A stretch of DNA of 56,233 nucleotides from Dehalococcoidia bacterium (GCA_035310145.1 DATGEL010000007.1:1-56233); one strand, 5' to 3'. Positions 1 to 56,233 are shown, counted from the stretch's first letter. A program made the numbers and translations. The notes: generated by a model not told the origin, from the letters alone.

Positions 1-1094
1 CCCAGCCAGCTCGCGACTTTGGGCCAGAGCGTCTGCACCGCCTTGCGGCCCGCCGCCAGGCCGACATGGCCGCCCGGCATCACCACCAGCTCCTTGTCGC
101 TGCTGCCGACGAGCTCGGTCTGCACACGCGTGGCCGGCAACTGCACGATGTGGTCGGACTCGGCCGCGACGGCGAGGAAGCTGCAGGTGATCGCCTTCAG
201 ATCGACGCGCCGGCCGCCAAGCTCCAGGGTGCCCTTCACCAGCTTGTTGCCCCGCGCCAGCTCGATCGTTGTCTGGCGGAAGCATGCGCCGGGGAAGGGG
301 ATGTGGTCGTTGGTCCACTGGTCGAAGGCGCGGTACTGCTCGACGAACTTGTCGTTCATCACGTTTTGCCAGAGGTTGATGTAGCGCACCGGGCTGAACT
401 CGCTCGCCGGCTTCAGCATGCGGAACGACTGCTGGATCATGTCGGCGGGGATGTTGCCGTAGACCGCGACCATGCGGTCCACGTCCAGCGCGCGCTCCTG
501 CGCCCAGAAGTTTTGCAGCCCCATCTGCGAGAAGTCCACCGGCGTGGCCAAAGTGACCAGGTTGCGCAGCGGCGCCTCGGGATGCGTGGCGGCGTACATC
601 AGCGCCAGCAGGCCGCCCATGCAGTAGCCGAACAGCGAGAACTCGCTCGCATTGGATTCTTCCAGCACCACGCCCACGACCTCGGGGATCATGTCGTCGG
701 TGTAGCTCTCCAGCGTGAGCGTCTTGTCCTCCGGCCGCGGCGTGCCCCAGTCCACCATGTAGACGTCGAAGCCCTGGCCGACGAGGTACTCGATGAACGA
801 GTTGCCGGGAATCAGGTCGAGGATGTAGGGCTTGCTCACCAGCGAGTGCACCATCAGCAGCGGCACGGGCTGCACCGTCGCGGTCGTGCGGCGGTAGCGG
901 TAGAGCTGGGCGGTGCCCTGCTGCCAGAGCACGTCCTTCGGCGCCTTGCCGACGTTGGCGGGCTTCTGGTCGCGCAGCACGTCGAAGGCGCGCATCGACT
1001 GCAGCATGGCGCGCTGCATCTCGTCCTGAAACTGCTGCAACTGGCCGCTGAAAAGGTTGGCCGGGGCGGCGGGATCGGAGCGCTGTGCGGTCAT
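1..1094 (-). CDS. phaC: Class III-type poly(R)-hydroxyalkanoate synthase, catalytic subunit (C-terminus cut by window edge)
   Basis: Polymerises hydroxyacyl-CoA monomers into PHA at granule surfaces. The reading frame starts at ATG 1094 and stays open to base 1, giving 364 visible residues; class III/IV PhaC proteins are about 355-365 residues, so little is missing. The alpha/beta-hydrolase core is clear: a lipase-like box GYCMGG with nucleophile Cys near residue 158, a later ESDHIV segment with the catalytic Asp, and GGHVGL with the catalytic His. Asp-Trp in VDWGTP near residue 115 is typical of PHA synthases. It lies 82 bases downstream of a small partner-subunit gene on the same strand. 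The family call is firm; the exact C-terminus is not seen. Confidence 0.93.
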   Translation of the reverse strand, partial: MTAQRSDPAAPANLFSGQLQQFQDEMQRAMLQSMRAFDVLRDQKPANVGKAPKDVLWQQGTAQLYRYRRTTATVQPVPLLMVHSLVSKPYILDLIPGNSFIEYLVGQGFDVYMVDWGTPRPEDKTLTLESYTDDMIPEVVGVVLEESNASEFSLFGYCMGGLLALMYAATHPEAPLRNLVTLATPVDFSQMGLQNFWAQERALDVDRMVAVYGNIPADMIQQSFRMLKPASEFSPVRYINLWQNVMNDKFVEQYRAFDQWTNDHIPFPGACFRQTTIELARGNKLVKGTLELGGRRVDLKAITCSFLAVAAESDHIVQLPATRVQTELVGSSDKELVVMPGGHVGLAAGRKAVQTLWPKVASWL

Positions 1095-1176
1095 CGGCTG
1101 CCTCCCCGAATGCGGGGCGATCCGCCGTGGCGGGCGGCGTTCTCTGCGCAGGGACTTCGCCCGGACGTGCGCGGGC

Positions 1177-1554
1177 TCAGGCGCCGTTGTCGTTGGCGCG
1201 CGGCTTCTTGCCGCCGCTGCCCTCAAGCGCTTCGATCTTCTTCACCAGGCGCCGCTGCTCGGCCGCCATCGCCGAGAGCTGCGACTCCAGCGAGGCAAGC
1301 CGTTCGCCGATCGCGGTGATGTCGGTGCGCGTTGGCAGGTTGAGCGACTGCATGTAACGCTCGATGTTGTGGGCGAGGCTCTGCTGGAAGGCGAGGTAGC
1401 CCTCCATGTAGCGGCCCATCATGCCCGCGAACGCTTCGGTGCCCATCGCCTGGTTGAAGTACTGGTTCCACTGCTGTTCGGCCTGCTCGGCCATCTGGCG
1501 CCAGGGACCGAGCAGATCCTGCGGAGTCGGGATGCGTGGAGCACTCTCGGCCAT
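1177..1554 (-). CDS. PhaE/PhaR-like PHA synthase partner subunit
   Basis: A 125-residue protein starting at ATG 1554, preceded by a strong ribosome binding site (AGGAGGGG on the minus strand, about 1557-1564). The N-terminal half is rich in Trp, Gln, Met and Phe (WRQMAEQAEQQWNQYF), as in PhaE/PhaR subunits. Residues about 80-112 form a heptad-like coiled coil (LASLESQL...LVKKIEALEG), and the tail is basic. Class III and IV synthases need such a subunit, and the gene lies directly upstream of phaC, so pairing with PhaC is inferred. It is shorter than classical PhaE (over 300 residues) and closer to PhaR. The frame is open further upstream into the heptamer repeat, but that extension has no ribosome binding site. 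Confidence 0.72.
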   Translation of the reverse strand: MAESAPRIPTPQDLLGPWRQMAEQAEQQWNQYFNQAMGTEAFAGMMGRYMEGYLAFQQSLAHNIERYMQSLNLPTRTDITAIGERLASLESQLSAMAAEQRRLVKKIEALEGSGGKKPRANDNGA

Positions 1555-1566
1555 GATCCCCTCCTT

Positions 1567-1608
1567 GCATACGGCATACGGCATACGGCCTACGGCATAC
1601 GGCATATG
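1567..1608. repeat. Six-unit heptamer tandem repeat (GCATACG)n
   Basis: Exactly six 7-base units from 1567 to 1608. Four are GCATACG, one is GCCTACG and the last is GCATATG. The array lies in the 5' leader of the PhaE-like gene, just upstream of its ribosome binding site, in the divergent gap before the LLM gene at 1783. Three further period-7 arrays with other units occur in this window (29479, 47403, 48863). Confidence 0.9.
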
Positions 1609-1671
1609 GCTCAGAGTTGTAATGCTGCGCTGGCAGAGTGTCCGGCGCTGCCGGCGCGGCCTTGTGCTCGC

Positions 1672-1677
1672 TACAAT
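1672..1677 (+). promoter_or_regulatory. Possible -10 element for the LLM gene at 1783
   Basis: TACAAT on the plus strand about 105 bases upstream of the GTG start at 1783. It matches five of six positions of a sigma-70 -10 box, but I see no good -35 hexamer 16-18 bases upstream, so this is weak. Confidence 0.3.
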
Positions 1678-1782
1678 ACGCCCGCTGTCAAGGCTTGTGC
1701 ACCGTTCCGGCAGGCCAGGGACTGATCCTTCACACGGCGTCAATCACCGGCGAGGCGGAGGGAGCCCACGAGGAGGTCCGGC

Positions 1783-2670
1783 GTGCGCCACGGACTCTCG
1801 CTGCCCAATTTCGGTCCCTACGCCGATGCGCGGCTGCTGGCCACGCTCGCGCGCGAGGCCGAGGCGGCGGGTTGGGAAGGATTCTTTCTCTGGGACCACG
1901 TGCTCTTCGGCGCTTTGCCGGTGGTCGATCCCTGGGTGGCGCTCACGGCCGTGGCGCTCGCCACGGAGCGCATGCGGCTCGGGCCGCTGGTGACGCCACT
2001 GCCGCGCCGCCGGCCGGTGAAGCTCGCGCGCGAGGCCGTTTCGCTCGACCACCTCTCACAGGGACGGCTGGTGCTCGGCGCGGGCAGCGGCCTGCTCTCC
2101 TGGGAGCTGGAGGACCTGGGCGAAGCGCGGGAGCTGCGCGAACGCGCTGCCATGCTTGACGAGGGTCTTGAGCTGCTGTGTGAACTCTGGTCCGGCGAGC
2201 CGGTTCGCCATCACGGCCGGTACTACACCGTCGAGGCCCGCCTGCCGGGCGCGACCGGGCCGGCCGCGTTCTTGCCCACGCCGGTGCAGCGGCCGCGCAT
2301 CCCCATCTGGCTGGCCGCGACCTGGCCGCACAAAGCGCCGTTCCGTCGCGCGGCCCAATGGGACGGTGTAGCGCCGATGAAGGCCGGGCAGGGGCTTGAG
2401 GGAACGCTGACGCCGGACGATCTGCAGGCTGTCGTCGCGTACCTACGCGGCCAGCGGCAGACTATGGACGGCTTCGACGTAGTGGCGGCGGGCGCCACGA
2501 GCGGCAGCGATGGTGCCACTGAAAAGGCCATCGTCGCGCCGTATGCCGCGGCCGGCGCAACCTGGTGGCTGGAGAACATCAACCCGTGGCGCTTCGGCTG
2601 GGCCTGGCAGGGGCCGTGGCCGGCCGAACAGATGCACGAACGCATCCTTCTCGGTCCGCCCTTGCGCTGA
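1783..2670 (+). CDS. LLM-class flavin/F420-dependent oxidoreductase
   Basis: A 295-residue luciferase-like TIM-barrel protein. It starts at GTG 1783, with AGGAGG at 1771-1776 as ribosome binding site. Recognisable segments are the N-terminal GLSLPNFGPYAD, the WEGFFLWDH strand near residue 35, and the SLDHLSQGRLVLGAGSG motif near residues 85-100 that is typical of the LLM family. The family uses FMN or F420 for hydride transfer or monooxygenation; cofactor and substrate cannot be told from sequence alone. It is monocistronic, divergent from the PHA genes and convergent with the nucleotidyltransferase. Two other LLM proteins are encoded at 28265 and 47486. Confidence 0.88.
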   Translation: MRHGLSLPNFGPYADARLLATLAREAEAAGWEGFFLWDHVLFGALPVVDPWVALTAVALATERMRLGPLVTPLPRRRPVKLAREAVSLDHLSQGRLVLGAGSGLLSWELEDLGEARELRERAAMLDEGLELLCELWSGEPVRHHGRYYTVEARLPGATGPAAFLPTPVQRPRIPIWLAATWPHKAPFRRAAQWDGVAPMKAGQGLEGTLTPDDLQAVVAYLRGQRQTMDGFDVVAAGATSGSDGATEKAIVAPYAAAGATWWLENINPWRFGWAWQGPWPAEQMHERILLGPPLR

Positions 2671-2694
2671 CCTGGACGACCGTGTGGCACGGCC

Positions 2695-3480
2695 TCAGGG
2701 TCGGCGGTCGGCCCGCTCGATCGCGAAGCGCACGAAGGCCAGCGCGTCGGAGGGATCGCCTGAGCCGGGGTCGTGGCGCCAGGCGAGGGCCTGTTCGATG
2801 AGAGGCGCCCAGCGTGCGCCGAGTGCATCGCCTGCCCAGGCGGCCGCGGCGGGCTTGGAGACGACCTCGCCAGCTCGCAACGTGTGCAGCGCCCGGCACA
2901 TGGTCAGCACGGCGAACGCCTGGTAGACGCGCTCGGCAAACCAGGCCGGCTGCTCCAGTATCTGCCGCCACCAGCCCTGCAGGATAGTTCGGACGGCATT
3001 GCTCAGCTCGGCGCGAGAAACCGGATCGATCAGGCCGGCCGCCGTCGGACCGTCGAGCACGATGCCGCGCTCGCGCAGGATGTGCCGCTCGATCACCCAG
3101 TCGTGCTCGTGCTGCCGCACGGCGAATGGCTTGTCCGCGCCGATCTGGGGATGCCGCGCCTTCGTCTGGTCGTAGCGGCGCAGCGCGGCGCGTGGAATGT
3201 ACGAACATTCCAGCCGAGCGGCCCACGTGAGCCCGCCGGCGGCGATGCGCCGGTGCATCGCAGCGAGCGCGGCAATCGTCGCGGCGTCCGGCTCGGAAGC
3301 CGTCACGATCAGCGCATCGATGTCGCTGCTCTGCGGGTCGAAGTCGCCGGTCGCCAGCGAGCCGTGCAGGTACATGCCGACGAACTCGTGCCGCAGCGTT
3401 GCGCGAGTCTCGTCCAGCAGCAGACCTAACAGCGCGTTCACATCGGCAAACGGCGTTGGCTGGATCGCCGTGTGCACCAT
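2695..3480 (-). CDS. Aminoglycoside-adenylyltransferase-like nucleotidyltransferase
   Basis: About 261 residues from ATG 3480; a TTG at 3507 is an alternative start and neither has a clear ribosome binding site. The polymerase-beta-type motif GSLATGDFDPQSSDIDAL near residue 40 has the G-S and D-x-D residues that bind the nucleotide and metal. The C-terminal helical half (ILQGWWRQILEQ, AERVYQAFAVLTMCRALHTL) resembles the substrate-binding domain of AadA/ANT(3'')-type or DUF4111 proteins. The family transfers AMP to aminoglycosides or other acceptors. Resistance is possible but unproven, because many chromosomal members have unknown substrates. It is convergent with the LLM gene. Confidence 0.7.
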   Translation of the reverse strand: MVHTAIQPTPFADVNALLGLLLDETRATLRHEFVGMYLHGSLATGDFDPQSSDIDALIVTASEPDAATIAALAAMHRRIAAGGLTWAARLECSYIPRAALRRYDQTKARHPQIGADKPFAVRQHEHDWVIERHILRERGIVLDGPTAAGLIDPVSRAELSNAVRTILQGWWRQILEQPAWFAERVYQAFAVLTMCRALHTLRAGEVVSKPAAAAWAGDALGARWAPLIEQALAWRHDPGSGDPSDALAFVRFAIERADRRP

Positions 3481-3542
3481 ACCGCACAGCCTGGACCATA
3501 TTGGCAATACTGTTGGAAGGCGCCCCGCTCCGCCGCCGAGCG

Positions 3543-5096
3543 CTACTTCGCGGCTTCGCTGCCGGGGCGCCAGCGCAGGACCGGCTTCCGCGCCGCCGTC
3601 GCCTCGTCCAGGCGGCGCAGCGGCGCCTGCTGCGGCGCCTCGCGTAGCAGCTCCGGGCTCTCCTCGGCCTCGCGCGCGATCGCCAGCATCGCCTCACAGA
3701 AGGCGTCGAGCGCGTCCTTGCCCTCGGCTTCGGTCGGCTCGATCATCAGCGCTTCATCCACGATCAGCGGAAAGTAGACGGTCGGCGGGTGGAAGCCGTA
3801 GTCGATCAGGCGCTTGGCGATGTCCAGCGTGCGCACGCCCCGCGCCCGCTGCCGGCTGCCGGAGAAGACCGATTCGTGCATACAACTGCGGTCGTAGGGC
3901 AGCACGTACGCCGCTTTCAATCGCGACTGGACATAATTCGCACTGACGACCGCGCTTTCGCTCATCTCGCGCAGGCCGGCGGCTCCGAGCGTGCGCAAAT
4001 AGGTGTAGGCGCGCACCAGCACGCCGCTGTTGCCGTGATAGGCGCCCAGCCGGCCGATGCTGTGCGCGGGCCGCACGAGCCGATAACGTCCTGCCTGCTC
4101 ATCGAACACCACGTAGGGATCGGGCAAATAGGGCGCCAGCGCCTCGCTCACCGCGATCGGCCCTGCGCCGGGGCCGCCGCCGCCGTGCGGCGTGCTCAGC
4201 GTCTTGTGCACGTTGATATGCAGTACGTCGAAGCCCAGCTCGCCCGGCTTCACCTGGCCGGCGATCGCGTTCAGGTTGGCGCCGTCGCCGTAAAGCAGCG
4301 CCCCCGCGCCGTGCACCAGCTCCGCGATGCGCAGGATGTTGAAGTCGAACAGGCCGAGCGTGTTGGGGATCGTCAGCATCAGCGCCGCCGCGCGATCGTC
4401 GAGCGCGGCGGCCAGGGCGTCCAAATCCATATCGCCGTCGGCCGCCGTGGGAATCGAGACGACCTCGAAGCCGCACATCGCCGCCGTGGCCGGGTTGGTG
4501 CCGTGCGCCGCGTCCGGCACGAGCACGCGCCGGCGGCCGGCGCGGCCGTTCGCCTCAAGCCAGGCCTTGATTGCGAGGATGCCGGCGAACTCGCCCTGCG
4601 CCCCCGCCATCGGCGCGAGGCTGGCCGTGTGCAGGCCCGCGATCTCGGCGAACATGCCCTGCAGCTCGAAGAACAGCCGCAGCGTGCCCTGCACGGTCTC
4701 TTCGGGCTGCAGCGGATGCAGCGCCGCGAAGCCGGGCAGGCGGGCGATATCTTCGTCGATCTTTGGGTTGTATTTCATCGTACAGGAGCCGAGCGGATAG
4801 AAGCCGGCGTCGATGCTGTAGTTCAGCCGGCTGAGCGCGGTGTAGTAGCGCACCGTGTCGAGCTGGCTCAACTCCGGCAGGCGCGGCGGCGTCTCGCGCA
4901 GGAACTCGGCGGGCGGCAACGCGCTGGTTGGCACGTCAAGCGCCGGCGGCAGCACACCCTGCTTGCCGGGCGCCCCCCGGTCGAAGGAAAGCGCCGCGCC
5001 CAGCTCGTCGCGCCAGAGCTCGGGCGGTCCGGCGAGCCGCGGGGGCGAGACCGCAGCCGGAGCCTGGGCGGCGTGCGCCGACGTCTCCGCGGTCAT
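3543..5096 (-). CDS. gcvPB: Glycine dehydrogenase (decarboxylating) subunit 2
   Basis: C-terminal half of the split P-protein, 517 residues. With subunit 1 it decarboxylates glycine and passes the aminomethyl group to the lipoyl arm of GcvH. The PLP-binding Lys lies in HINVHKTLSTPHGGGGPG, followed by the usual Gly-rich loop. Other conserved segments are FYPLGSCTMKYNPK, PDAAHGTNPATA and YHGNSGVLVRAYTY. The ATG overlaps the gcvPA stop by 4 bases (5093-5096), so translation is probably coupled. The N-terminal 25 residues are Ala/Pro-rich and probably not part of the fold. Confidence 0.96.
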   Translation of the reverse strand: MTAETSAHAAQAPAAVSPPRLAGPPELWRDELGAALSFDRGAPGKQGVLPPALDVPTSALPPAEFLRETPPRLPELSQLDTVRYYTALSRLNYSIDAGFYPLGSCTMKYNPKIDEDIARLPGFAALHPLQPEETVQGTLRLFFELQGMFAEIAGLHTASLAPMAGAQGEFAGILAIKAWLEANGRAGRRRVLVPDAAHGTNPATAAMCGFEVVSIPTAADGDMDLDALAAALDDRAAALMLTIPNTLGLFDFNILRIAELVHGAGALLYGDGANLNAIAGQVKPGELGFDVLHINVHKTLSTPHGGGGPGAGPIAVSEALAPYLPDPYVVFDEQAGRYRLVRPAHSIGRLGAYHGNSGVLVRAYTYLRTLGAAGLREMSESAVVSANYVQSRLKAAYVLPYDRSCMHESVFSGSRQRARGVRTLDIAKRLIDYGFHPPTVYFPLIVDEALMIEPTEAEGKDALDAFCEAMLAIAREAEESPELLREAPQQAPLRRLDEATAARKPVLRWRPGSEAAK

Positions 5097-6460
5097 AGCC
5101 TGGCCACCTGCGCCAGCACCTCGGTCAGCGCGTCGATCTCCGCGCGCGGGTTCAGCTCCGTCACGGCGATCAGCAGGCCATTGGGCACGCGATCGCTCAC
5201 GTCGATGCCGCCGAGGATGCCTCGTTCAAGCAGCGCCGGCAGGATCTCATGCGGCGGTCGTGGGCACTGCAGCGCGAACTCATCGAAGAACGGCGCGTCC
5301 GAGGCGAGGCGGAAGCCGGACAGCGCGGCCATGCGCTCGGCCGCGTAGTGTGCCTTGTGGTAGCAGAGCGCGGCGACCTGCCGCAGCCCGGCTGGGCCGA
5401 GCAAGGTGAGATAGACGGCGGCTGCCAGCGCCAGCAGTTGCTGGCTGGTGCAAATGTTGCTGGTGGCGCGCTCGCGGCGGATGTGCTGCTCCCGCGTCTG
5501 CAGCGTGAGCACGTAGCCGGTGCGGCCGTCCAGGTCCCTGGTCTGTCCCACGATGCGGCCGGGCATCTGCCGCAGGAAGCGCTCGCGGCAGGCGAACAGG
5601 CCGGCGTGCGGCCCGCCGTAGTTCAGGCCGCCGCCCAACCCCTGTCCGCTGCCGGTGACGATGTCCGCGCCGTACGCGCCGGGCTCGCGCAGCAGGCCGA
5701 GCGAGATCGGGTCCACGTCCACGATGAACAGGGCGCCGGCCGCGTGCGCCGCGTCCGCGAGCGCCTGGACGTTCTCCAGAGCGCCGAGGCCGTTCGGCTG
5801 CTGCGCGGCGAGACAGGCGTGCCCATCGCCAAGTGCCGGCTGCGCGGCCGGGACCAGCTCGACCGGCAGGCCGTGGCCGGAGGCATACGTGCGCACGGTC
5901 TCGGCGTACGCCGGATTGACCGAGTCAAGCAGAGCGATGCGCCGGCGGCCGCTGGCGGCGACGGCCATCAAACAGGCCTCCGCGAAGGCGCTGGCGCCGT
6001 CGTACATGCCGGCGTTGGCCACGTCCATGCCGGTCAGCTCGCAGACCAGCGACTGGAACTCGAAGGCGCCCTGCAGCGTCCCCTGGCTGATCTCCGGCTG
6101 GTACGGCGTGTACGCCGTGTAAAACTCGCTGCGGCCGACGATGTGGCCGACCGCGCTGGGCACGAAGTGCCGCTGGGCGCCGCCGCCAAGGAACGAGATC
6201 AGCTCGCTCGTGTGCCGGTTCTGGCCGGCGATCGCGCTCAGCTCGCGCAGCAGCTCCTGCTCGGAGAGCGGCGGCGGCAGCCGCAGTTCGGGCGTGCGGT
6301 AGGCAGCCGGAATCGGCGTGAACAGCTCGTCCGCCGAGGCCACACCGATGTGGGCGAGCATCGCCGCGCGCTCGGCAACGGTGGTGCCGACATAGGGGTT
6401 GTGCGCCCCGTCCGGCGAAGGCTGCAGTGTGTCAGTGTTCGCTGGCGGTGTGCTGCTCAT
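5093..6460 (-). CDS. gcvPA: Glycine dehydrogenase (decarboxylating) subunit 1
   Basis: N-terminal half of the split P-protein, 455 residues. Family signatures are NPYVGTTVAERAAMLAHIGV near residues 20-40, FLGGGAQRHFVPSAVGHI, YTAYTPYQPEISQGTLQ and TRDLDGRTGYVLTLQTREQHIRRE. The start at 6460 overlaps the 3' end of gcvH by 29 bases. Family proteins begin shortly before the NPYVG-like segment, so the next internal Met would remove conserved residues; the overlap is therefore probably real, with translational coupling to gcvH. It precedes gcvPB. Confidence 0.95.
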   Translation of the reverse strand: MSSTPPANTDTLQPSPDGAHNPYVGTTVAERAAMLAHIGVASADELFTPIPAAYRTPELRLPPPLSEQELLRELSAIAGQNRHTSELISFLGGGAQRHFVPSAVGHIVGRSEFYTAYTPYQPEISQGTLQGAFEFQSLVCELTGMDVANAGMYDGASAFAEACLMAVAASGRRRIALLDSVNPAYAETVRTYASGHGLPVELVPAAQPALGDGHACLAAQQPNGLGALENVQALADAAHAAGALFIVDVDPISLGLLREPGAYGADIVTGSGQGLGGGLNYGGPHAGLFACRERFLRQMPGRIVGQTRDLDGRTGYVLTLQTREQHIRRERATSNICTSQQLLALAAAVYLTLLGPAGLRQVAALCYHKAHYAAERMAALSGFRLASDAPFFDEFALQCPRPPHEILPALLERGILGGIDVSDRVPNGLLIAVTELNPRAEIDALTEVLAQVARL

Positions 6461-6818
6461 ACGCCTCGGCCGAGAGCAGATTGTCGAGCTGGCCGGCGTC
6501 CGCGACCTTCAGCTTGATCAGCCAGCCGCCGCCGTAGGGCTCCTTGTTGATGATCTCCGGCTCTTCCACGGCCGCCTGGTTGATCTCGCTGATTTCGCCG
6601 CCGATCGGCGTGAACAGCTCGGAGACCGACTTGACCGACTCGATCTCGCCGATCTTGCCGAACTGCTCAACAGATGTGCCGGCGGCAGAAAGGCTGAGGT
6701 AGACGATGTCGCCGAGCTGGTCCTGGGCGAAGTCCGTGATGCCCACCGTGGCCGTCTCCCCCTCCAGCCGCACCCACTCGTGCTCCTTCGAGTACTTCAA
6801 GTCGCGCGGAGTCTCCAT
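6432..6818 (-). CDS. gcvH: Glycine cleavage system H protein (lipoyl carrier)
   Basis: A 128-residue lipoyl-domain protein that shuttles the aminomethyl group between the P, T and L proteins. The lipoylated Lys is K63 in the conserved GEIESVKSVSEL motif. The N-terminal LKYSKEHEWVRLEG and ITDFAQDQLGDIVYL are classic GcvH segments. The length matches the family. AAGGAG lies about 6 bases before the ATG at 6818, and a strong inverted repeat (6834-6905) ends within 16 bases of the start. It is the first gene of the gcvH-gcvPA-gcvPB run. Confidence 0.97.
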   Translation of the reverse strand: METPRDLKYSKEHEWVRLEGETATVGITDFAQDQLGDIVYLSLSAAGTSVEQFGKIGEIESVKSVSELFTPIGGEISEINQAAVEEPEIINKEPYGGGWLIKLKVADAGQLDNLLSAEAYEQHTASEH

Positions 6819-6833
6819 CGCTGCTCCTTACAG

Positions 6834-6905
6834 ATGGTTTCAAAACCGGCGTTCAGGTGCGATCGCACACCTACAAGGGGGAACTCGAGCCGGTTTTGAA
6901 ACCAT
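6834..6905. promoter_or_regulatory. Long inverted repeat with perfect 17-bp arms upstream of gcvH
   Basis: The left arm 6834-6850 (ATGGTTTCAAAACCGGC) and the right arm 6889-6905 are exact reverse complements, separated by 38 bases. Inside them a further GTTC/GAAC pair and a self-complementary GTGCGATCGCAC segment extend the fold. On the gcvH strand the hairpin lies immediately 5' of the ribosome binding site. It has no U-tract and does not resemble a glycine riboswitch. It may be a 5'-leader control hairpin or a small terminal-inverted-repeat element. Confidence 0.75.
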
Positions 6906-6962
6906 GTCTTAGCGCCTATCCCGTAAGGCGTACAGATTGACCATCAGGGGAGGTGGCGCCGC

Positions 6963-7199
6963 TCAGTCTTCGGGAAGAGCAGCAAAGGCTTTCTTTGTCT
7001 TCAGATACCACCCCATCCCTTTGATGGGATTTTTCCACCTGCCCCGCATCGCCTTCAAGGCATCAATGTGCGTTCCGTCACCACCGGAGACCATTTCTTT
7101 TAGATGTTTATCCTGGGCTTTTATAACCTCATCAGCCGAAGTTCCATGAAACTGGGTATCACATGGACCACCCATTTGTTTGCATGTCATTGTTTTCAA
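6963..7199 (-). CDS. DUF1059 family small protein
   Basis: A 78-residue protein whose start MKTMTCKQMGGPCD is typical of DUF1059, with two Cys spaced as in that family, and which ends in ALPED. The start is TTG 7199, supported by GGAGGG seven bases upstream; an ATG nine bases downstream would drop the usual MKT. The function is unknown in the family; metal binding has been suggested from the Cys/His content. It lies between gcvT and gcvH on the same strand. Its base composition is near 50 % GC, well below its neighbours, so recent acquisition is possible. Confidence 0.82.
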   Translation of the reverse strand: MKTMTCKQMGGPCDTQFHGTSADEVIKAQDKHLKEMVSGGDGTHIDALKAMRGRWKNPIKGMGWYLKTKKAFAALPED

Positions 7200-7596
7200 C
7201 CCCTATCCCTCCATGGCTCCGGTGAGCAACGGTGTGTGGTTGCACACTGCGGAGTATGACCATTATCGGCAGCAGAGCAGTCGTGGCAAACAGCTCAAGT
7301 GTAGGGCAGGTCTGCGCCCGATGCCTCTTCGTCTCTCACTGCTGCTCGGCCGTAGACGGAATGTTCGTTATCTATCACGGAAGGGATCCTCTGTGGGGTA
7401 ACACGACAGATATGGGAGAGCCTGCCCCGCATGCGAGTGGCGTCTTTCGCTGGTGGCATCACTCCGCCCCGCCGCCCGAGCCGGCACAAGCCGTCAGGAA
7501 ACAGCAAATAAAGGGGGATGACACGGCGTATGGTGCAGCAGACGCTTGCTGTTGCCAGGTCCGCATATTCTGAGCCGGTCGCCGGTCCACGAGCTT
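7200..7596. other. Intergenic region of reduced GC, no gene seen
   Basis: About 400 bases between the DUF1059 gene and the 3' end of gcvT. GC is lower than in the flanks. Short open frames occur on both strands (for example 7232-7573 and 7295-7507), but they lack ribosome binding sites and recognisable domains. I see no glycine-riboswitch core and no tRNA or other RNA fold. Together with the DUF1059 gene it forms the low-GC patch of the gcv cluster. Confidence 0.5.
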
Positions 7597-8700
7597 CTAC
7601 TCCCTATTCGCCGCTCTGTAAAACGGCCGCTTCACCACCGCGGCGGGCACGGCGCGGCCGCGGATCTCGACCTCCAGTGCCGTGCCGGGCTTCGCCAGAT
7701 CCAGCGGCAGATAGGCCATGCCGATGCCGGCATTGATGGTTGGCGAGAAGCTGCCGCTGGTGAGCGCGCCCAGCTCGCGACCCTCGTGTCGCACTGTGTA
7801 GCCGTGGCGCGGCACCGCCCGCTCCGTTGCGCGGATGCAGGAGAGGCGGCGATCGGTGGCGCCGCGGGTGTTCTGCAGTGCTTGCCGGCCTTCGAAGGGC
7901 CGCTCGGCGTCGAGGGAGACGACCCAGCCGAGGCCCGCCTCCCAGGGTGTGGTCGTGGTGTCGATGTCGTTGCCGTAGAGCGGCAGCGCCGCCTCCAACC
8001 GCAGCACGTCGCGGGCGCCGAGGCCGCAGGGCGTGACGCCGGCGGCAACCAGCGCCTCCCAGAGGCTGCGGCCGGCGTCGAGGCCGCAGACGAACTCGAA
8101 GCCGTCCTCGCCGGTATAGCCCGTGCGCGAAACCAGCGCTTTCTGGCGGAACAGCTCGATCTCACGGCAGGCGTGGCGCGGCACGGCCCGTTCCAGCTCC
8201 GCCGAGAAGACGGCCTGGAAAACGTGGCGCGCACCCGGCCCCTGCAGCGCCAGCATCACTGTCGCCGCCTGGCGATCGTCCAGAGCCAGATCCATCGCGC
8301 TGCGGCGGTGGCCGTGCAGCCAGCGCAGGTCGGCGTCGTAGCGCGAGGCGTTGCCGACCAGCAGCCAGCGCTCGCGGCCGATGCGGTAGAGGTACGGGTC
8401 GTCGAGGATGCCGCCATGCTCGTCGCAGAGCAGGTTGTAATGACCGGCGCCTTCCTCGACGTTGGCGGCATCGTACGTCAGCGTCTCACGCAGCAAGGTG
8501 AGAGCGTCCGGGCCGTTCAGGAACAGCCGTCCCATGTGCGAGACGTCGAACAGGCCGGCGCGCTCGCGCACGGCGCGCACCTCTTCGACGATGCCGGCGT
8601 ACTGAATCGGCATCTCCCAACCGGCGAAGGGCGTCATGCGGGCGCCGAGGGCGCGGTGCGCCGCGTCGAGCGGGCTCCTGCGAAGCACGTCCTGCGCCAT
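7597..8700 (-). CDS. gcvT: Aminomethyltransferase (glycine cleavage T protein)
   Basis: A 367-residue protein that moves the methylene group from aminomethyl-lipoyl GcvH to tetrahydrofolate and releases ammonia. Conserved segments are TPFAGWEMPIQYAG near residue 23, LFDVSHMGRL, LQGPGAR, SRTGYTGEDGFEF near residue 190 and the C-terminal SFSPTINAGIGMAYL. GGAG lies about 8 bases before the ATG at 8700. It is the most upstream gcv gene on this strand, but about 780 bases with the DUF1059 gene separate it from gcvH, so shared transcription is uncertain. It is divergent from the CoA-transferase operon. Confidence 0.96.
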   Translation of the reverse strand: MAQDVLRRSPLDAAHRALGARMTPFAGWEMPIQYAGIVEEVRAVRERAGLFDVSHMGRLFLNGPDALTLLRETLTYDAANVEEGAGHYNLLCDEHGGILDDPYLYRIGRERWLLVGNASRYDADLRWLHGHRRSAMDLALDDRQAATVMLALQGPGARHVFQAVFSAELERAVPRHACREIELFRQKALVSRTGYTGEDGFEFVCGLDAGRSLWEALVAAGVTPCGLGARDVLRLEAALPLYGNDIDTTTTPWEAGLGWVVSLDAERPFEGRQALQNTRGATDRRLSCIRATERAVPRHGYTVRHEGRELGALTSGSFSPTINAGIGMAYLPLDLAKPGTALEVEIRGRAVPAAVVKRPFYRAANRE

Positions 8701-8845
8701 GCTGCCGGCTCCGGCGGCCGAGCGCCGCGACAGCTATTGTACGCCAGTCCGCAAGCGGTCCCGAGCTGAAGGCGTGCGGTGCAGGCGGGCGGCGAATGCG
8801 GTACGCTGGCGCACTGGGACCAGGTTCCACGCGGAGGGGTGCAAG

Positions 8846-11152
8846 ATGGCAGGACCGCTCTCTGGAGTGCGCGTGCTCGATCTCGGTCAATACATCGCCG
8901 GACCGCTGGCCTCGATGTTGCTCGGCGACCTGGGCGCCGACGTGGTGCGCATCGATCCGCCCGGCGGGCCGCGCATGCAGGGGCCAGCCAACGCGACCTG
9001 GAACCGCGGCAAGCAGGCGTTCGCGCTCGATCTGAAGAGTGAGGCCGGCCGTGAGCGGGCGTGCCAGTTGATCGCGGCGGCCGACGTGCTGATCGAGAAC
9101 TTCCGTCCTGGTGTGATGGCCCGCCTGGGTCTTGGCGCCGGCGAGCTGTGCGCGGCGAATCCCCGCCTGATTTATTGCGCCCTGCCCGGCTTCGCGGGCG
9201 ACGATCCGCGCGCCGGCGTGGCGGCGTGGGAAGGCGTGGTCGGCGCCGCAACCGGCACCTACGCCACGCGGCTGGAGGGTGACAACGGCGGCGAGGGCGC
9301 CGTGTTCACGGCCGTGCCGATCTCCTCGGCCTACGCCGCCTTCCTCGGGGCGACGAGCGTGGTGATGGCGCTGATCGCCCGCGAGCGCGACGGCCAGGGC
9401 CAGCGCATCGAAGTGCCGCTGTTCGACGCCACCTTCACCGCGATCGGCGCCCGCGGCATCACCTTCCACGATCCGAGCGCCGCGCCGCCGCCGCGCGGCT
9501 CCGCCTGGGTGCGGCAGTACGAGTGCGCGGATGGCCGCTGGGTGCAGTTCCACGCGGCGAATACCCGCTTCATTCTGCAGTTCATCAAGGCCGCGGGCGT
9601 GGAGCAGTGGCAGAGCGAGGGATTGGCCGACCGCCAACGCCTCAACGGCGACCGCGCCCTTTCCGCCGAGCTGCTGGCGCGCATGGTCGCCCTGTTCAAG
9701 ACGCGCACGGCGCAGGAATGGGAAGACCTGGTCAACGCCGCCGGCACGCCCACCGCGATCTGCCGCGAGAGCGCCGAGTGGCTGGAGCATCCGCACGCGC
9801 GTGGCTCGCGGATGATCGTTGAGGTCGAGGACCCGGAGTACGGCCCAATGCTGCAGCCGGGCGTGCAGGCCCGCCTCCTGGGCACACCCGGCGAGGTGCG
9901 GCCGCGTCCCACGGCGCACTCAACAGCGCTCCCTCCGGGCGATCCGTGGCCGCGGCCGCAGCTCACCCTCTCAGGCAACTCGCCCGCCCTGTGCACGCCC
10001 TCGTCAGACGGCGCCGTCCCGCTTTCGGCGTTACAGGGCGTGAAGGTGCTGGACCTCTGCATCATCCTCGCCGGGCCGACCTGCGGCCGCACGCTGGCCG
10101 AGTTCGGCGCCGACGTGATCAAGATCGACGCGCCCGAACGCGAGGGCGGTGTCGCCTTCCACCAGGACGTGAACCGCGGCAAGCGCAGCATCCTGCTTGA
10201 CCTCAAAAGCAATGAGGGCCGCGAGGTTTTCTGGACGCTGGTGGACGAGGCCGAAGTCGTCGTGCAGAACTACCGCGACGGCGTGGTGCAGCGGCTGGGC
10301 GTTGACTACGAGGCGGTGCGCCGGCGCAAGCCGCGGATCGTCTACGCCTCGCTGAACGCCTACGGCCACGTCGGCCCCTGGGCGCAGCGCCCCGGCTGGG
10401 AGCAACTGGCGCAGGCGGCGACGGGCATGCAGGCGCGTTACGGCCGCGGCGGCATGCCCGTCCTGCAGCCCTTCCCGGTGAACGACTACGGCACCGGCAT
10501 CATGGGCGCCTACGCGGTTGCGGCGGCGCTCTATCACCGCCAGCGCACGGGTGAGGGACAGCACGTGCAGACGGCGCTCGCCTACACCGCCTGCACGCTG
10601 CAATCGCTCTTCCTCCAGGACTTCACCGGTAAGCGCTGGGACGAGCCGAATGGCCAGCGGGCGCTGGGCTGGGGCCCGCTGCAGCGGCTGTATCGCGCCG
10701 CAGACGGTTGGTTCTTTCTCGGCGCGCCTGAGGCCGAGCGCGACCGGCTGGCCGCGCTGGCAGGCGTGAGCGGATCGGCGCCGCTGCCAGACGAGGCGTT
10801 CGCTGCGGCGCTGGAAGCGGCGTTCGCGCGGCGCCCGCGGCAGGCCTGGGTGGATGCCTTGACGGCAGCGGGCATCGGCGCCCAGCGCACGGCGACCGTG
10901 CCGGAACTGATGATGGACGGCTGGGTGATGGCGCACGGCCTCAGCCTGCGCCGCGAGCACGACGGCCTGGGTGAGATCACGACCAACGGCCCGGCGCCAC
11001 GCCTCTCGCGCACGCCGGTGCGGCCTGGACGGCCCGCGCCGCGGCCCGGCTCCGATGCCCGCTCGATCCTGGCGGAGATCGGACTGGCCGACGATCTTGA
11101 CGGGCTGGCCGAGCGCGGCGTCGTGCGGCTCGACCTGGCGGCCGCGCGATGA
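8846..11152 (+). CDS. Double-domain CaiB/BaiF (family III) CoA-transferase
   Basis: A 768-residue fusion of two family III CoA-transferase domains. Domain 1 (about residues 1-380) opens with LSGVRVLDLGQYIAGPLASM and has IEVPLFDATF in the catalytic segment. Domain 2 (about 395-768) opens with LQGVKVLDLCIILAGPTCGR, but its matching segment reads HVQTALAYTA with no acidic residue, so that half may be inactive. The ATG at 8846 follows GGAGGGG; the frame is open further upstream but has no other supported start. The family moves CoA between carboxylic acids or epimerises acyl-CoAs. It is the first gene of a four-gene plus-strand run. Confidence 0.9.
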   Translation: MAGPLSGVRVLDLGQYIAGPLASMLLGDLGADVVRIDPPGGPRMQGPANATWNRGKQAFALDLKSEAGRERACQLIAAADVLIENFRPGVMARLGLGAGELCAANPRLIYCALPGFAGDDPRAGVAAWEGVVGAATGTYATRLEGDNGGEGAVFTAVPISSAYAAFLGATSVVMALIARERDGQGQRIEVPLFDATFTAIGARGITFHDPSAAPPPRGSAWVRQYECADGRWVQFHAANTRFILQFIKAAGVEQWQSEGLADRQRLNGDRALSAELLARMVALFKTRTAQEWEDLVNAAGTPTAICRESAEWLEHPHARGSRMIVEVEDPEYGPMLQPGVQARLLGTPGEVRPRPTAHSTALPPGDPWPRPQLTLSGNSPALCTPSSDGAVPLSALQGVKVLDLCIILAGPTCGRTLAEFGADVIKIDAPEREGGVAFHQDVNRGKRSILLDLKSNEGREVFWTLVDEAEVVVQNYRDGVVQRLGVDYEAVRRRKPRIVYASLNAYGHVGPWAQRPGWEQLAQAATGMQARYGRGGMPVLQPFPVNDYGTGIMGAYAVAAALYHRQRTGEGQHVQTALAYTACTLQSLFLQDFTGKRWDEPNGQRALGWGPLQRLYRAADGWFFLGAPEAERDRLAALAGVSGSAPLPDEAFAAALEAAFARRPRQAWVDALTAAGIGAQRTATVPELMMDGWVMAHGLSLRREHDGLGEITTNGPAPRLSRTPVRPGRPAPRPGSDARSILAEIGLADDLDGLAERGVVRLDLAAAR

Positions 11153-11216
11153 GCCGGGCCGGCCGGAGCGATCCGGTTGCGGCCGGCCCTCCGCCGCGGA
11201 GTTGGGACGCGGGCGC

Positions 11217-12413
11217 ATGAACCGAGCAGAGCGGCCGCTGGCCGGCCTCACCGTGCTCGACCTGACGCAGCACGTGGCCGGGCCGTTCGCCACGCGCCTG
11301 CTGGCGGCCTACGGCGCGGACGTGATCAAGATGGAGCGGCCGGACGGCGGCGACCCTGCCCGCCGCACTGGACCGTTCCCCGGCGATGCGCCACACCCGG
11401 AGCGCAGCGCCAGCTTCCTCTACCTGAACACCGGCAAGCAGAGCGTGACGCTCAACCTGAAGTCGCGCGCCGGGCGGGCGCTGCTGCTCGAACTGGCCGA
11501 GCAGGCGGATGCGCTGGTCGAAAACTTCTCTCCCCGCGTGCTGCCGGCGCTGGGGCTGGACTGGCCGGCGCTGTACGCCGTTAACCCGGCGCTGGCCATG
11601 GTTTCGATCTCGAACTACGGCCAGAGCGGCCCCAATCGCGACTTCGCCGCGACGAACCTGACGCTCTTCGCCGCGGGCGGCCAGATGTCGCTCACCGGCG
11701 AGCCGGGCCGCGAGCCGCTGGTGAACGGCGGCACGCAGGCGCTGCTGCAGGCGGGGCTGCACGGCTTCTCCGCTACGCTCGCCGCGATCTTCGGGGCGAG
11801 GACGCAGGGAAGCGGCACGCACATCGATGTCTCAATCCAGGAGGTGCAGGCGGCGGCGCTGGAAGGCGCCGGGCCGTCGGCGCTGGTCTACGGCTTCGAC
11901 GCGACGCGCGCCGGCAACCTGCCGCGTGCCACCTGGGGCATCTATCCCTGTGCCGACGGCTTCATCGGCTGCTCCTGTATGGATCAGAATGTGCCGGACC
12001 TGTTCCGCGCGATGGGCCGAGAGGACCTGCTCGACTCGCCCTTCCGGGACCAGCGCTGGCGCGCCGAGCACAACGAGGAGGTGATGACGCTTTTGCTCGG
12101 CTTCTTCGTCGAGCACACGCAGGCGGAGCTGCGCGAGCTGGGCGCACGTCACCGCGTCGCCATCGGTGTGATGCCCACGATCGTGGAACTGCTCGCCTGG
12201 CCGGGCCTGCTGGAGAAGGGCTTCTGGCAGGAGCTGGATCACCCGGAAGCAGGCCGGCTGACCTATTCCGGCGCGCCGTTCACAATCGACGGCAGCGGCT
12301 TCGCCCTGGCGCCCGCGCCGCTGCTCGGCGAACACACCGAGGCGGTGCTGCGCGAACGGCTCGGCCTCTCGACGGCCGAGATCGGCGAGTTACGCGAGCA
12401 TGGAGTGATCTGA
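11217..12413 (+). CDS. CaiB/BaiF family III CoA-transferase
   Basis: A 398-residue CoA-transferase starting at ATG 11217, 64 bases after the fusion gene. The N-terminus LAGLTVLDLTQHVAGPFATR and the following YGADVIKMERPDGGDPAR are hallmark CoA-binding segments. LNTGKQSVTLNLKS and the IDVSIQEVQ segment also fit the family and retain acidic residues. Length is typical for a single-domain member. The substrate is unknown. Its place in the operon suggests that it acts on the same acyl-CoA pathway as its neighbours. Confidence 0.9.
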   Translation: MNRAERPLAGLTVLDLTQHVAGPFATRLLAAYGADVIKMERPDGGDPARRTGPFPGDAPHPERSASFLYLNTGKQSVTLNLKSRAGRALLLELAEQADALVENFSPRVLPALGLDWPALYAVNPALAMVSISNYGQSGPNRDFAATNLTLFAAGGQMSLTGEPGREPLVNGGTQALLQAGLHGFSATLAAIFGARTQGSGTHIDVSIQEVQAAALEGAGPSALVYGFDATRAGNLPRATWGIYPCADGFIGCSCMDQNVPDLFRAMGREDLLDSPFRDQRWRAEHNEEVMTLLLGFFVEHTQAELRELGARHRVAIGVMPTIVELLAWPGLLEKGFWQELDHPEAGRLTYSGAPFTIDGSGFALAPAPLLGEHTEAVLRERLGLSTAEIGELREHGVI

Positions 12414-12456
12414 CGATGCGGAGAGCGCGTGCTCAAGACGCGCCGTGGAGGCTGCC

Positions 12457-13836
12457 ATGAGCGAGGCGGCGCTGCCGCTGGCCGGCGTGCGCATCATTGA
12501 CCTGACCATGGTCTGGGCCGGCCCCTACGGCACGCGGCTGCTCGCCGACGCGGGCGCGGACGTGATTAAGATCGAGGGCGTGACGCGGCCGGACTCGATC
12601 CGCACGAGCGGCGCGGCGGCGCTGGCCGGCGTCGATCGCGCCTTCGATCGGATCGCCTACTTCAACGAGTACGGCCGCAATAAGCGCGGTCTGGCGCTGG
12701 ATCTAAGCGAGCCGCGGGGGCGCGAGGCGTTGCTGCGGCTGGTGCGCGTCTCGGACGCGCTGATCGAAAACTTCCGCAGCGGAGTGCTCGACGGCTGGGG
12801 CCTCGGCGCCGAGCGGCTGCGGGCCGAACGGCCCGACCTGATCGTCGTTTCGATGCCCGGATTCGCCGCGACCGGTAGCGAGCGCAACCTCGCCGGCTAC
12901 GGCCCGACGATCGAACAGCTCGGCGGCCTGATTCAGCTCAGCGGCTACGAAGGCGGCGGACCGCAGAAGAGCGGCATCTCCTACGGCGACCCGCTGGCGG
13001 GCACGCTCGCGGCCGGCGCGCTGATCGCCGCGCTGCTGCGGCGGCAGCGGACCGGCCAGGGCGCCGTGGTCGAAGTCTCGCAGCGCGACAACATGCTGGG
13101 CATGATCGGCGAGGCCGTGCTTGACTTCGGCATGAACCGGCGTTTGCCCGTGCGCCGCGGCAACCGTCACCGCTGGCTGGCGCCGCACGGCTGCTATCCC
13201 TCGCTGCCGCTGCCGGACGGCGAGGGGCGCCCGCTCGGCCGGGCGGGTACACAAATGGGCGAGGCGACCGATCGCTGGGTGGCGATCGCCGTGGCCACGA
13301 ACGATCAGTGGCGGGGACTGTGCGGCGTGATCGGCCGGCCGGAGCTGGCCGGCGATCCGCGCTACGCCCGCGCCCTCGATCGCTACGAGCGCCAGGACGC
13401 GCTGGACAAAGTCATCGCCGCCTGGACGCGCGAGCGCAGCGACGACGAGGCGATGCACGCGCTGCAGGCGGCCGGCGTGCCGGCTTCGGCGCTGCGCACG
13501 CCGCTGACGCTGACGCACGACCCGCACCTGGCGGCGCGGGGGTTCTATCGCGAGGTCGAGCATCCGGTGGCCGGACGGCACCGCGTCGCCGGACCCCTGT
13601 GGAACGAGCCGGCGACGGAGGCGGCGCCGATGCGACCGGCGCCGACCTTCGGACAGCATCGCGTGGAGGTGCTCGGCGATCTCGTGGGATTCGCGGCCGA
13701 AGCGTTGGCAGGGCTTGAGCGGCAGGGCATCATCGGAGACGAACCGCTCAAGCGGCAACCGCTGCCGCGAGCAGATGGTGCAGACGACGGCGCGGCGACC
13801 GTGGCCTGGCAAGAATCGTCAGGGGGGCGGCGCTGA
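12457..13836 (+). CDS. CaiB/BaiF family III CoA-transferase
   Basis: A 459-residue CoA-transferase with ATG at 12457 and GGAGG at 12447-12451. It opens with LAGVRIIDLTMVWAGPYGTR, then ADAGADVIKIEG and the long-loop form YFNEYGRNKRGLALDLSEP. The segment VVEVSQRDNM keeps acidic residues. The C-terminal 50 residues are longer than usual and Arg/Gly-rich. It lies 43 bases after the previous CoA-transferase and 27 bases before the acyl-CoA dehydrogenase, so co-transcription is very likely. Confidence 0.9.
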   Translation: MSEAALPLAGVRIIDLTMVWAGPYGTRLLADAGADVIKIEGVTRPDSIRTSGAAALAGVDRAFDRIAYFNEYGRNKRGLALDLSEPRGREALLRLVRVSDALIENFRSGVLDGWGLGAERLRAERPDLIVVSMPGFAATGSERNLAGYGPTIEQLGGLIQLSGYEGGGPQKSGISYGDPLAGTLAAGALIAALLRRQRTGQGAVVEVSQRDNMLGMIGEAVLDFGMNRRLPVRRGNRHRWLAPHGCYPSLPLPDGEGRPLGRAGTQMGEATDRWVAIAVATNDQWRGLCGVIGRPELAGDPRYARALDRYERQDALDKVIAAWTRERSDDEAMHALQAAGVPASALRTPLTLTHDPHLAARGFYREVEHPVAGRHRVAGPLWNEPATEAAPMRPAPTFGQHRVEVLGDLVGFAAEALAGLERQGIIGDEPLKRQPLPRADGADDGAATVAWQESSGGRR

Positions 13837-13863
13837 CGGCGGCGAGATCTGGGGAGCGAGGCG

Positions 13864-15042
<1,179 letters not shown>

Positions 15043-15085
15043 GAAGTAGAGGGCATCGAGCGCAGTCCAGTCTAAGGATGAACGG

Positions 15086-15187
15086 ATGGAAGCACTCCTG
15101 CGGTTGTGCGGCCAGCTCCGCTCACTCGCCAACCGCCTCAATCTGGCCCGCGAACTGCGTGCAATCGTCTACGGTGCGCTGGAATAG
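15086..15187 (+). CDS. Possible 33-residue small protein
   Basis: ATG 15086 to TAG 15185-15187, with AAGGA at 15074-15078 placed seven bases before the start. The product is Leu/Arg-rich and predicted helical (MEALLRLCGQL at the start, IVYGALE at the end), with a plausible amphipathic pattern. No family is recognised. It fills the gap between the acyl-CoA dehydrogenase and the broken phosphatase gene. It could be a real small ORF or chance; only the good ribosome binding site and helix pattern support it. Confidence 0.35.
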   Translation: MEALLRLCGQLRSLANRLNLARELRAIVYGALE

Positions 15188-15233
15188 CGCCCCGCCAGTG
15201 GATGGCGAAGTCAAGGCCCAATCGGAAGGCTGG

Positions 15234-15887
15234 ATGCCGACGACGATCTACCTGGTGCGGCACGGTCAAACAGTGGGCCATCGGCTGCGCCGCTACCAGG
15301 CGCTTGATACACCCCTGTCCCCCGAGGGCCGCAGGCAGGCGCGGCTGCTGGCCCTGCGGTTGGCCACGGAAGGTCCGTTCACCGCGATCTATACCAGTGA
15401 CCTGGCGCGCGCGCTGGAGACTGCCACCGCGATCGGTGGAAAGCTGGGCCTCCGGCCGCTGCTGGACCCGCGCCTGCGCGAGCTGGACGCGGGCGACTGA
15501 AACGGCTTGCACTATGACGAGATCGAGCGACGCTTTCCAGGCGGGCACGATCGCTGGTTCGCCGGCGGCGGGGTGGAGCGGCTGCCCGGCCCAACCGGCG
15601 AATCGATGACCGAGGTGCGGCAGCGCATCGTCGCGGCGTGCGAAGCGATCGCGGCGCGCCATGCCGGCGAGCGGGTAATCGTGGTCTCGCACGGCTGGGC
15701 GCTCGCCGTGTTGGTGGCGGCATGGCACGGCTGGGACCCGGTGGAAACATTCCGCGAGCAGCGGCTGCGCTTCGATAACACGGCGGTGACGATCTTCGAG
15801 CTCAACGAGAACGGCCGCCGCTGCACGCAGCTCAACTGCACGAGCCACCTCGACGGCGCCTCGAGCAACAACGACGGTAGGGCTTGA
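15234..15887 (+). pseudogene. Histidine phosphatase (phosphoglycerate mutase-like) interrupted by one in-frame TGA
   Basis: One continuous frame of 216 codons plus stop, encoding a complete histidine phosphatase apart from codon 89 (15498-15500), which is TGA. The N-terminal part has the catalytic YLVRHGQT motif and LSPEGRRQA; the C-terminal part has the second catalytic His in VIVVSHGWALAVLV. The stop sits in LRELDAGD-stop-NGLHYDEIE. The family has LxELxxGxWEGL there, so TGA replaces the conserved Trp (TGG to TGA is a single base change). The frame is intact on both sides, which points to a recent nonsense mutation, a sequencing error or readthrough. Confidence 0.85.
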
Positions 15888-15908
15888 ACCGGCGGCGTAG
15901 CGTGCCGC

Positions 15909-16712
15909 TCACCACGCGCGGAAGGTCGGCTTGCGGCGCTCGGTGAAGGCACGGGCGCCCTCAAGCACGTCTTCCGTCTCCAGGATCTGGTTGTAGAGCT
16001 GCGCTTCGAGCCTCCGGCCGGCGTCGAAGGTCATCTCCAGTCCGCCACGGTAGGCGGCCTCTTTGGTCGCGCGCACGGCCAGCGGCCCCATCTCGCACAG
16101 CCGCTCGGCCCACTCCCGCGCCGTCGCCTGCAGGCTCTCGAGCGGCACCACGGCGTTGACCAGGCCGAAGTGCAGCAGCCGCTTCGCCTCGATCGCGTCG
16201 GAGTAAAGCAGCATCTCCATGGCGATGCCGAAGGGCAGGTAGCGCACCAGCCGCTGCGTCTGCCCGCCTCCTGCCACGAGACCACGTCGCGAGGACGATG
16301 TGCCCAGCCGCGCGTTCTCCGAAGCGAGGCGAATATCGCAGGCCAGGGCGAGGGCAAAGCCGCCGGCCAGGCAGTAGCCGTTGACCGCCGCGATCACCGG
16401 CTTCCACAGGTTGAGCGGCAGAAAGTAGTCGAGGCCGTCGTCGTCCGTGGGCAGGCCGTGCTCCTTGCGCGTACGGTGGTACTCCGGACCGCCGGGCGCG
16501 GCGGCCATCAGGTCGCGGCCGGAGCAGAAGGCGCGGTCGCCGGCGCCGGTGAGGATCGTGACCCAGATCCGGTCATCGCGCCGAATCTCCTGCCAGCAAT
16601 CGTGCAGCCGGCCCATCATCTCGCCGGTGAGGGCGTTGAGCTTCTCCGGCCGGTTGAGCGTGATCGTGGCGATCCGCCCGTCGCGCTCCAACAGGACATC
16701 ATCTGCGGGCAT
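15909..16712 (-). CDS. Enoyl-CoA hydratase/isomerase (crotonase) family protein lacking hydratase glutamates
   Basis: A 267-residue crotonase-fold protein starting at ATG 16712. Conserved fold elements are ATITLNRPEKLNALTGEM, DRAFCSGRDL (CoA-pocket and oxyanion region) and AAVNGYCLAGGFALALACD. In true hydratases two Glu act in catalysis: one in GGGCELAMxCD and one in the QPE-x3-G segment. Here the first is Ala (GGFALALACD) and the second segment reads LGTSSSRRGLV, so both are absent. A hydratase reaction is therefore unlikely; another crotonase chemistry such as isomerase, hydrolase or C-C lyase is possible. It is divergent from the ferredoxin gene. Confidence 0.85.
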   Translation of the reverse strand: MPADDVLLERDGRIATITLNRPEKLNALTGEMMGRLHDCWQEIRRDDRIWVTILTGAGDRAFCSGRDLMAAAPGGPEYHRTRKEHGLPTDDDGLDYFLPLNLWKPVIAAVNGYCLAGGFALALACDIRLASENARLGTSSSRRGLVAGGGQTQRLVRYLPFGIAMEMLLYSDAIEAKRLLHFGLVNAVVPLESLQATAREWAERLCEMGPLAVRATKEAAYRGGLEMTFDAGRRLEAQLYNQILETEDVLEGARAFTERRKPTFRAW

Positions 16713-16806
16713 GCTCCTGCTCCTGCCTCGGCGCCGCGGGCGCCTGTTGCCCGCAGCATAGCCTGCGCAGGCGACCGATGGCAGCCTGCGCAGGCCTCGG
16801 CCGGCT

Positions 16807-16836
16807 TTGTGCGCGGCGGCACAGGCGCGCTATACT
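16807..16836 (+). promoter_or_regulatory. Sigma-70-like promoter for the four-cluster ferredoxin
   Basis: TTGTGC at 16807-16812 and TATACT at 16831-16836, separated by 18 bases, on the plus strand. The TTG start of the ferredoxin follows 44 bases later with a GGAGGTG ribosome binding site. Match and spacing are good for a housekeeping promoter. Confidence 0.6.
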
Positions 16837-16879
16837 GGCGACGGAGACCGGGCCGGCGAGATCCCGCGGAGGTGCCGCG

Positions 16880-17344
16880 TTGCCATACGTCATTACCGAA
16901 ACCTGCATCGGTTGCACCGCCTGCACGAAGCGTTGCCCCACGGGGGCGATCACCGGTGTGCGCAACGTGATTCACGTGATCGACCCCGCGCTGTGCATCG
17001 ACTGCGGCGCCTGCGGTGTGGTTTGCCCGCCGGAGGCGATCTACGACGACATCGGCGATCAGTGCAAGACCTTCACGCGCAAAGAGTGGCCGAAGGCGAT
17101 CGTGATCGAAGACAACTGCATCGGCAGCGGCTGCGAGCTGTGCATCAGCATCTGCCCCTTCGATGCTCTGAGCCTGCAGCAGAGCGAGACGGCGTCGGAC
17201 TTCTGGGGTGTGGCCACGCTGAACGAGCGCAAGTGCACCGGCTGCCGCCTCTGCGAGCAGGCCTGCGGCTGGGGTGCCATCTACATTGACCCGCCGCGCG
17301 AGCTGCTGAAGAAGCCGGAGGGCGCGGCAAGCTCCGCGGCTTGA
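16880..17344 (+). CDS. Multi-[4Fe-4S] ferredoxin-like electron carrier
   Basis: A 154-residue protein starting at TTG 16880, placed by GGAGGTG five bases upstream; no ATG is suitable. Four Cys clusters are visible: CIGCTACTKRCP near residues 10-21, CIDCGACGVVCP near 38-49, CIGSGCELCISICP near 80-93 and CTGCRLCEQACG near 119-130. The first two form a normal bacterial 2[4Fe-4S] unit. The last two are a second, looser pair. Such proteins transfer electrons in the cytoplasm between dehydrogenases and oxidoreductases. The partner is not encoded adjacent; a convergent one-cluster ferredoxin follows at 17464. Confidence 0.9.
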   Translation: MPYVITETCIGCTACTKRCPTGAITGVRNVIHVIDPALCIDCGACGVVCPPEAIYDDIGDQCKTFTRKEWPKAIVIEDNCIGSGCELCISICPFDALSLQQSETASDFWGVATLNERKCTGCRLCEQACGWGAIYIDPPRELLKKPEGAASSAA

Positions 17345-17372
17345 CCCGGCACGCGCACACGGCGGCGATCGT

Positions 17373-17403
17373 GAGAGCCGGCCTCGCTGCGGGGCCGGCT
17401 CTC
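17373..17403. terminator. Bidirectional hairpin between convergent ferredoxin genes
   Basis: The arms GAGAGCCGGCC (17373-17383) and GGCCGGCTCTC (17393-17403) are perfect complements with a 9-base loop. No strong U-tract follows. Its place between two converging genes fits a shared terminator. Confidence 0.7.
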
Positions 17404-17463
17404 TTCGCGCACAATCCATCCTCGCCGGTCACGGCAGCAGGGCGCGGGCGCAGGCTTCGCCCG

Positions 17464-17664
17464 CTACTCTTCCTTCATCGAGATCGCCTGTTCCGGGCAG
17501 AGCTCGATCGCCTTCAGCAGCTTCGCGCGCAGTTCCTCCGGCACGTCTTCCATGATGATGTAGGTGCCGTCGTCGCGCACCTCGAAGATCTCCGGCGCCG
17601 TGCGGGCGCAGACGCCGTGGCTCTTGCACAGGTCGTAGTCGATGTCGGGCTTCAGGGTTGCCAT
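17464..17664 (-). CDS. Small [3Fe-4S]/[4Fe-4S] ferredoxin
   Basis: A 66-residue single-cluster ferredoxin. The motif CKSHGVCARTAPEIF near residues 13-27 has Cys-x2-His-x2-Cys, with His in place of the usual central Cys, and CPEQAI near residue 56 supplies the last Cys. This spacing is typical of [3Fe-4S] ferredoxins that serve cytochrome P450s and related oxygenases in actinobacteria. No P450 gene is in the window. GGAG lies about 6 bases upstream of the ATG at 17664. It is convergent with the larger ferredoxin. Confidence 0.9.
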   Translation of the reverse strand: MATLKPDIDYDLCKSHGVCARTAPEIFEVRDDGTYIIMEDVPEELRAKLLKAIELCPEQAISMKEE

Positions 17665-17812
17665 TGCTCTCCTCCAGCGCGGCGGGCGTCCGCATATCCC
17701 GCATCGTAGCGCCGCGCCGCCGGGGCGGCAATGCGGCGCCGCGCCGTGCGCACACGCGGCGATGCTATCCTTGTCCCGCGAACCTCAACTCTCCCGCAGG
17801 ACACGACTCGGC

Positions 17813-18760
17813 ATGAGCCAGGAAGCGGAACTTCGGCTCCTCGCGCACCTGCTGCTGGATTGGATTGCGTCACGCTCGGGTCGGAAGCTGACGCTGCTGC
17901 CGGCGAGGGCAGATGCAATCGCGAGAGCCGGCGACGAGGACGATCGCCTGTCGATCGTGCTGGCGTCGCTGAGTTCCGCCGAACGTCCGCCGGCATGGGT
18001 CGCCGCGCTGGAGCGCTTCGCCGGCCGGCTGGACACGTCGGGGAGCGGCGTGCTCATCTGGCTGCCGCCGGGCGCCACCGTGCCGGACGAAGAACCGGCC
18101 GCGTCCACCGTTGCCATGGCAGTGCAGCAGGCAGTCATGGCGACGCCGGCGGGCGAGAGCCGAGATGCCCTGTTGCCGATCCGCATTTCCCTGCTCAAGC
18201 GCGACGAACAGGGCGCCTACGTCTCGGCCGCCGGCGGCCTGGCGCCGCTGTGGGCGCAGTTCACTGACCGGGTGCAGGGTTACTTTCAGATCGACAGCAC
18301 GGCGCTGCACCGGCTGCCGGAAGACGAGGCGCAGACGCGTGCCGTAATCGACCGCATCGTGGCGGCCAGCACCGGCATGGCGCTCGGTGAGGCGCGGGTG
18401 GTTGAGGCCGAGGACCGCTGGCGAATTCAGCGGCTGCGCGGCGGCGACGGCTGCGCCGTAATCGGCCTGCCGCCGGGCGATGAATCGGAGAGTGGCGCAC
18501 CGCTGCGCCGCCGGCTGCGCGCGGCGCTGCGCGAGGCCGGCGAGCGGCTGGCCGGCGAGAACGCCACGTTGCGCGTCCTCGCCCTCTACGGACACTATCC
18601 GACGCTGGAAATGGAACAGGCCGGGCCGGCGCTGCGCGGACAGGACCCCGCGCTATTTGCCGGCCTCGACCTGATCGTGTTGATCGCCGACGGCGCCGTG
18701 AAGCCGTTGCTCGACATCACGCGCCGGCCGCTGGTGCAGCCGCGGGCTACGGCTGGTTGA
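17813..18760 (+). CDS. Hypothetical protein, family not recognised
   Basis: A 315-residue protein from ATG 17813; an ATG at 17765 is an alternative in the same frame. No signal peptide, membrane segment or known motif is apparent. It is acidic and rich in Ala, Arg and Leu, with an N-terminal helix (ELRLLAHLLLDWIASR) and a C-terminal segment ending in LDLIVLIADGAVKPLLDITRRPLV that looks like a beta-alpha unit. Codon use matches its neighbours, which supports a real gene. Its 3' end overlaps the convergent membrane-protein gene by 14 bases. Confidence 0.65.
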   Translation: MSQEAELRLLAHLLLDWIASRSGRKLTLLPARADAIARAGDEDDRLSIVLASLSSAERPPAWVAALERFAGRLDTSGSGVLIWLPPGATVPDEEPAASTVAMAVQQAVMATPAGESRDALLPIRISLLKRDEQGAYVSAAGGLAPLWAQFTDRVQGYFQIDSTALHRLPEDEAQTRAVIDRIVAASTGMALGEARVVEAEDRWRIQRLRGGDGCAVIGLPPGDESESGAPLRRRLRAALREAGERLAGENATLRVLALYGHYPTLEMEQAGPALRGQDPALFAGLDLIVLIADGAVKPLLDITRRPLVQPRATAG

Positions 18761-19280
18761 CGCCGGCGGGCGCCCCGGTCTGCTGCCGCACGTCCAGCGA
18801 CTGCTCGGCATCCAGTTCGGCGGTGCGGTCGTCTTCGCGCGGCTCGCCGGCGGCGCCGGGAACATTGCTCGGCTCCGCCGGCCAATCCTCGGCGTAGAGG
18901 TCGTCGTCCTCCTCGCTGCCGCTCAGCCAGCGGTAGGCAAGCGCCGCGCCGACCACGCCCACGGCGATCAGCGCCAGCATCCACCAGCGCGAGCGACGGC
19001 GCTTCGGCTTGCGCCCGATGCGGGAGACGTTCTGCAGCGGCTCGGGCAAGGAGACATCGGCGAGCTGCCCGCGGGCGCTGCTGAACGCACCCCGGCCCCA
19101 GTCCACGGCGCGCAGGGCGGCGCCGGAGACGGCGTCGCGCGTCTCCTCAGCGCTGGGTAGCCTGTGCACCAATGCACCGATGGCGCCGTCGGTGCCGTCG
19201 CTGTCGCGCCCGGGCACCACGAGCGATAGCCGAGCCGAGCGTCCGGTCTGCGGCGGAGCGGATTGACGAGTACTGAACAT
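18747..19280 (-). CDS. Single-pass membrane protein, function unknown
   Basis: A 177-residue protein with AAGGAG about 10 bases before ATG 19280. Residues 91-98 are basic (KPKRRRSR) and are followed by one hydrophobic helix at about 99-118 (WWMLALIAVGVVGAALAYRW), predicting a cytoplasmic N-terminus. The C-terminal tail is very acidic (EEDDDLYAEDWPAE) and would lie outside. No domain is recognised. It lies just downstream of a lone receiver-domain gene on the same strand, 46 bases apart, so co-transcription is likely. Confidence 0.7.
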   Translation of the reverse strand: MFSTRQSAPPQTGRSARLSLVVPGRDSDGTDGAIGALVHRLPSAEETRDAVSGAALRAVDWGRGAFSSARGQLADVSLPEPLQNVSRIGRKPKRRRSRWWMLALIAVGVVGAALAYRWLSGSEEDDDLYAEDWPAEPSNVPGAAGEPREDDRTAELDAEQSLDVRQQTGAPAGVNQP

Positions 19281-19326
19281 GAACTGGCACTCCTTCAGGC
19301 GCGATTCGCGTCGGTGCTGCCCGTTG

Positions 19327-19752
19327 CTAGGCTTCTCGTGCGAGCGGTGTCTCGCGCATACCGGGGTCGAGAGCGAGCCGACTGTGCAGATCCACGCAGG
19401 CGAGCAGATCGGACAATTCGAACGGCTTAGCCAGGTAGCCCTGAGCGCCGCTGCGCAGCGCCTGGTCCTGGCCGGTGAACGACGCCGTCATCACCACCAC
19501 CGGCGTCTGCTCGCCGGCGGCCGAGCGCAGCGCGTCAAGCACCTGCCAGCCGTCGACGCCGGGCATGCGCACGTCGAGCAAGATCAGGTCGGGTCGACTG
19601 CTGCCGAGAGTTCGTAGCGCTTCGGCGCCGCTGGCGGCGAGCTGCACCTCATAGCCGGAGTCGGTGAGCGCAACCTGGATGAAGCGGCGAATCTCTTGAT
19701 CGTCGTCGACGACGAGAACACAGCGGCCAGCGGATCCTGGCGGGAAGCTCAT
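19327..19752 (-). CDS. Stand-alone response regulator (CheY-like receiver)
   Basis: A 141-residue protein consisting of one receiver domain. The acidic pocket is VVDDDQE near residues 15-20, the phosphoacceptor is D60 in LILLDVRMPGVDG, Thr89 lies in VVVMTAS and the conserved Lys109 in YLAKPFE. No output domain follows. The start at ATG 19752 has GGAG six bases upstream; a TTG at 19764 is less likely. No histidine kinase is adjacent. It lies upstream of the single-pass membrane protein gene, so the two may work together. Confidence 0.92.
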   Translation of the reverse strand: MSFPPGSAGRCVLVVDDDQEIRRFIQVALTDSGYEVQLAASGAEALRTLGSSRPDLILLDVRMPGVDGWQVLDALRSAAGEQTPVVVMTASFTGQDQALRSGAQGYLAKPFELSDLLACVDLHSRLALDPGMRETPLAREA

Positions 19753-20015
19753 TGCGGTCTCCAAAGGCGAGCACGCTCAGCGTCGCCGCCGGTCCTGCCA
19801 TAGTAGTCGCACGGCAGGCTGGCGACATCCTTCTTGCGGCGCAGCGGCTGCTAGCGAAAGCAAACTGAAAGACGACGATCCGGCCGCACCGCCTGAACCG
19901 GCGGTGGCGCGGCTGGGCCCGGCCAGGAGCGCCCGCGCCGCAGCGCCGTGAACAGAACGTGCAGCGAAGGGCAGCAATCGCAGGGCGGTCCGCGCCGGAA
20001 TCTCCACTTCAATAG

Positions 20016-20810
20016 TTACGAATGCTCGCGCGTCGTGGAATCTTCATCGAGCGCCTCCTGCACGAGCGGGTGAAAGCGATCGAGCGAGGTAGTGCGCACG
20101 GTGTCGCCGTTTGAGCCGATCGTCAGCTCCTGGCGAAGGATTCCCTGGTTCTTGAACTCGCTGAGCTTGCCCTCGACCAGCTCGGGGGCGATCAGATCAC
20201 GGTTGCGATCGTGCTTCAGGTATTCCGCCATCCAGCGGAAGACCGGCAGCACGCCGTTGCGCCGGGTGACCTCAAATTCGTTGATGCGCCGGATAATCTC
20301 TCTTTCGACCGCCGGATCTTCCGAGGCCTTGCTGATCTCGACGGGGTCGGCGTTGCCGCCGGCGGCTTCGACCAGCGCCCGGCTGATGCTGCCCGGCACA
20401 CCGGCGATCACAACCGTCTTCCCGAGCCGGAAGCGCAGGCGGGTGACGATGCGCACGTAGTCGCTGTCGCCCGCCATCAGCAGAAACGTGGAGGTGTTCA
20501 CACTGTCTTGTGCCACTTCGTAGAGGTCGATCGCCACATTCATATCGACGGTGCTTTGTGAACGCTCGCCTCGCGCCTTGACAGGACAGCTAAACGGTTC
20601 GATGCCGGCGACGCGCAGACGGGGTTCCAGATCGCGCAGATAATCCTGTGAGAAGTCGCCGTAGGCACGGGCAAAACTAATCAGCCCGTACTTCTGCGCC
20701 TTTTCCACCCACTTCATCGGATCGGGCGCCTGACGATGCGCATTCCAGAGCGACGTCACCACGTTTTCGAGATCAACAAAGAGTGCGACATTGCCGCCGT
20801 CCAAAGGCAT
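20016..20810 (-). CDS. NYN (PIN-like nuclease) domain protein with C-terminal winged-helix-like region
   Basis: A 264-residue protein starting at ATG 20810, with AAGGAG six bases upstream. The NYN domain spans about residues 8-150: VALFVDLENVV supplies the first catalytic Asp (D13), STVDMNVAIDLYEVA a second acidic site, and LLMAGDSDYVRIVTRLR the D-x-D site. The C-terminal 90 residues (VLPVFRWMAEYLKH, ELVEGKLSEFKNQGILRQE) look like a LOTUS/OST-HTH-type helix-turn-helix. This family (NYN plus HTH, related to MARF1/LabA) is predicted to cleave RNA. The ribosome binding site is embedded in a 12-base palindrome (20815-20826). Confidence 0.86.
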   Translation of the reverse strand: MPLDGGNVALFVDLENVVTSLWNAHRQAPDPMKWVEKAQKYGLISFARAYGDFSQDYLRDLEPRLRVAGIEPFSCPVKARGERSQSTVDMNVAIDLYEVAQDSVNTSTFLLMAGDSDYVRIVTRLRFRLGKTVVIAGVPGSISRALVEAAGGNADPVEISKASEDPAVEREIIRRINEFEVTRRNGVLPVFRWMAEYLKHDRNRDLIAPELVEGKLSEFKNQGILRQELTIGSNGDTVRTTSLDRFHPLVQEALDEDSTTREHS

Positions 20811-20814
20811 GACT

Positions 20815-20826
20815 CCTTCTAGAAGG
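20815..20826. promoter_or_regulatory. 12-base palindrome over the NYN gene ribosome binding site
   Basis: CCTTCTAGAAGG is a perfect palindrome, and its minus-strand right half supplies the AAGGAG-type ribosome binding site of the NYN gene. It could fold weakly or bind a dimeric regulator. There is no direct evidence beyond symmetry. Confidence 0.3.
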
Positions 20827-20903
20827 CCGGCAGGGACCGCATATGCAACTGGTAATGTCAAGGACCTGTGCACGCTCGGAGTGCGGCCCGGCAGGCCGGC
20901 CGG

Positions 20904-20976
20904 CGCGCCCGGAGGGATTCGAACCCCCGACCCTCGGTTCCGAAGACCGATGCTCTTTCCACTGAGCTACGAGCGC
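20904..20976 (-). tRNA. tRNA-Arg (anticodon TCG)
   Basis: A 73-base cloverleaf. The acceptor is GCGCTCG paired with CGGGCGC, the D-arm GCTC/GAGC and the anticodon stem TCGGT/ACCGA with loop CTTCGGA (anticodon TCG, G37). The T-arm is GGGGG-TTCGAAT-CCCTC. The discriminator is G and CCA is not encoded. It reads CGA codons. Confidence 0.93.
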
Positions 20977-21147
20977 GGAAGCCGCGCGAGACGCGCGTCT
21001 CCACGCTGCGATGGGATTGTAGGAAGGCACGCTACGTCGGTCAAGCGGAGTGCGCCGGCCGGCACAGCCCACCGCTTGTGCCCGCCGCAGGACAACGCGA
21101 GGGACGGCCCGTGGCCGCCCCTGCACCGTTCCCGAATCCGCCGCTGG

Positions 21148-21354
21148 CTACGGCTTCGCCCGGTCCCGCAGCGCGTCGGCCGCTTCGCCGGCCGCGTTCT
21201 TGGCCTTGCCCCAGGCGTTCTCGAATTTCCCTTCGTTCTTGCGCTCGTTGCCTTCGGCTTCCTGCTCAGGGTCGTTGGTGGCCTGACCGAATTTCTCCTG
21301 CGCGGCGCCCGCGGCTTCCCTGGCTTTGCCCTTCAACTCATCCTTGTCCGGCAT
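21148..21354 (-). CDS. CsbD family stress protein
   Basis: A 68-residue hydrophilic protein from ATG 21354, with AGGAG about 7 bases upstream. It has the CsbD pattern: KDELKGKAREAAGAAQEKFG at the start, a second Ala/Lys helix FENAWGKAKNAAGEAADALRD, and no hydrophobic core. CsbD proteins are small, abundant and induced by general stress; their biochemical role is unknown. It lies between tRNA-Arg and tRNA-His on the same strand. Confidence 0.88.
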   Translation of the reverse strand: MPDKDELKGKAREAAGAAQEKFGQATNDPEQEAEGNERKNEGKFENAWGKAKNAAGEAADALRDRAKP

Positions 21355-21541
21355 GATCGCTCTCCTCATAGACGCGCGATGCGGGCATAACCTTGCCCGC
21401 CCGCAAGGACGATCATCGCCCTCGGGCAAGCCGGCAACTATACCGCATACGTGCTAGGGCGACGCGCCGGAAGAAGAGCGCGGAAGCGGTGAGGGCGTCG
21501 TGGCGAACGGCCACCAAGCATGAAAGGCGAAGGTGAACGGG

Positions 21542-21615
21542 GGTGGATGGAGGGGATCGAACCCTCGATCTCCAGGGCCACAACCTGGCGCTTTGACCGC
21601 TAAGCTACACCCACC
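21542..21615 (-). tRNA. tRNA-His (anticodon GTG)
   Basis: A 74-base tRNA including the encoded G at position -1 (complement of 21615), which pairs with C73. The acceptor is GTGGGTG/CATCCAC, the anticodon stem CCAGG/CCTGG with loop TTGTGGC (anticodon GTG), and the T-arm GAGGG-TTCGATC-CCCTC. CCA is not encoded. Confidence 0.95.
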
Positions 21616-21699
21616 ACGGGCTAGCCCGCCGCGGCGGCGGCGGACCCTTTCTATGGTATGAGGGCACCAGCCGGAGCGTCAAACGCCGGCGGGCCGCGA

Positions 21700-23070
21700 T
21701 TAGCCACGCGTCGCCTCGCGGGGAACGTCCCTGGCGGTGGGTGTAGCGGGCGCCGCGCCGCCGCTGTCACCGGCCGCAGGCAGCTCGTCCACGGCGGCGG
21801 GGGCGGCCCTGCCACGCCTGCCGAACAGCCGCTCGCGGTAGGGCGATCGCATGAAGCGGTAGTAGGCGCCGGCGATGCCGGCCGGTAGGAAAATCATGAT
21901 CAGGATCAGGGCCAGGCCGAAGTAGACGCCGGCCGCATAGGTGGGGAAGGTCTTGAACTGCGCGGGCAAGTGGCTGCCGAAGAGCGGCACGTCGGTCGGG
22001 GCGGGCAGTGTGGACGTGTTCAGGGTGAGCCAGCGCAGGGCGACGGCGCCGATGATGCTGCCCAGGATCGAGTCGAGGCCGCCGATCACGATCATCGCCA
22101 AAATCACGATCGAGAGATTCAGCCCGAACGTGTCCGGGTGCACGCTGGAAAGCTGGTAGGCGAGGAAAGCGCCGCTGATGCCGGCGATGAAGGCGCTGAA
22201 CATGAAGCCGATGACCTTGTGCTGCGCCAGGTTCAGGCCGACTACCTGTGCGGCGGGCTCGCTGTCGCGCACGGCGATCAGCGCCCGGCCCGTACGGCTG
22301 CGGCGGAAGTTCCAGACCAGCACGCCGACCAGCACGACCATCACCGCGGTGAGGAAGAAGCGGAACTCGTCGCTGCTGAGCGCGCGGTGCGGCAGGTGTT
22401 GCAGCGGACCGGGCACCTGCGGCATCAGCTTCGTGCGTAGCTGGATGCCCTGCGATCCGAGCGTCCACTTGTCGATCTTGCTCCACTTGCCCAACGGCGG
22501 CAGGGCGAGCGCCAGCGCGAGGGTGGCGATCGCCAGGTAAGGGCCGGCCAGTCGCACCGCCGGCACGCCGAGCAAGAAGCCGACCGCGGCGGCGAGGAGC
22601 GCACCCACCAGGGCCGATTCATAGAAGGAAACCTGGTGCTGCGAGACCATGATGCCGACGGTGTAGGCGGCGATCGCCAGCAAGGCGCCGTGGCCCAGCG
22701 AGATCTCGCCCGTCATGCCGATCAGCATGTTCAGGCTGATGGCAGCAAGGATGTAGACGCCGTAGTCGGTCAGGATGTCGTTGCCGAACTTGGGCATGAA
22801 CATGGGCACGACGAGAAAGAAGACCGCCGTGCCCAGCAGAGCGAGCAGCCGGAAGTAACGGCGCGGCGCTACCAAGATCACCGCGACGAAGTAGATCAGC
22901 CCCAGGACCATGCCCGTCTGCAGCGGCCGGGGCTGCTGCTTGAAGAAGAGATAGACGAAGAGCAGGCCCACCAGGCCCGCGATCACGCCGATCAGCGTGC
23001 TGCGGCCTCGTCGGGACATGATCAGCCCGGCGATGCCCGAAGTGGGCATAGCGTCCCGTACGTCGTTCAC
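21700..23070 (-). CDS. livM: Branched-chain amino acid-type ABC transporter permease (LivM family)
   Basis: A 456-residue inner-membrane permease starting at GTG 23070. About ten hydrophobic segments are visible, beginning with STLIGVIAGLVGLLFVYLFF. The LivM motif region is DYGVYILAAISLNMLIGMTGEISLGHGALLAIAAY, and the coupling helix lies near GRALIAVRDSEPAAQVVGLN. The C-terminal 50 residues are hydrophilic and cytoplasmic. It is the last gene of livG-livF-livH-livM, starting 4 bases after the livH stop. The family imports branched-chain amino acids, but homologues carry aromatic acids, urea or amides, so the substrate is open. Confidence 0.92.
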   Translation of the reverse strand: MNDVRDAMPTSGIAGLIMSRRGRSTLIGVIAGLVGLLFVYLFFKQQPRPLQTGMVLGLIYFVAVILVAPRRYFRLLALLGTAVFFLVVPMFMPKFGNDILTDYGVYILAAISLNMLIGMTGEISLGHGALLAIAAYTVGIMVSQHQVSFYESALVGALLAAAVGFLLGVPAVRLAGPYLAIATLALALALPPLGKWSKIDKWTLGSQGIQLRTKLMPQVPGPLQHLPHRALSSDEFRFFLTAVMVVLVGVLVWNFRRSRTGRALIAVRDSEPAAQVVGLNLAQHKVIGFMFSAFIAGISGAFLAYQLSSVHPDTFGLNLSIVILAMIVIGGLDSILGSIIGAVALRWLTLNTSTLPAPTDVPLFGSHLPAQFKTFPTYAAGVYFGLALILIMIFLPAGIAGAYYRFMRSPYRERLFGRRGRAAPAAVDELPAAGDSGGAAPATPTARDVPREATRG

Positions 23071-23074
23071 CGCG

Positions 23075-24094
23075 CTACACCTTCTTCACCGTCTTGCTGC
23101 CCAGCAGCCCGGTCGGGCGCACCATCAGCACAATCAGGATGACGATAAAGGCGACCGGGTCCTTGATGTCCTTCAGCAGGGCGGAGCCGCCCACCACGTT
23201 CTGGATGATGCCGATCAGAAAGCCGCCGAGAACGGCGCCGACGGGGCTGTCCAAACCGCCGAGCACCGCCGCGGCGAAGGCGTAGAGCAGCAGCCCCTGC
23301 ATGAAGGTCGGGTCCAGCCCCGAGATCGGCGCGGCCACGACGCCCGCGGTGGCGCCGACCATCGCCGCCAGCGCCCAGCCGATCGTGAGCATGATGCCGA
23401 CCGGCACGCCGCAGAGCCGCGAGGCGACGGGATTCTGCGCCGAGGCGCGGCTGGCGAGGCCCAGCTTGGTGTAGTTGAAGAAGACGTAGACCAGGCCCAT
23501 TACGATCAGCGTGATCGCCAGCGCCCCGACGTAGGTGCGACCCACCGACGCGCCGAAGACCGAGACCGACTTGGCGCCCACCTTGGCGTAGGGGGCGACG
23601 ATCGACTTCGGCTGCGCCTGCCAGATGAAGATCGCAAAGGAGTTCACCACCTGGAACAGGCCCAGGGTTACGATCACGATCGTGAGCAGCGGCGCGTTCT
23701 CGATCGGCGTGATCACCACGCGTTGAATGATCGCCCCGAAAAGGGCCGAGAACACCAGCGTCCCGATCAGCGCGGCATACCAGCCCCAGTGCGCCTGTGT
23801 AATCAACGCCCACGAGATAAAGGTGCAGAACATCGCCATCTCGCCCTGGGCAAAGTTGATCACGTCGGTCGAGCGGTAAATCAGCACCAGGGCGAGCGCC
23901 AGCGCCCCGTACACGGAGCCCTGGCCGATGCCCTGCACGATGTACTGGCGATCGAAGGTCACGTCGCCGTTGAAGATCCACTTCATCGCCGCCAGCACCA
24001 GGTAGAGCACGATCAGCGGCGAGACGATGAGCAGCGCCTGCGTCAGCCAGCGCAGCACCTGGTCCGCATTGAGGGAGCCGCGTGCGCGTACCAT
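23075..24094 (-). CDS. livH: Branched-chain amino acid-type ABC transporter permease (LivH family)
   Basis: A 339-residue permease with about eight hydrophobic helices. Typical segments are GIGQGSVYGALALALVLIYR and VINFAQGEMAMFCTF near residues 50-90, and RASAQNPVASRLCGVPVG (EAA-like coupling loop). The C-terminus GGLDSPVGAVLGGFLIGIIQNV fits LivH. The ATG at 24094 follows GGAGG. It pairs with LivM to form the membrane channel. A 38-base gap separates it from livF. Confidence 0.93.
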   Translation of the reverse strand: MVRARGSLNADQVLRWLTQALLIVSPLIVLYLVLAAMKWIFNGDVTFDRQYIVQGIGQGSVYGALALALVLIYRSTDVINFAQGEMAMFCTFISWALITQAHWGWYAALIGTLVFSALFGAIIQRVVITPIENAPLLTIVIVTLGLFQVVNSFAIFIWQAQPKSIVAPYAKVGAKSVSVFGASVGRTYVGALAITLIVMGLVYVFFNYTKLGLASRASAQNPVASRLCGVPVGIMLTIGWALAAMVGATAGVVAAPISGLDPTFMQGLLLYAFAAAVLGGLDSPVGAVLGGFLIGIIQNVVGGSALLKDIKDPVAFIVILIVLMVRPTGLLGSKTVKKV

Positions 24095-24131
24095 GCCGCC
24101 TCCGTACCCACTGCTCGTCGCGCCGCGTGCC

Positions 24132-24822
<691 letters not shown>

Positions 24823-24839
<17 letters not shown>

Positions 24840-25737
24840 TGGGCACGGCCTCCCCCAGGTACGCCTCGATCACCGCCGGGTTGCGCTGCACTTCCTCGGG
24901 CGCGCCCTCCGCGATCTTGCGGCCGAAGTCGAGCACGTAGATGTAGTCCGAGATGCCCATCACGAGCTGCATGTGATGCTCGACCAGCAGCACCGCCACA
25001 TCGAACTCGTCGCGGATGCGACGAATCAGCGCCGCCAGCGTGCCCATGTCGCTGTGCGAGAGGCCGGCGGCCGGTTCGTCCATCAGCAGCAGGCGCGGTT
25101 CGGACGAGAGCGCCCGCGCGATGTCCACACGCTTTTGCACGCCGTAGGGCAAGCTCCCCACCACCTCGTCGGCGTAGCGCCGCAGGTCGAGAAAGCCCAT
25201 GACCTCGTCGGCCCGGGCGCGCTGGCGCGCGTCTTGTCGGGCCTGGTAGGGCAGGCGAATGCCGCCGGCGAGGGAGAAGCCGCCGGCGGTGAGACCGCTC
25301 GCCACGGCGGCGGTGAGCGTGGTGCTGACGCTGCCGCCGCCCGCCACGGCGATCACGCCGCCGCCGAGCACGGCGGCGCCGGTGAGCATGCCGACCTGCG
25401 CCATGTCGGCGTGGACGCGCGAGTTCTGGCCGACCATCAGGTTGTCGCGCACGCTCATCGTCTTGAACAGTTCCAGGTTCTGGAACGTGCGCGCGATACG
25501 GTGGGTGATGATGCGGTCCGCCGGCAGCTTCAGCAGATCTTCGTCGTTGAAGCGGATGCTGCCGCGATCGGGCGTGTAGAGCCGGCTGATGCAGTTGAAC
25601 ACCGTGGACTTGCCGGCGCCGTTGGGTCCGATCAGCGCGGCGATCTGGCGCGGCTGCACCGCCAGCGTCACCCCATCCAGCGCGACGATGCCGCCGAAGC
25701 GGATCGACAGGTCGGAGATCTCCAGACCCTCACCCAT
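24823..25737 (-). CDS. livG: ABC transporter ATP-binding protein (LivG family) with an extra hydrophobic insert
   Basis: A 304-residue ATPase from ATG 25737, with AAGGGA upstream; LivG is usually about 255 residues. Walker A is GPNGAGKST (38-46), the Q-loop region is RTFQNLELF (83-91), the signature-like motif is LPYGVQKR (196-203), Walker B is LLLMDEPAAGLS (216-227) and the switch His is VEHHM. Between the Q-loop and the signature lies an insert at about residues 116-160 rich in Gly, Ala, Val, Ser and Thr (AAVLGGGVIAVAGGGSVS...), hydrophobic enough to be a membrane or hairpin segment. That insert is unusual for a LivG protein. It heads the livGFHM operon. Confidence 0.92.
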
Positions 25738-26041
25738 CCGTCGTCCCTTGACCGAAAGATCTGCAACGACTCGATGTTGCCCTGTTTGCTGCCGGCCCGG
25801 CGGCGCCGCGAAGCGTCGCCTATGCCTGTGCACAAAAACGTAGCAGCACGGTAGTGGGGCTGCCCGGATAGGTCAAGGGGTGTGCGCGGCCGTGCCGATC
25901 TTTGGAGTCGTATAGCGATGGAATTTGCCCGATACGGCGAGCGGCTGGCGCCGTGCCGGCGTTGGCCTTGAGACACACCCCGCGGGCGCTGGCTCGCTCG
26001 CCGACGGAATGCCTGTGCCCGCGGCGTGTCCGTTGCGTCCT
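25738..26041. other. Intergenic region between coxM and livG, no gene seen
   Basis: About 300 bases separate the end of coxM from the livG start, both minus strand. Short open frames on the plus strand have no ribosome binding site or recognisable product. A TATACG-like -10 on the minus strand near 25910-25915 is the only promoter-like element seen, without a convincing -35. The liv operon probably has its own promoter here. Confidence 0.4.
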
Positions 26042-26938
26042 TCAGCCGCGGCCCTGCGCCCGGGCGATGGCGGCGTTCAGCGCTCGCTCGGCGAAGACGC
26101 GCACGAGATGCGAGCGGTACTCGGCGGAGGCGTGAATGTCGCCCAGCGGCTCGATACCGTCGGCCGCCCGCTGCGCCGCGCGCTTGACGGCCTCGGCGGT
26201 AGCCGGCTGCCCGCGCAACGCCTGCTCCGTGCCCGTCGCGCGGGAAGCGGTTTCGCCGACACCGCTCACACCGACTCGAACATCCGACACGTTGCCGCCG
26301 CTCAACGTCACGATCGCTGCTATACCGACAATCGCGTAGCCGGAGGCCTGGTTGGCGAACTTCAGATAGATCGAGCCGCTGTTCGCCGGCAGGGTGGGGA
26401 TGCGGATCTCGGTCAAGACTTCGTTCGGCTCCAGCGCCGTGGAGAGCAGGCCGGTGAAGAACTCGGGGGCGGCGATCGTGCGCGTGCCGCCGGCGCCGCG
26501 CGCCGCCAGGTCAGCGTTGAGCGCCAGCATCACGCCCGGCAGGTCGGCGCCGGGGTCGGCGTGGGCGAGGCTGCCGCCGATCGTGCCGCGGTTGCGCACC
26601 TGCACGTCACCGATGCTGGCGGCGGACTCGGCCAGCACCGCGAGACGGCTGCGCAGCAGCTCCGAGGAGGAGACGGCGCTGTGCGTGGTCATGGCGCCGA
26701 TCGCGATCGTGCCGCCCTCGTCGCGGATGTAGCTGAGACCCTGGACGCGGCCCAGGTCGATCAGGTGCTCGGGCGCGGCCAGGCGCAGCTTCATCAGGGG
26801 GATCAGACTGTGGCCGCCCGCGAGCAGCTTCGCATCGTCGCCGAACTGGCCGAGCAGGCCGATCGCGTCCTCGACGCTGGTGGGGCTGTGGTACTCGAAG
26901 GCGCTCGGAATCACGGGTTCTCCCTCCTGTTCTGACAT
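26042..26938 (-). CDS. coxM: CO-dehydrogenase/xanthine-dehydrogenase-type FAD-binding subunit
   Basis: About 298 residues from ATG 26938 (ATG 26956 in frame is possible; neither has a strong ribosome binding site). The FAD motifs are LLAGGHSLIPLMKLRL near residues 33-48 and RNRGTIGGSLAHADPGAD near 107-124, as in CoxM/medium subunits of molybdenum hydroxylases. In the complex it carries electrons from the FeS subunit to acceptors. The FeS subunit lies upstream; the molybdopterin large subunit is not in the window. The cox symbol denotes the family and not proof of CO oxidation. Confidence 0.88.
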   Translation of the reverse strand: MSEQEGEPVIPSAFEYHSPTSVEDAIGLLGQFGDDAKLLAGGHSLIPLMKLRLAAPEHLIDLGRVQGLSYIRDEGGTIAIGAMTTHSAVSSSELLRSRLAVLAESAASIGDVQVRNRGTIGGSLAHADPGADLPGVMLALNADLAARGAGGTRTIAAPEFFTGLLSTALEPNEVLTEIRIPTLPANSGSIYLKFANQASGYAIVGIAAIVTLSGGNVSDVRVGVSGVGETASRATGTEQALRGQPATAEAVKRAAQRAADGIEPLGDIHASAEYRSHLVRVFAERALNAAIARAQGRG

Positions 26939-27000
26939 GGGCGCGGACGTGCCCATCTGAGAATGGGTGGGGCAGGCGGTTTGGGCCGGTCGCGGCCGCG

Positions 27001-27501
<501 letters not shown>

Positions 27502-27545
27502 CAATCCGCCTCCTCGGGCTCGCCGCCCGTGGCCGCCCGCGCCGG

Positions 27546-27992
27546 TTACGTGCGCGTCGCCGGAATCTGTTTCTCCATCGCCTTGAAGAACTGCTCGATC
27601 ATCTTGCGCGCGGTGATGCCCAGCAGGCGCTGGCCGACGCTCGCGATCAGCCCGGCCACCTGCGCGTCGCCGTCATACGAGACGAGCGTGCTGCCGCCCT
27701 GGTCGCTGAGCGTGAGCACGCCGCTGCCCTTGACGCGGCCCGGCTTGCCCCCGCCTTCCACACCCATGCGGTAGCTCGTAGGCGGCTGGCGTTCGGAAAG
27801 CTGGATCTTGCCCTGGAAGGTGCCCTTGATCGCGCCGATACCAGCCTTCATCACCGCTTCGTACTGGTCCTCCGCGATCTCCTTGAACTCCTCGCAGCCC
27901 GGCATGCAGCGGCGGATGTTCTCCGGGTCCAGCATCGCCTGCCAGACGGTATCGCGCGGAGCCTTGAAGGTGTAGGCGCCGGTGAGCTGCAT
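27546..27992 (-). CDS. coxG: CoxG/SRPBCC family protein
   Basis: A 148-residue START/SRPBCC-fold protein from ATG 27992. [36 protein letters not shown] and [13 protein letters not shown] are typical of CoxG (carbon monoxide dehydrogenase subunit G). The C-terminus holds an amphipathic helix ([15 protein letters not shown]) that in CoxG helps membrane anchoring. It heads the coxG-coxS-coxM run. CoxG homologues accompany many molybdenum hydroxylases and may bind hydrophobic ligands. The frame extends upstream without a supported start. Confidence 0.88.
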
Positions 27993-28264
27993 GGTTGCGG
28001 TTGCGTTCCTTGCTGCTGATGCGGTCCGCGGGGGAAACGGGCCAATGCTGGCATGTTCGCTGCACGCTGTCAACTGAGGGAACAGGGAACAGGACGTGAC
28101 AGGCGACGAGGCAGGGACTGCGCCCGCGCCCGCTGCCATCGTCGCGCTTGACACGCTGCCCCGGCCGCACCTACAACCGGATCTGCGGGAGCGCCGCGGC
28201 ACACGGCACGCGAACGGAGCATCCGGCCTCGCCGCCGGGTGAGGATTGAAACGAACAAACGACC

Positions 28265-29479
28265 ATGAAGTTCGGCCTGTTCTACGAGCTGCAACTGCCC
28301 AAGCCCTACGACGGCGACACCTGGAACCCGGACGACGAGCGCCGCATCATCCACGAGATGCTGGAGCAGGTTGAGCTGGCCGACCAGCTCGGCTTCGACT
28401 ACGTGTTCGAGGTCGAGCACCACTTCCTCGAAGAGTATTCACACTCCTCCGCGCCGGAGGTGGTGCTGGCCGCCGCCAGCCAGCGCACCAAACGGATCCG
28501 CCTCGGTCACGGCATCGTGCACATGCCGCCGGGCCACAACCACCCCGCCCGCACGGCCGAGCGCGTGGCCACGCTCGACCTCGTCTCTAACGGCCGCGTC
28601 GAGTTCGGCACGGGCGAAGGCGCCTCGGACATGGAGCTGGGCGGCTTCAACACCGAGCGCGGCCTCAAGAAGCAGATGTGGGAGGAATCGACGCGCGAGT
28701 GCCTGCGCATGCTGACCGCCGAGCCTTACGCCGGGCACGACGGCCCGTTCCTGCGCATGCCCGTGCGCAACGTGATTCCCAAGTCGCTGCAGAAGCCGCA
28801 TCCGCCGGTCTGGGTCGCAGCCTCGCGCCGCGAGACGGTGATGCTGGCCGCGCGGCTGGGCATGGGCTCGCTCGGCTTCGGCTTCGAGACGCCCGAAGAG
28901 GCCGACGAGCGCATCGAGCGCTACTGGGAGCTGGTGCGCGAGGAGTGCCGGCCGATCGGCGCAGCGATCAACCCTGCCGTCTCGACCGTGGCGACGATGA
29001 TGTGCGCCCCGACGGACGAGCAGGCCGTGGCCCAGGGCCTTGCCGGCGCCCAGTTCTTCAGCTTCTCGCTGGGGCGCGGCACGCCGCCCAACCCGCCGCG
29101 CAACCCCGGCCACGACCATCTCTACCGCGAGTTCATCGACGCGCGGCGCGAGAAGGACCAGGCCAAAGCGGCCGCGCGCGACCAGGAGCCGGAGGACGAG
29201 GGCCAGCGGGCGCTCTACCGCGCCGGCCAGCGCGGAGGCTTCATCGGCTCGCCCAGGTTCATCCGCGAGAACCTGAAGAAGTATGAGGCCGCCCATCTGG
29301 ACGCGATGATCTTCGTGGCGCAGTGCGGCGACCGCAAGCACGATGAGATCATGGCCTCGATCGAGCTGTTCGCCAAAGAGGTGATGCCCGAGTTTCAGGA
29401 GCGTCACGAGAAGATCCAGCGGCCCTGGCGCGAGCAACAGCTCGACGGCGTGACGTTCCTCAACAACTCCACGATCTGA
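28265..29479 (+). CDS. LLM-class flavin-dependent oxidoreductase, long form
   Basis: A 404-residue luciferase-family TIM barrel beginning MKFGLFYELQLPKPY. Typical elements are YVFEVEHHFLEEYSHSSAPEV near residues 46-66, RIRLGHGIVHMPPGHNHPAR, and RVATLDLVSNGRVEFGTGEGAS near 98-119. The length and the long C-terminal region are those of the bacterial-luciferase-like subgroup that uses FMNH2. It is divergent from coxG and probably the first gene of a plus-strand catabolic run. The substrate is unknown. Confidence 0.9.
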   Translation: MKFGLFYELQLPKPYDGDTWNPDDERRIIHEMLEQVELADQLGFDYVFEVEHHFLEEYSHSSAPEVVLAAASQRTKRIRLGHGIVHMPPGHNHPARTAERVATLDLVSNGRVEFGTGEGASDMELGGFNTERGLKKQMWEESTRECLRMLTAEPYAGHDGPFLRMPVRNVIPKSLQKPHPPVWVAASRRETVMLAARLGMGSLGFGFETPEEADERIERYWELVREECRPIGAAINPAVSTVATMMCAPTDEQAVAQGLAGAQFFSFSLGRGTPPNPPRNPGHDHLYREFIDARREKDQAKAAARDQEPEDEGQRALYRAGQRGGFIGSPRFIRENLKKYEAAHLDAMIFVAQCGDRKHDEIMASIELFAKEVMPEFQERHEKIQRPWREQQLDGVTFLNNSTI

Positions 29480-29517
29480 GGGAACAGGGAATAGAGGGCG
29501 TAGGGCGTAGGGCGTAG
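29479..29517. repeat. Period-7 tandem repeat after the LLM gene
   Basis: Two units AGGGAAC and AGGGAAT (29479-29492), two extra bases, then three perfect units of AGGGCGT (29495-29515) and a partial one. The array begins at the LLM stop codon and precedes the ribosome binding site of the 108-residue gene. Its start also resembles the two-unit AGGGAAC repeat at 28077-28090. Confidence 0.75.
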
Positions 29518-29562
29518 CCCCCACCCACCAACCTGAGCCCAGCGCCCGCCGAGGAGCGCGTC

Positions 29563-29889
29563 GTGGCGAGACCGAGCCAGGTGCAGGACGAAGAGCTGCG
29601 CGGCCTGATCACGGCCGCGCGCGAGGCCTATCTGCACGACCGCAACCTCGAATCGGTGGAGAAGAGCGTGGCAGCGTTTCGCGGCCTGCTGCAACGCCAG
29701 CCGGACTTTCTCTCCACCGGCCCGTTCGCAGGCAACAACCGCCGCGTCTTCCCGCAGCTCGGCGTGGCGATGAAGCAGGCGGGGGGCGGCCAGCCGGATT
29801 TCGTGCTGGAGCGGCGGCAGTTCAGCAACCCCGAGGCGATAACCTGGTTTGAGTACGTCTCCGACTGCCTGGTGGCCGCGAAGCTCTAA
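29563..29889 (+). CDS. Conserved-looking 108-residue protein, function unknown
   Basis: Starts at GTG 29563 with GAGGAGCG about 10 bases upstream. The product is soluble, with two predicted helices at the start (EELRGLITAAREAYLHD, LESVEKSVAAFRGLL) and a C-terminal helix (AITWFEYVSDCLVAAKL). No family is recognised. It ends 11 bases before the amidohydrolase gene and follows the LLM gene, so it belongs to the same transcription unit. It may be an accessory subunit of either enzyme, which is inference from position only. Confidence 0.7.
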   Translation: MARPSQVQDEELRGLITAAREAYLHDRNLESVEKSVAAFRGLLQRQPDFLSTGPFAGNNRRVFPQLGVAMKQAGGGQPDFVLERRQFSNPEAITWFEYVSDCLVAAKL

Positions 29890-29900
29890 GCGAGGCCGGC

Positions 29901-30740
29901 ATGATCATCGACACGCACGTCCACATCGTGGCGCCCGACCAGGCCCGCTACCCCTTCGCGCCGGCGGGCGGCTTCCGCATGAGCGGCCTCGGTTCCTGGC
30001 AGACGCAGTACCCCGTCTCGGCCGAGCAGATGATCGAGACGACCGCCGGCGCGGGCGTGGATCGCGCCGTGATCGTGCAGCCCTTCTCCGCCTACGGCTT
30101 CGATAACCGCTACCACGCCGACAGCGCCGCCGCACACCCGGAGCGCTTCGGCAGTGTCTGCACGGTCGACCCGGTGGCCGCCGACGGCGCCGAGCGGCTG
30201 AGTCACTGGGTGCGCGAACGCGGCATGCAGGGCCTGCGCCTCACCACGAGCCAGGAGGGCAGCCGGCTCGACGATCCGCGGGCCTACCCGGTCTGGGAGC
30301 GGGCCGGCGAGCTGGGCATTCCCATCTGTGTGCTGACCTCGCCCGAGCACTGGCCGGCGGCGCGCGCGATGGCCACCCGCTTCCCGCGCGTGCCCGTGCT
30401 GCTGGATCATGCGGGCGGCACGGGCGCGGGCCAGACCGATGCGATCGTGGATGAGCTGATCGCGCTGGCGGCGCTGCCCAACGTGCAGCTCAAGGTCTCG
30501 ACCGTGAACTTCGCGCCGCTGGCGGCGCTGGGCGATGCCGGGCAGGCTCGCTGGCGGCGGCTGGCGGACGCCTACGGCGCCGAGCGGCTGCTCTGGGGCT
30601 CGAACTACCCGGTCTCGCAGGAAGGCAGCTACGCCGAGATGGCGCGGCTGGGCGAGCGGGCGTTACCCTTCCTGAGCGACGCCCAGCGCGAGGCGATGCT
30701 CGGCGGCAACGCGGCCCGCTACTGGCCAAAGCCTGCTTAG
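29901..30740 (+). CDS. Amidohydrolase-2 family metal-dependent hydrolase
   Basis: A 279-residue TIM-barrel hydrolase starting at ATG 29901. The metal-binding start MIIDTHVHIVAPDQ has the His-x-His pair; VLLDHAGG near residue 168 and LLWGSNYPVSQEG near 232 supply the later His and Asp region. The family (2-pyrone-4,6-dicarboxylate hydrolase, gamma-resorcylate decarboxylase and relatives) hydrolyses lactones or decarboxylates aromatic acids. The precise substrate is unknown. It follows the 108-residue gene by 11 bases. Confidence 0.9.
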   Translation: MIIDTHVHIVAPDQARYPFAPAGGFRMSGLGSWQTQYPVSAEQMIETTAGAGVDRAVIVQPFSAYGFDNRYHADSAAAHPERFGSVCTVDPVAADGAERLSHWVRERGMQGLRLTTSQEGSRLDDPRAYPVWERAGELGIPICVLTSPEHWPAARAMATRFPRVPVLLDHAGGTGAGQTDAIVDELIALAALPNVQLKVSTVNFAPLAALGDAGQARWRRLADAYGAERLLWGSNYPVSQEGSYAEMARLGERALPFLSDAQREAMLGGNAARYWPKPA

Positions 30741-30813
30741 CCGCCGCCTGCGGCGCGGCGTTCGCCCGCACCAAGCGGATGCCCACGCGCACTGCCGGCG
30801 TCGGAGACGTTGC

Positions 30814-32382
30814 ATGACCGGCCTCCGCATCGGCATCGACGTGGGCGGCACCAACACCGACGCCGTTGTGCTCGAGGGCAGCGACGTGCTTGCCTGGGCG
30901 AAGCAGCCCACCACGCCGGATGTCACGTCCGGCGTCGCCGCCGCGCTCGCCGAAGTGCTGGGCGAGACCGAGATCGAGCCGGCGCGCATCGCTGCCGTCA
31001 TGGTCGGCACCACGCACTTCACCAACGCCGTCGTGCAGCGCCGCGGCCTCGCACGCACGGCGGCGCTGCGGCTCTGCCTGCCGGCGGGTCAGTCGCTGCC
31101 GCCCTTTATCGACTGGCCCGGAGACCTCTGCGCCGCGATCGGCGCGGAGTATCGGCTGCTCGCCGGCGGCTTTGAGTTCGACGGCCGTGAGATCTCGCCT
31201 CTGAACGAGGCCGAGCTGCGCGCGGCGCTCGACGAGCTGCTGGCAAAGGGCGTGCAAGACGTCGCGATCTGCGGCGTCTTCTCGCCGGTCGACGCAGCGC
31301 AGGAAGAGCGGGCGGCGGAGCTGCTGCGGCGGTGGGCGCCTGGGCTGAGCGTCACGCTCTCGCACGAGATCGGCCGCATCGGCCTGCTGGAACGGGAGAA
31401 CGCGGCGCTGCTCAATGCCTGTCTTGCGCCCGTGGCCGCCAACGTGATCGGCCAGCTCGAGGCGACCGTACACGCGGCCGGCCTCGCCTGCCCGCTCTAT
31501 CTGAGCCAGAACGACGGCACGTTGATGATCGCGGCGCATGCCATGCGCTACCCCGTGCTCACCTTCGCCTCCGGCCCGACCAACTCGATGCGCGGCGCGG
31601 CCCTGCTCTCCGGCGTGCGCGACGGCGTGGTGATCGACCTGGGCGGCACCAGCGCCGACTTCGGCATGCTCAGCGCCGGCTTTCCGCGCGAGGCCGGCTT
31701 CGAGGTCGCGGTCGGCGGCGTGCGCACCAACTTCCGCATGCCCGATGTGCTTTCGCTCGCCCTGGGCGGCGGCAGTATCGTGGACGACGGGGGACGTGCG
31801 GTCGGGCCGCTGAGCGTGGGCTACGAGCTTGCAGCGCGCGGCCGCGTCTTCGGCGGCGGCACGCTGACGGCGACGGACATCGGCGTGGCCGCCGGCCTGG
31901 CCGAGATCGGCGATGCGGAGCGGGTGCGCGACCTTGATCCGGCCCTGGTGCGACGCGCCCTCGACCTGATCCGCGAGCGGTTGGAGACGGCACTCGACCG
32001 CGTGCGCACCAGCGCCGACCCGGTTCCGGTGATCGCCGTGGGCGGCGGCAGCTTTCTCGTGCCGGAGGATCTTGCCGGCGCAGCGTCGGTGCTGCGCCCG
32101 CCGCACGACCAGGTGGCGAACGCCGTGGGCGCGGCGCTGGCACAGGTGAGCGGCGAGATCGACCACGTCTTCATCGTGGATGGTCGAGGGCGGAGTGAGA
32201 TCCTGGCCGAAGCGCGGCACGAGGCGGAGGCGCGGGCCGTGGCGGCCGGCGCCGATCCGGGCACGCTCGACCTGGTGGAGGTGGACGAGGTGCCGCTCTC
32301 GTATCTGCCGAGCACGGCGGTGCGCGTGCGCGTCAAGGTCGTGGGCGAGCTGGCCGGCCAGCCGCGCGAGGCGGCGCCGTGA
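30814..32382 (+). CDS. Hydantoinase/oxoprolinase family protein (HyuA-like)
   Basis: A 522-residue member of the hydantoinase A/oxoprolinase family. The actin-like ATPase start is IGIDVGGTNTDAVVLEG near residues 6-22. GVFSPVDAAQEERAAELL and the central ALLNACLAPVAANVIG belong to the HyuA core, and DGVVIDLGGTSADFG near 272-286 is the second phosphate loop. HyuA-type proteins cleave 5-membered cyclic imides or amides with ATP, usually with HyuB; none is seen here. It overlaps the following DUF917 gene by 4 bases, a pairing often seen in genomes. Confidence 0.88.
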   Translation: MTGLRIGIDVGGTNTDAVVLEGSDVLAWAKQPTTPDVTSGVAAALAEVLGETEIEPARIAAVMVGTTHFTNAVVQRRGLARTAALRLCLPAGQSLPPFIDWPGDLCAAIGAEYRLLAGGFEFDGREISPLNEAELRAALDELLAKGVQDVAICGVFSPVDAAQEERAAELLRRWAPGLSVTLSHEIGRIGLLERENAALLNACLAPVAANVIGQLEATVHAAGLACPLYLSQNDGTLMIAAHAMRYPVLTFASGPTNSMRGAALLSGVRDGVVIDLGGTSADFGMLSAGFPREAGFEVAVGGVRTNFRMPDVLSLALGGGSIVDDGGRAVGPLSVGYELAARGRVFGGGTLTATDIGVAAGLAEIGDAERVRDLDPALVRRALDLIRERLETALDRVRTSADPVPVIAVGGGSFLVPEDLAGAASVLRPPHDQVANAVGAALAQVSGEIDHVFIVDGRGRSEILAEARHEAEARAVAAGADPGTLDLVEVDEVPLSYLPSTAVRVRVKVVGELAGQPREAAP

Positions 32383-33509
32383 ACTGGAGCGTCACGGAAG
32401 ACGACCTGGAGAGCATCGCCATCGGCGCCGGCATTCTCGGCACCGGCGGCGGCGGCAATCCGTACCGCGGCAAGCTGCTCGCCCGCCGCCACCTGCGCGA
32501 GGGCGGCCGCATGACCGTCGTCTCGCTCGACGACCTGCCCGCCGACGCGCTCGGCGTCTCGGTCGGCGGCATGGGCGCGCCGGTGATCGGCATCGAGCGC
32601 ATCATCCGCGGCGACGAGGCGCTGACGGCGCTGCGCCGGCTGGAGCAGCGGCTTGGCCGCACGGTGACGCATATCGTGCCGGGCGAAGTAGGCGGCAGCA
32701 ACAGCACGATCCCGCTCGTCGTCAGCGCGCAATCGGGTCTGCCCGCGGTCGATGCGGACGGCATGGGCCGCGCCTTCCCCGAGCTGCAGCAGACGACGTT
32801 CTTCATCGAGGGTGCGCCGCCCTCGCCCGCCGCGATCGCCGACTACCGGCACAGCACGCTCGTCTTTGACGATTTGCCGGACGCAAAGAGCCTGGAGCGC
32901 ATCGCCCGCGCCGCCACCGTGGCGATGGGCGGCGCCGCCAGCTTCGCCTTCGCGCCGATGTCGGGCGCCGAAATGCGGCGCATGGCGATTCCGGGCACGC
33001 TCTCGCTGGCGCAGCGTGTGGGCGCGGCGGTGCGCGAGGCGCGCCGCCTGCACGAGAACGCGGTGGCCGCCGCCTGCACGGCGACCGGCGGACAGGAGAT
33101 CTTCCGCGGCAAGGTCACGGACGTGCAGCGGCGGCTGGTGTCCGGTTTTGCCCGTGGCGAACTGCTGCTGGAAGGCTCCGGCGAGTGTCGCGGCAGCGCC
33201 ATGCGCATCGCCTTCCAGAACGAAAACCTGATCGCCTGGCGCGACGGCGAGATCGCGGCCACGGCGCCGGACCTGATCTGCCTGGTGGACGAGCTGACGG
33301 CCGAGCCGGTGACGACCGAGATCGTGCGCTACGGCCTGCGCGTCGCCGTGCTCGGCATTCCCGCGCCGCCGCTGTTGCGCACCGAGCGGGCGCTGGCGGT
33401 GGTCGGTCCGCGAGGCTTCGGTTATGACGTCGCCTACCGGCCGCTTGCGGGCGTATACGGCGGGGCCGGCGAGCCGACGGCCGGTCGTAGCATGGCGCCG
33501 CCCGGTTGA
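32379..33509 (+). CDS. DUF917 family protein
   Basis: A 376-residue protein starting at GTG 32379 inside the stop of the HyuA-like gene. The N-terminal DLESIAIGAGILGTGGGGNPY is the family signature, followed by VGGMGAPVIGIERI and HIVPGEVGGSNST. The C-terminal half contains ICLVDELTAEPVTTE. DUF917 proteins often accompany hydantoinase-like ATPases and are suggested to share in cyclic-amide hydrolysis, but no activity is assigned here. The 4-base overlap implies coupled translation. Confidence 0.87.
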   Translation: MNWSVTEDDLESIAIGAGILGTGGGGNPYRGKLLARRHLREGGRMTVVSLDDLPADALGVSVGGMGAPVIGIERIIRGDEALTALRRLEQRLGRTVTHIVPGEVGGSNSTIPLVVSAQSGLPAVDADGMGRAFPELQQTTFFIEGAPPSPAAIADYRHSTLVFDDLPDAKSLERIARAATVAMGGAASFAFAPMSGAEMRRMAIPGTLSLAQRVGAAVREARRLHENAVAAACTATGGQEIFRGKVTDVQRRLVSGFARGELLLEGSGECRGSAMRIAFQNENLIAWRDGEIAATAPDLICLVDELTAEPVTTEIVRYGLRVAVLGIPAPPLLRTERALAVVGPRGFGYDVAYRPLAGVYGGAGEPTAGRSMAPPG

Positions 33510-33581
33510 GTCCGGAGCGAGCGGTGGCTATTGTCGAGCAGGACGCAGCGGGAACACCCGCGCCGCCGGAGAAACCACGCC

Positions 33582-34550
33582 ATGGGCGAGATCATTCCCT
33601 TCGCGGGCAACCCGCTGGACCGCGCCGCCAACCAGCGCCGCGACGAGGCCTGGCTCGCCGCGCAGTTCGGCGCCGCCGGGGGCCGCTATCTGCCGTTCTG
33701 GCGACTGAACGTGCTCACCAGCACCGCCGGGATCGATGCACAGGCGGCGTTGCACTGGCTCGACAGCGGCGTCTGCGGCCGGCTCGGGGACGGCACGGTC
33801 CCGCTGCTGCTGGGGCTGCGCGACGGCGTGGCGCACTTCGCCGTCGATCTCTCCGCGCTGGCCGATCCGATCGCGGAGCTGTGCATCGAGGGCGCGGCCT
33901 TCACCGACGCCCGCCAGGCCGGGGGCACGCTGCCGGCGGAGGAGGCGGGCATTTTGGCGCAGGCCCGCTCGTTGCTGGAGTGGCACACGCGCAACCGCTT
34001 CTGCGGCAGTTGCGGCTCGCCCACGGCCGTGGCCGCCGGCGGCGCCATGCGCAGGTGCACAGCCTGCGGCGCCGAGCATTTTCCCGGCCCGCACGCCGTC
34101 GTGATCATGGTGGTCTGGCGCGGCGACCGTTGCCTGCTGGGCAGCGGCCGCGGCTGGGGCGGGAAGCGGTACTCGGCGCTGGCCGGCTTCATGGACCACG
34201 GCGAGACGATTGAAGAGGCGGTGGCACGCGAGGTCTACGAGGAGGTCGGTCTCCATGTCGACCAGGTGGAGTACCACGCCTCGCAGCCGTGGCCGTTCCC
34301 CATGTCGCTGATGATCGGCTGCTTCGCCCACGTGAGTGACGAAGCCGTGACCGTGGACGAGGAAGAGCTGGCCGGCGTCCGCTGGTTCTCCCGCGAGGAG
34401 ATCCGCCAGGCGTTGGCGGCGCCGGAGAGCGTCGATTTCGGCGTGCCCGGCCGCATCGCCATCGCTCACCACCTGATCAAGGCGTGGGCCGAGCAATTCC
34501 CGAGCGCCGGCCGCACGGCGCACCCGTACCCGAGGAACGGACAGCCATGA
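33582..34550 (+). CDS. nudC: NAD(+) diphosphatase (NudC-type Nudix hydrolase)
   Basis: A 322-residue protein from ATG 33582. The zinc ribbon is CGSCGSPTAVA...CTACGAEHFPG near residues 143-167. The Nudix box begins GFMDHGETIEEAVAREVYEE near residue 202. The NudC-specific SQPWPFPMSLM follows near 236. The enzyme hydrolyses NADH or NAD-capped RNA to NMN and AMP. The gene follows DUF917 by about 70 bases and overlaps the next amidohydrolase by 4 bases, so it is part of the same run. Confidence 0.93.
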   Translation: MGEIIPFAGNPLDRAANQRRDEAWLAAQFGAAGGRYLPFWRLNVLTSTAGIDAQAALHWLDSGVCGRLGDGTVPLLLGLRDGVAHFAVDLSALADPIAELCIEGAAFTDARQAGGTLPAEEAGILAQARSLLEWHTRNRFCGSCGSPTAVAAGGAMRRCTACGAEHFPGPHAVVIMVVWRGDRCLLGSGRGWGGKRYSALAGFMDHGETIEEAVAREVYEEVGLHVDQVEYHASQPWPFPMSLMIGCFAHVSDEAVTVDEEELAGVRWFSREEIRQALAAPESVDFGVPGRIAIAHHLIKAWAEQFPSAGRTAHPYPRNGQP

Positions 34551-35554
34551 CGACCGCCGAACCCTGGATCGATCGCACGCGGGAAGAGCCGCTTGAGCCG
34601 GAGCTGCCGATCATCGACCCGCACCACCACCTCTGGCACCGCCCGAACAACCGCTACGTGCTCGACGATCTGCTTGCCGACCTGGCGGGGCAGAACGTGC
34701 GGCAGACGGTCTTCGTCGAATGCACGTCCATGTACCGCGCCGCCGGCCCCGAGGAGTTCCGCGTGGTGGGCGAGACGGAGTGGGTGCAGGGCATCGCGGC
34801 GCAGAGCGCCAGCGGCGGCTTCGGCGAACTGCGCGCCGCCGCCGGCATCGTGGGCAGCGCCGATCTGCGGCTGGGCGACCGCGCGGCGCGGGTGCTCGAA
34901 GCGCAGATCGCGGCCAGCCCGCAGCGCTTCCGCGGCATTCGACACCGCGCGGCCTGGGCCGAGCCGGGCGTGCTGCCCAACCAGCCGGCAACGACGCCGG
35001 CGCACCTGCTGCTGGACGCCGACTTCCGCCGCGGCTTCGCCTATCTGCGGACGTATGGTTTGAGCTTCGAAGCCTGGCTCTACCATCCACAACTGCCGGA
35101 GCTTGCCGGCCTGGCGAAGGCGTTCCCCGATACGGCGATCATCCTCAACCACCTCGGCGGCCCGATCGGCGTCGGCCCCTACGCCGGCAAACGCGGTGAG
35201 GTCTTCGCGCAGTGGAAGCAGGATCTCACCGCCGTTGCCGCCTGTCCGAACGTGGTGCTCAAGGTCGGCGGGCTGCAGATGGCGGTGAACGGCTTCGACT
35301 GGCACGAACGCGAGCGCCCGCCAACCTCGGACGAGCTGCTGGCCGCCAACCGCGACTGGTATCTCTACGCGATCGAGCAGTTCGGGCCGCGGCGCTGCAT
35401 GTTTGAAAGCAACTTTCCCGTGGACAAGCTCTCCTGCTCGTACACCGTGCTCTGGAACCAGTTCAAGAAGCTGAGTAGGGGCTTTTCGCCGTCCGAGCGC
35501 GCCGCCATGTTCCATGACACGGCGCAGCGCGTCTACCGCTTGCCGCAGGCCTGA
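34547..35554 (+). CDS. Amidohydrolase-2 family protein
   Basis: A 335-residue TIM-barrel hydrolase whose ATG overlaps the nudC stop. The start motif is PIIDPHHHLWHRPNNRYVLDD near residues 21-41. TIVFVECTSMYR-like and ILNHLGGPIGVGPYAGK near residue 195 are typical of amidohydrolase-2 lactonases, and MFESNFPVDKLSCSY near 284 carries the C-terminal metal-site region. These proteins hydrolyse sugar or aromatic lactones. It is the last gene of the plus-strand run that starts at 28265 and converges on the aminomutase-like gene. Confidence 0.9.
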   Translation: MTTAEPWIDRTREEPLEPELPIIDPHHHLWHRPNNRYVLDDLLADLAGQNVRQTVFVECTSMYRAAGPEEFRVVGETEWVQGIAAQSASGGFGELRAAAGIVGSADLRLGDRAARVLEAQIAASPQRFRGIRHRAAWAEPGVLPNQPATTPAHLLLDADFRRGFAYLRTYGLSFEAWLYHPQLPELAGLAKAFPDTAIILNHLGGPIGVGPYAGKRGEVFAQWKQDLTAVAACPNVVLKVGGLQMAVNGFDWHERERPPTSDELLAANRDWYLYAIEQFGPRRCMFESNFPVDKLSCSYTVLWNQFKKLSRGFSPSERAAMFHDTAQRVYRLPQA

Positions 35555-35610
35555 GAACCGACCGTCGCCGGCCCGCCGTGCACGCTGCCGCGAAGCCGGC
35601 CGCTGCAAGC

Positions 35611-36909
35611 CTACGAGGCGACCTCGTCCAATGCGTGTTCGGTGGCGACCAGCGTCGCGGCCAGGTCGTCGTCGCCGTGCGCGGCGGAGCAGTAGACCTT
35701 GCCGCCGTTCAGGAAGACGCCGCGGCGGGTCATCGCCCGGCAGAAGGCGCTCCACACGGCCCCGTTCGCCTCGAGCGTGTCGCGGTAGTCACGGATCGGC
35801 GTGGCCTGCGCGAAGATCTGGAAGATCGGCCCCTCGCCCGGCGCCTGCACGGCGATGCCGCGCCTGCCGAAGGCCGCGGTCATGCCCTGCGCCAGCCGCT
35901 CGCCGTAGGCGTAGAGACGCGGATAGATCGTGGCGCGCTCCCGCTCCAGTACGCGCAGCGTGGCCAGTCCGGCGGCGGCGGAGACGGGGTTGCCGCTGAG
36001 CGTGCCCGTCATCGCCGCGCCGGCGCTCCTGCGCGCCGGGTCGGCGAAGCCCAGCAGGTCGCGCCGCCCGGCGATGGCGCCGCCCGCATAGCCGCCCGCG
36101 ATCACCTTGCCGTAGGTCGCGAGGTCGGGCACGACACCGTAGCGCTCCTGTGCCCCGCCCCAGGCGAAGCGGAAACCGGTGACGACCTCATCGAAGATCA
36201 GCACGATGCCGTGGCGGCGGCAGGTCTCGCGCAGCGCCGCCAGGAAGCCGGGCGCGGGTGGAATCGCCCGCTGGAATGGTTCGACGATCACGGCCGCAAG
36301 CTCGCCGCCGTGGTCGGCGATGATGCCGGTGGCCGTCTCCGCATCGTTGAACGGCGCGATCAGCACCGTCTCCTGCACGGCCCTGGGGATGCCCGCGCTG
36401 TCGGGCAGCGCCGCGGGCCAGGGCGGCGGCTCGGCGGGGGTGCCGCCCATCATGCCGTAGTCGTGGTTGCCGTGATAGCCGCCCTCGAACTTGAGGATCT
36501 TCTCCCGCCCGGTGGCGGCGCGGGCGATGCGCAGGGCGTGGAACGTCGCCTCGGTGCCGGAGCCGACGAAACGCACCTGCTCGGCGCAGGGAATGGCGCT
36601 CACCAGCAGCTCGGCCAGCTCCAGCACCTGGCGGTTCAGGGTGAAGTAGGTCGTGCCCCGCGCCACCTGGGCCTGCACCGCGGCCACGACCTCCGGATGC
36701 GCGTGACCCAGCAGCATCGGTCCGGAGCCGATCACGTAGTCGATGTACTCGCGCCCATCCACGTCCCAGAGGTGCGCGCCCTGCGCACGCTCGACCACGA
36801 AGGCGGTGCCGTCGGGCAACGCCTCGGTGCTGACCGCGCCGCCGGGCAACAGCTCGTGGGCGAGGCGCAGATAGTCCGCCTGTGTGCGTTGGGTTTGCGT
36901 GCTGGTCAT
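35611..36909 (-). CDS. Glutamate-1-semialdehyde 2,1-aminomutase-like class III aminotransferase
   Basis: A 432-residue PLP enzyme from ATG 36909. The substrate and PLP segments are VIGSGPMLLGHAHPEVV, VRFVGSGTEATFHALRIARA, GGYHGNHDY and IFDEVVTGFRFAWGG. The catalytic Lys lies in ATYGKVIAGGYAGGAIAG, and TLSGNPVSAAAGLA follows. Many paralogues of HemL act outside haem synthesis as aminotransferases. Position between a catabolic run and furA gives no haem context, so hemL is not assigned. It is divergent from furA. Confidence 0.88.
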   Translation of the reverse strand: MTSTQTQRTQADYLRLAHELLPGGAVSTEALPDGTAFVVERAQGAHLWDVDGREYIDYVIGSGPMLLGHAHPEVVAAVQAQVARGTTYFTLNRQVLELAELLVSAIPCAEQVRFVGSGTEATFHALRIARAATGREKILKFEGGYHGNHDYGMMGGTPAEPPPWPAALPDSAGIPRAVQETVLIAPFNDAETATGIIADHGGELAAVIVEPFQRAIPPAPGFLAALRETCRRHGIVLIFDEVVTGFRFAWGGAQERYGVVPDLATYGKVIAGGYAGGAIAGRRDLLGFADPARRSAGAAMTGTLSGNPVSAAAGLATLRVLERERATIYPRLYAYGERLAQGMTAAFGRRGIAVQAPGEGPIFQIFAQATPIRDYRDTLEANGAVWSAFCRAMTRRGVFLNGGKVYCSAAHGDDDLAATLVATEHALDEVAS

Positions 36910-37058
36910 GTCGTTCGCTCCACGCGGTTCTCCTGGCAGCGTAGCAGAAGGCCAGCCACGGTTCGCTGCCGACGATGATGGGCGGACGGGGCCACGCTGC
37001 CCGCGGCCGGCCGGTCCAGTGGGGTGTGATAGCGTGAGACGCCGCCACCGGCCAATTC

Positions 37059-37087
37059 TTGACAGGTTCCAAATGACGGCCGATAGT
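37059..37087 (+). promoter_or_regulatory. Near-consensus promoter for furA-katG giving a leaderless furA transcript
   Basis: TTGACA at 37059-37064 is a perfect -35. GATAGT at 37082-37087 is a -10 with four of six matches, and the spacer is exactly 17 bases. Transcription should begin about seven bases later, at or next to the ATG at 37094, leaving no room for a ribosome binding site. The AT-rich stretch around the -35 (AATTCTTGACAGGTT) is a plausible autoregulation site. Confidence 0.7.
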
Positions 37088-37093
37088 GCAGGT

Positions 37094-39903
<2,810 letters not shown>

Positions 39904-39920
39904 CCGGCAGGCAACGGCGT

Positions 39921-39968
39921 TCCGGCAACGCCCACGGCGCGGCGTTCCGCGCCGTGGGCGTTGCCGGA
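39921..39968. terminator. 21-bp perfect hairpin after katG
   Basis: The arms 39921-39941 and 39948-39968 are exact reverse complements with a 6-base GCGTTC loop. The stem is GC-rich and no U-tract follows. It lies 17 bases after the katG stop and probably ends the furA-katG transcript. Confidence 0.85.
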
Positions 39969-40173
39969 CGATCGCACGCCCGACGCCCGCACGGTCTCCA
40001 CCCCACGGGATCGTGGGAGGACGAAGGAGAGGGCTGCGCAGCAATCGAGCGAAGGAGCGCTTGCGGCCGGCGGCACGCGCGGCCATGCTGCTGTACAGAC
40101 GGTTGCGGCCGGGGCCGGCCTGGAGCGACGATGAGCCGCATGCGCTTCGGCGTGTTCCGGGCGCGGGGAGGCG

Positions 40174-41316
40174 ATGATGACGACCACCGGGACCTGGCGC
40201 AATCCCTCGGTCGCGGGCGACACGATCGCCTGGCCGCGCGATCGCGCGATCCCGCCGCAGGGGGCGCCGCTGCCGGCCGGCACCGTCGTCGTCTCGGCCG
40301 ACAGTCACGTGCTGGAAACGTCGGACCTGTGGCGTGGTCGCCTGCCGGCTCGCTTCCAGGACCGCGCGCCGAAGCTCTGGTGGGACGAAGACGGCTTCTC
40401 GCACCTGGAGGCGGAGGGTCGCAACCTCGACGTGCCGGGTCTGAACACGATGCTGGTGGAAGGCCGCGCCGGGATCACCGATACAGGCGCACGGCTCAAG
40501 GACCTGGACGCGGAGGGGGTGGAGAAGGAGATCATCTTCCCGCAGCGCACGCTCTCGCTCGTCAGTCTGCAGGATCTCGAGCTGCGCGCCGCCTGCATGG
40601 ATGCCTACAACGAGTGGCTGGCCGAGTACTGCAAGGCCGCGCCGGACCGCCTCTACGGCGTCGGCATTCTCAACTGGTGGAACCCGGAGGCGGCCGAGGA
40701 CAGCCTGCAGGCGCTGCGGGGCCTGGGCTTCCACGCGATGGAGATCCCTTCGGCGCCGCCGGGCATCTTCTACAACGCGCGGGCGATGGAACCGTTGTGG
40801 GACGCGATCGAGCGCAGCGGCTATCCGATCTCGTTCCACATCGGCGAAAACATTCAAACCAGGGGCGCCGGCGCCCTGGGCATCTTCCAGATGCAGACGT
40901 TCGCGCCGTTCCGGCGGTTGTTCGGGCTGATGGTCTTCGCCGGCATTCTCGAGCGGCACCCGGCGCTGAAGGTCGTCTTCACCGAAGGCGGCATTCACTG
41001 GGTGCCCGCGGCGCTGTTCGACGCCGACCGCATCTACCGCGACTTCGAGTCGGAGATGAAGCCGAAGCTGGCGCGGCTGCCGAGCTTCTACTGGTGGCAG
41101 AACTGCTACGCCACCTTCCAGGAAGACCCGGTCGGACTGCAACTGCTGGATCAGCTCGGGCCGCACAAGGCGCTGTGGGCGAGCGACTACCCGCACCCGG
41201 AGAGCACGCTGGGCTACTCCGCCGCGTCGGTGCGTGCGATCTTCGCGGCCACGAGCGAGGAGAAGGCGAAGGCCGTCGCGGGCGGCAACGCCGTAGACCT
41301 CTGGGATCTTCGCTAA
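40174..41316 (+). CDS. Amidohydrolase-2 family protein
   Basis: A 380-residue protein starting at ATG 40174 (ATG 40177 is equivalent), with GGAGGC upstream. The N-terminal metal motif is atypical, VVVSADSHVLE, as in decarboxylase-like amidohydrolases. FHIGENIQTRG near residue 225, VVFTEGGIHWVP near 268 and ALWASDYPHPEST near 334 form the barrel metal site. These features match the aromatic decarboxylase or hydrolase subgroup (ACMSD-like). It may be co-transcribed with the dienelactone hydrolase gene 97 bases downstream. Confidence 0.9.
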   Translation: MMTTTGTWRNPSVAGDTIAWPRDRAIPPQGAPLPAGTVVVSADSHVLETSDLWRGRLPARFQDRAPKLWWDEDGFSHLEAEGRNLDVPGLNTMLVEGRAGITDTGARLKDLDAEGVEKEIIFPQRTLSLVSLQDLELRAACMDAYNEWLAEYCKAAPDRLYGVGILNWWNPEAAEDSLQALRGLGFHAMEIPSAPPGIFYNARAMEPLWDAIERSGYPISFHIGENIQTRGAGALGIFQMQTFAPFRRLFGLMVFAGILERHPALKVVFTEGGIHWVPAALFDADRIYRDFESEMKPKLARLPSFYWWQNCYATFQEDPVGLQLLDQLGPHKALWASDYPHPESTLGYSAASVRAIFAATSEEKAKAVAGGNAVDLWDLR

Positions 41317-41412
41317 GGCTGGCGCCCCGCTTGCCGCAGAGGCGATCGCGCGCTACACAATGGCGTGGTCCTTGCCCGTTGTGCAGGAAGAGATTCCGGG
41401 GGAGGAAGCACG

Positions 41413-42174
41413 ATGCCGTGGAACCAGTTCCAGACCAACGCCATACCCACGATCACCACGGAGTTCATCAGCATTCGCGGCAACAACGGCGACAGCATCC
41501 ATGCCTATGCCGCGCGCCCCGCGGGCGCCGGTCCGTTTCCCGGCGTGGTGCTGGTCCACCACCTGCCCGGCTGGGATGAGCTCTATCTCGAGTTCACCCG
41601 GCGCTTTGCCCAGCACGGCTTCTCAGCCATCTCCCCGGACCTGTACTGCCGCGAGGGCCACGGCGCGCCCGACGACGTGGCGGCGAAGGTGCGCGGCGCG
41701 GGCGGCGTGGCGGATGCGCAGGTGGTAGGCGACTGCGTGGGCGCCATGCAGCACCTCAAGGCGCAGGCCGGCAGCAACGGCAAGGTCGGGATCATCGGCA
41801 GCTGCTCGGGCGGGCGTCACGCCTATGTTGTGGCCTGCAGCTCGCGCGCCTTCGATGCCGTGGTGGACCTGTGGGGCGGTCGCGTGGTGCAGGACGAGCT
41901 GACGGAGAAGCAGCCCGTCTCGCCGGTGACGATGACGAAGGATCTCAACTGTCCGGTGCTGGGCATTTTCGGCAACGACGATCAGGCGCCCTCGCCGGCA
42001 CAGGTGGACCAGCACGAGGCCGAGCTCAAACAGCACGGCAAGAACTACGAGTTCCACCGCTATGATGGCGCCGGCCACGGCATCTGGTACTACAGCTTCC
42101 CGCTCTATCGCCCGCAGCAGGCGATGGACAGCTGGGGCAAGGTGCTTGACTTCTTCGAGAAGAACCTGCGCTGA
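41413..42174 (+). CDS. Dienelactone hydrolase family protein
   Basis: A 253-residue alpha/beta hydrolase from ATG 41413, with GGAGGAAG upstream. The nucleophile elbow is GSCSGG near residue 133 with Cys as in dienelactone hydrolase. The catalytic Asp is in FGNDDQAPSP near 194 and the His in GAGHGIWYY near 223. VLVHHLPGWDELYLE is the oxyanion-side strand. The family opens lactone rings such as dienelactone in aromatic degradation. It follows an amidohydrolase gene, consistent with ring-cleavage product processing. Confidence 0.9.
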   Translation: MPWNQFQTNAIPTITTEFISIRGNNGDSIHAYAARPAGAGPFPGVVLVHHLPGWDELYLEFTRRFAQHGFSAISPDLYCREGHGAPDDVAAKVRGAGGVADAQVVGDCVGAMQHLKAQAGSNGKVGIIGSCSGGRHAYVVACSSRAFDAVVDLWGGRVVQDELTEKQPVSPVTMTKDLNCPVLGIFGNDDQAPSPAQVDQHEAELKQHGKNYEFHRYDGAGHGIWYYSFPLYRPQQAMDSWGKVLDFFEKNLR

Positions 42175-42403
42175 GCGGTGGGCGGCGGCGCCCGGCGCGG
42201 CCACGCCGGTGGCGGACTTTGCCGTCCCGCCGCATCGTAGTGGGGCGGCATTGATTGCGCCCGCCGCCGACGAATTGCGGGTCAGGTGAGCAAGGCGCCT
42301 TGGGAACGCCCGCTTGAGACAGCGTACGGAGCGGCGTCCACGGGCCAACCGTGGACGCCGCCTGCATCGTCACTCGGCGCGGGAAACCTCGCCGCCGGCC
42401 GGG

Positions 42404-42475
42404 CTCCGCGACCAGGATTCGAACCTGGAACCCATCGGTTAACAGCCGATTGCTCTACCGTTGAGCTATCGCGGA
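42404..42475 (-). tRNA. tRNA-Asn (anticodon GTT)
   Basis: A 72-base cloverleaf. The acceptor is TCCGCGA/TCGCGGA, the D-arm GCTC/GAGC, the anticodon stem ATCGG/CCGAT with loop CTGTTAA (anticodon GTT) and the T-arm CCAGG-TTCGAAT-CCTGG. The discriminator is G. CCA is not encoded. Confidence 0.95.
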
Positions 42476-42529
42476 AGGTGTCAACCGCGGCCGCGCGGCG
42501 CGACCACGCTGCCGATTTTAGCACAGCGC

Positions 42530-43900
42530 TCAGAGGGCGGCAAACGCCGTGCGCGCCGCCAGCCGCCCGCGCCCGGCCGCCTCGCTCGGCCGCGAACCGT
42601 CGAACACGACCTCGCCGCGCGAGAGGGTGAGCAGGGGCCAGCCCGTGACGGAGAAGCCTTCGTAGACCTCGAAATCCTGCGCCGAGTGCATCTCTTCGGC
42701 GCGAATCGTGCGCGTGCGCTGCGGATCCCAGACCACGAGGTCGGCGTCTGCGCCGGGCGCGATCGTGCCTTTGCGCGGATAGAGGCCCATCAACCGCGCC
42801 GGGTTGGTGGAGATCAGGCTGACGAAGCGCTCTAAACTGATGCGTCCTTGCACCACGCCGTGGCTGAAGAGCATCGGCAGCAGCGTCTCCAGGTTCGACA
42901 TGCCCGCGGGCACCGTGGCGAAGGTGTGCTGCGGATCCTGCTTGATCGCCCTGCTCCAGCCGACGTGGTCCGTGGCCACGACGTGGACATCGCCGGCCGC
43001 CAGCGCCCGCCACATCGCCGCCACGTCCGCGTCGTCGCGCAGCGGCGGCTGGCCGACGTAGAGGGCGCCGTCGGCCTGCGCGTAGGCGTCCTCGGTCAGG
43101 TAGAGATAGATCGGCCGCGTCTCGACGTACACGCGCTGCCCGTCCCGCCGCGCCGCCCGCGCCGCGTCCACGGCAGCCTCGCAGGAGACATGCACGATGT
43201 ACGCGGGCACGTTCGCCGTGCGGGCCAGGTGCAGCGCGTGCTGCGTCGCGCTGACTTCGGCTTCGCGCGGGCGGCTGGCCGGGTAGTTTTCGACGCCCGT
43301 CTTGCCCTGCTCGATCAGCAGGTTGGAGCAGTAGTCGATGATCGCGCGGTCCTCGCAGTGGATCATCGCCAGGCCGCCCGCCGCGCCGACCGACGCCAGC
43401 GCCCGCAGATACTCCGGCAGACGCCGCTCGAACGAGGCGATCACGGTAAAGAACTTGAAGCTAGGAAAGCCCTCGGCTACCAGCTCCCGGATCTCCGCCA
43501 GCGCCGCCTCGCTGGGGTCGTAGATCACTGGGTGGAAGCTGAAGTCGATCACGCTCAGTTCGCGCCCGGCTTTGAGCGCCGCCTCGACGGCCGGGCGCAG
43601 CGGCTGGCCGCGCTCTTGATAGGCGAAGTCGCAGATCGTGGTGACGCCGCCCGCCGCGGCCGCGCGGGTGCCGCTGTAGAGGTCGTCGGCGCGGCGGTGT
43701 CCGGTCATGCCCGCCTGGTTGAGGTGTACGTGTGGGTCGATGCCGCCGGGCAGCACGTACATGTCCGTGGCGTCGATCTCGCGGGCGGCGCGTTCCATCT
43801 GGCCGCCGACCTGCGCGATGCGCTCGCCCTCGACGCCGACGTCCGCCCGCGCGGTGCCCGCCGCCGTGACCACGGTGCCGTTGCGAATCACCAGATCCAT
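42530..43900 (-). CDS. Dihydropyrimidinase/D-hydantoinase
   Basis: A 456-residue cyclic amidohydrolase starting MDLVIRNGTVVTAAGTARAD. The metal site begins GGIDPHVHLN near residue 53. The carboxylated Lys is probably in FPSFKFFTVIA near 148, with MIHCED and YIVHVSC for the His ligands. DHVGW near 313 carries the late Asp. SNLETLLPMLFSHGV is characteristic of the dihydropyrimidinase family. The enzyme opens hydantoin or dihydropyrimidine rings. It follows the SDR gene by 21 bases on the same strand. Confidence 0.93.
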   Translation of the reverse strand: MDLVIRNGTVVTAAGTARADVGVEGERIAQVGGQMERAAREIDATDMYVLPGGIDPHVHLNQAGMTGHRRADDLYSGTRAAAAGGVTTICDFAYQERGQPLRPAVEAALKAGRELSVIDFSFHPVIYDPSEAALAEIRELVAEGFPSFKFFTVIASFERRLPEYLRALASVGAAGGLAMIHCEDRAIIDYCSNLLIEQGKTGVENYPASRPREAEVSATQHALHLARTANVPAYIVHVSCEAAVDAARAARRDGQRVYVETRPIYLYLTEDAYAQADGALYVGQPPLRDDADVAAMWRALAAGDVHVVATDHVGWSRAIKQDPQHTFATVPAGMSNLETLLPMLFSHGVVQGRISLERFVSLISTNPARLMGLYPRKGTIAPGADADLVVWDPQRTRTIRAEEMHSAQDFEVYEGFSVTGWPLLTLSRGEVVFDGSRPSEAAGRGRLAARTAFAAL

Positions 43901-43921
43901 CGTCTCGTCCCGTCGTACGCG

Positions 43922-44710
43922 TCAGGCCCGCGGGCCGGCCGTGAAGTCCTTGTAGTCCTCGCGCAGCTCGCCGATCGTGACGATGCGGCCGCTGTAGCGG
44001 TCGCCGTGCGCCAGGATCCAGAGCACGGCCTCGCCCATGATCTCCGGCTGCTCCCAGTCGGAGGTGTCGATGCCGGGGCTGTTGAAGACGTAGCCCTCGG
44101 TCACGACCGACAGCTCCAGCATCAGGTCCGCCACGCTGATGCGGTCGGGCTTGAACTCCTCGGCGGCGGTCAGCGAGAGGCGATCCATCGCCGCCTTCGA
44201 GGCGGAATACGCGGCGTGGTCGACCCAAGCCCGCCGCGCCGCGCCGGAGGAGATGTTGATGATGTGGCTCGGCGCCGCGGCGCGCAGCAGCGGCAGGAAG
44301 TGCCGCATCATCATGTACGGCCCGTGCACGTTGACCTCGAAGCAGCGCTGCCAGAGGCGCAACGGCAGCGCCTCGACCGAGCCGACGGCGCTGATGGCGG
44401 CGTTGTTGATCAGCACATCGCAGCGGCCGAAACGCTCGGCGGTGACGCGGGCGCAGTCGGCCACGTCGGCTTCCTTCGCCACGTCGCCCGCGACGACGGC
44501 AACCTCGGCGCCCGCCGCGCGGCGCTCGCCGGCGGTGTGCTCGATCGTGCCCGGCAGGCGGCCGGGATGCGCCTCCGTGCTGCGCGCCATCAGCACCAGC
44601 CTGGCGCCACGCTCGGCCAGCATCTTCGCGATCACCCGGCCGATGCCGCGGCTCGCGCCGGTGACGACGACCACCTTGCCCCGCACGTCCGCCTCGCGGT
44701 TCTGCGCCAT
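43922..44710 (-). CDS. Short-chain dehydrogenase/reductase
   Basis: A 262-residue Rossmann enzyme from ATG 44710 with AGGAGGTG upstream. The cofactor loop is VTGASRGIGRVIA near residues 16-28. NNAA, INISSG and the catalytic YSASK motif near 165 are present. The C-terminus (VLWILAHGDRYSGRIVTIGEL) is slightly divergent but complete. The family reduces or oxidises hydroxyl/keto groups with NAD(P). It lies upstream of the hydantoinase and divergent from an amidohydrolase gene. Confidence 0.92.
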   Translation of the reverse strand: MAQNREADVRGKVVVVTGASRGIGRVIAKMLAERGARLVLMARSTEAHPGRLPGTIEHTAGERRAAGAEVAVVAGDVAKEADVADCARVTAERFGRCDVLINNAAISAVGSVEALPLRLWQRCFEVNVHGPYMMMRHFLPLLRAAAPSHIINISSGAARRAWVDHAAYSASKAAMDRLSLTAAEEFKPDRISVADLMLELSVVTEGYVFNSPGIDTSDWEQPEIMGEAVLWILAHGDRYSGRIVTIGELREDYKDFTAGPRA

Positions 44711-44907
44711 CGCCCGCACCTCCTGCTTTGACCGCGGCACGGCGTTCGCAGCCATGCGTCGCCCATTGTGGCGCATCCGCGCGCTGCCGGCCAGTCAGGG
44801 CCGTCGCCGCAGGACCGCCTGCATTGACCGCCTGCCGCCCGCCGGGGTTAACTGAAGCCGTCGCGCGGCGCACCGCGTCGCGACACACACTCGGGCGGAG
44901 GCGGAGC

Positions 44908-45912
44908 GTGCCGGTCATCGATGTGCACAACCACTACACCACCGTGCCGGCGGCGCTGAACGTCTACCGCGCCGGCCAAATCAGCGGCAGCAACCAGCCC
45001 CGCCCGTTCAAATCCAGCAGCATCAGCGACGAGGCGATCGTCGCCTCGGTTAAGGACAAGCAGATCGCGCACATGGCGATGAAGGGGATCGACCGGCTGA
45101 TCTTTTCGCCGCAGGCCGGCGCCATGGGCCACCAGTTCGGCGACGAGAAGGTCAGCCGCTACTGGACGCAGGCCTGCAACGATCTGATCCACCGCGTCTG
45201 CGCGCTCTTCCCCGACAAGCTGTCGCCCTCCTGCCAGTTGCCGCAGTCGCCGGGCGTGCCGCCCGAACGCTGGCTGGACGAGCTGGAGCTCCGCGTCAAG
45301 GAGCAGGGCTTCGTCGCCTGCAACGTCAATCCGGACATCTCCGGCGGGGCGCCGCCGTTCACGCCATCGATGGCGGACGAATGGTGGTACCCCCTCTACG
45401 ACAAGCTGCAGGACCTGGACGTGCCCGGCCACGTCCACGTCAGCGCCACGCTCAACCCGGCGTTTCATATGAACGGCTCGCACTACATCGCCTGGCATCA
45501 CAGCGCCGCCTTCGAGATTATGTGGGCGGCCGAGCGCCTTTTCCGCGACTTCCCGCGGCTCAAGCTGGTGATGTCGCACGGCGGCGGGGCCATGCTCTTG
45601 CAGCACAACCGCATCCGCTCGCTGTTCGAGGCGGCGGGGCGGGACTACGACTCGGCCGTCAAAAAGGTTACCTGGGACATGGCCGTCTACGAGCAGGAGA
45701 CGATGGCGACGATGGTGCGCATCGCCGGCGCCGACAACTTGATGTTCGCCACGGAGATGTGGGGCACGGCGAACACGATCGACCCCAAGACGGGCAAGTA
45801 CTTCGACGACACGCTGGGCATGGTGAAGGCGCTCGGCCTGAGCGCGGAGGACGAGCACAAGCTGCTGGAAGGCAATGCCCGCAGGCTCTACAGCCGCGCC
45901 AGGTTCGACTGA
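44908..45912 (+). CDS. Amidohydrolase-2 family protein
   Basis: A 334-residue protein starting at GTG 44908 with GGAGGCGGA upstream. The start motif VIDVHNHYTTVPAAL carries the His pair. HVSATLNPAFHM and HHSAAFEIMWAAERLF are mid-barrel segments, LVMSHGGGAMLLQHNR near residue 225 contains the later His, and ADNLMFATEMWGTANTID holds the C-terminal acidic site. It resembles OMA hydrolase and gamma-resorcylate-decarboxylase-type proteins. It is followed by an aldolase gene, a pairing known from protocatechuate 4,5-cleavage pathways, though here only by analogy. Confidence 0.9.
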   Translation: MPVIDVHNHYTTVPAALNVYRAGQISGSNQPRPFKSSSISDEAIVASVKDKQIAHMAMKGIDRLIFSPQAGAMGHQFGDEKVSRYWTQACNDLIHRVCALFPDKLSPSCQLPQSPGVPPERWLDELELRVKEQGFVACNVNPDISGGAPPFTPSMADEWWYPLYDKLQDLDVPGHVHVSATLNPAFHMNGSHYIAWHHSAAFEIMWAAERLFRDFPRLKLVMSHGGGAMLLQHNRIRSLFEAAGRDYDSAVKKVTWDMAVYEQETMATMVRIAGADNLMFATEMWGTANTIDPKTGKYFDDTLGMVKALGLSAEDEHKLLEGNARRLYSRARFD

Positions 45913-46080
45913 TCGAAGCCCGCTGCGCCGCGATCGCTCGTACCGGCCCTCGCCGCGCGGGCGAGGAAAGGCAACCGCAGCGGCGCAGGGCATGTGCCTT
46001 TCGCGCTGCCGGCCACGGCGATCGGGGCGCCCGCACACCAATTGTCCCAGGCAAGTCGCGACAAGGCAGGAGGGCGAGGC

Positions 46081-46944
46081 ATGAGCGAGATTCCGCGGCT
46101 CAACGGCGTGATCGCCGCGCTGGAGGCGGGCAAACCCGCGTTCACCACCTTCACGCCGCCAGACGTGGAGAGCGCTATCGCCCTCTCGCAGGCCGACTAC
46201 GACGGCATCGTCTTCGAGATGGAGCACAACCCCTACGACGTGCGCGCCCTGCGCGACTGCCTGCAGTACATGCTCAACCGTCGCCAGATCGTCAGCGGCG
46301 GCTCGCTGGCGCCGCGGGTCACGCCGATCGTGCGTATACCGCCGAACGGCGTGGAGCAGAACTCGTGGGTGGCGAAGCAGGTGCTCGACCTCGGCGTCTA
46401 CGGCGTCGTCTGGCCGCACGTCGGCACGGTGGAAGAGGCGCGCAGCGCCGTTTCAGCGTGTCGCTACCCCCGCCCGCCGGAGTCATCACTCTACGATCCG
46501 CCCGGCCTGCGCGGCGACGCGCCCAACGCCGCCGCCCGCTACTGGGGATTGACGCAGCAGGAGTATTACAGCCGCGCCGACGTCTGGCCGCTCGCGCCGC
46601 TTGGTGAAATCCTGGCGATCATCATGATCGAAGAGGTGCGGGCGATCGATAACCTGCCGCGCATCCTCAAAGAGGTGCCTGGGATCGGCGTGATCCTGAT
46701 CGGCGAGGGCGACCTCTCGCAGGAGCTGGGCCACCCGCGCCAGTACGAGCACCCGGCCGTGCAGGAGGCGATCGGCCGTATCGTGCAGGTCTGCAAGGAC
46801 CACAACGTGCCGGTCGGCCATCCGCACGTGGACGAGAAGAACGTCGAGCGAATCCTTGAGCAAGGATTCCGCTTCCTGATGCCAGCGCCGGTGCGCAGCT
46901 ACGGCGGGCTGGCGAAGGGCCGCCAATTGGCCGGACGCGGCTGA
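46081..46944 (+). CDS. HpcH/HpaI aldolase family protein
   Basis: A 287-residue member of the HpcH/HpaI (citrate lyase/DHDG aldolase) family from ATG 46081, with AGGAGGGCGAGG upstream. LEAGKPAFTTFTPPDVE, GIVFEMEHNPYD (acidic catalytic region), VTPIVRIPPNG and GVYGVVWPHVGT are family segments. IIMIEEVRAIDNL and ILIGEGDLSQELGHP near 195-215 contain the metal-binding Glu and Asp. The class II pyruvate aldolases cleave 4-hydroxy-2-oxo acids. It lies 168 bases after the amidohydrolase. Confidence 0.9.
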   Translation: MSEIPRLNGVIAALEAGKPAFTTFTPPDVESAIALSQADYDGIVFEMEHNPYDVRALRDCLQYMLNRRQIVSGGSLAPRVTPIVRIPPNGVEQNSWVAKQVLDLGVYGVVWPHVGTVEEARSAVSACRYPRPPESSLYDPPGLRGDAPNAAARYWGLTQQEYYSRADVWPLAPLGEILAIIMIEEVRAIDNLPRILKEVPGIGVILIGEGDLSQELGHPRQYEHPAVQEAIGRIVQVCKDHNVPVGHPHVDEKNVERILEQGFRFLMPAPVRSYGGLAKGRQLAGRG

Positions 46945-46953
46945 TGCAGGGAC

Positions 46954-46981
46954 GCCGGCGGCTCAGCGCTAAACCGCCGGC
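46954..46981. terminator. Hairpin after the HpcH gene
   Basis: GCCGGCGG (46954-46961) and CCGCCGGC (46974-46981) pair around a 12-base loop ten bases after the stop. No U-tract is seen. Confidence 0.5.
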
Positions 46982-47023
46982 GGCTGCGAGCCCAGCGGCA
47001 GAAGCCGCGCTGCAGGAGACGCG

Positions 47024-47095
47024 ATGAGCGCCGCTGCCTCCCGCCCGCCGCTGCGCGATGCCTTCCGCGCGCTGAACACGCCGAACTTCCGCTGA
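47024..47095 (+). pseudogene. Truncated N-terminus of an MFS transporter
   Basis: ATG 47024 has a good ribosome binding site (AGGAGA four bases upstream) and runs only 23 codons to a TGA. The product ends FRALNTPNFR, which matches the start of major facilitator permeases (ALRxPNFRxFW, just before helix 1). The remainder of the gene is missing. The next base pairs belong to a transposase fragment. This is the scar of an insertion followed by deletion. Confidence 0.65.
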
Positions 47096-47096
47096 C

Positions 47097-47387
47097 GAGG
47101 CCTCTCTCGTCTCCAGCTTGCCGTGCCGCGCCGGCACGGCCGCGCAGTTGCAACAGCTCTGGCGGGGCCACTGGGGGATTGAGAACCGCCTGCCCTGGGT
47201 CCGCGATGTGACCCAGGGCGAAGAACGCTTTCAGGTGCGCACCGGCAGCGGCCCCCAAGGGCTCGCGGCCGTGCGCAGCACGGTTATCGGCGTCCTGCGC
47301 CGCGCCGGCCACGCGAATATCGCCGCCGCTCTGCGCACCTGTGCCGGCAAGCCGGAACGCGCCCTCCGCTTGCTTGGCCAACTATGA
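47097..47387 (+). mobile_element. ISAs1-family transposase C-terminal remnant
   Basis: The frame from 47097 to the TGA ending at 47387 encodes about 96 residues that match the C-terminus of ISAs1-family DDE transposases: LVSSLPCRAGTAAQLQQL, then WRGHWGIENRLPWVRDVTQG, where Glu of HWGIEN is the last DDE residue, and FQVRTGSGPQGLAAVRST. The catalytic Asp residues and the 5' two thirds of the element are missing. No start codon of its own or terminal repeat is visible. It abuts the truncated MFS gene, so the junction records an insertion and loss. Confidence 0.85.
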
Positions 47388-47402
47388 AAAGACCCGGGGT
47401 CC

Positions 47403-47430
47403 CCTGTCGCCTGTCGCCTGTCGCCTATCG
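47403..47430. repeat. Four-unit heptamer tandem repeat (CCTGTCG)n
   Basis: Three perfect CCTGTCG units followed by one CCTATCG (47403-47430). The array stops two bases before a TACAAT -10-like box at 47433-47438 that precedes the LLM gene at 47486. The repeat therefore occupies the place of the -35 and spacer. Confidence 0.85.
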
Positions 47431-47432
47431 GC

Positions 47433-47438
47433 TACAAT
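47433..47438 (+). promoter_or_regulatory. Candidate -10 box for the LLM gene at 47486
   Basis: TACAAT matches five of six consensus positions and lies 48 bases before the ATG. The region upstream is the heptamer array; no canonical -35 is present. Confidence 0.4.
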
Positions 47439-47485
47439 GCACCGGCGGCGCGGCGCATTTGAAGCGCCCGCCGGGGAGCCGAGCG

Positions 47486-48343
47486 ATGCAACACGCGCTG
47501 ATGATCTTCGCCACGGAATACGCGATGCCGATCGACAAGCTGGCCGCGGTCGCCGAAGAACGCGGCTTCGAGTCGCTGTTCGTGCCGGAGCACCCGGCAA
47601 TCCCCTACGACCGGCGCACGCCGTATCCGCCCGGTGAGCCTCTGCCGAAGGAGTACTGGCACATCATCGATCCGTTCGTGGCGCTTGCCTACGCCGCGAA
47701 GGCGACGACGCGGCTCAAGCTCGGCACGGGCATCTGCCTCGTTTCGGAACACGAGCCGATCCAGCTCGCCAAGACGGTCGCCAGCCTCGACCATCTCTCC
47801 GGCGGGCGCTTCATCTTCGGCATCGGCGCCGGTTGGCTGCGCGAGGAGGCGGAGCTGTTCGGCACGGATTTTGAGAAGCGCTGGGCGATCACCGCCGACC
47901 GCATCCGCGCGATGAAGGCGATCTGGACGCAGGGGGAACCGGAGTATCACGGCAAGCACGTGGACTTTGAGAAAATTGCGGTCAATCCAAAGCCGGCGCA
48001 GAAGCCGCATCCCCCCGTGCTGATCGGCGCCGGCTCGCGCTGGGCGCGGCAGCGCGTCGTCGACTGGGCCGACGGCTGGATGCCGAACTTCATCACGCCG
48101 GCGCGCATGGTGCGCGGCATGGCGGAGATCCGCGCCCGCGCCCTGGAGAAGGGCCGCGACCCGAGGTCGATTTCCTACACCGCCTTCGGCGCCCAGCCGG
48201 ATGCGGACGCCCTGCGCGCCTACGAAGATGCGGGGACCGACCGCGTGATCTTCGTGCTGCCGCCGAAGGGCGAGACCGAGGTGCTGCCGGTGATCGACCG
48301 CATCAGCGCCGCGATCAAGGAGGCGAGCGCCGCGCCGCGTTGA
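47486..48343 (+). CDS. LLM-class F420/flavin-dependent oxidoreductase
   Basis: A 285-residue luciferase-family protein from ATG 47486. The segments are ALMIFATEYAMPIDKLAAVAE, FESLFVPEHPAIPYDRR, LKLGTGICLVSEHEPIQLAK, and SLDHLSGGRFIFGIGAGWLREE near residues 95-117. KPHPPVLIGAG is also typical. The pattern is closest to the F420-dependent TIGR03619-like group, but the cofactor is inferred. It is followed closely by a VOC-family gene, so the two may form a unit. Confidence 0.9.
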   Translation: MQHALMIFATEYAMPIDKLAAVAEERGFESLFVPEHPAIPYDRRTPYPPGEPLPKEYWHIIDPFVALAYAAKATTRLKLGTGICLVSEHEPIQLAKTVASLDHLSGGRFIFGIGAGWLREEAELFGTDFEKRWAITADRIRAMKAIWTQGEPEYHGKHVDFEKIAVNPKPAQKPHPPVLIGAGSRWARQRVVDWADGWMPNFITPARMVRGMAEIRARALEKGRDPRSISYTAFGAQPDADALRAYEDAGTDRVIFVLPPKGETEVLPVIDRISAAIKEASAAPR

Positions 48344-48422
48344 TCGGCTGTCAAGCCGCGGTTGCAGAGTCGAGCGGGTGGACATACAGTGAGAACATTT
48401 GTTCTTGCGAGAGGAGCGCCCC

Positions 48423-48851
48423 ATGGAGCCGCGCATCAGCATCGTCACGCTCGGCGTCGCCGACCTGCAGCGCTCGATCCGGTTTTACGAGCAGGGTCTC
48501 GGCTGGCGGCGCTCCGGCGCCGGCGGCGACCAGATCGCCTTCTTCCACACGCGCGGCGCGGTGCTGGCGCTCTACCCGCGGACATTGCTCGCCGCCGACG
48601 CCAACCTGGCGGACGGCGGCGGCGGCTTCGGCGGCATCACGCTGGCGCACAACGTCGGCAGCAGGGCCGAGGCCGACGCCGTGTTGGCGCAGGCCGTCGC
48701 CGCCGGCGCGACGCTGATCAAGCCGGCGCACGAGGCCGACTGGGGCGGCTATTCGGGCTACTTCGCCGATCCGGACGGCTATCCCTGGGAGGTCGCCTGG
48801 AACCCGCACTTTCCGTTCGCCGCGGACGGCAGCGTACAGTTGCCCGCCTGA
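48423..48851 (+). CDS. VOC (glyoxalase/bleomycin resistance) family protein
   Basis: A 142-residue vicinal-oxygen-chelate protein starting at ATG 48423, with GAGAGGAG upstream. RISIVTLGVADLQRSIRFYE is the first beta-alpha unit, and YSGYFADPDGYPWEVAWN near residues 115-132 carries the C-terminal metal-site Glu. Members bind metals and act as dioxygenases, isomerases or resistance proteins. The substrate is unknown. It sits 79 bases after the LLM gene. Confidence 0.88.
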   Translation: MEPRISIVTLGVADLQRSIRFYEQGLGWRRSGAGGDQIAFFHTRGAVLALYPRTLLAADANLADGGGGFGGITLAHNVGSRAEADAVLAQAVAAGATLIKPAHEADWGGYSGYFADPDGYPWEVAWNPHFPFAADGSVQLPA

Positions 48852-48862
48852 CGTGCTACGTT

Positions 48863-48890
48863 CCTCATACCTCAGGCCTCATGCCTCATG
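48863..48890. repeat. Four-unit heptamer tandem repeat (CCTCATG)n
   Basis: CCTCATA, CCTCAGG, CCTCATG and CCTCATG run from 48863 to 48890, starting 11 bases after the VOC stop and ending 57 bases before the next gene. The unit differs from the other arrays, but the period is again seven. Confidence 0.8.
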
Positions 48891-48947
48891 CGATTCGGTG
48901 GCCGCCACGGCCAGAGGGGCCGGGCAGATCAGCGGAGGAGTGGCGCA

Positions 48948-49859
48948 ATGATGCAGCGCACGGTGCCGAGCAAGGAAGAAGTCCTCTCCTGGATTCGCGA
49001 GAAGAACAACTGGAACCGCTGGGGCGCGGACGACCAAAAGGGCGCGATCAACCTGATCACGCCGGCGAAGCGGGTGGCGGCGGCGAAGCTGGTGCGCACG
49101 GGCCGCAGCGCCTCGCTCAGCCGCGAGTGGCCGAAGACGCCGGCGCCGAACAACCCCACGCCCGCGCAGCACTGGATTCGCTGGATGGACCGCGGCTCGG
49201 GCGGCGCGGCGGTGGACTTCTACGGCATTCAGTACCACGGTTGGGCGACCACGCACGTCGATGCGCTCTGCCACGTCTGGGACGAAAAGGGCCTGTGGAA
49301 CGGTCGCACGGTCGAGCAGGTGCTGACACCGCTGGGCGCCGTGCTCAACGACATCGACCAGTGGCGTGAGGGCATCGTCACGCGCGGCGTGCTGCTGGAC
49401 GTGCCGCGCTTCCGCGGCGAGCCGTACGTGACAGAAGCGAAGCCGGTGCACGGCTGGGAGCTGGAGGAGATCGCGGCGAAACAGGGCGTGAAGCTGGAGC
49501 CGGGCGACGCGCTCTGCGTCTACTCCGGCCGTGAGGCCTGGCACGCGGCCAACCCCGAGTGGAAGGGCGGCTCGCCGTCGCCGGGGCTGCACGCCTCCTG
49601 CCTGCGCTTCCTGAAGGAGAACGACATCGCGGTGCTGAGCTGGGACTTGATGGACGCCTCGCCCAACGAGTACGGCATCCCCTGGACGATGCACGCGGCG
49701 ATCTTCGCCTTCGGCGTGGCGCTGATCGACAACTCGCTCTTGCAGCCGCTCGCTGAAGCCTGTGCGCAGGAAGGCCGCTGCGAGTTCATGCTCACGGTGG
49801 CGCCGCTGCGCGTGGTCGGCGGCACCGGCTCGCCGGCCAACCCGCTGGCGCTGTTTTGA
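48948..49859 (+). CDS. Cyclase family protein (kynurenine formamidase-like)
   Basis: A 303-residue protein from ATG 48948 with GGAGGAG upstream. The metal-binding HxGTHxDxxxH-type motif appears as YHGWATTHVDALCHVW near residues 91-106. RGVLLDVPRF and EPGDALCVYSGREAW are further family segments. The family hydrolyses formamides or lactones with zinc or manganese; kynurenine formamidase is the best known member. The Gly of the motif is replaced by Ala/Thr, as in many uncharacterised members. It is convergent with the kinase gene. Confidence 0.88.
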   Translation: MMQRTVPSKEEVLSWIREKNNWNRWGADDQKGAINLITPAKRVAAAKLVRTGRSASLSREWPKTPAPNNPTPAQHWIRWMDRGSGGAAVDFYGIQYHGWATTHVDALCHVWDEKGLWNGRTVEQVLTPLGAVLNDIDQWREGIVTRGVLLDVPRFRGEPYVTEAKPVHGWELEEIAAKQGVKLEPGDALCVYSGREAWHAANPEWKGGSPSPGLHASCLRFLKENDIAVLSWDLMDASPNEYGIPWTMHAAIFAFGVALIDNSLLQPLAEACAQEGRCEFMLTVAPLRVVGGTGSPANPLALF

Positions 49860-49871
49860 GCGCGCGGCCGC

Positions 49872-51494
49872 TCAGCGCACGCGCACGCTCCAGGCGCCCT
49901 CGGCTTCAACGATGAGGATGTAGACGCCGCTGATGCGGAGGCGGCGTACGGCGCTGCCCGTGAAGGTCCCGGCCGCTGTTGCCAGCACTTCGGCGAAGGA
50001 ACAGTTCTGGTCGACCAGCGTCACGCGGAACGGGCTGCTGCTCCATGCGCGGTGGTCGATGCTGAAATGCACCTCGCCTGCGGGCAGACGGATGCAGGCC
50101 ACACTGTCGCCGCTGCCCTCGGCTGCGCCGCGCGCCGCCTCCTCAAGCTCCGCGACGGGAGGCTGCGACAGCTCCACCGACCAAACGCCTGTCGTGCGTG
50201 CCCCGACCAAAAAGCGGCCGCCGCGCGACGGGGCGCAGGCGCGCAGGCCGTCGTAGGCGGTATTGCGCGGCAGATCGACGAGCGTGGCCGTCGGATCGAG
50301 CCGGTTGTCGAACAACCGCAGCGCAAAGCGCGAGGGCGGCTCGGCGCGGTGAATGATGCGCGCGACCGTGAGCCCGGCTTGCAGCGGGAACAGATCGGAG
50401 TGGCCGTCGCCGTTGCCCGTAATCCGCCAGACGATCGGCCACAGGTACGCGGGCGAGGGCATGCTGTGCCCGCGTCGCTGCCGCCGCTCGCGCGGCTCCT
50501 CAAGGGTCAGGCGCTGTGTTTGCACCGTCCCCTGCGGGGGAGTCTCCGTCCGCTGGAGACGGTTGAAGCCCAGTGCGTCCACGGCGCGCATCGGAGACGC
50601 CGGACCACCCCCGCCCGGCCCTGCCCCGCCCTCCAGCATTCGCAGCAGCTCAGCCCCGCTCGCCGGGCGCAGCGCCGGGTCTTTGTCCAGTGCGGCCTCG
50701 ACGGCGGCGCACACGCGCGGCGGCAATGCGGGGTTGATTTCGCAAAGCGGCGGCGGCGGCAGATGCGCCTGGGCGTAGAGCACATGCGCCACGTCGCCGG
50801 TGAAGGGCAGCCGACTGCTCAGCAGTTGATACGCCAGCACCCCGAGCGCGTAGATGTCCGCGGCCGGGCCGACCGCCTCGCCGCGGATCTGCTCCGGCGC
50901 GGCGGTCTCCGGCGTACCCATGCCGTAGCCGAGCTGCGTGAGGCGGGCGCGGTTCGTCGCCAGCGCGATGCCGAAGTCCATCAGCACCAGGCGGCCGCCC
51001 GGCTCCAGCATCACGTTGCTGTCTTTCACATCGCGGTGCACCAGCCCGGCGGCGTGCACCGCATCCAGCGCCGAGCCGAGATCGCGCAGCAGCGGCAGGG
51101 CGCGATCGATCGGCAGAGCGCCTTGCTCCGCGATCAGGTTCGCCAGCGTGCGCCCTTCGACCAGCTCCATGGCGAAGTACGGAGAGCCGTCCGCCTCGCC
51201 CGCTTCGAAGACGGTGACGATGTGGGGATGGCGCAGCGCGGCGAGCGCCCGCGCCTCCGCGAGAAAGCGTTTGCGGTCCTCGGCATCCGCGCAAAGCTGC
51301 GGCAGCAGCACCTTGAGCGCTACTTGCCGGTCGAGCAGCGGGTCGTGGGCGCGGTAGACCGCGGCAAAGCTGCCGAAGCCAAGCGTGCCGATGATCGCGT
51401 AGCGGCCGAGCCCATTGGGCAGCACTGGAGCGCCTCGTACGCTGTCAGTATCGCGCACGACGGCCGTTCGGCCCTCACCCCCGGTCAATCTCAT
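49872..51494 (-). CDS. Serine/threonine protein kinase with duplicated C-terminal domain
   Basis: A 540-residue protein from ATG 51494; GTG 51425 (GAGG eight bases upstream) is an equally plausible start outside the repeat. The kinase domain spans residues 31-288: Gly loop GTLGFGSFAAVY, Lys61 in VALKVL, HRDVKDSN (Asp155), DFG (Asp173) and TAAPE. No transmembrane segment follows. After a Pro/Arg linker, residues 361-442 and 460-540 are two similar beta-rich copies, each ending in a GVWSVEL/GAWSVRV segment. The C-terminal copies may bind a ligand or partner. The gene follows the SPFH gene on the same strand. Confidence 0.93.
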   Translation of the reverse strand: MRLTGGEGRTAVVRDTDSVRGAPVLPNGLGRYAIIGTLGFGSFAAVYRAHDPLLDRQVALKVLLPQLCADAEDRKRFLAEARALAALRHPHIVTVFEAGEADGSPYFAMELVEGRTLANLIAEQGALPIDRALPLLRDLGSALDAVHAAGLVHRDVKDSNVMLEPGGRLVLMDFGIALATNRARLTQLGYGMGTPETAAPEQIRGEAVGPAADIYALGVLAYQLLSSRLPFTGDVAHVLYAQAHLPPPPLCEINPALPPRVCAAVEAALDKDPALRPASGAELLRMLEGGAGPGGGGPASPMRAVDALGFNRLQRTETPPQGTVQTQRLTLEEPRERRQRRGHSMPSPAYLWPIVWRITGNGDGHSDLFPLQAGLTVARIIHRAEPPSRFALRLFDNRLDPTATLVDLPRNTAYDGLRACAPSRGGRFLVGARTTGVWSVELSQPPVAELEEAARGAAEGSGDSVACIRLPAGEVHFSIDHRAWSSSPFRVTLVDQNCSFAEVLATAAGTFTGSAVRRLRISGVYILIVEAEGAWSVRVR

Positions 51495-51527
51495 GGTCCC
51501 AATCCTGGGCGAGGGGCGATCGAGCGG
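51471..51527. repeat. Diverged inverted copy of an intergenic repeat
   Basis: This plus-strand segment, from GCCCTCACCCCCGGTC to GCGAGGGGCGATCGAGCGG, matches the reverse complement of 51621-51686: both share the CCTCACCCCC, CCCAATCCTGGG and GAGGGGCGATC blocks. The copy lies over the proposed ATG 51494 of the kinase gene. Confidence 0.65.
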
Positions 51528-51620
51528 AGCACGGCTCGCATGGCGTCGGGCTACCCGACTGACGGCGGGTTGCGCCCCCACAGGAGATTGCTTACCCGGC
51601 GCCCTTCGGAACTTCCTCCG

Positions 51621-51686
51621 CCGGATCGCCCCTCTCCCTCTCCCAGGATTGGGAGAGGGAGAGGGGACGGGGGTGAGGGCGAGGGC
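51621..51686. repeat. Intergenic repeat with a 17-bp perfect hairpin
   Basis: The arms 51629-51645 and 51650-51666 are exact reverse complements with loop GGAT. A G-rich tail (GGGGGTGAGGGCGAGGG) follows. The hairpin lies 9 bases beyond the end of the SPFH gene on the minus strand and can act as its terminator. The tail resembles dispersed intergenic repeats known from other GC-rich bacteria. Confidence 0.75.
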
Positions 51687-51695
51687 CACACGCCG

Positions 51696-53720
51696 CTACG
51701 TCCCCGGCGTCCCGCCGGCGCCGTTCTGCGCGGGCGGCGCGATTGCGACGCGATTGCCGGCGAGGATCTGGGCGAGGAAGGCCGAGAACATGGCGTTGCC
51801 CCCGTCGCCGCCAGTGCCGCCGACCACAATGTCCGGCGTAATCTTCAGGCCCGCGCCCGCAATCGCCTTCATCAGCTCGATCGCCGAAAGATTCGCCTGG
51901 CCGACCGCTTCCACCTGCTTGTCGTAGGCTTCCGCGGTTGCCGTGCCCACGGCCAGGATCTTTGAGCCCTCGGCCTCGCCTTCGACGGCCACGGCGCGGG
52001 CGCGGCCCTCCGCCTCGATGATCGTCTTCTGCTTGGTCTGCTCGGCCACCTGCACGCCGATCTGCGCGGAGACGAGGTCTTTCTGCCGGTCGGCCGTGGC
52101 GCGCGTGTTCTCCGTGGCGATGCGCTGCTGCTCCGAGCGCTGCTGCTCGATGAACATCGCCTGCTGCTGCGCCGCGATCACGCGCTTAACCTGGATCTCC
52201 ATCAACTCCTCAGGCAGGATGATGCGTGAGATCAAGACAGAGACGCACTCGACGTGATACTTGAGCAGCTCCTCGCGCGTGCGCTGCTCCGCTTTCGATT
52301 GCTCGACCGCGCGGTCCTGCATAAAGTTCATCGCCTCGGTGGAGGACGCCTGGTTGCGGAAGGAGGAGTCGATCATCGGGTGGATCACGTGCGCGATCAG
52401 GTTGTCGATCGAGCCGATCTTCGCCACCATGTACGGCGCCTGCTCCGGCCGGATGCGGATCACGACCTTGACCGAGACCTTCATCACGAAGCCGTCGTGG
52501 CTGATCACCTCCAGCGGGTCGAAGAGTTGCGCCCGCTTCACCCCCTGCTGCTCGGTGCCCGTGTCTTCGTCCGCCCAGTCGATCGTCATGTTGGTCGTCG
52601 GGATGATGTAGGCGATGTGCGCCCAGCGGTTCAGGTAGTAGACGCCGGGACCGAGCACTTCGGACTGAATCCCGCGGTAGCCCACGGGCACGACGTACCG
52701 TTCCTGCCCCACCGACTCGCGATCCGCCTCCGACATCGTCTCCGAGGGCTTGCCGACGTTGGAGACGAGCACGGCCACCTCGCCGCGCTCGACCGCGGCC
52801 ACGAGGTCGAGCTTCACGTCGAACATCATCGGGTTGATGTAGTAGGTGCCCGGTTTAAGCAGGTCGTACTGGGGGCCGCGCTGGCCGCCGCTGGCGAGAA
52901 AGGCTGAGGCGTTCTGGAAGTCGTCGTGCCCTTCGACCGAGGCGGCGACGACTTCGCCGGGCGGCAGCGGCGCGCCGTCCTTGGCCGTCACCATGCCAAC
53001 CTGTCCGGCGCCTACGATCGTCGCCGGCTGCACCTCGACGGTGAACAGGTCGGTGTTGAGCCGGTAGCGGCCGGGCAGCAGCAGCTCGATCTGCGGTCCG
53101 CGCTGGCCGCCGCTGTCGAGAAAGGTCTGGCCGTGCTGGAAGCCCATATGTCCGGGCACGGCCTGCGCCAGCAGCCGCCCCGCGGCGATCGGCGCGCCGT
53201 CGCGGGCGCTGACCAGGCCGACCTGGCCCTGCGGCACCAGCACGGCCGGCTCATTGCGCACGTGGAAGAGATAGGTGTTGATGCGGTACTTGCCGGGCGG
53301 CAAGAGGTCGACTTGCGGCCCCTTCTGGCCGCCGTTGCGCAGGAACGCCTCGCCGTCCTGGAAGGAGTCGTGGCCGTCAACGTGGCGGGCGAAGATGCGG
53401 CCAGGGTCGAGCGGCAGGCCGTCGATCGCCTCGATCAGGCCGACCTCGTCCTCGCCGATCACGATCATCTCGCCCTTGGCGACGCGGTAGCGGAAGGGCG
53501 GCAGCAGCTTCAAACCGGGCTGCAGCGCCCGCGCCTGGATCCCAACTTCGCCCGGCAAGGCCACGACGCGCCCCGGCGGCAGTGGCTTGCCGACGTACTT
53601 GCGCTCGACCAGGCCGACCTGCTGGCCGCCGACGTTGACCAACATGTGCCCCGCGGCGGCGAGGACCAGACCGGCAACCACGACGACACCGAGCACGATC
53701 AGGATTGCAACCAGCACCAT
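51696..53720 (-). CDS. SPFH/flotillin-like membrane protein with tandem N-terminal repeats
   Basis: A 674-residue protein from ATG 53720 with GGAGGTG upstream. Residues 1-24 form a membrane anchor. About residues 90-311 hold three repeats of roughly 74 residues, each starting GQVGLVSARDGAP-like and containing GGQRGPQ and LLPGRYRLN-like segments; divergent copies flank them at about 34-88 and 313-380. The SPFH core follows at about 395-560 (SVKVVIRIRPEQAPYMVAKIG, SSFRNQASSTEAMNFMQDR), then a flotillin-type coiled coil (EQQRSEQQRIATENTRATAD, IIEAEGRARAVAVEGEAEG). Flotillins scaffold membrane domains. It is transcribed ahead of the kinase gene. Confidence 0.92.
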   Translation of the reverse strand: MVLVAILIVLGVVVVAGLVLAAAGHMLVNVGGQQVGLVERKYVGKPLPPGRVVALPGEVGIQARALQPGLKLLPPFRYRVAKGEMIVIGEDEVGLIEAIDGLPLDPGRIFARHVDGHDSFQDGEAFLRNGGQKGPQVDLLPPGKYRINTYLFHVRNEPAVLVPQGQVGLVSARDGAPIAAGRLLAQAVPGHMGFQHGQTFLDSGGQRGPQIELLLPGRYRLNTDLFTVEVQPATIVGAGQVGMVTAKDGAPLPPGEVVAASVEGHDDFQNASAFLASGGQRGPQYDLLKPGTYYINPMMFDVKLDLVAAVERGEVAVLVSNVGKPSETMSEADRESVGQERYVVPVGYRGIQSEVLGPGVYYLNRWAHIAYIIPTTNMTIDWADEDTGTEQQGVKRAQLFDPLEVISHDGFVMKVSVKVVIRIRPEQAPYMVAKIGSIDNLIAHVIHPMIDSSFRNQASSTEAMNFMQDRAVEQSKAEQRTREELLKYHVECVSVLISRIILPEELMEIQVKRVIAAQQQAMFIEQQRSEQQRIATENTRATADRQKDLVSAQIGVQVAEQTKQKTIIEAEGRARAVAVEGEAEGSKILAVGTATAEAYDKQVEAVGQANLSAIELMKAIAGAGLKITPDIVVGGTGGDGGNAMFSAFLAQILAGNRVAIAPPAQNGAGGTPGT

Positions 53721-54026
53721 CAGGGCACCTCCGCCGGCAGGCACCCGATCTGGTAAGGCACGAGCGCGACAACGGTCTCCACGCTCTGCCCGGCTCTGCA
53801 TCGAACCAGACTCGGAGTTGCCGCCATGCCGGCGATTTCATCCTACTCCCGCGCCCTGGCTTCCGATCCGGGACGTTCGGGTCGCAGGGCGACGGCCGGT
53901 AGTGCCGTGTTGGCGCGGCCAGTCGATACGGTCGCGCGGCAGACGCGGATATTGAACGATCAAGCGGCGCGATACCATGGGACGGCCGGCCCGCCGAGCG
54001 CGCGCCGCCGACGAGGAGCTTCCGCC

Positions 54027-54569
54027 ATGCCGCTTACAACCCGCGTCTCGCATCCCGGCCTAACCGGCACGAAGCGCGAGGAGACGATCCGCTTCTACAC
54101 CGAGCTGCTCGGCATGGAGATCGTGCTGCGGCAGCCGAACCTCGACTTCCCCGCGGAAGAGCACCTCTTCTTCCATGCGGGCAACGACACCTTCATCGCC
54201 TACTTTCTGCCGGTTGAAGGCGCCGACCTCTCATTCTACGAGGAAGCGCGCAAGGGTAACGGCGGCATGGACCACCTCGCCTTCGACGTCGAGGCGGACG
54301 CGTTCGCGGGGGCGGCGACGCGCCTGCGGGCGGCCGGCGTTGCGTTCGAGGGGCCGGTGGATCGAGGCTACGAGCGTTCGATCTACTTCTTCGACCCCAA
54401 TGGCGTCACGATCGAGCTGTTGACCTGGATCACACCGCCGCCCGCGGGCGCGCCGCTGGCCCCGATCATCACGCGCGCGCAGCAGCTCCGCGAGCGGCGT
54501 GGCGCGGCGTTCATTGAAGACGCCGACGTGCGCGCGGCGATCGCGGAGCTGCACGGCTACCGCATTTGA
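54027..54569 (+). CDS. VOC (glyoxalase) family protein
   Basis: A 180-residue protein from ATG 54027 with GAGGAG upstream. RVSHPGLTGTKREETIRFYTE begins the first module; GGMDHLAFDVEADAFAG and SIYFFDPNGVTIELLTW near residues 117-133 form the second with the C-terminal metal Glu. The extra 45-residue tail is helical. Members are metal-dependent isomerases or dioxygenases. No functional partner is adjacent. Confidence 0.88.
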   Translation: MPLTTRVSHPGLTGTKREETIRFYTELLGMEIVLRQPNLDFPAEEHLFFHAGNDTFIAYFLPVEGADLSFYEEARKGNGGMDHLAFDVEADAFAGAATRLRAAGVAFEGPVDRGYERSIYFFDPNGVTIELLTWITPPPAGAPLAPIITRAQQLRERRGAAFIEDADVRAAIAELHGYRI

Positions 54570-54711
54570 GTTCGACGCCGTTTCTCAACCGTTACTCAAC
54601 CGTGGTTTTACGGAGATCCCCTGATGCACGTTGCAGGCGCCGGGCGCGATGCTCGCCATGAACGGACCGCTCGCGGGCCATCAGCAATCTCCAGCCATGG
54701 GTGAGCCAGCG

Positions 54712-55038
54712 ATGAACCAAACCCAGCGCACCATCCGGCAATTCGAGGGAACCTTCGCGGGGAAGGCTCTGAAGAACGACGGTCGCCAGGCCGGCGGGCG
54801 CTTCGCCGAGCTGAGCGGCCCGGCGCTGGGCGTCGCCCTCAAGCTGCCGACGGCGCATCCATCGGCCTGCCAGCGCATTCGCCGGGCGGCGCAGACGGCC
54901 TTCATCGATTACACGAGTGCCCGCCCCACGCTCGGCCTCTGCCCCAGCGACTTGCTCGCGGTGCGCTTGTGGACCGGGGCCTTCGAGGAAGGCGTGATGA
55001 CGCGCTCGGAGAGCCCCACCAGCCTCCGCGCCGGCTGA
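54712..55038 (+). CDS. Possible small hypothetical protein
   Basis: A 108-residue frame from ATG 54712; the frame is open back to 54631. The third-position GC is high and similar to its neighbours, and there are no rare-codon clusters. No domain is recognised; the middle is helical (SACQRIRRAAQTAFIDY). The ribosome binding site is weak. It is convergent with the sigma-factor gene. Confidence 0.4.
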   Translation: MNQTQRTIRQFEGTFAGKALKNDGRQAGGRFAELSGPALGVALKLPTAHPSACQRIRRAAQTAFIDYTSARPTLGLCPSDLLAVRLWTGAFEEGVMTRSESPTSLRAG

Positions 55039-55079
55039 CCGGCGCATTGCCTTCCGGCCACCCCGACCGTCTGCGTGAC

Positions 55080-55799
55080 TCAGCGCAGACACGCCGTGCC
55101 GGGCTGCTCGTCGGCTGCTTCCTGCCAGCGGCGCAGCGCCGGCGAGCGGCGCAGGCGATTGAGCACGCAGTGTCGCACGCGATAGACCTCTTGCACGGTG
55201 GCGAACAGGTCCGGCCGCAGCTCCTGCACCTCCGCCGGCTTCATGCCCTGGTGGAAGGTGAGTTGCATGAACGCCCGCTCGCCGACCGTGTGCAAATGGT
55301 CTTCGATCACGCGCCAGAGGAACTGATGGCCGATCTGGTCGAGCAGGCCATCGATCGGTGAAGCCGCTTCTTGGAGCAAGGAGTCCTCGCCGAGGACAAG
55401 GGCGGCGGTACGGCGACGGCCGGCATCGATGGCGACACTGCTGGCGCAGAGCTTCAGATAGCGCAGCACCGCACTGGTCTGGGGCGCCTCGTCGAGCTTC
55501 TCCGCCGAGAAGCTGCGCCAGAACTTCGCCCAGGTCGCGGACACCAGCTCCTCGACCTCTTCGCGGCTGACGCGGGCGCGAGCGCACCAATAGACAACCT
55601 GAGGGTTGTACAACGACAGCAGCGCGGCCCAGGCTTTGTCGCAGCGCTCACGGAAGGCACGCCGAAACAGCTCGAAGGCGAAGCGATCGTCGTGCTCGTC
55701 GCCGCGGCGGTAGCGGAGGGTCTCCTCGGCGGCGCGACGCCGCAGGGTCTCGACCGGAAGGTCGCAGAGTGCCTCAGGAAGTGTCGGGCTGGCGGTCAT
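55080..55799 (-). CDS. ECF-like RNA polymerase sigma factor
   Basis: A 239-residue protein from ATG 55799. Region 2 is visible at about residues 45-120: FRRAFRERCDKAWAALLSLY, the helix VVYWCARARVSREEVEELVS, the TWAKFWRSF core and LRYLKLCASSVAIDAGRRR. The C-terminal half (EDHLHTVGERAFMQLTFHQG, KPAEVQEL) corresponds to region 4 with a degenerate helix-turn-helix. It would direct RNA polymerase to a small regulon. No anti-sigma gene is adjacent. Direct repeats in the leader (55880-55902) may be its own promoter or operator. Confidence 0.75.
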   Translation of the reverse strand: MTASPTLPEALCDLPVETLRRRAAEETLRYRRGDEHDDRFAFELFRRAFRERCDKAWAALLSLYNPQVVYWCARARVSREEVEELVSATWAKFWRSFSAEKLDEAPQTSAVLRYLKLCASSVAIDAGRRRTAALVLGEDSLLQEAASPIDGLLDQIGHQFLWRVIEDHLHTVGERAFMQLTFHQGMKPAEVQELRPDLFATVQEVYRVRHCVLNRLRRSPALRRWQEAADEQPGTACLR

Positions 55800-56105
55800 G
55801 AGCGTCGTCCTCCGCGACTCGGGAGCCGGTTGCTATGGGTTGATGGTGCCGCCCGGCCGCGGGGCCGACCACGCATAATCCACATAAACCGCCCACATAA
55901 ACGCGGAAAAGTGCAGTTCTGGCCGCGGCGCAGCCCCTCGTCTCCGTTCCTTTCCCGCTGCAGGACGGGAGATGGGAAGGGTGGAGGGGCATCGCTCGAT
56001 CGCCGCGGAACGAATGCGCCGGGCCGCTGCTCAAGCCACTCGATACCGGCTCGCCGCTCGCGTAGGAATCGTCGGTGGGGCAGGGCGCACGCAACCGGTG
56101 AGGCA
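55800..56105. other. Intergenic region upstream of the sigma-factor gene
   Basis: About 300 bases with no convincing gene. It contains two 10-base direct repeats at 55880-55902 and a weak hairpin (TCCCG...CGGGA) near 55956-55973. The proximal part is the leader of the sigma gene; the distal part is the 3' flank of the partial gene at the window end. Confidence 0.4.
55880..55902. repeat. Two direct 10-base repeats upstream of the sigma-factor gene
   Basis: CCACATAAAC occurs at 55880-55889 and 55893-55902, 13 bases apart; a related CCACGCATAAT begins at 55869. On the minus strand they read GTTTATGTGG twice in tandem about 80-100 bases before the sigma start. They could be operator sites or promoter elements. 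Confidence 0.6.
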
Positions 56106-56233
56106 CTAACTGCCGAGATAGCGCGCGAAGTCCTCTGGATCTCCCTCCGCTGCTCCGCCGAAGTGCCGCCAGAGGTCCGCGGCGACCTGCTCGATCTCGT
56201 CCCTCAGCTCGAGAGCGGCCAGCCAGTGCGCGG
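56106..56233 (-). CDS. C-terminal end of an unidentified gene (truncated by window edge)
   Basis: The minus-strand frame enters at 56233 and ends at TAG 56106-56108, giving about 41 residues. The visible part is helical and acidic (AALELRDEIEQVAADLW, then EDFARYLGS). Codon use matches other genes here. No family can be named from this fragment. Confidence 0.5.
   Translation of the reverse strand, partial: AHWLAALELRDEIEQVAADLWRHFGGAAEGDPEDFARYLGS

Follow-up and report, generated by a model that had tools for sequence, protein, structure and literature searches.

Within a 56,233-nt stretch of DNA from a Dehalococcoidia bacterium (GCA_035310145.1, DATGEL010000007.1:1-56233; hereafter, the window), a minus-strand gene encodes an SPFH (Band_7) protein with tandem beta-repeats, which is a member of a large, widespread and unnamed family of bacterial membrane proteins. 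We consider it probable that this protein forms a membrane-anchored, half-vault-like dome facing the cytosol and that the Ser/Thr kinase encoded next to it is a local neighbour. The vault-like scaffold itself is a more interesting object than the pairing with the kinase, which an earlier note on this DNA had put forward as a new signalling arrangement.

The SPFH gene and its repeat family

The SPFH open reading frame spans positions 51696–53801 on the minus strand, and translation almost certainly starts at Met28, at position 53720, directly before the transmembrane (TM) helix. The features of the gene are as follows.

51696–53720, minus strand: SPFH (Band_7) protein with tandem beta-repeats, 674 amino acids (open reading frame and translation; Band_7, E = 2.3e-20; homologues 26–69% identical over the full length)
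53643–53717, minus strand: N-terminal TM helix, residues 2–26, predicted N-out, C-in (hydropathy 3.39; helix in the model; charge bias)
53421–53642, minus strand: repeat unit 1, diverged (hhalign against the clear units, E = 5.6e-15)
53199–53420, minus strand: repeat unit 2, clear (profile, residues 101–174, 8.2e-44)
52977–53198, minus strand: repeat unit 3, clear, the extra unit of the five-unit clade (profile, residues 175–248, 5.7e-42; gap in four-unit homologues)
52755–52976, minus strand: repeat unit 4, clear (profile, residues 249–322, 1e-41)
52572–52754, minus strand: repeat unit 5, diverged, merging into the start of the SPFH domain (hhalign against the clear units, 3.3e-10)
52128–52697, minus strand: SPFH/Band_7 domain, residues 342–531 (PF01145)
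52005–52211, minus strand: long C-terminal helix, residues 504–572, cap-helix/CC1-like (secondary structure of the model)

The Band_7 score of the protein is 73.8 bits (curated cut-off, 23.6), and its N-terminal membrane anchor and long C-terminal helix are those expected for the SPFH/Band_7 superfamily. The repeats have a period of 74 residues, with a best ungapped 30-residue self-match of 114 versus a maximum of 41 in 50 shuffles. The earlier note had counted about five copies, three of them clear, and the count is correct because a profile built from the three clear units finds units 2–4 (E values from 8e-44 to 1e-41) and profile-profile comparison (hhalign) finds the flanking units 1 and 5 at the values given above.

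The repeat region is kept in all 53 homologues that were aligned. Most of them carry four units, two clear and two diverged, and about fifteen carry five; the latter belong to the window's Chloroflexota clade, to the beta- and gammaproteobacteria and, in one case, to the acidobacteria. At least 510 confirmed relatives from about nine phyla emerged when 84,980 species genomes were scanned, the relatives listed being from Acidobacteria, Proteobacteria, Verrucomicrobia, Bacteroidetes, Ignavibacteriae, Fibrobacteres, Patescibacteria, Cyanobacteria and Chloroflexi. Since the repeats are constant across the family, they are no device special to the window kinase, and the suggestion that they serve to recruit it was not borne out: they are found family-wide, including at the large majority of loci, which have no kinase nearby.

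Clustering of the genes around the SPFH loci revealed no recurrent partner, and no conserved partner was found downstream of the SPFH gene outside cyanobacteria; NfeD-type partner genes have been described for several SPFH subfamilies (PMC2636767). An apparently conserved DEAD-box helicase neighbour at 17 loci was an artefact, most of its members being antisense open reading frames of the SPFH gene in GC-rich DNA. Such repeats go unmentioned in the main text of a 2009 survey of twelve prokaryotic SPFH subfamilies, and in the mostly open-access literature that was searched we found no description of membrane-anchored SPFH proteins with vault-like repeats.

Predicted fold and likeness to the Major Vault Protein

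The AlphaFold2 model of the SPFH protein, a monomer built from 53 sequences, has a mean pLDDT of 83 (more than 90 in the repeats) and a whole-model pTM of 0.64. The repeat unit in this model consists of three strands, each seven residues long and linked to the next by a short bridge (7-3-7-3-7), which fits the three-stranded repeat of the Major Vault Protein, MVP (PMC13347060). In a Foldseek search of the PDB, the top eight matches of the model were all full-length MVP (E of 1.1e-13 and up, 740–819 columns), with prohibitin, erlin, HflK/C, stomatin and flotillin ranked behind. VIA-align, the second aligner used, matched the model to MVP (4v60) with a Z-score of 10.7 over 412 residues (model 25–576 to MVP 216–720); its MVP alignments extend over about 310–410 residues, placing repeats on repeats and the SPFH domain on the shoulder. 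The MVP R1–R7 fragment, which is devoid of the shoulder, still matched with a Z-score of 11.1 over 263 residues (VIA-align); the MVP likeness of the repeats is therefore independent of the shared SPFH part. Since the domains are spread out along the chain in a different way, whole-chain TM-scores are low (0.14–0.28); the long MVP alignments have rmsd values of 8–14 Å or more.

Thus, in the predicted structure the protein has the fold and the order of parts of MVP: tandem three-stranded beta repeats, an SPFH-like shoulder and a long cap helix. The two differ in that MVP, whose domains have been called 'unique to the vault' (PMC13100048, 2026), has nine repeats and no membrane anchor, whereas the SPFH family has four or five units and a TM anchor, located at the end that in MVP forms the junction between the half vaults. 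Sequence similarity between them is undetectable. The MVP repeat (PF01505) and shoulder (PF11978) gave no Pfam match in the SPFH protein at E values up to 1; the family could not be linked to MVP by Pfam, by hmmsearch of the PDB or by hhalign against a genuine MVP from a cyanobacterium, although the last test is weak because its template was a single sequence; and phmmer with the single sequence found nothing useful in the PDB. As MVP is invisible to all sequence methods, our claim is that the SPFH protein works like MVP, not that it is MVP.

The SPFH part of the model is nearest to prohibitin (Z-score of 15.8, VIA-align), closer than to MVP, and stomatin SPFH domains match it with Z-scores of 13–14; the helix region is weakly similar in sequence to flotillin-2 (5e-5). 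The cages of HflK/C, QmcA, prohibitin, erlin and stomatin share with the family an N-terminal membrane helix, the SPFH domain (Z-scores of 12–16) and a long coiled-coil helix, but have a single SPFH1 unit in place of the four or five wall units. Bacterial flotillins (FloA/FloT, YqiK) are likewise membrane-bound SPFH scaffolds, but without such repeats.

These comparisons bear on the origin of the repeats. One possibility is that each is a copy of SPFH1, the N-terminal subdomain of SPFH proteins. Unit 5 runs into the Band_7 region at the point where canonical SPFH proteins begin, and the alignments with prohibitin and QmcA start at residues 302–307, inside unit 5 or just before it. Unit 1 also has an 'L-PGl-P' motif in common with canonical SPFH proteins (hhalign probability of 56%), a weak profile signal. 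If the repeats arose by tandem duplication in this way, the likeness to MVP would reflect convergence and not common descent, in line with the missing sequence link between the two. However, neither the clear units nor unit 5 gave a profile match to canonical SPFH1, and the shoulder of MVP is itself SPFH-like, so that one ancestry could explain both. We regard duplication with convergence as quite possible, if somewhat less probable than its contrary.

Membrane topology and the proposed dome

Positively charged residues (K/R) are more numerous after the TM helix than before it in 45 of the 53 homologues, with the reverse in three (45:3); the respective values are 2.17 and 0.36. In some cyanobacterial members, a segment that reads like a signal peptide precedes the helix. 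Both observations point to a cytosolic body that a soluble kinase could reach, and we infer from the sequences that the SPFH body is cytosolic and held N-out/C-in by a single N-terminal membrane helix.

HflK/C cages are extracytoplasmic. Their close structural match to the SPFH model would favour a similar periplasmic or extracytoplasmic cage, with the body outside the cytosol. Such an orientation appears improbable, given that the 45:3 positive-inside bias favours C-in and that the signal-peptide-like segment precedes the TM helix in some cyanobacterial members. HflK/C faces away from the cytosol, whereas the body of the present family is predicted to be cytosolic.

Each chain is built of one N-terminal TM helix, four or five three-stranded beta units of the type found in the wall of the eukaryotic vault, the SPFH domain and the cap helix. 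Some two dozen chains or more most likely stand side by side and form a closed dome on the cytosolic membrane face; a published relation between CC1 length and copy number (y = 0.1782x + 10.22, PMC12624060) would give about 22 subunits for a helix of 69 residues. In this dome the TM helices would anchor the rim, the repeats would make up a tall wall, the SPFH domains the shoulder and the long helices the cap. Such a dome would fence off a patch of membrane together with a volume of cytosol. It could act like half a vault tethered to the membrane, or like a taller-walled counterpart of the cages of HflK/C, QmcA or flotillins, and would keep membrane proteins or cargo sequestered or protected. 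As structural units of a vault-like wall, the repeats are better explained than as a means of kinase recruitment.

A broader proposal, which we offer tentatively and hold to be possible rather than probable, is that walls of the vault type did not originate with eukaryotes. Half vaults tethered to the membrane, with differing numbers of wall units, would be made by hundreds of bacterial species across many phyla and could represent an intermediate between the one-unit SPFH cage and the nine-repeat vault, and the cyanobacterial ones would be served by a soluble WD40 kinase. If this is true, the family bridges the two by combining a membrane anchor with four to five vault-like wall units, bacterial models of vault assembly become tractable and the origin of the vault becomes testable.

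The kinase gene and its pairing with SPFH genes

The kinase gene and the gap between the two genes contain the following features.

49872–51494, minus strand: Ser/Thr kinase gene from its likely start, ATG at 51494 (start inferred; open reading frame open to 51689)
50787–51401, minus strand: protein kinase domain, PknB-like, motifs intact (Pkinase, 1.2e-39; NF033483, 1.3e-79, below its 450-bit cut-off)
50148–50417, minus strand: C-terminal beta-sandwich copy 1, residues 425–514 (L158/L159 profile, 1.6e-8; model)
49878–50108, minus strand: C-terminal beta-sandwich copy 2, residues 528–604 (L158/L159 profile, 1.6e-13; model)
51637–51658, no strand assigned: dispersed palindromic repeat copy between the SPFH and kinase genes (94 genome copies at up to one mismatch, none for the control pattern; stem-loop)

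As listed, the kinase open reading frame (49872–51689) begins with ~65 codons that cross the dispersed repeat, and translation probably starts at ATG 51494. With this start, a gap of 201 bp follows the SPFH stop codon and the genes do not abut; neither a promoter match nor an intrinsic terminator was found in it. The motifs GxGxxxxV, VALK, HRDxKxxN, DFG and APE are all present, so that the kinase looks active, and it appears to be soluble: no hydrophobic segment exceeds 1.32, in keeping with the earlier note, which saw no membrane anchor. The duplication of its C-terminal domain (~85 residues per copy) likewise holds. Self-comparison of the C-terminus was not significant (32 versus a shuffle maximum of 37), and the duplication is seen with a profile from two other Chloroflexota proteins (L158/L159), of which one has a lipobox and the other a TM segment; this profile matches both copies. 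PASTA kinases (PknB/Stk1) have a similar kinase domain but also a TM helix and extracellular PASTA repeats; the window kinase has no TM helix and no PASTA match, and its tandem jelly-roll domain is otherwise found in the lipobox- or TM-bearing Chloroflexota proteins. The C-terminal model resembles many jelly rolls with Z-scores below 9, among them tandem collagen-binding domains, SIDT1/2 and GOLD domains; this may be merely a common arrangement and we therefore claim no ligand. The kinase is of the common PknB-like cytosolic type, and its C-terminus is a tandem jelly roll.

An adjacent kinase is absent from about 24 other Chloroflexota SPFH loci examined, among them those of three relatives at 68–78% identity (L010, L123 and L124). 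Among 80 named loci, four cyanobacteria were the only ones with a kinase directly downstream. The SPFH protein was detected in 28 of 292 cyanobacterial genomes, which had been sampled evenly across the phylum; seven of the loci read from this and the preceding search have a same-strand downstream kinase, and two further named loci bring the number to nine. Thus, the gene pair, for which the earlier note had proposed a search, does occur in other genomes, in nine cyanobacterial loci and, in those examined in full, with a WD40 kinase, but not in the window's own Chloroflexota relatives that were examined. The four cyanobacterial kinases examined in full consist of a zinc-ribbon-like motif, the kinase domain and WD40-type repeats (one was scanned against Pfam). 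They carry WD40 propellers and not the C-terminal domains of the window kinase, so that no common docking device is visible.

The proposal of a signalling unit in this bacterium, in which the C-terminal domains of the kinase and the repeats would bring the kinase to the SPFH cage, draws on several points. The window genes are on the same strand, 201 bp apart, with no intrinsic terminator found between them; the SPFH body and the kinase are both predicted to be cytosolic; the pairing recurs in the nine cyanobacterial loci; and there are precedents. HflKC binds and recruits the sensor kinase BarA (PMC13086221), and the title of a reference cited there has flotillin scaffolding KinC. SPFH scaffolds that act on kinases thus have precedent, and the concept is therefore not new in kind. 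Against it stand the absence of the pair in the three nearest relatives and other Chloroflexota, the family-wide repeats without kinases, the unlike C-termini of the cyanobacterial partners and the dispersed repeat that occupies the gap. With 13 kinases in the window genome, chance adjacency to a kinase is estimated at about 0.5% for a given gene, and one chance kinase neighbour is unremarkable. Recruitment in the window is quite unlikely, in our judgement: the pair has no support beyond adjacency, and local rearrangement most likely placed the kinase next to the SPFH gene.

A functional link between cage and kinase is better supported in cyanobacteria, where it may be real. The paired state is scattered over several branches of a quick SPFH tree, with six changes, at least four of them forced by well-supported branches (24 of 500 shuffles of the pairing labels reached as few changes), and one unpaired locus retains a 65-residue stump of the same kinase. 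This scatter and the stump suggest that the cyanobacterial pairing is old and was lost repeatedly. Pure chance, with the cyanobacterial pairing a product of the high kinase load of those genomes, would be consistent with the kinase-rich genomes, with pairing that differs between close relatives and with two unlike kinase types. Yet we consider it rather doubtful, as every cyanobacterial kinase of a pair lies immediately after the SPFH gene on its strand (24–664 bp) and the pairing spans several deep branches, with a remnant persisting in an unpaired locus. The cyanobacterial SPFH–kinase pair thus adds a specific regulatory hypothesis to that of the vault-like scaffold.

The C-terminal domain of the kinase in other proteins

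The window kinase shares a beta-sandwich domain of about 85 residues, present in duplicate, with Chloroflexota proteins that bear a lipobox or a transmembrane segment. Pfam holds no family for this duplicated domain of the window kinase and of the proteins at the following loci:

L158 1489-2535 (-), duplicated domain
L159 1492-2205 (-), duplicated domain
L229 1171-2037 (+), duplicated domain

A vault protein, a possible vault-like protein and two irregular loci

A genuine Major Vault Protein gene, with PF01505 repeats, was found in one of the 292 cyanobacterial genomes. The whole SPFH model matched BFVD A0A3G5A4K1, an 802-residue prohibitin-domain protein of the giant virus Harvfovirus (747 columns, E 3.5e-15), which is possibly a vault-like protein.

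L194 1-2016 (G698:C156) (-), Major Vault Protein gene
L163 1167-1364 (-), 65-residue N-terminal stump of a zinc-ribbon kinase
L124 7899-9920 (-), SPFH relative split across three overlapping frames

The L163 stump, just downstream of an SPFH gene, is apparently its decayed partner gene. L124 encodes the nearest relative by identity (68-78%), and its split reflects either gene decay or assembly frameshifts.

Other elements of the window

51637-51658, palindrome CCTCTCCCAATCCTGGGAGAGG, between the SPFH and kinase genes
55080-55799 (-), diverged ECF-like sigma factor gene (TIGR02937, 1.5e-7, below cut-off)

The palindrome is REP-like and dispersed: the genome holds 94 copies of it at ≤1 mismatch (control, 0). 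The sigma factor gene sits further upstream.
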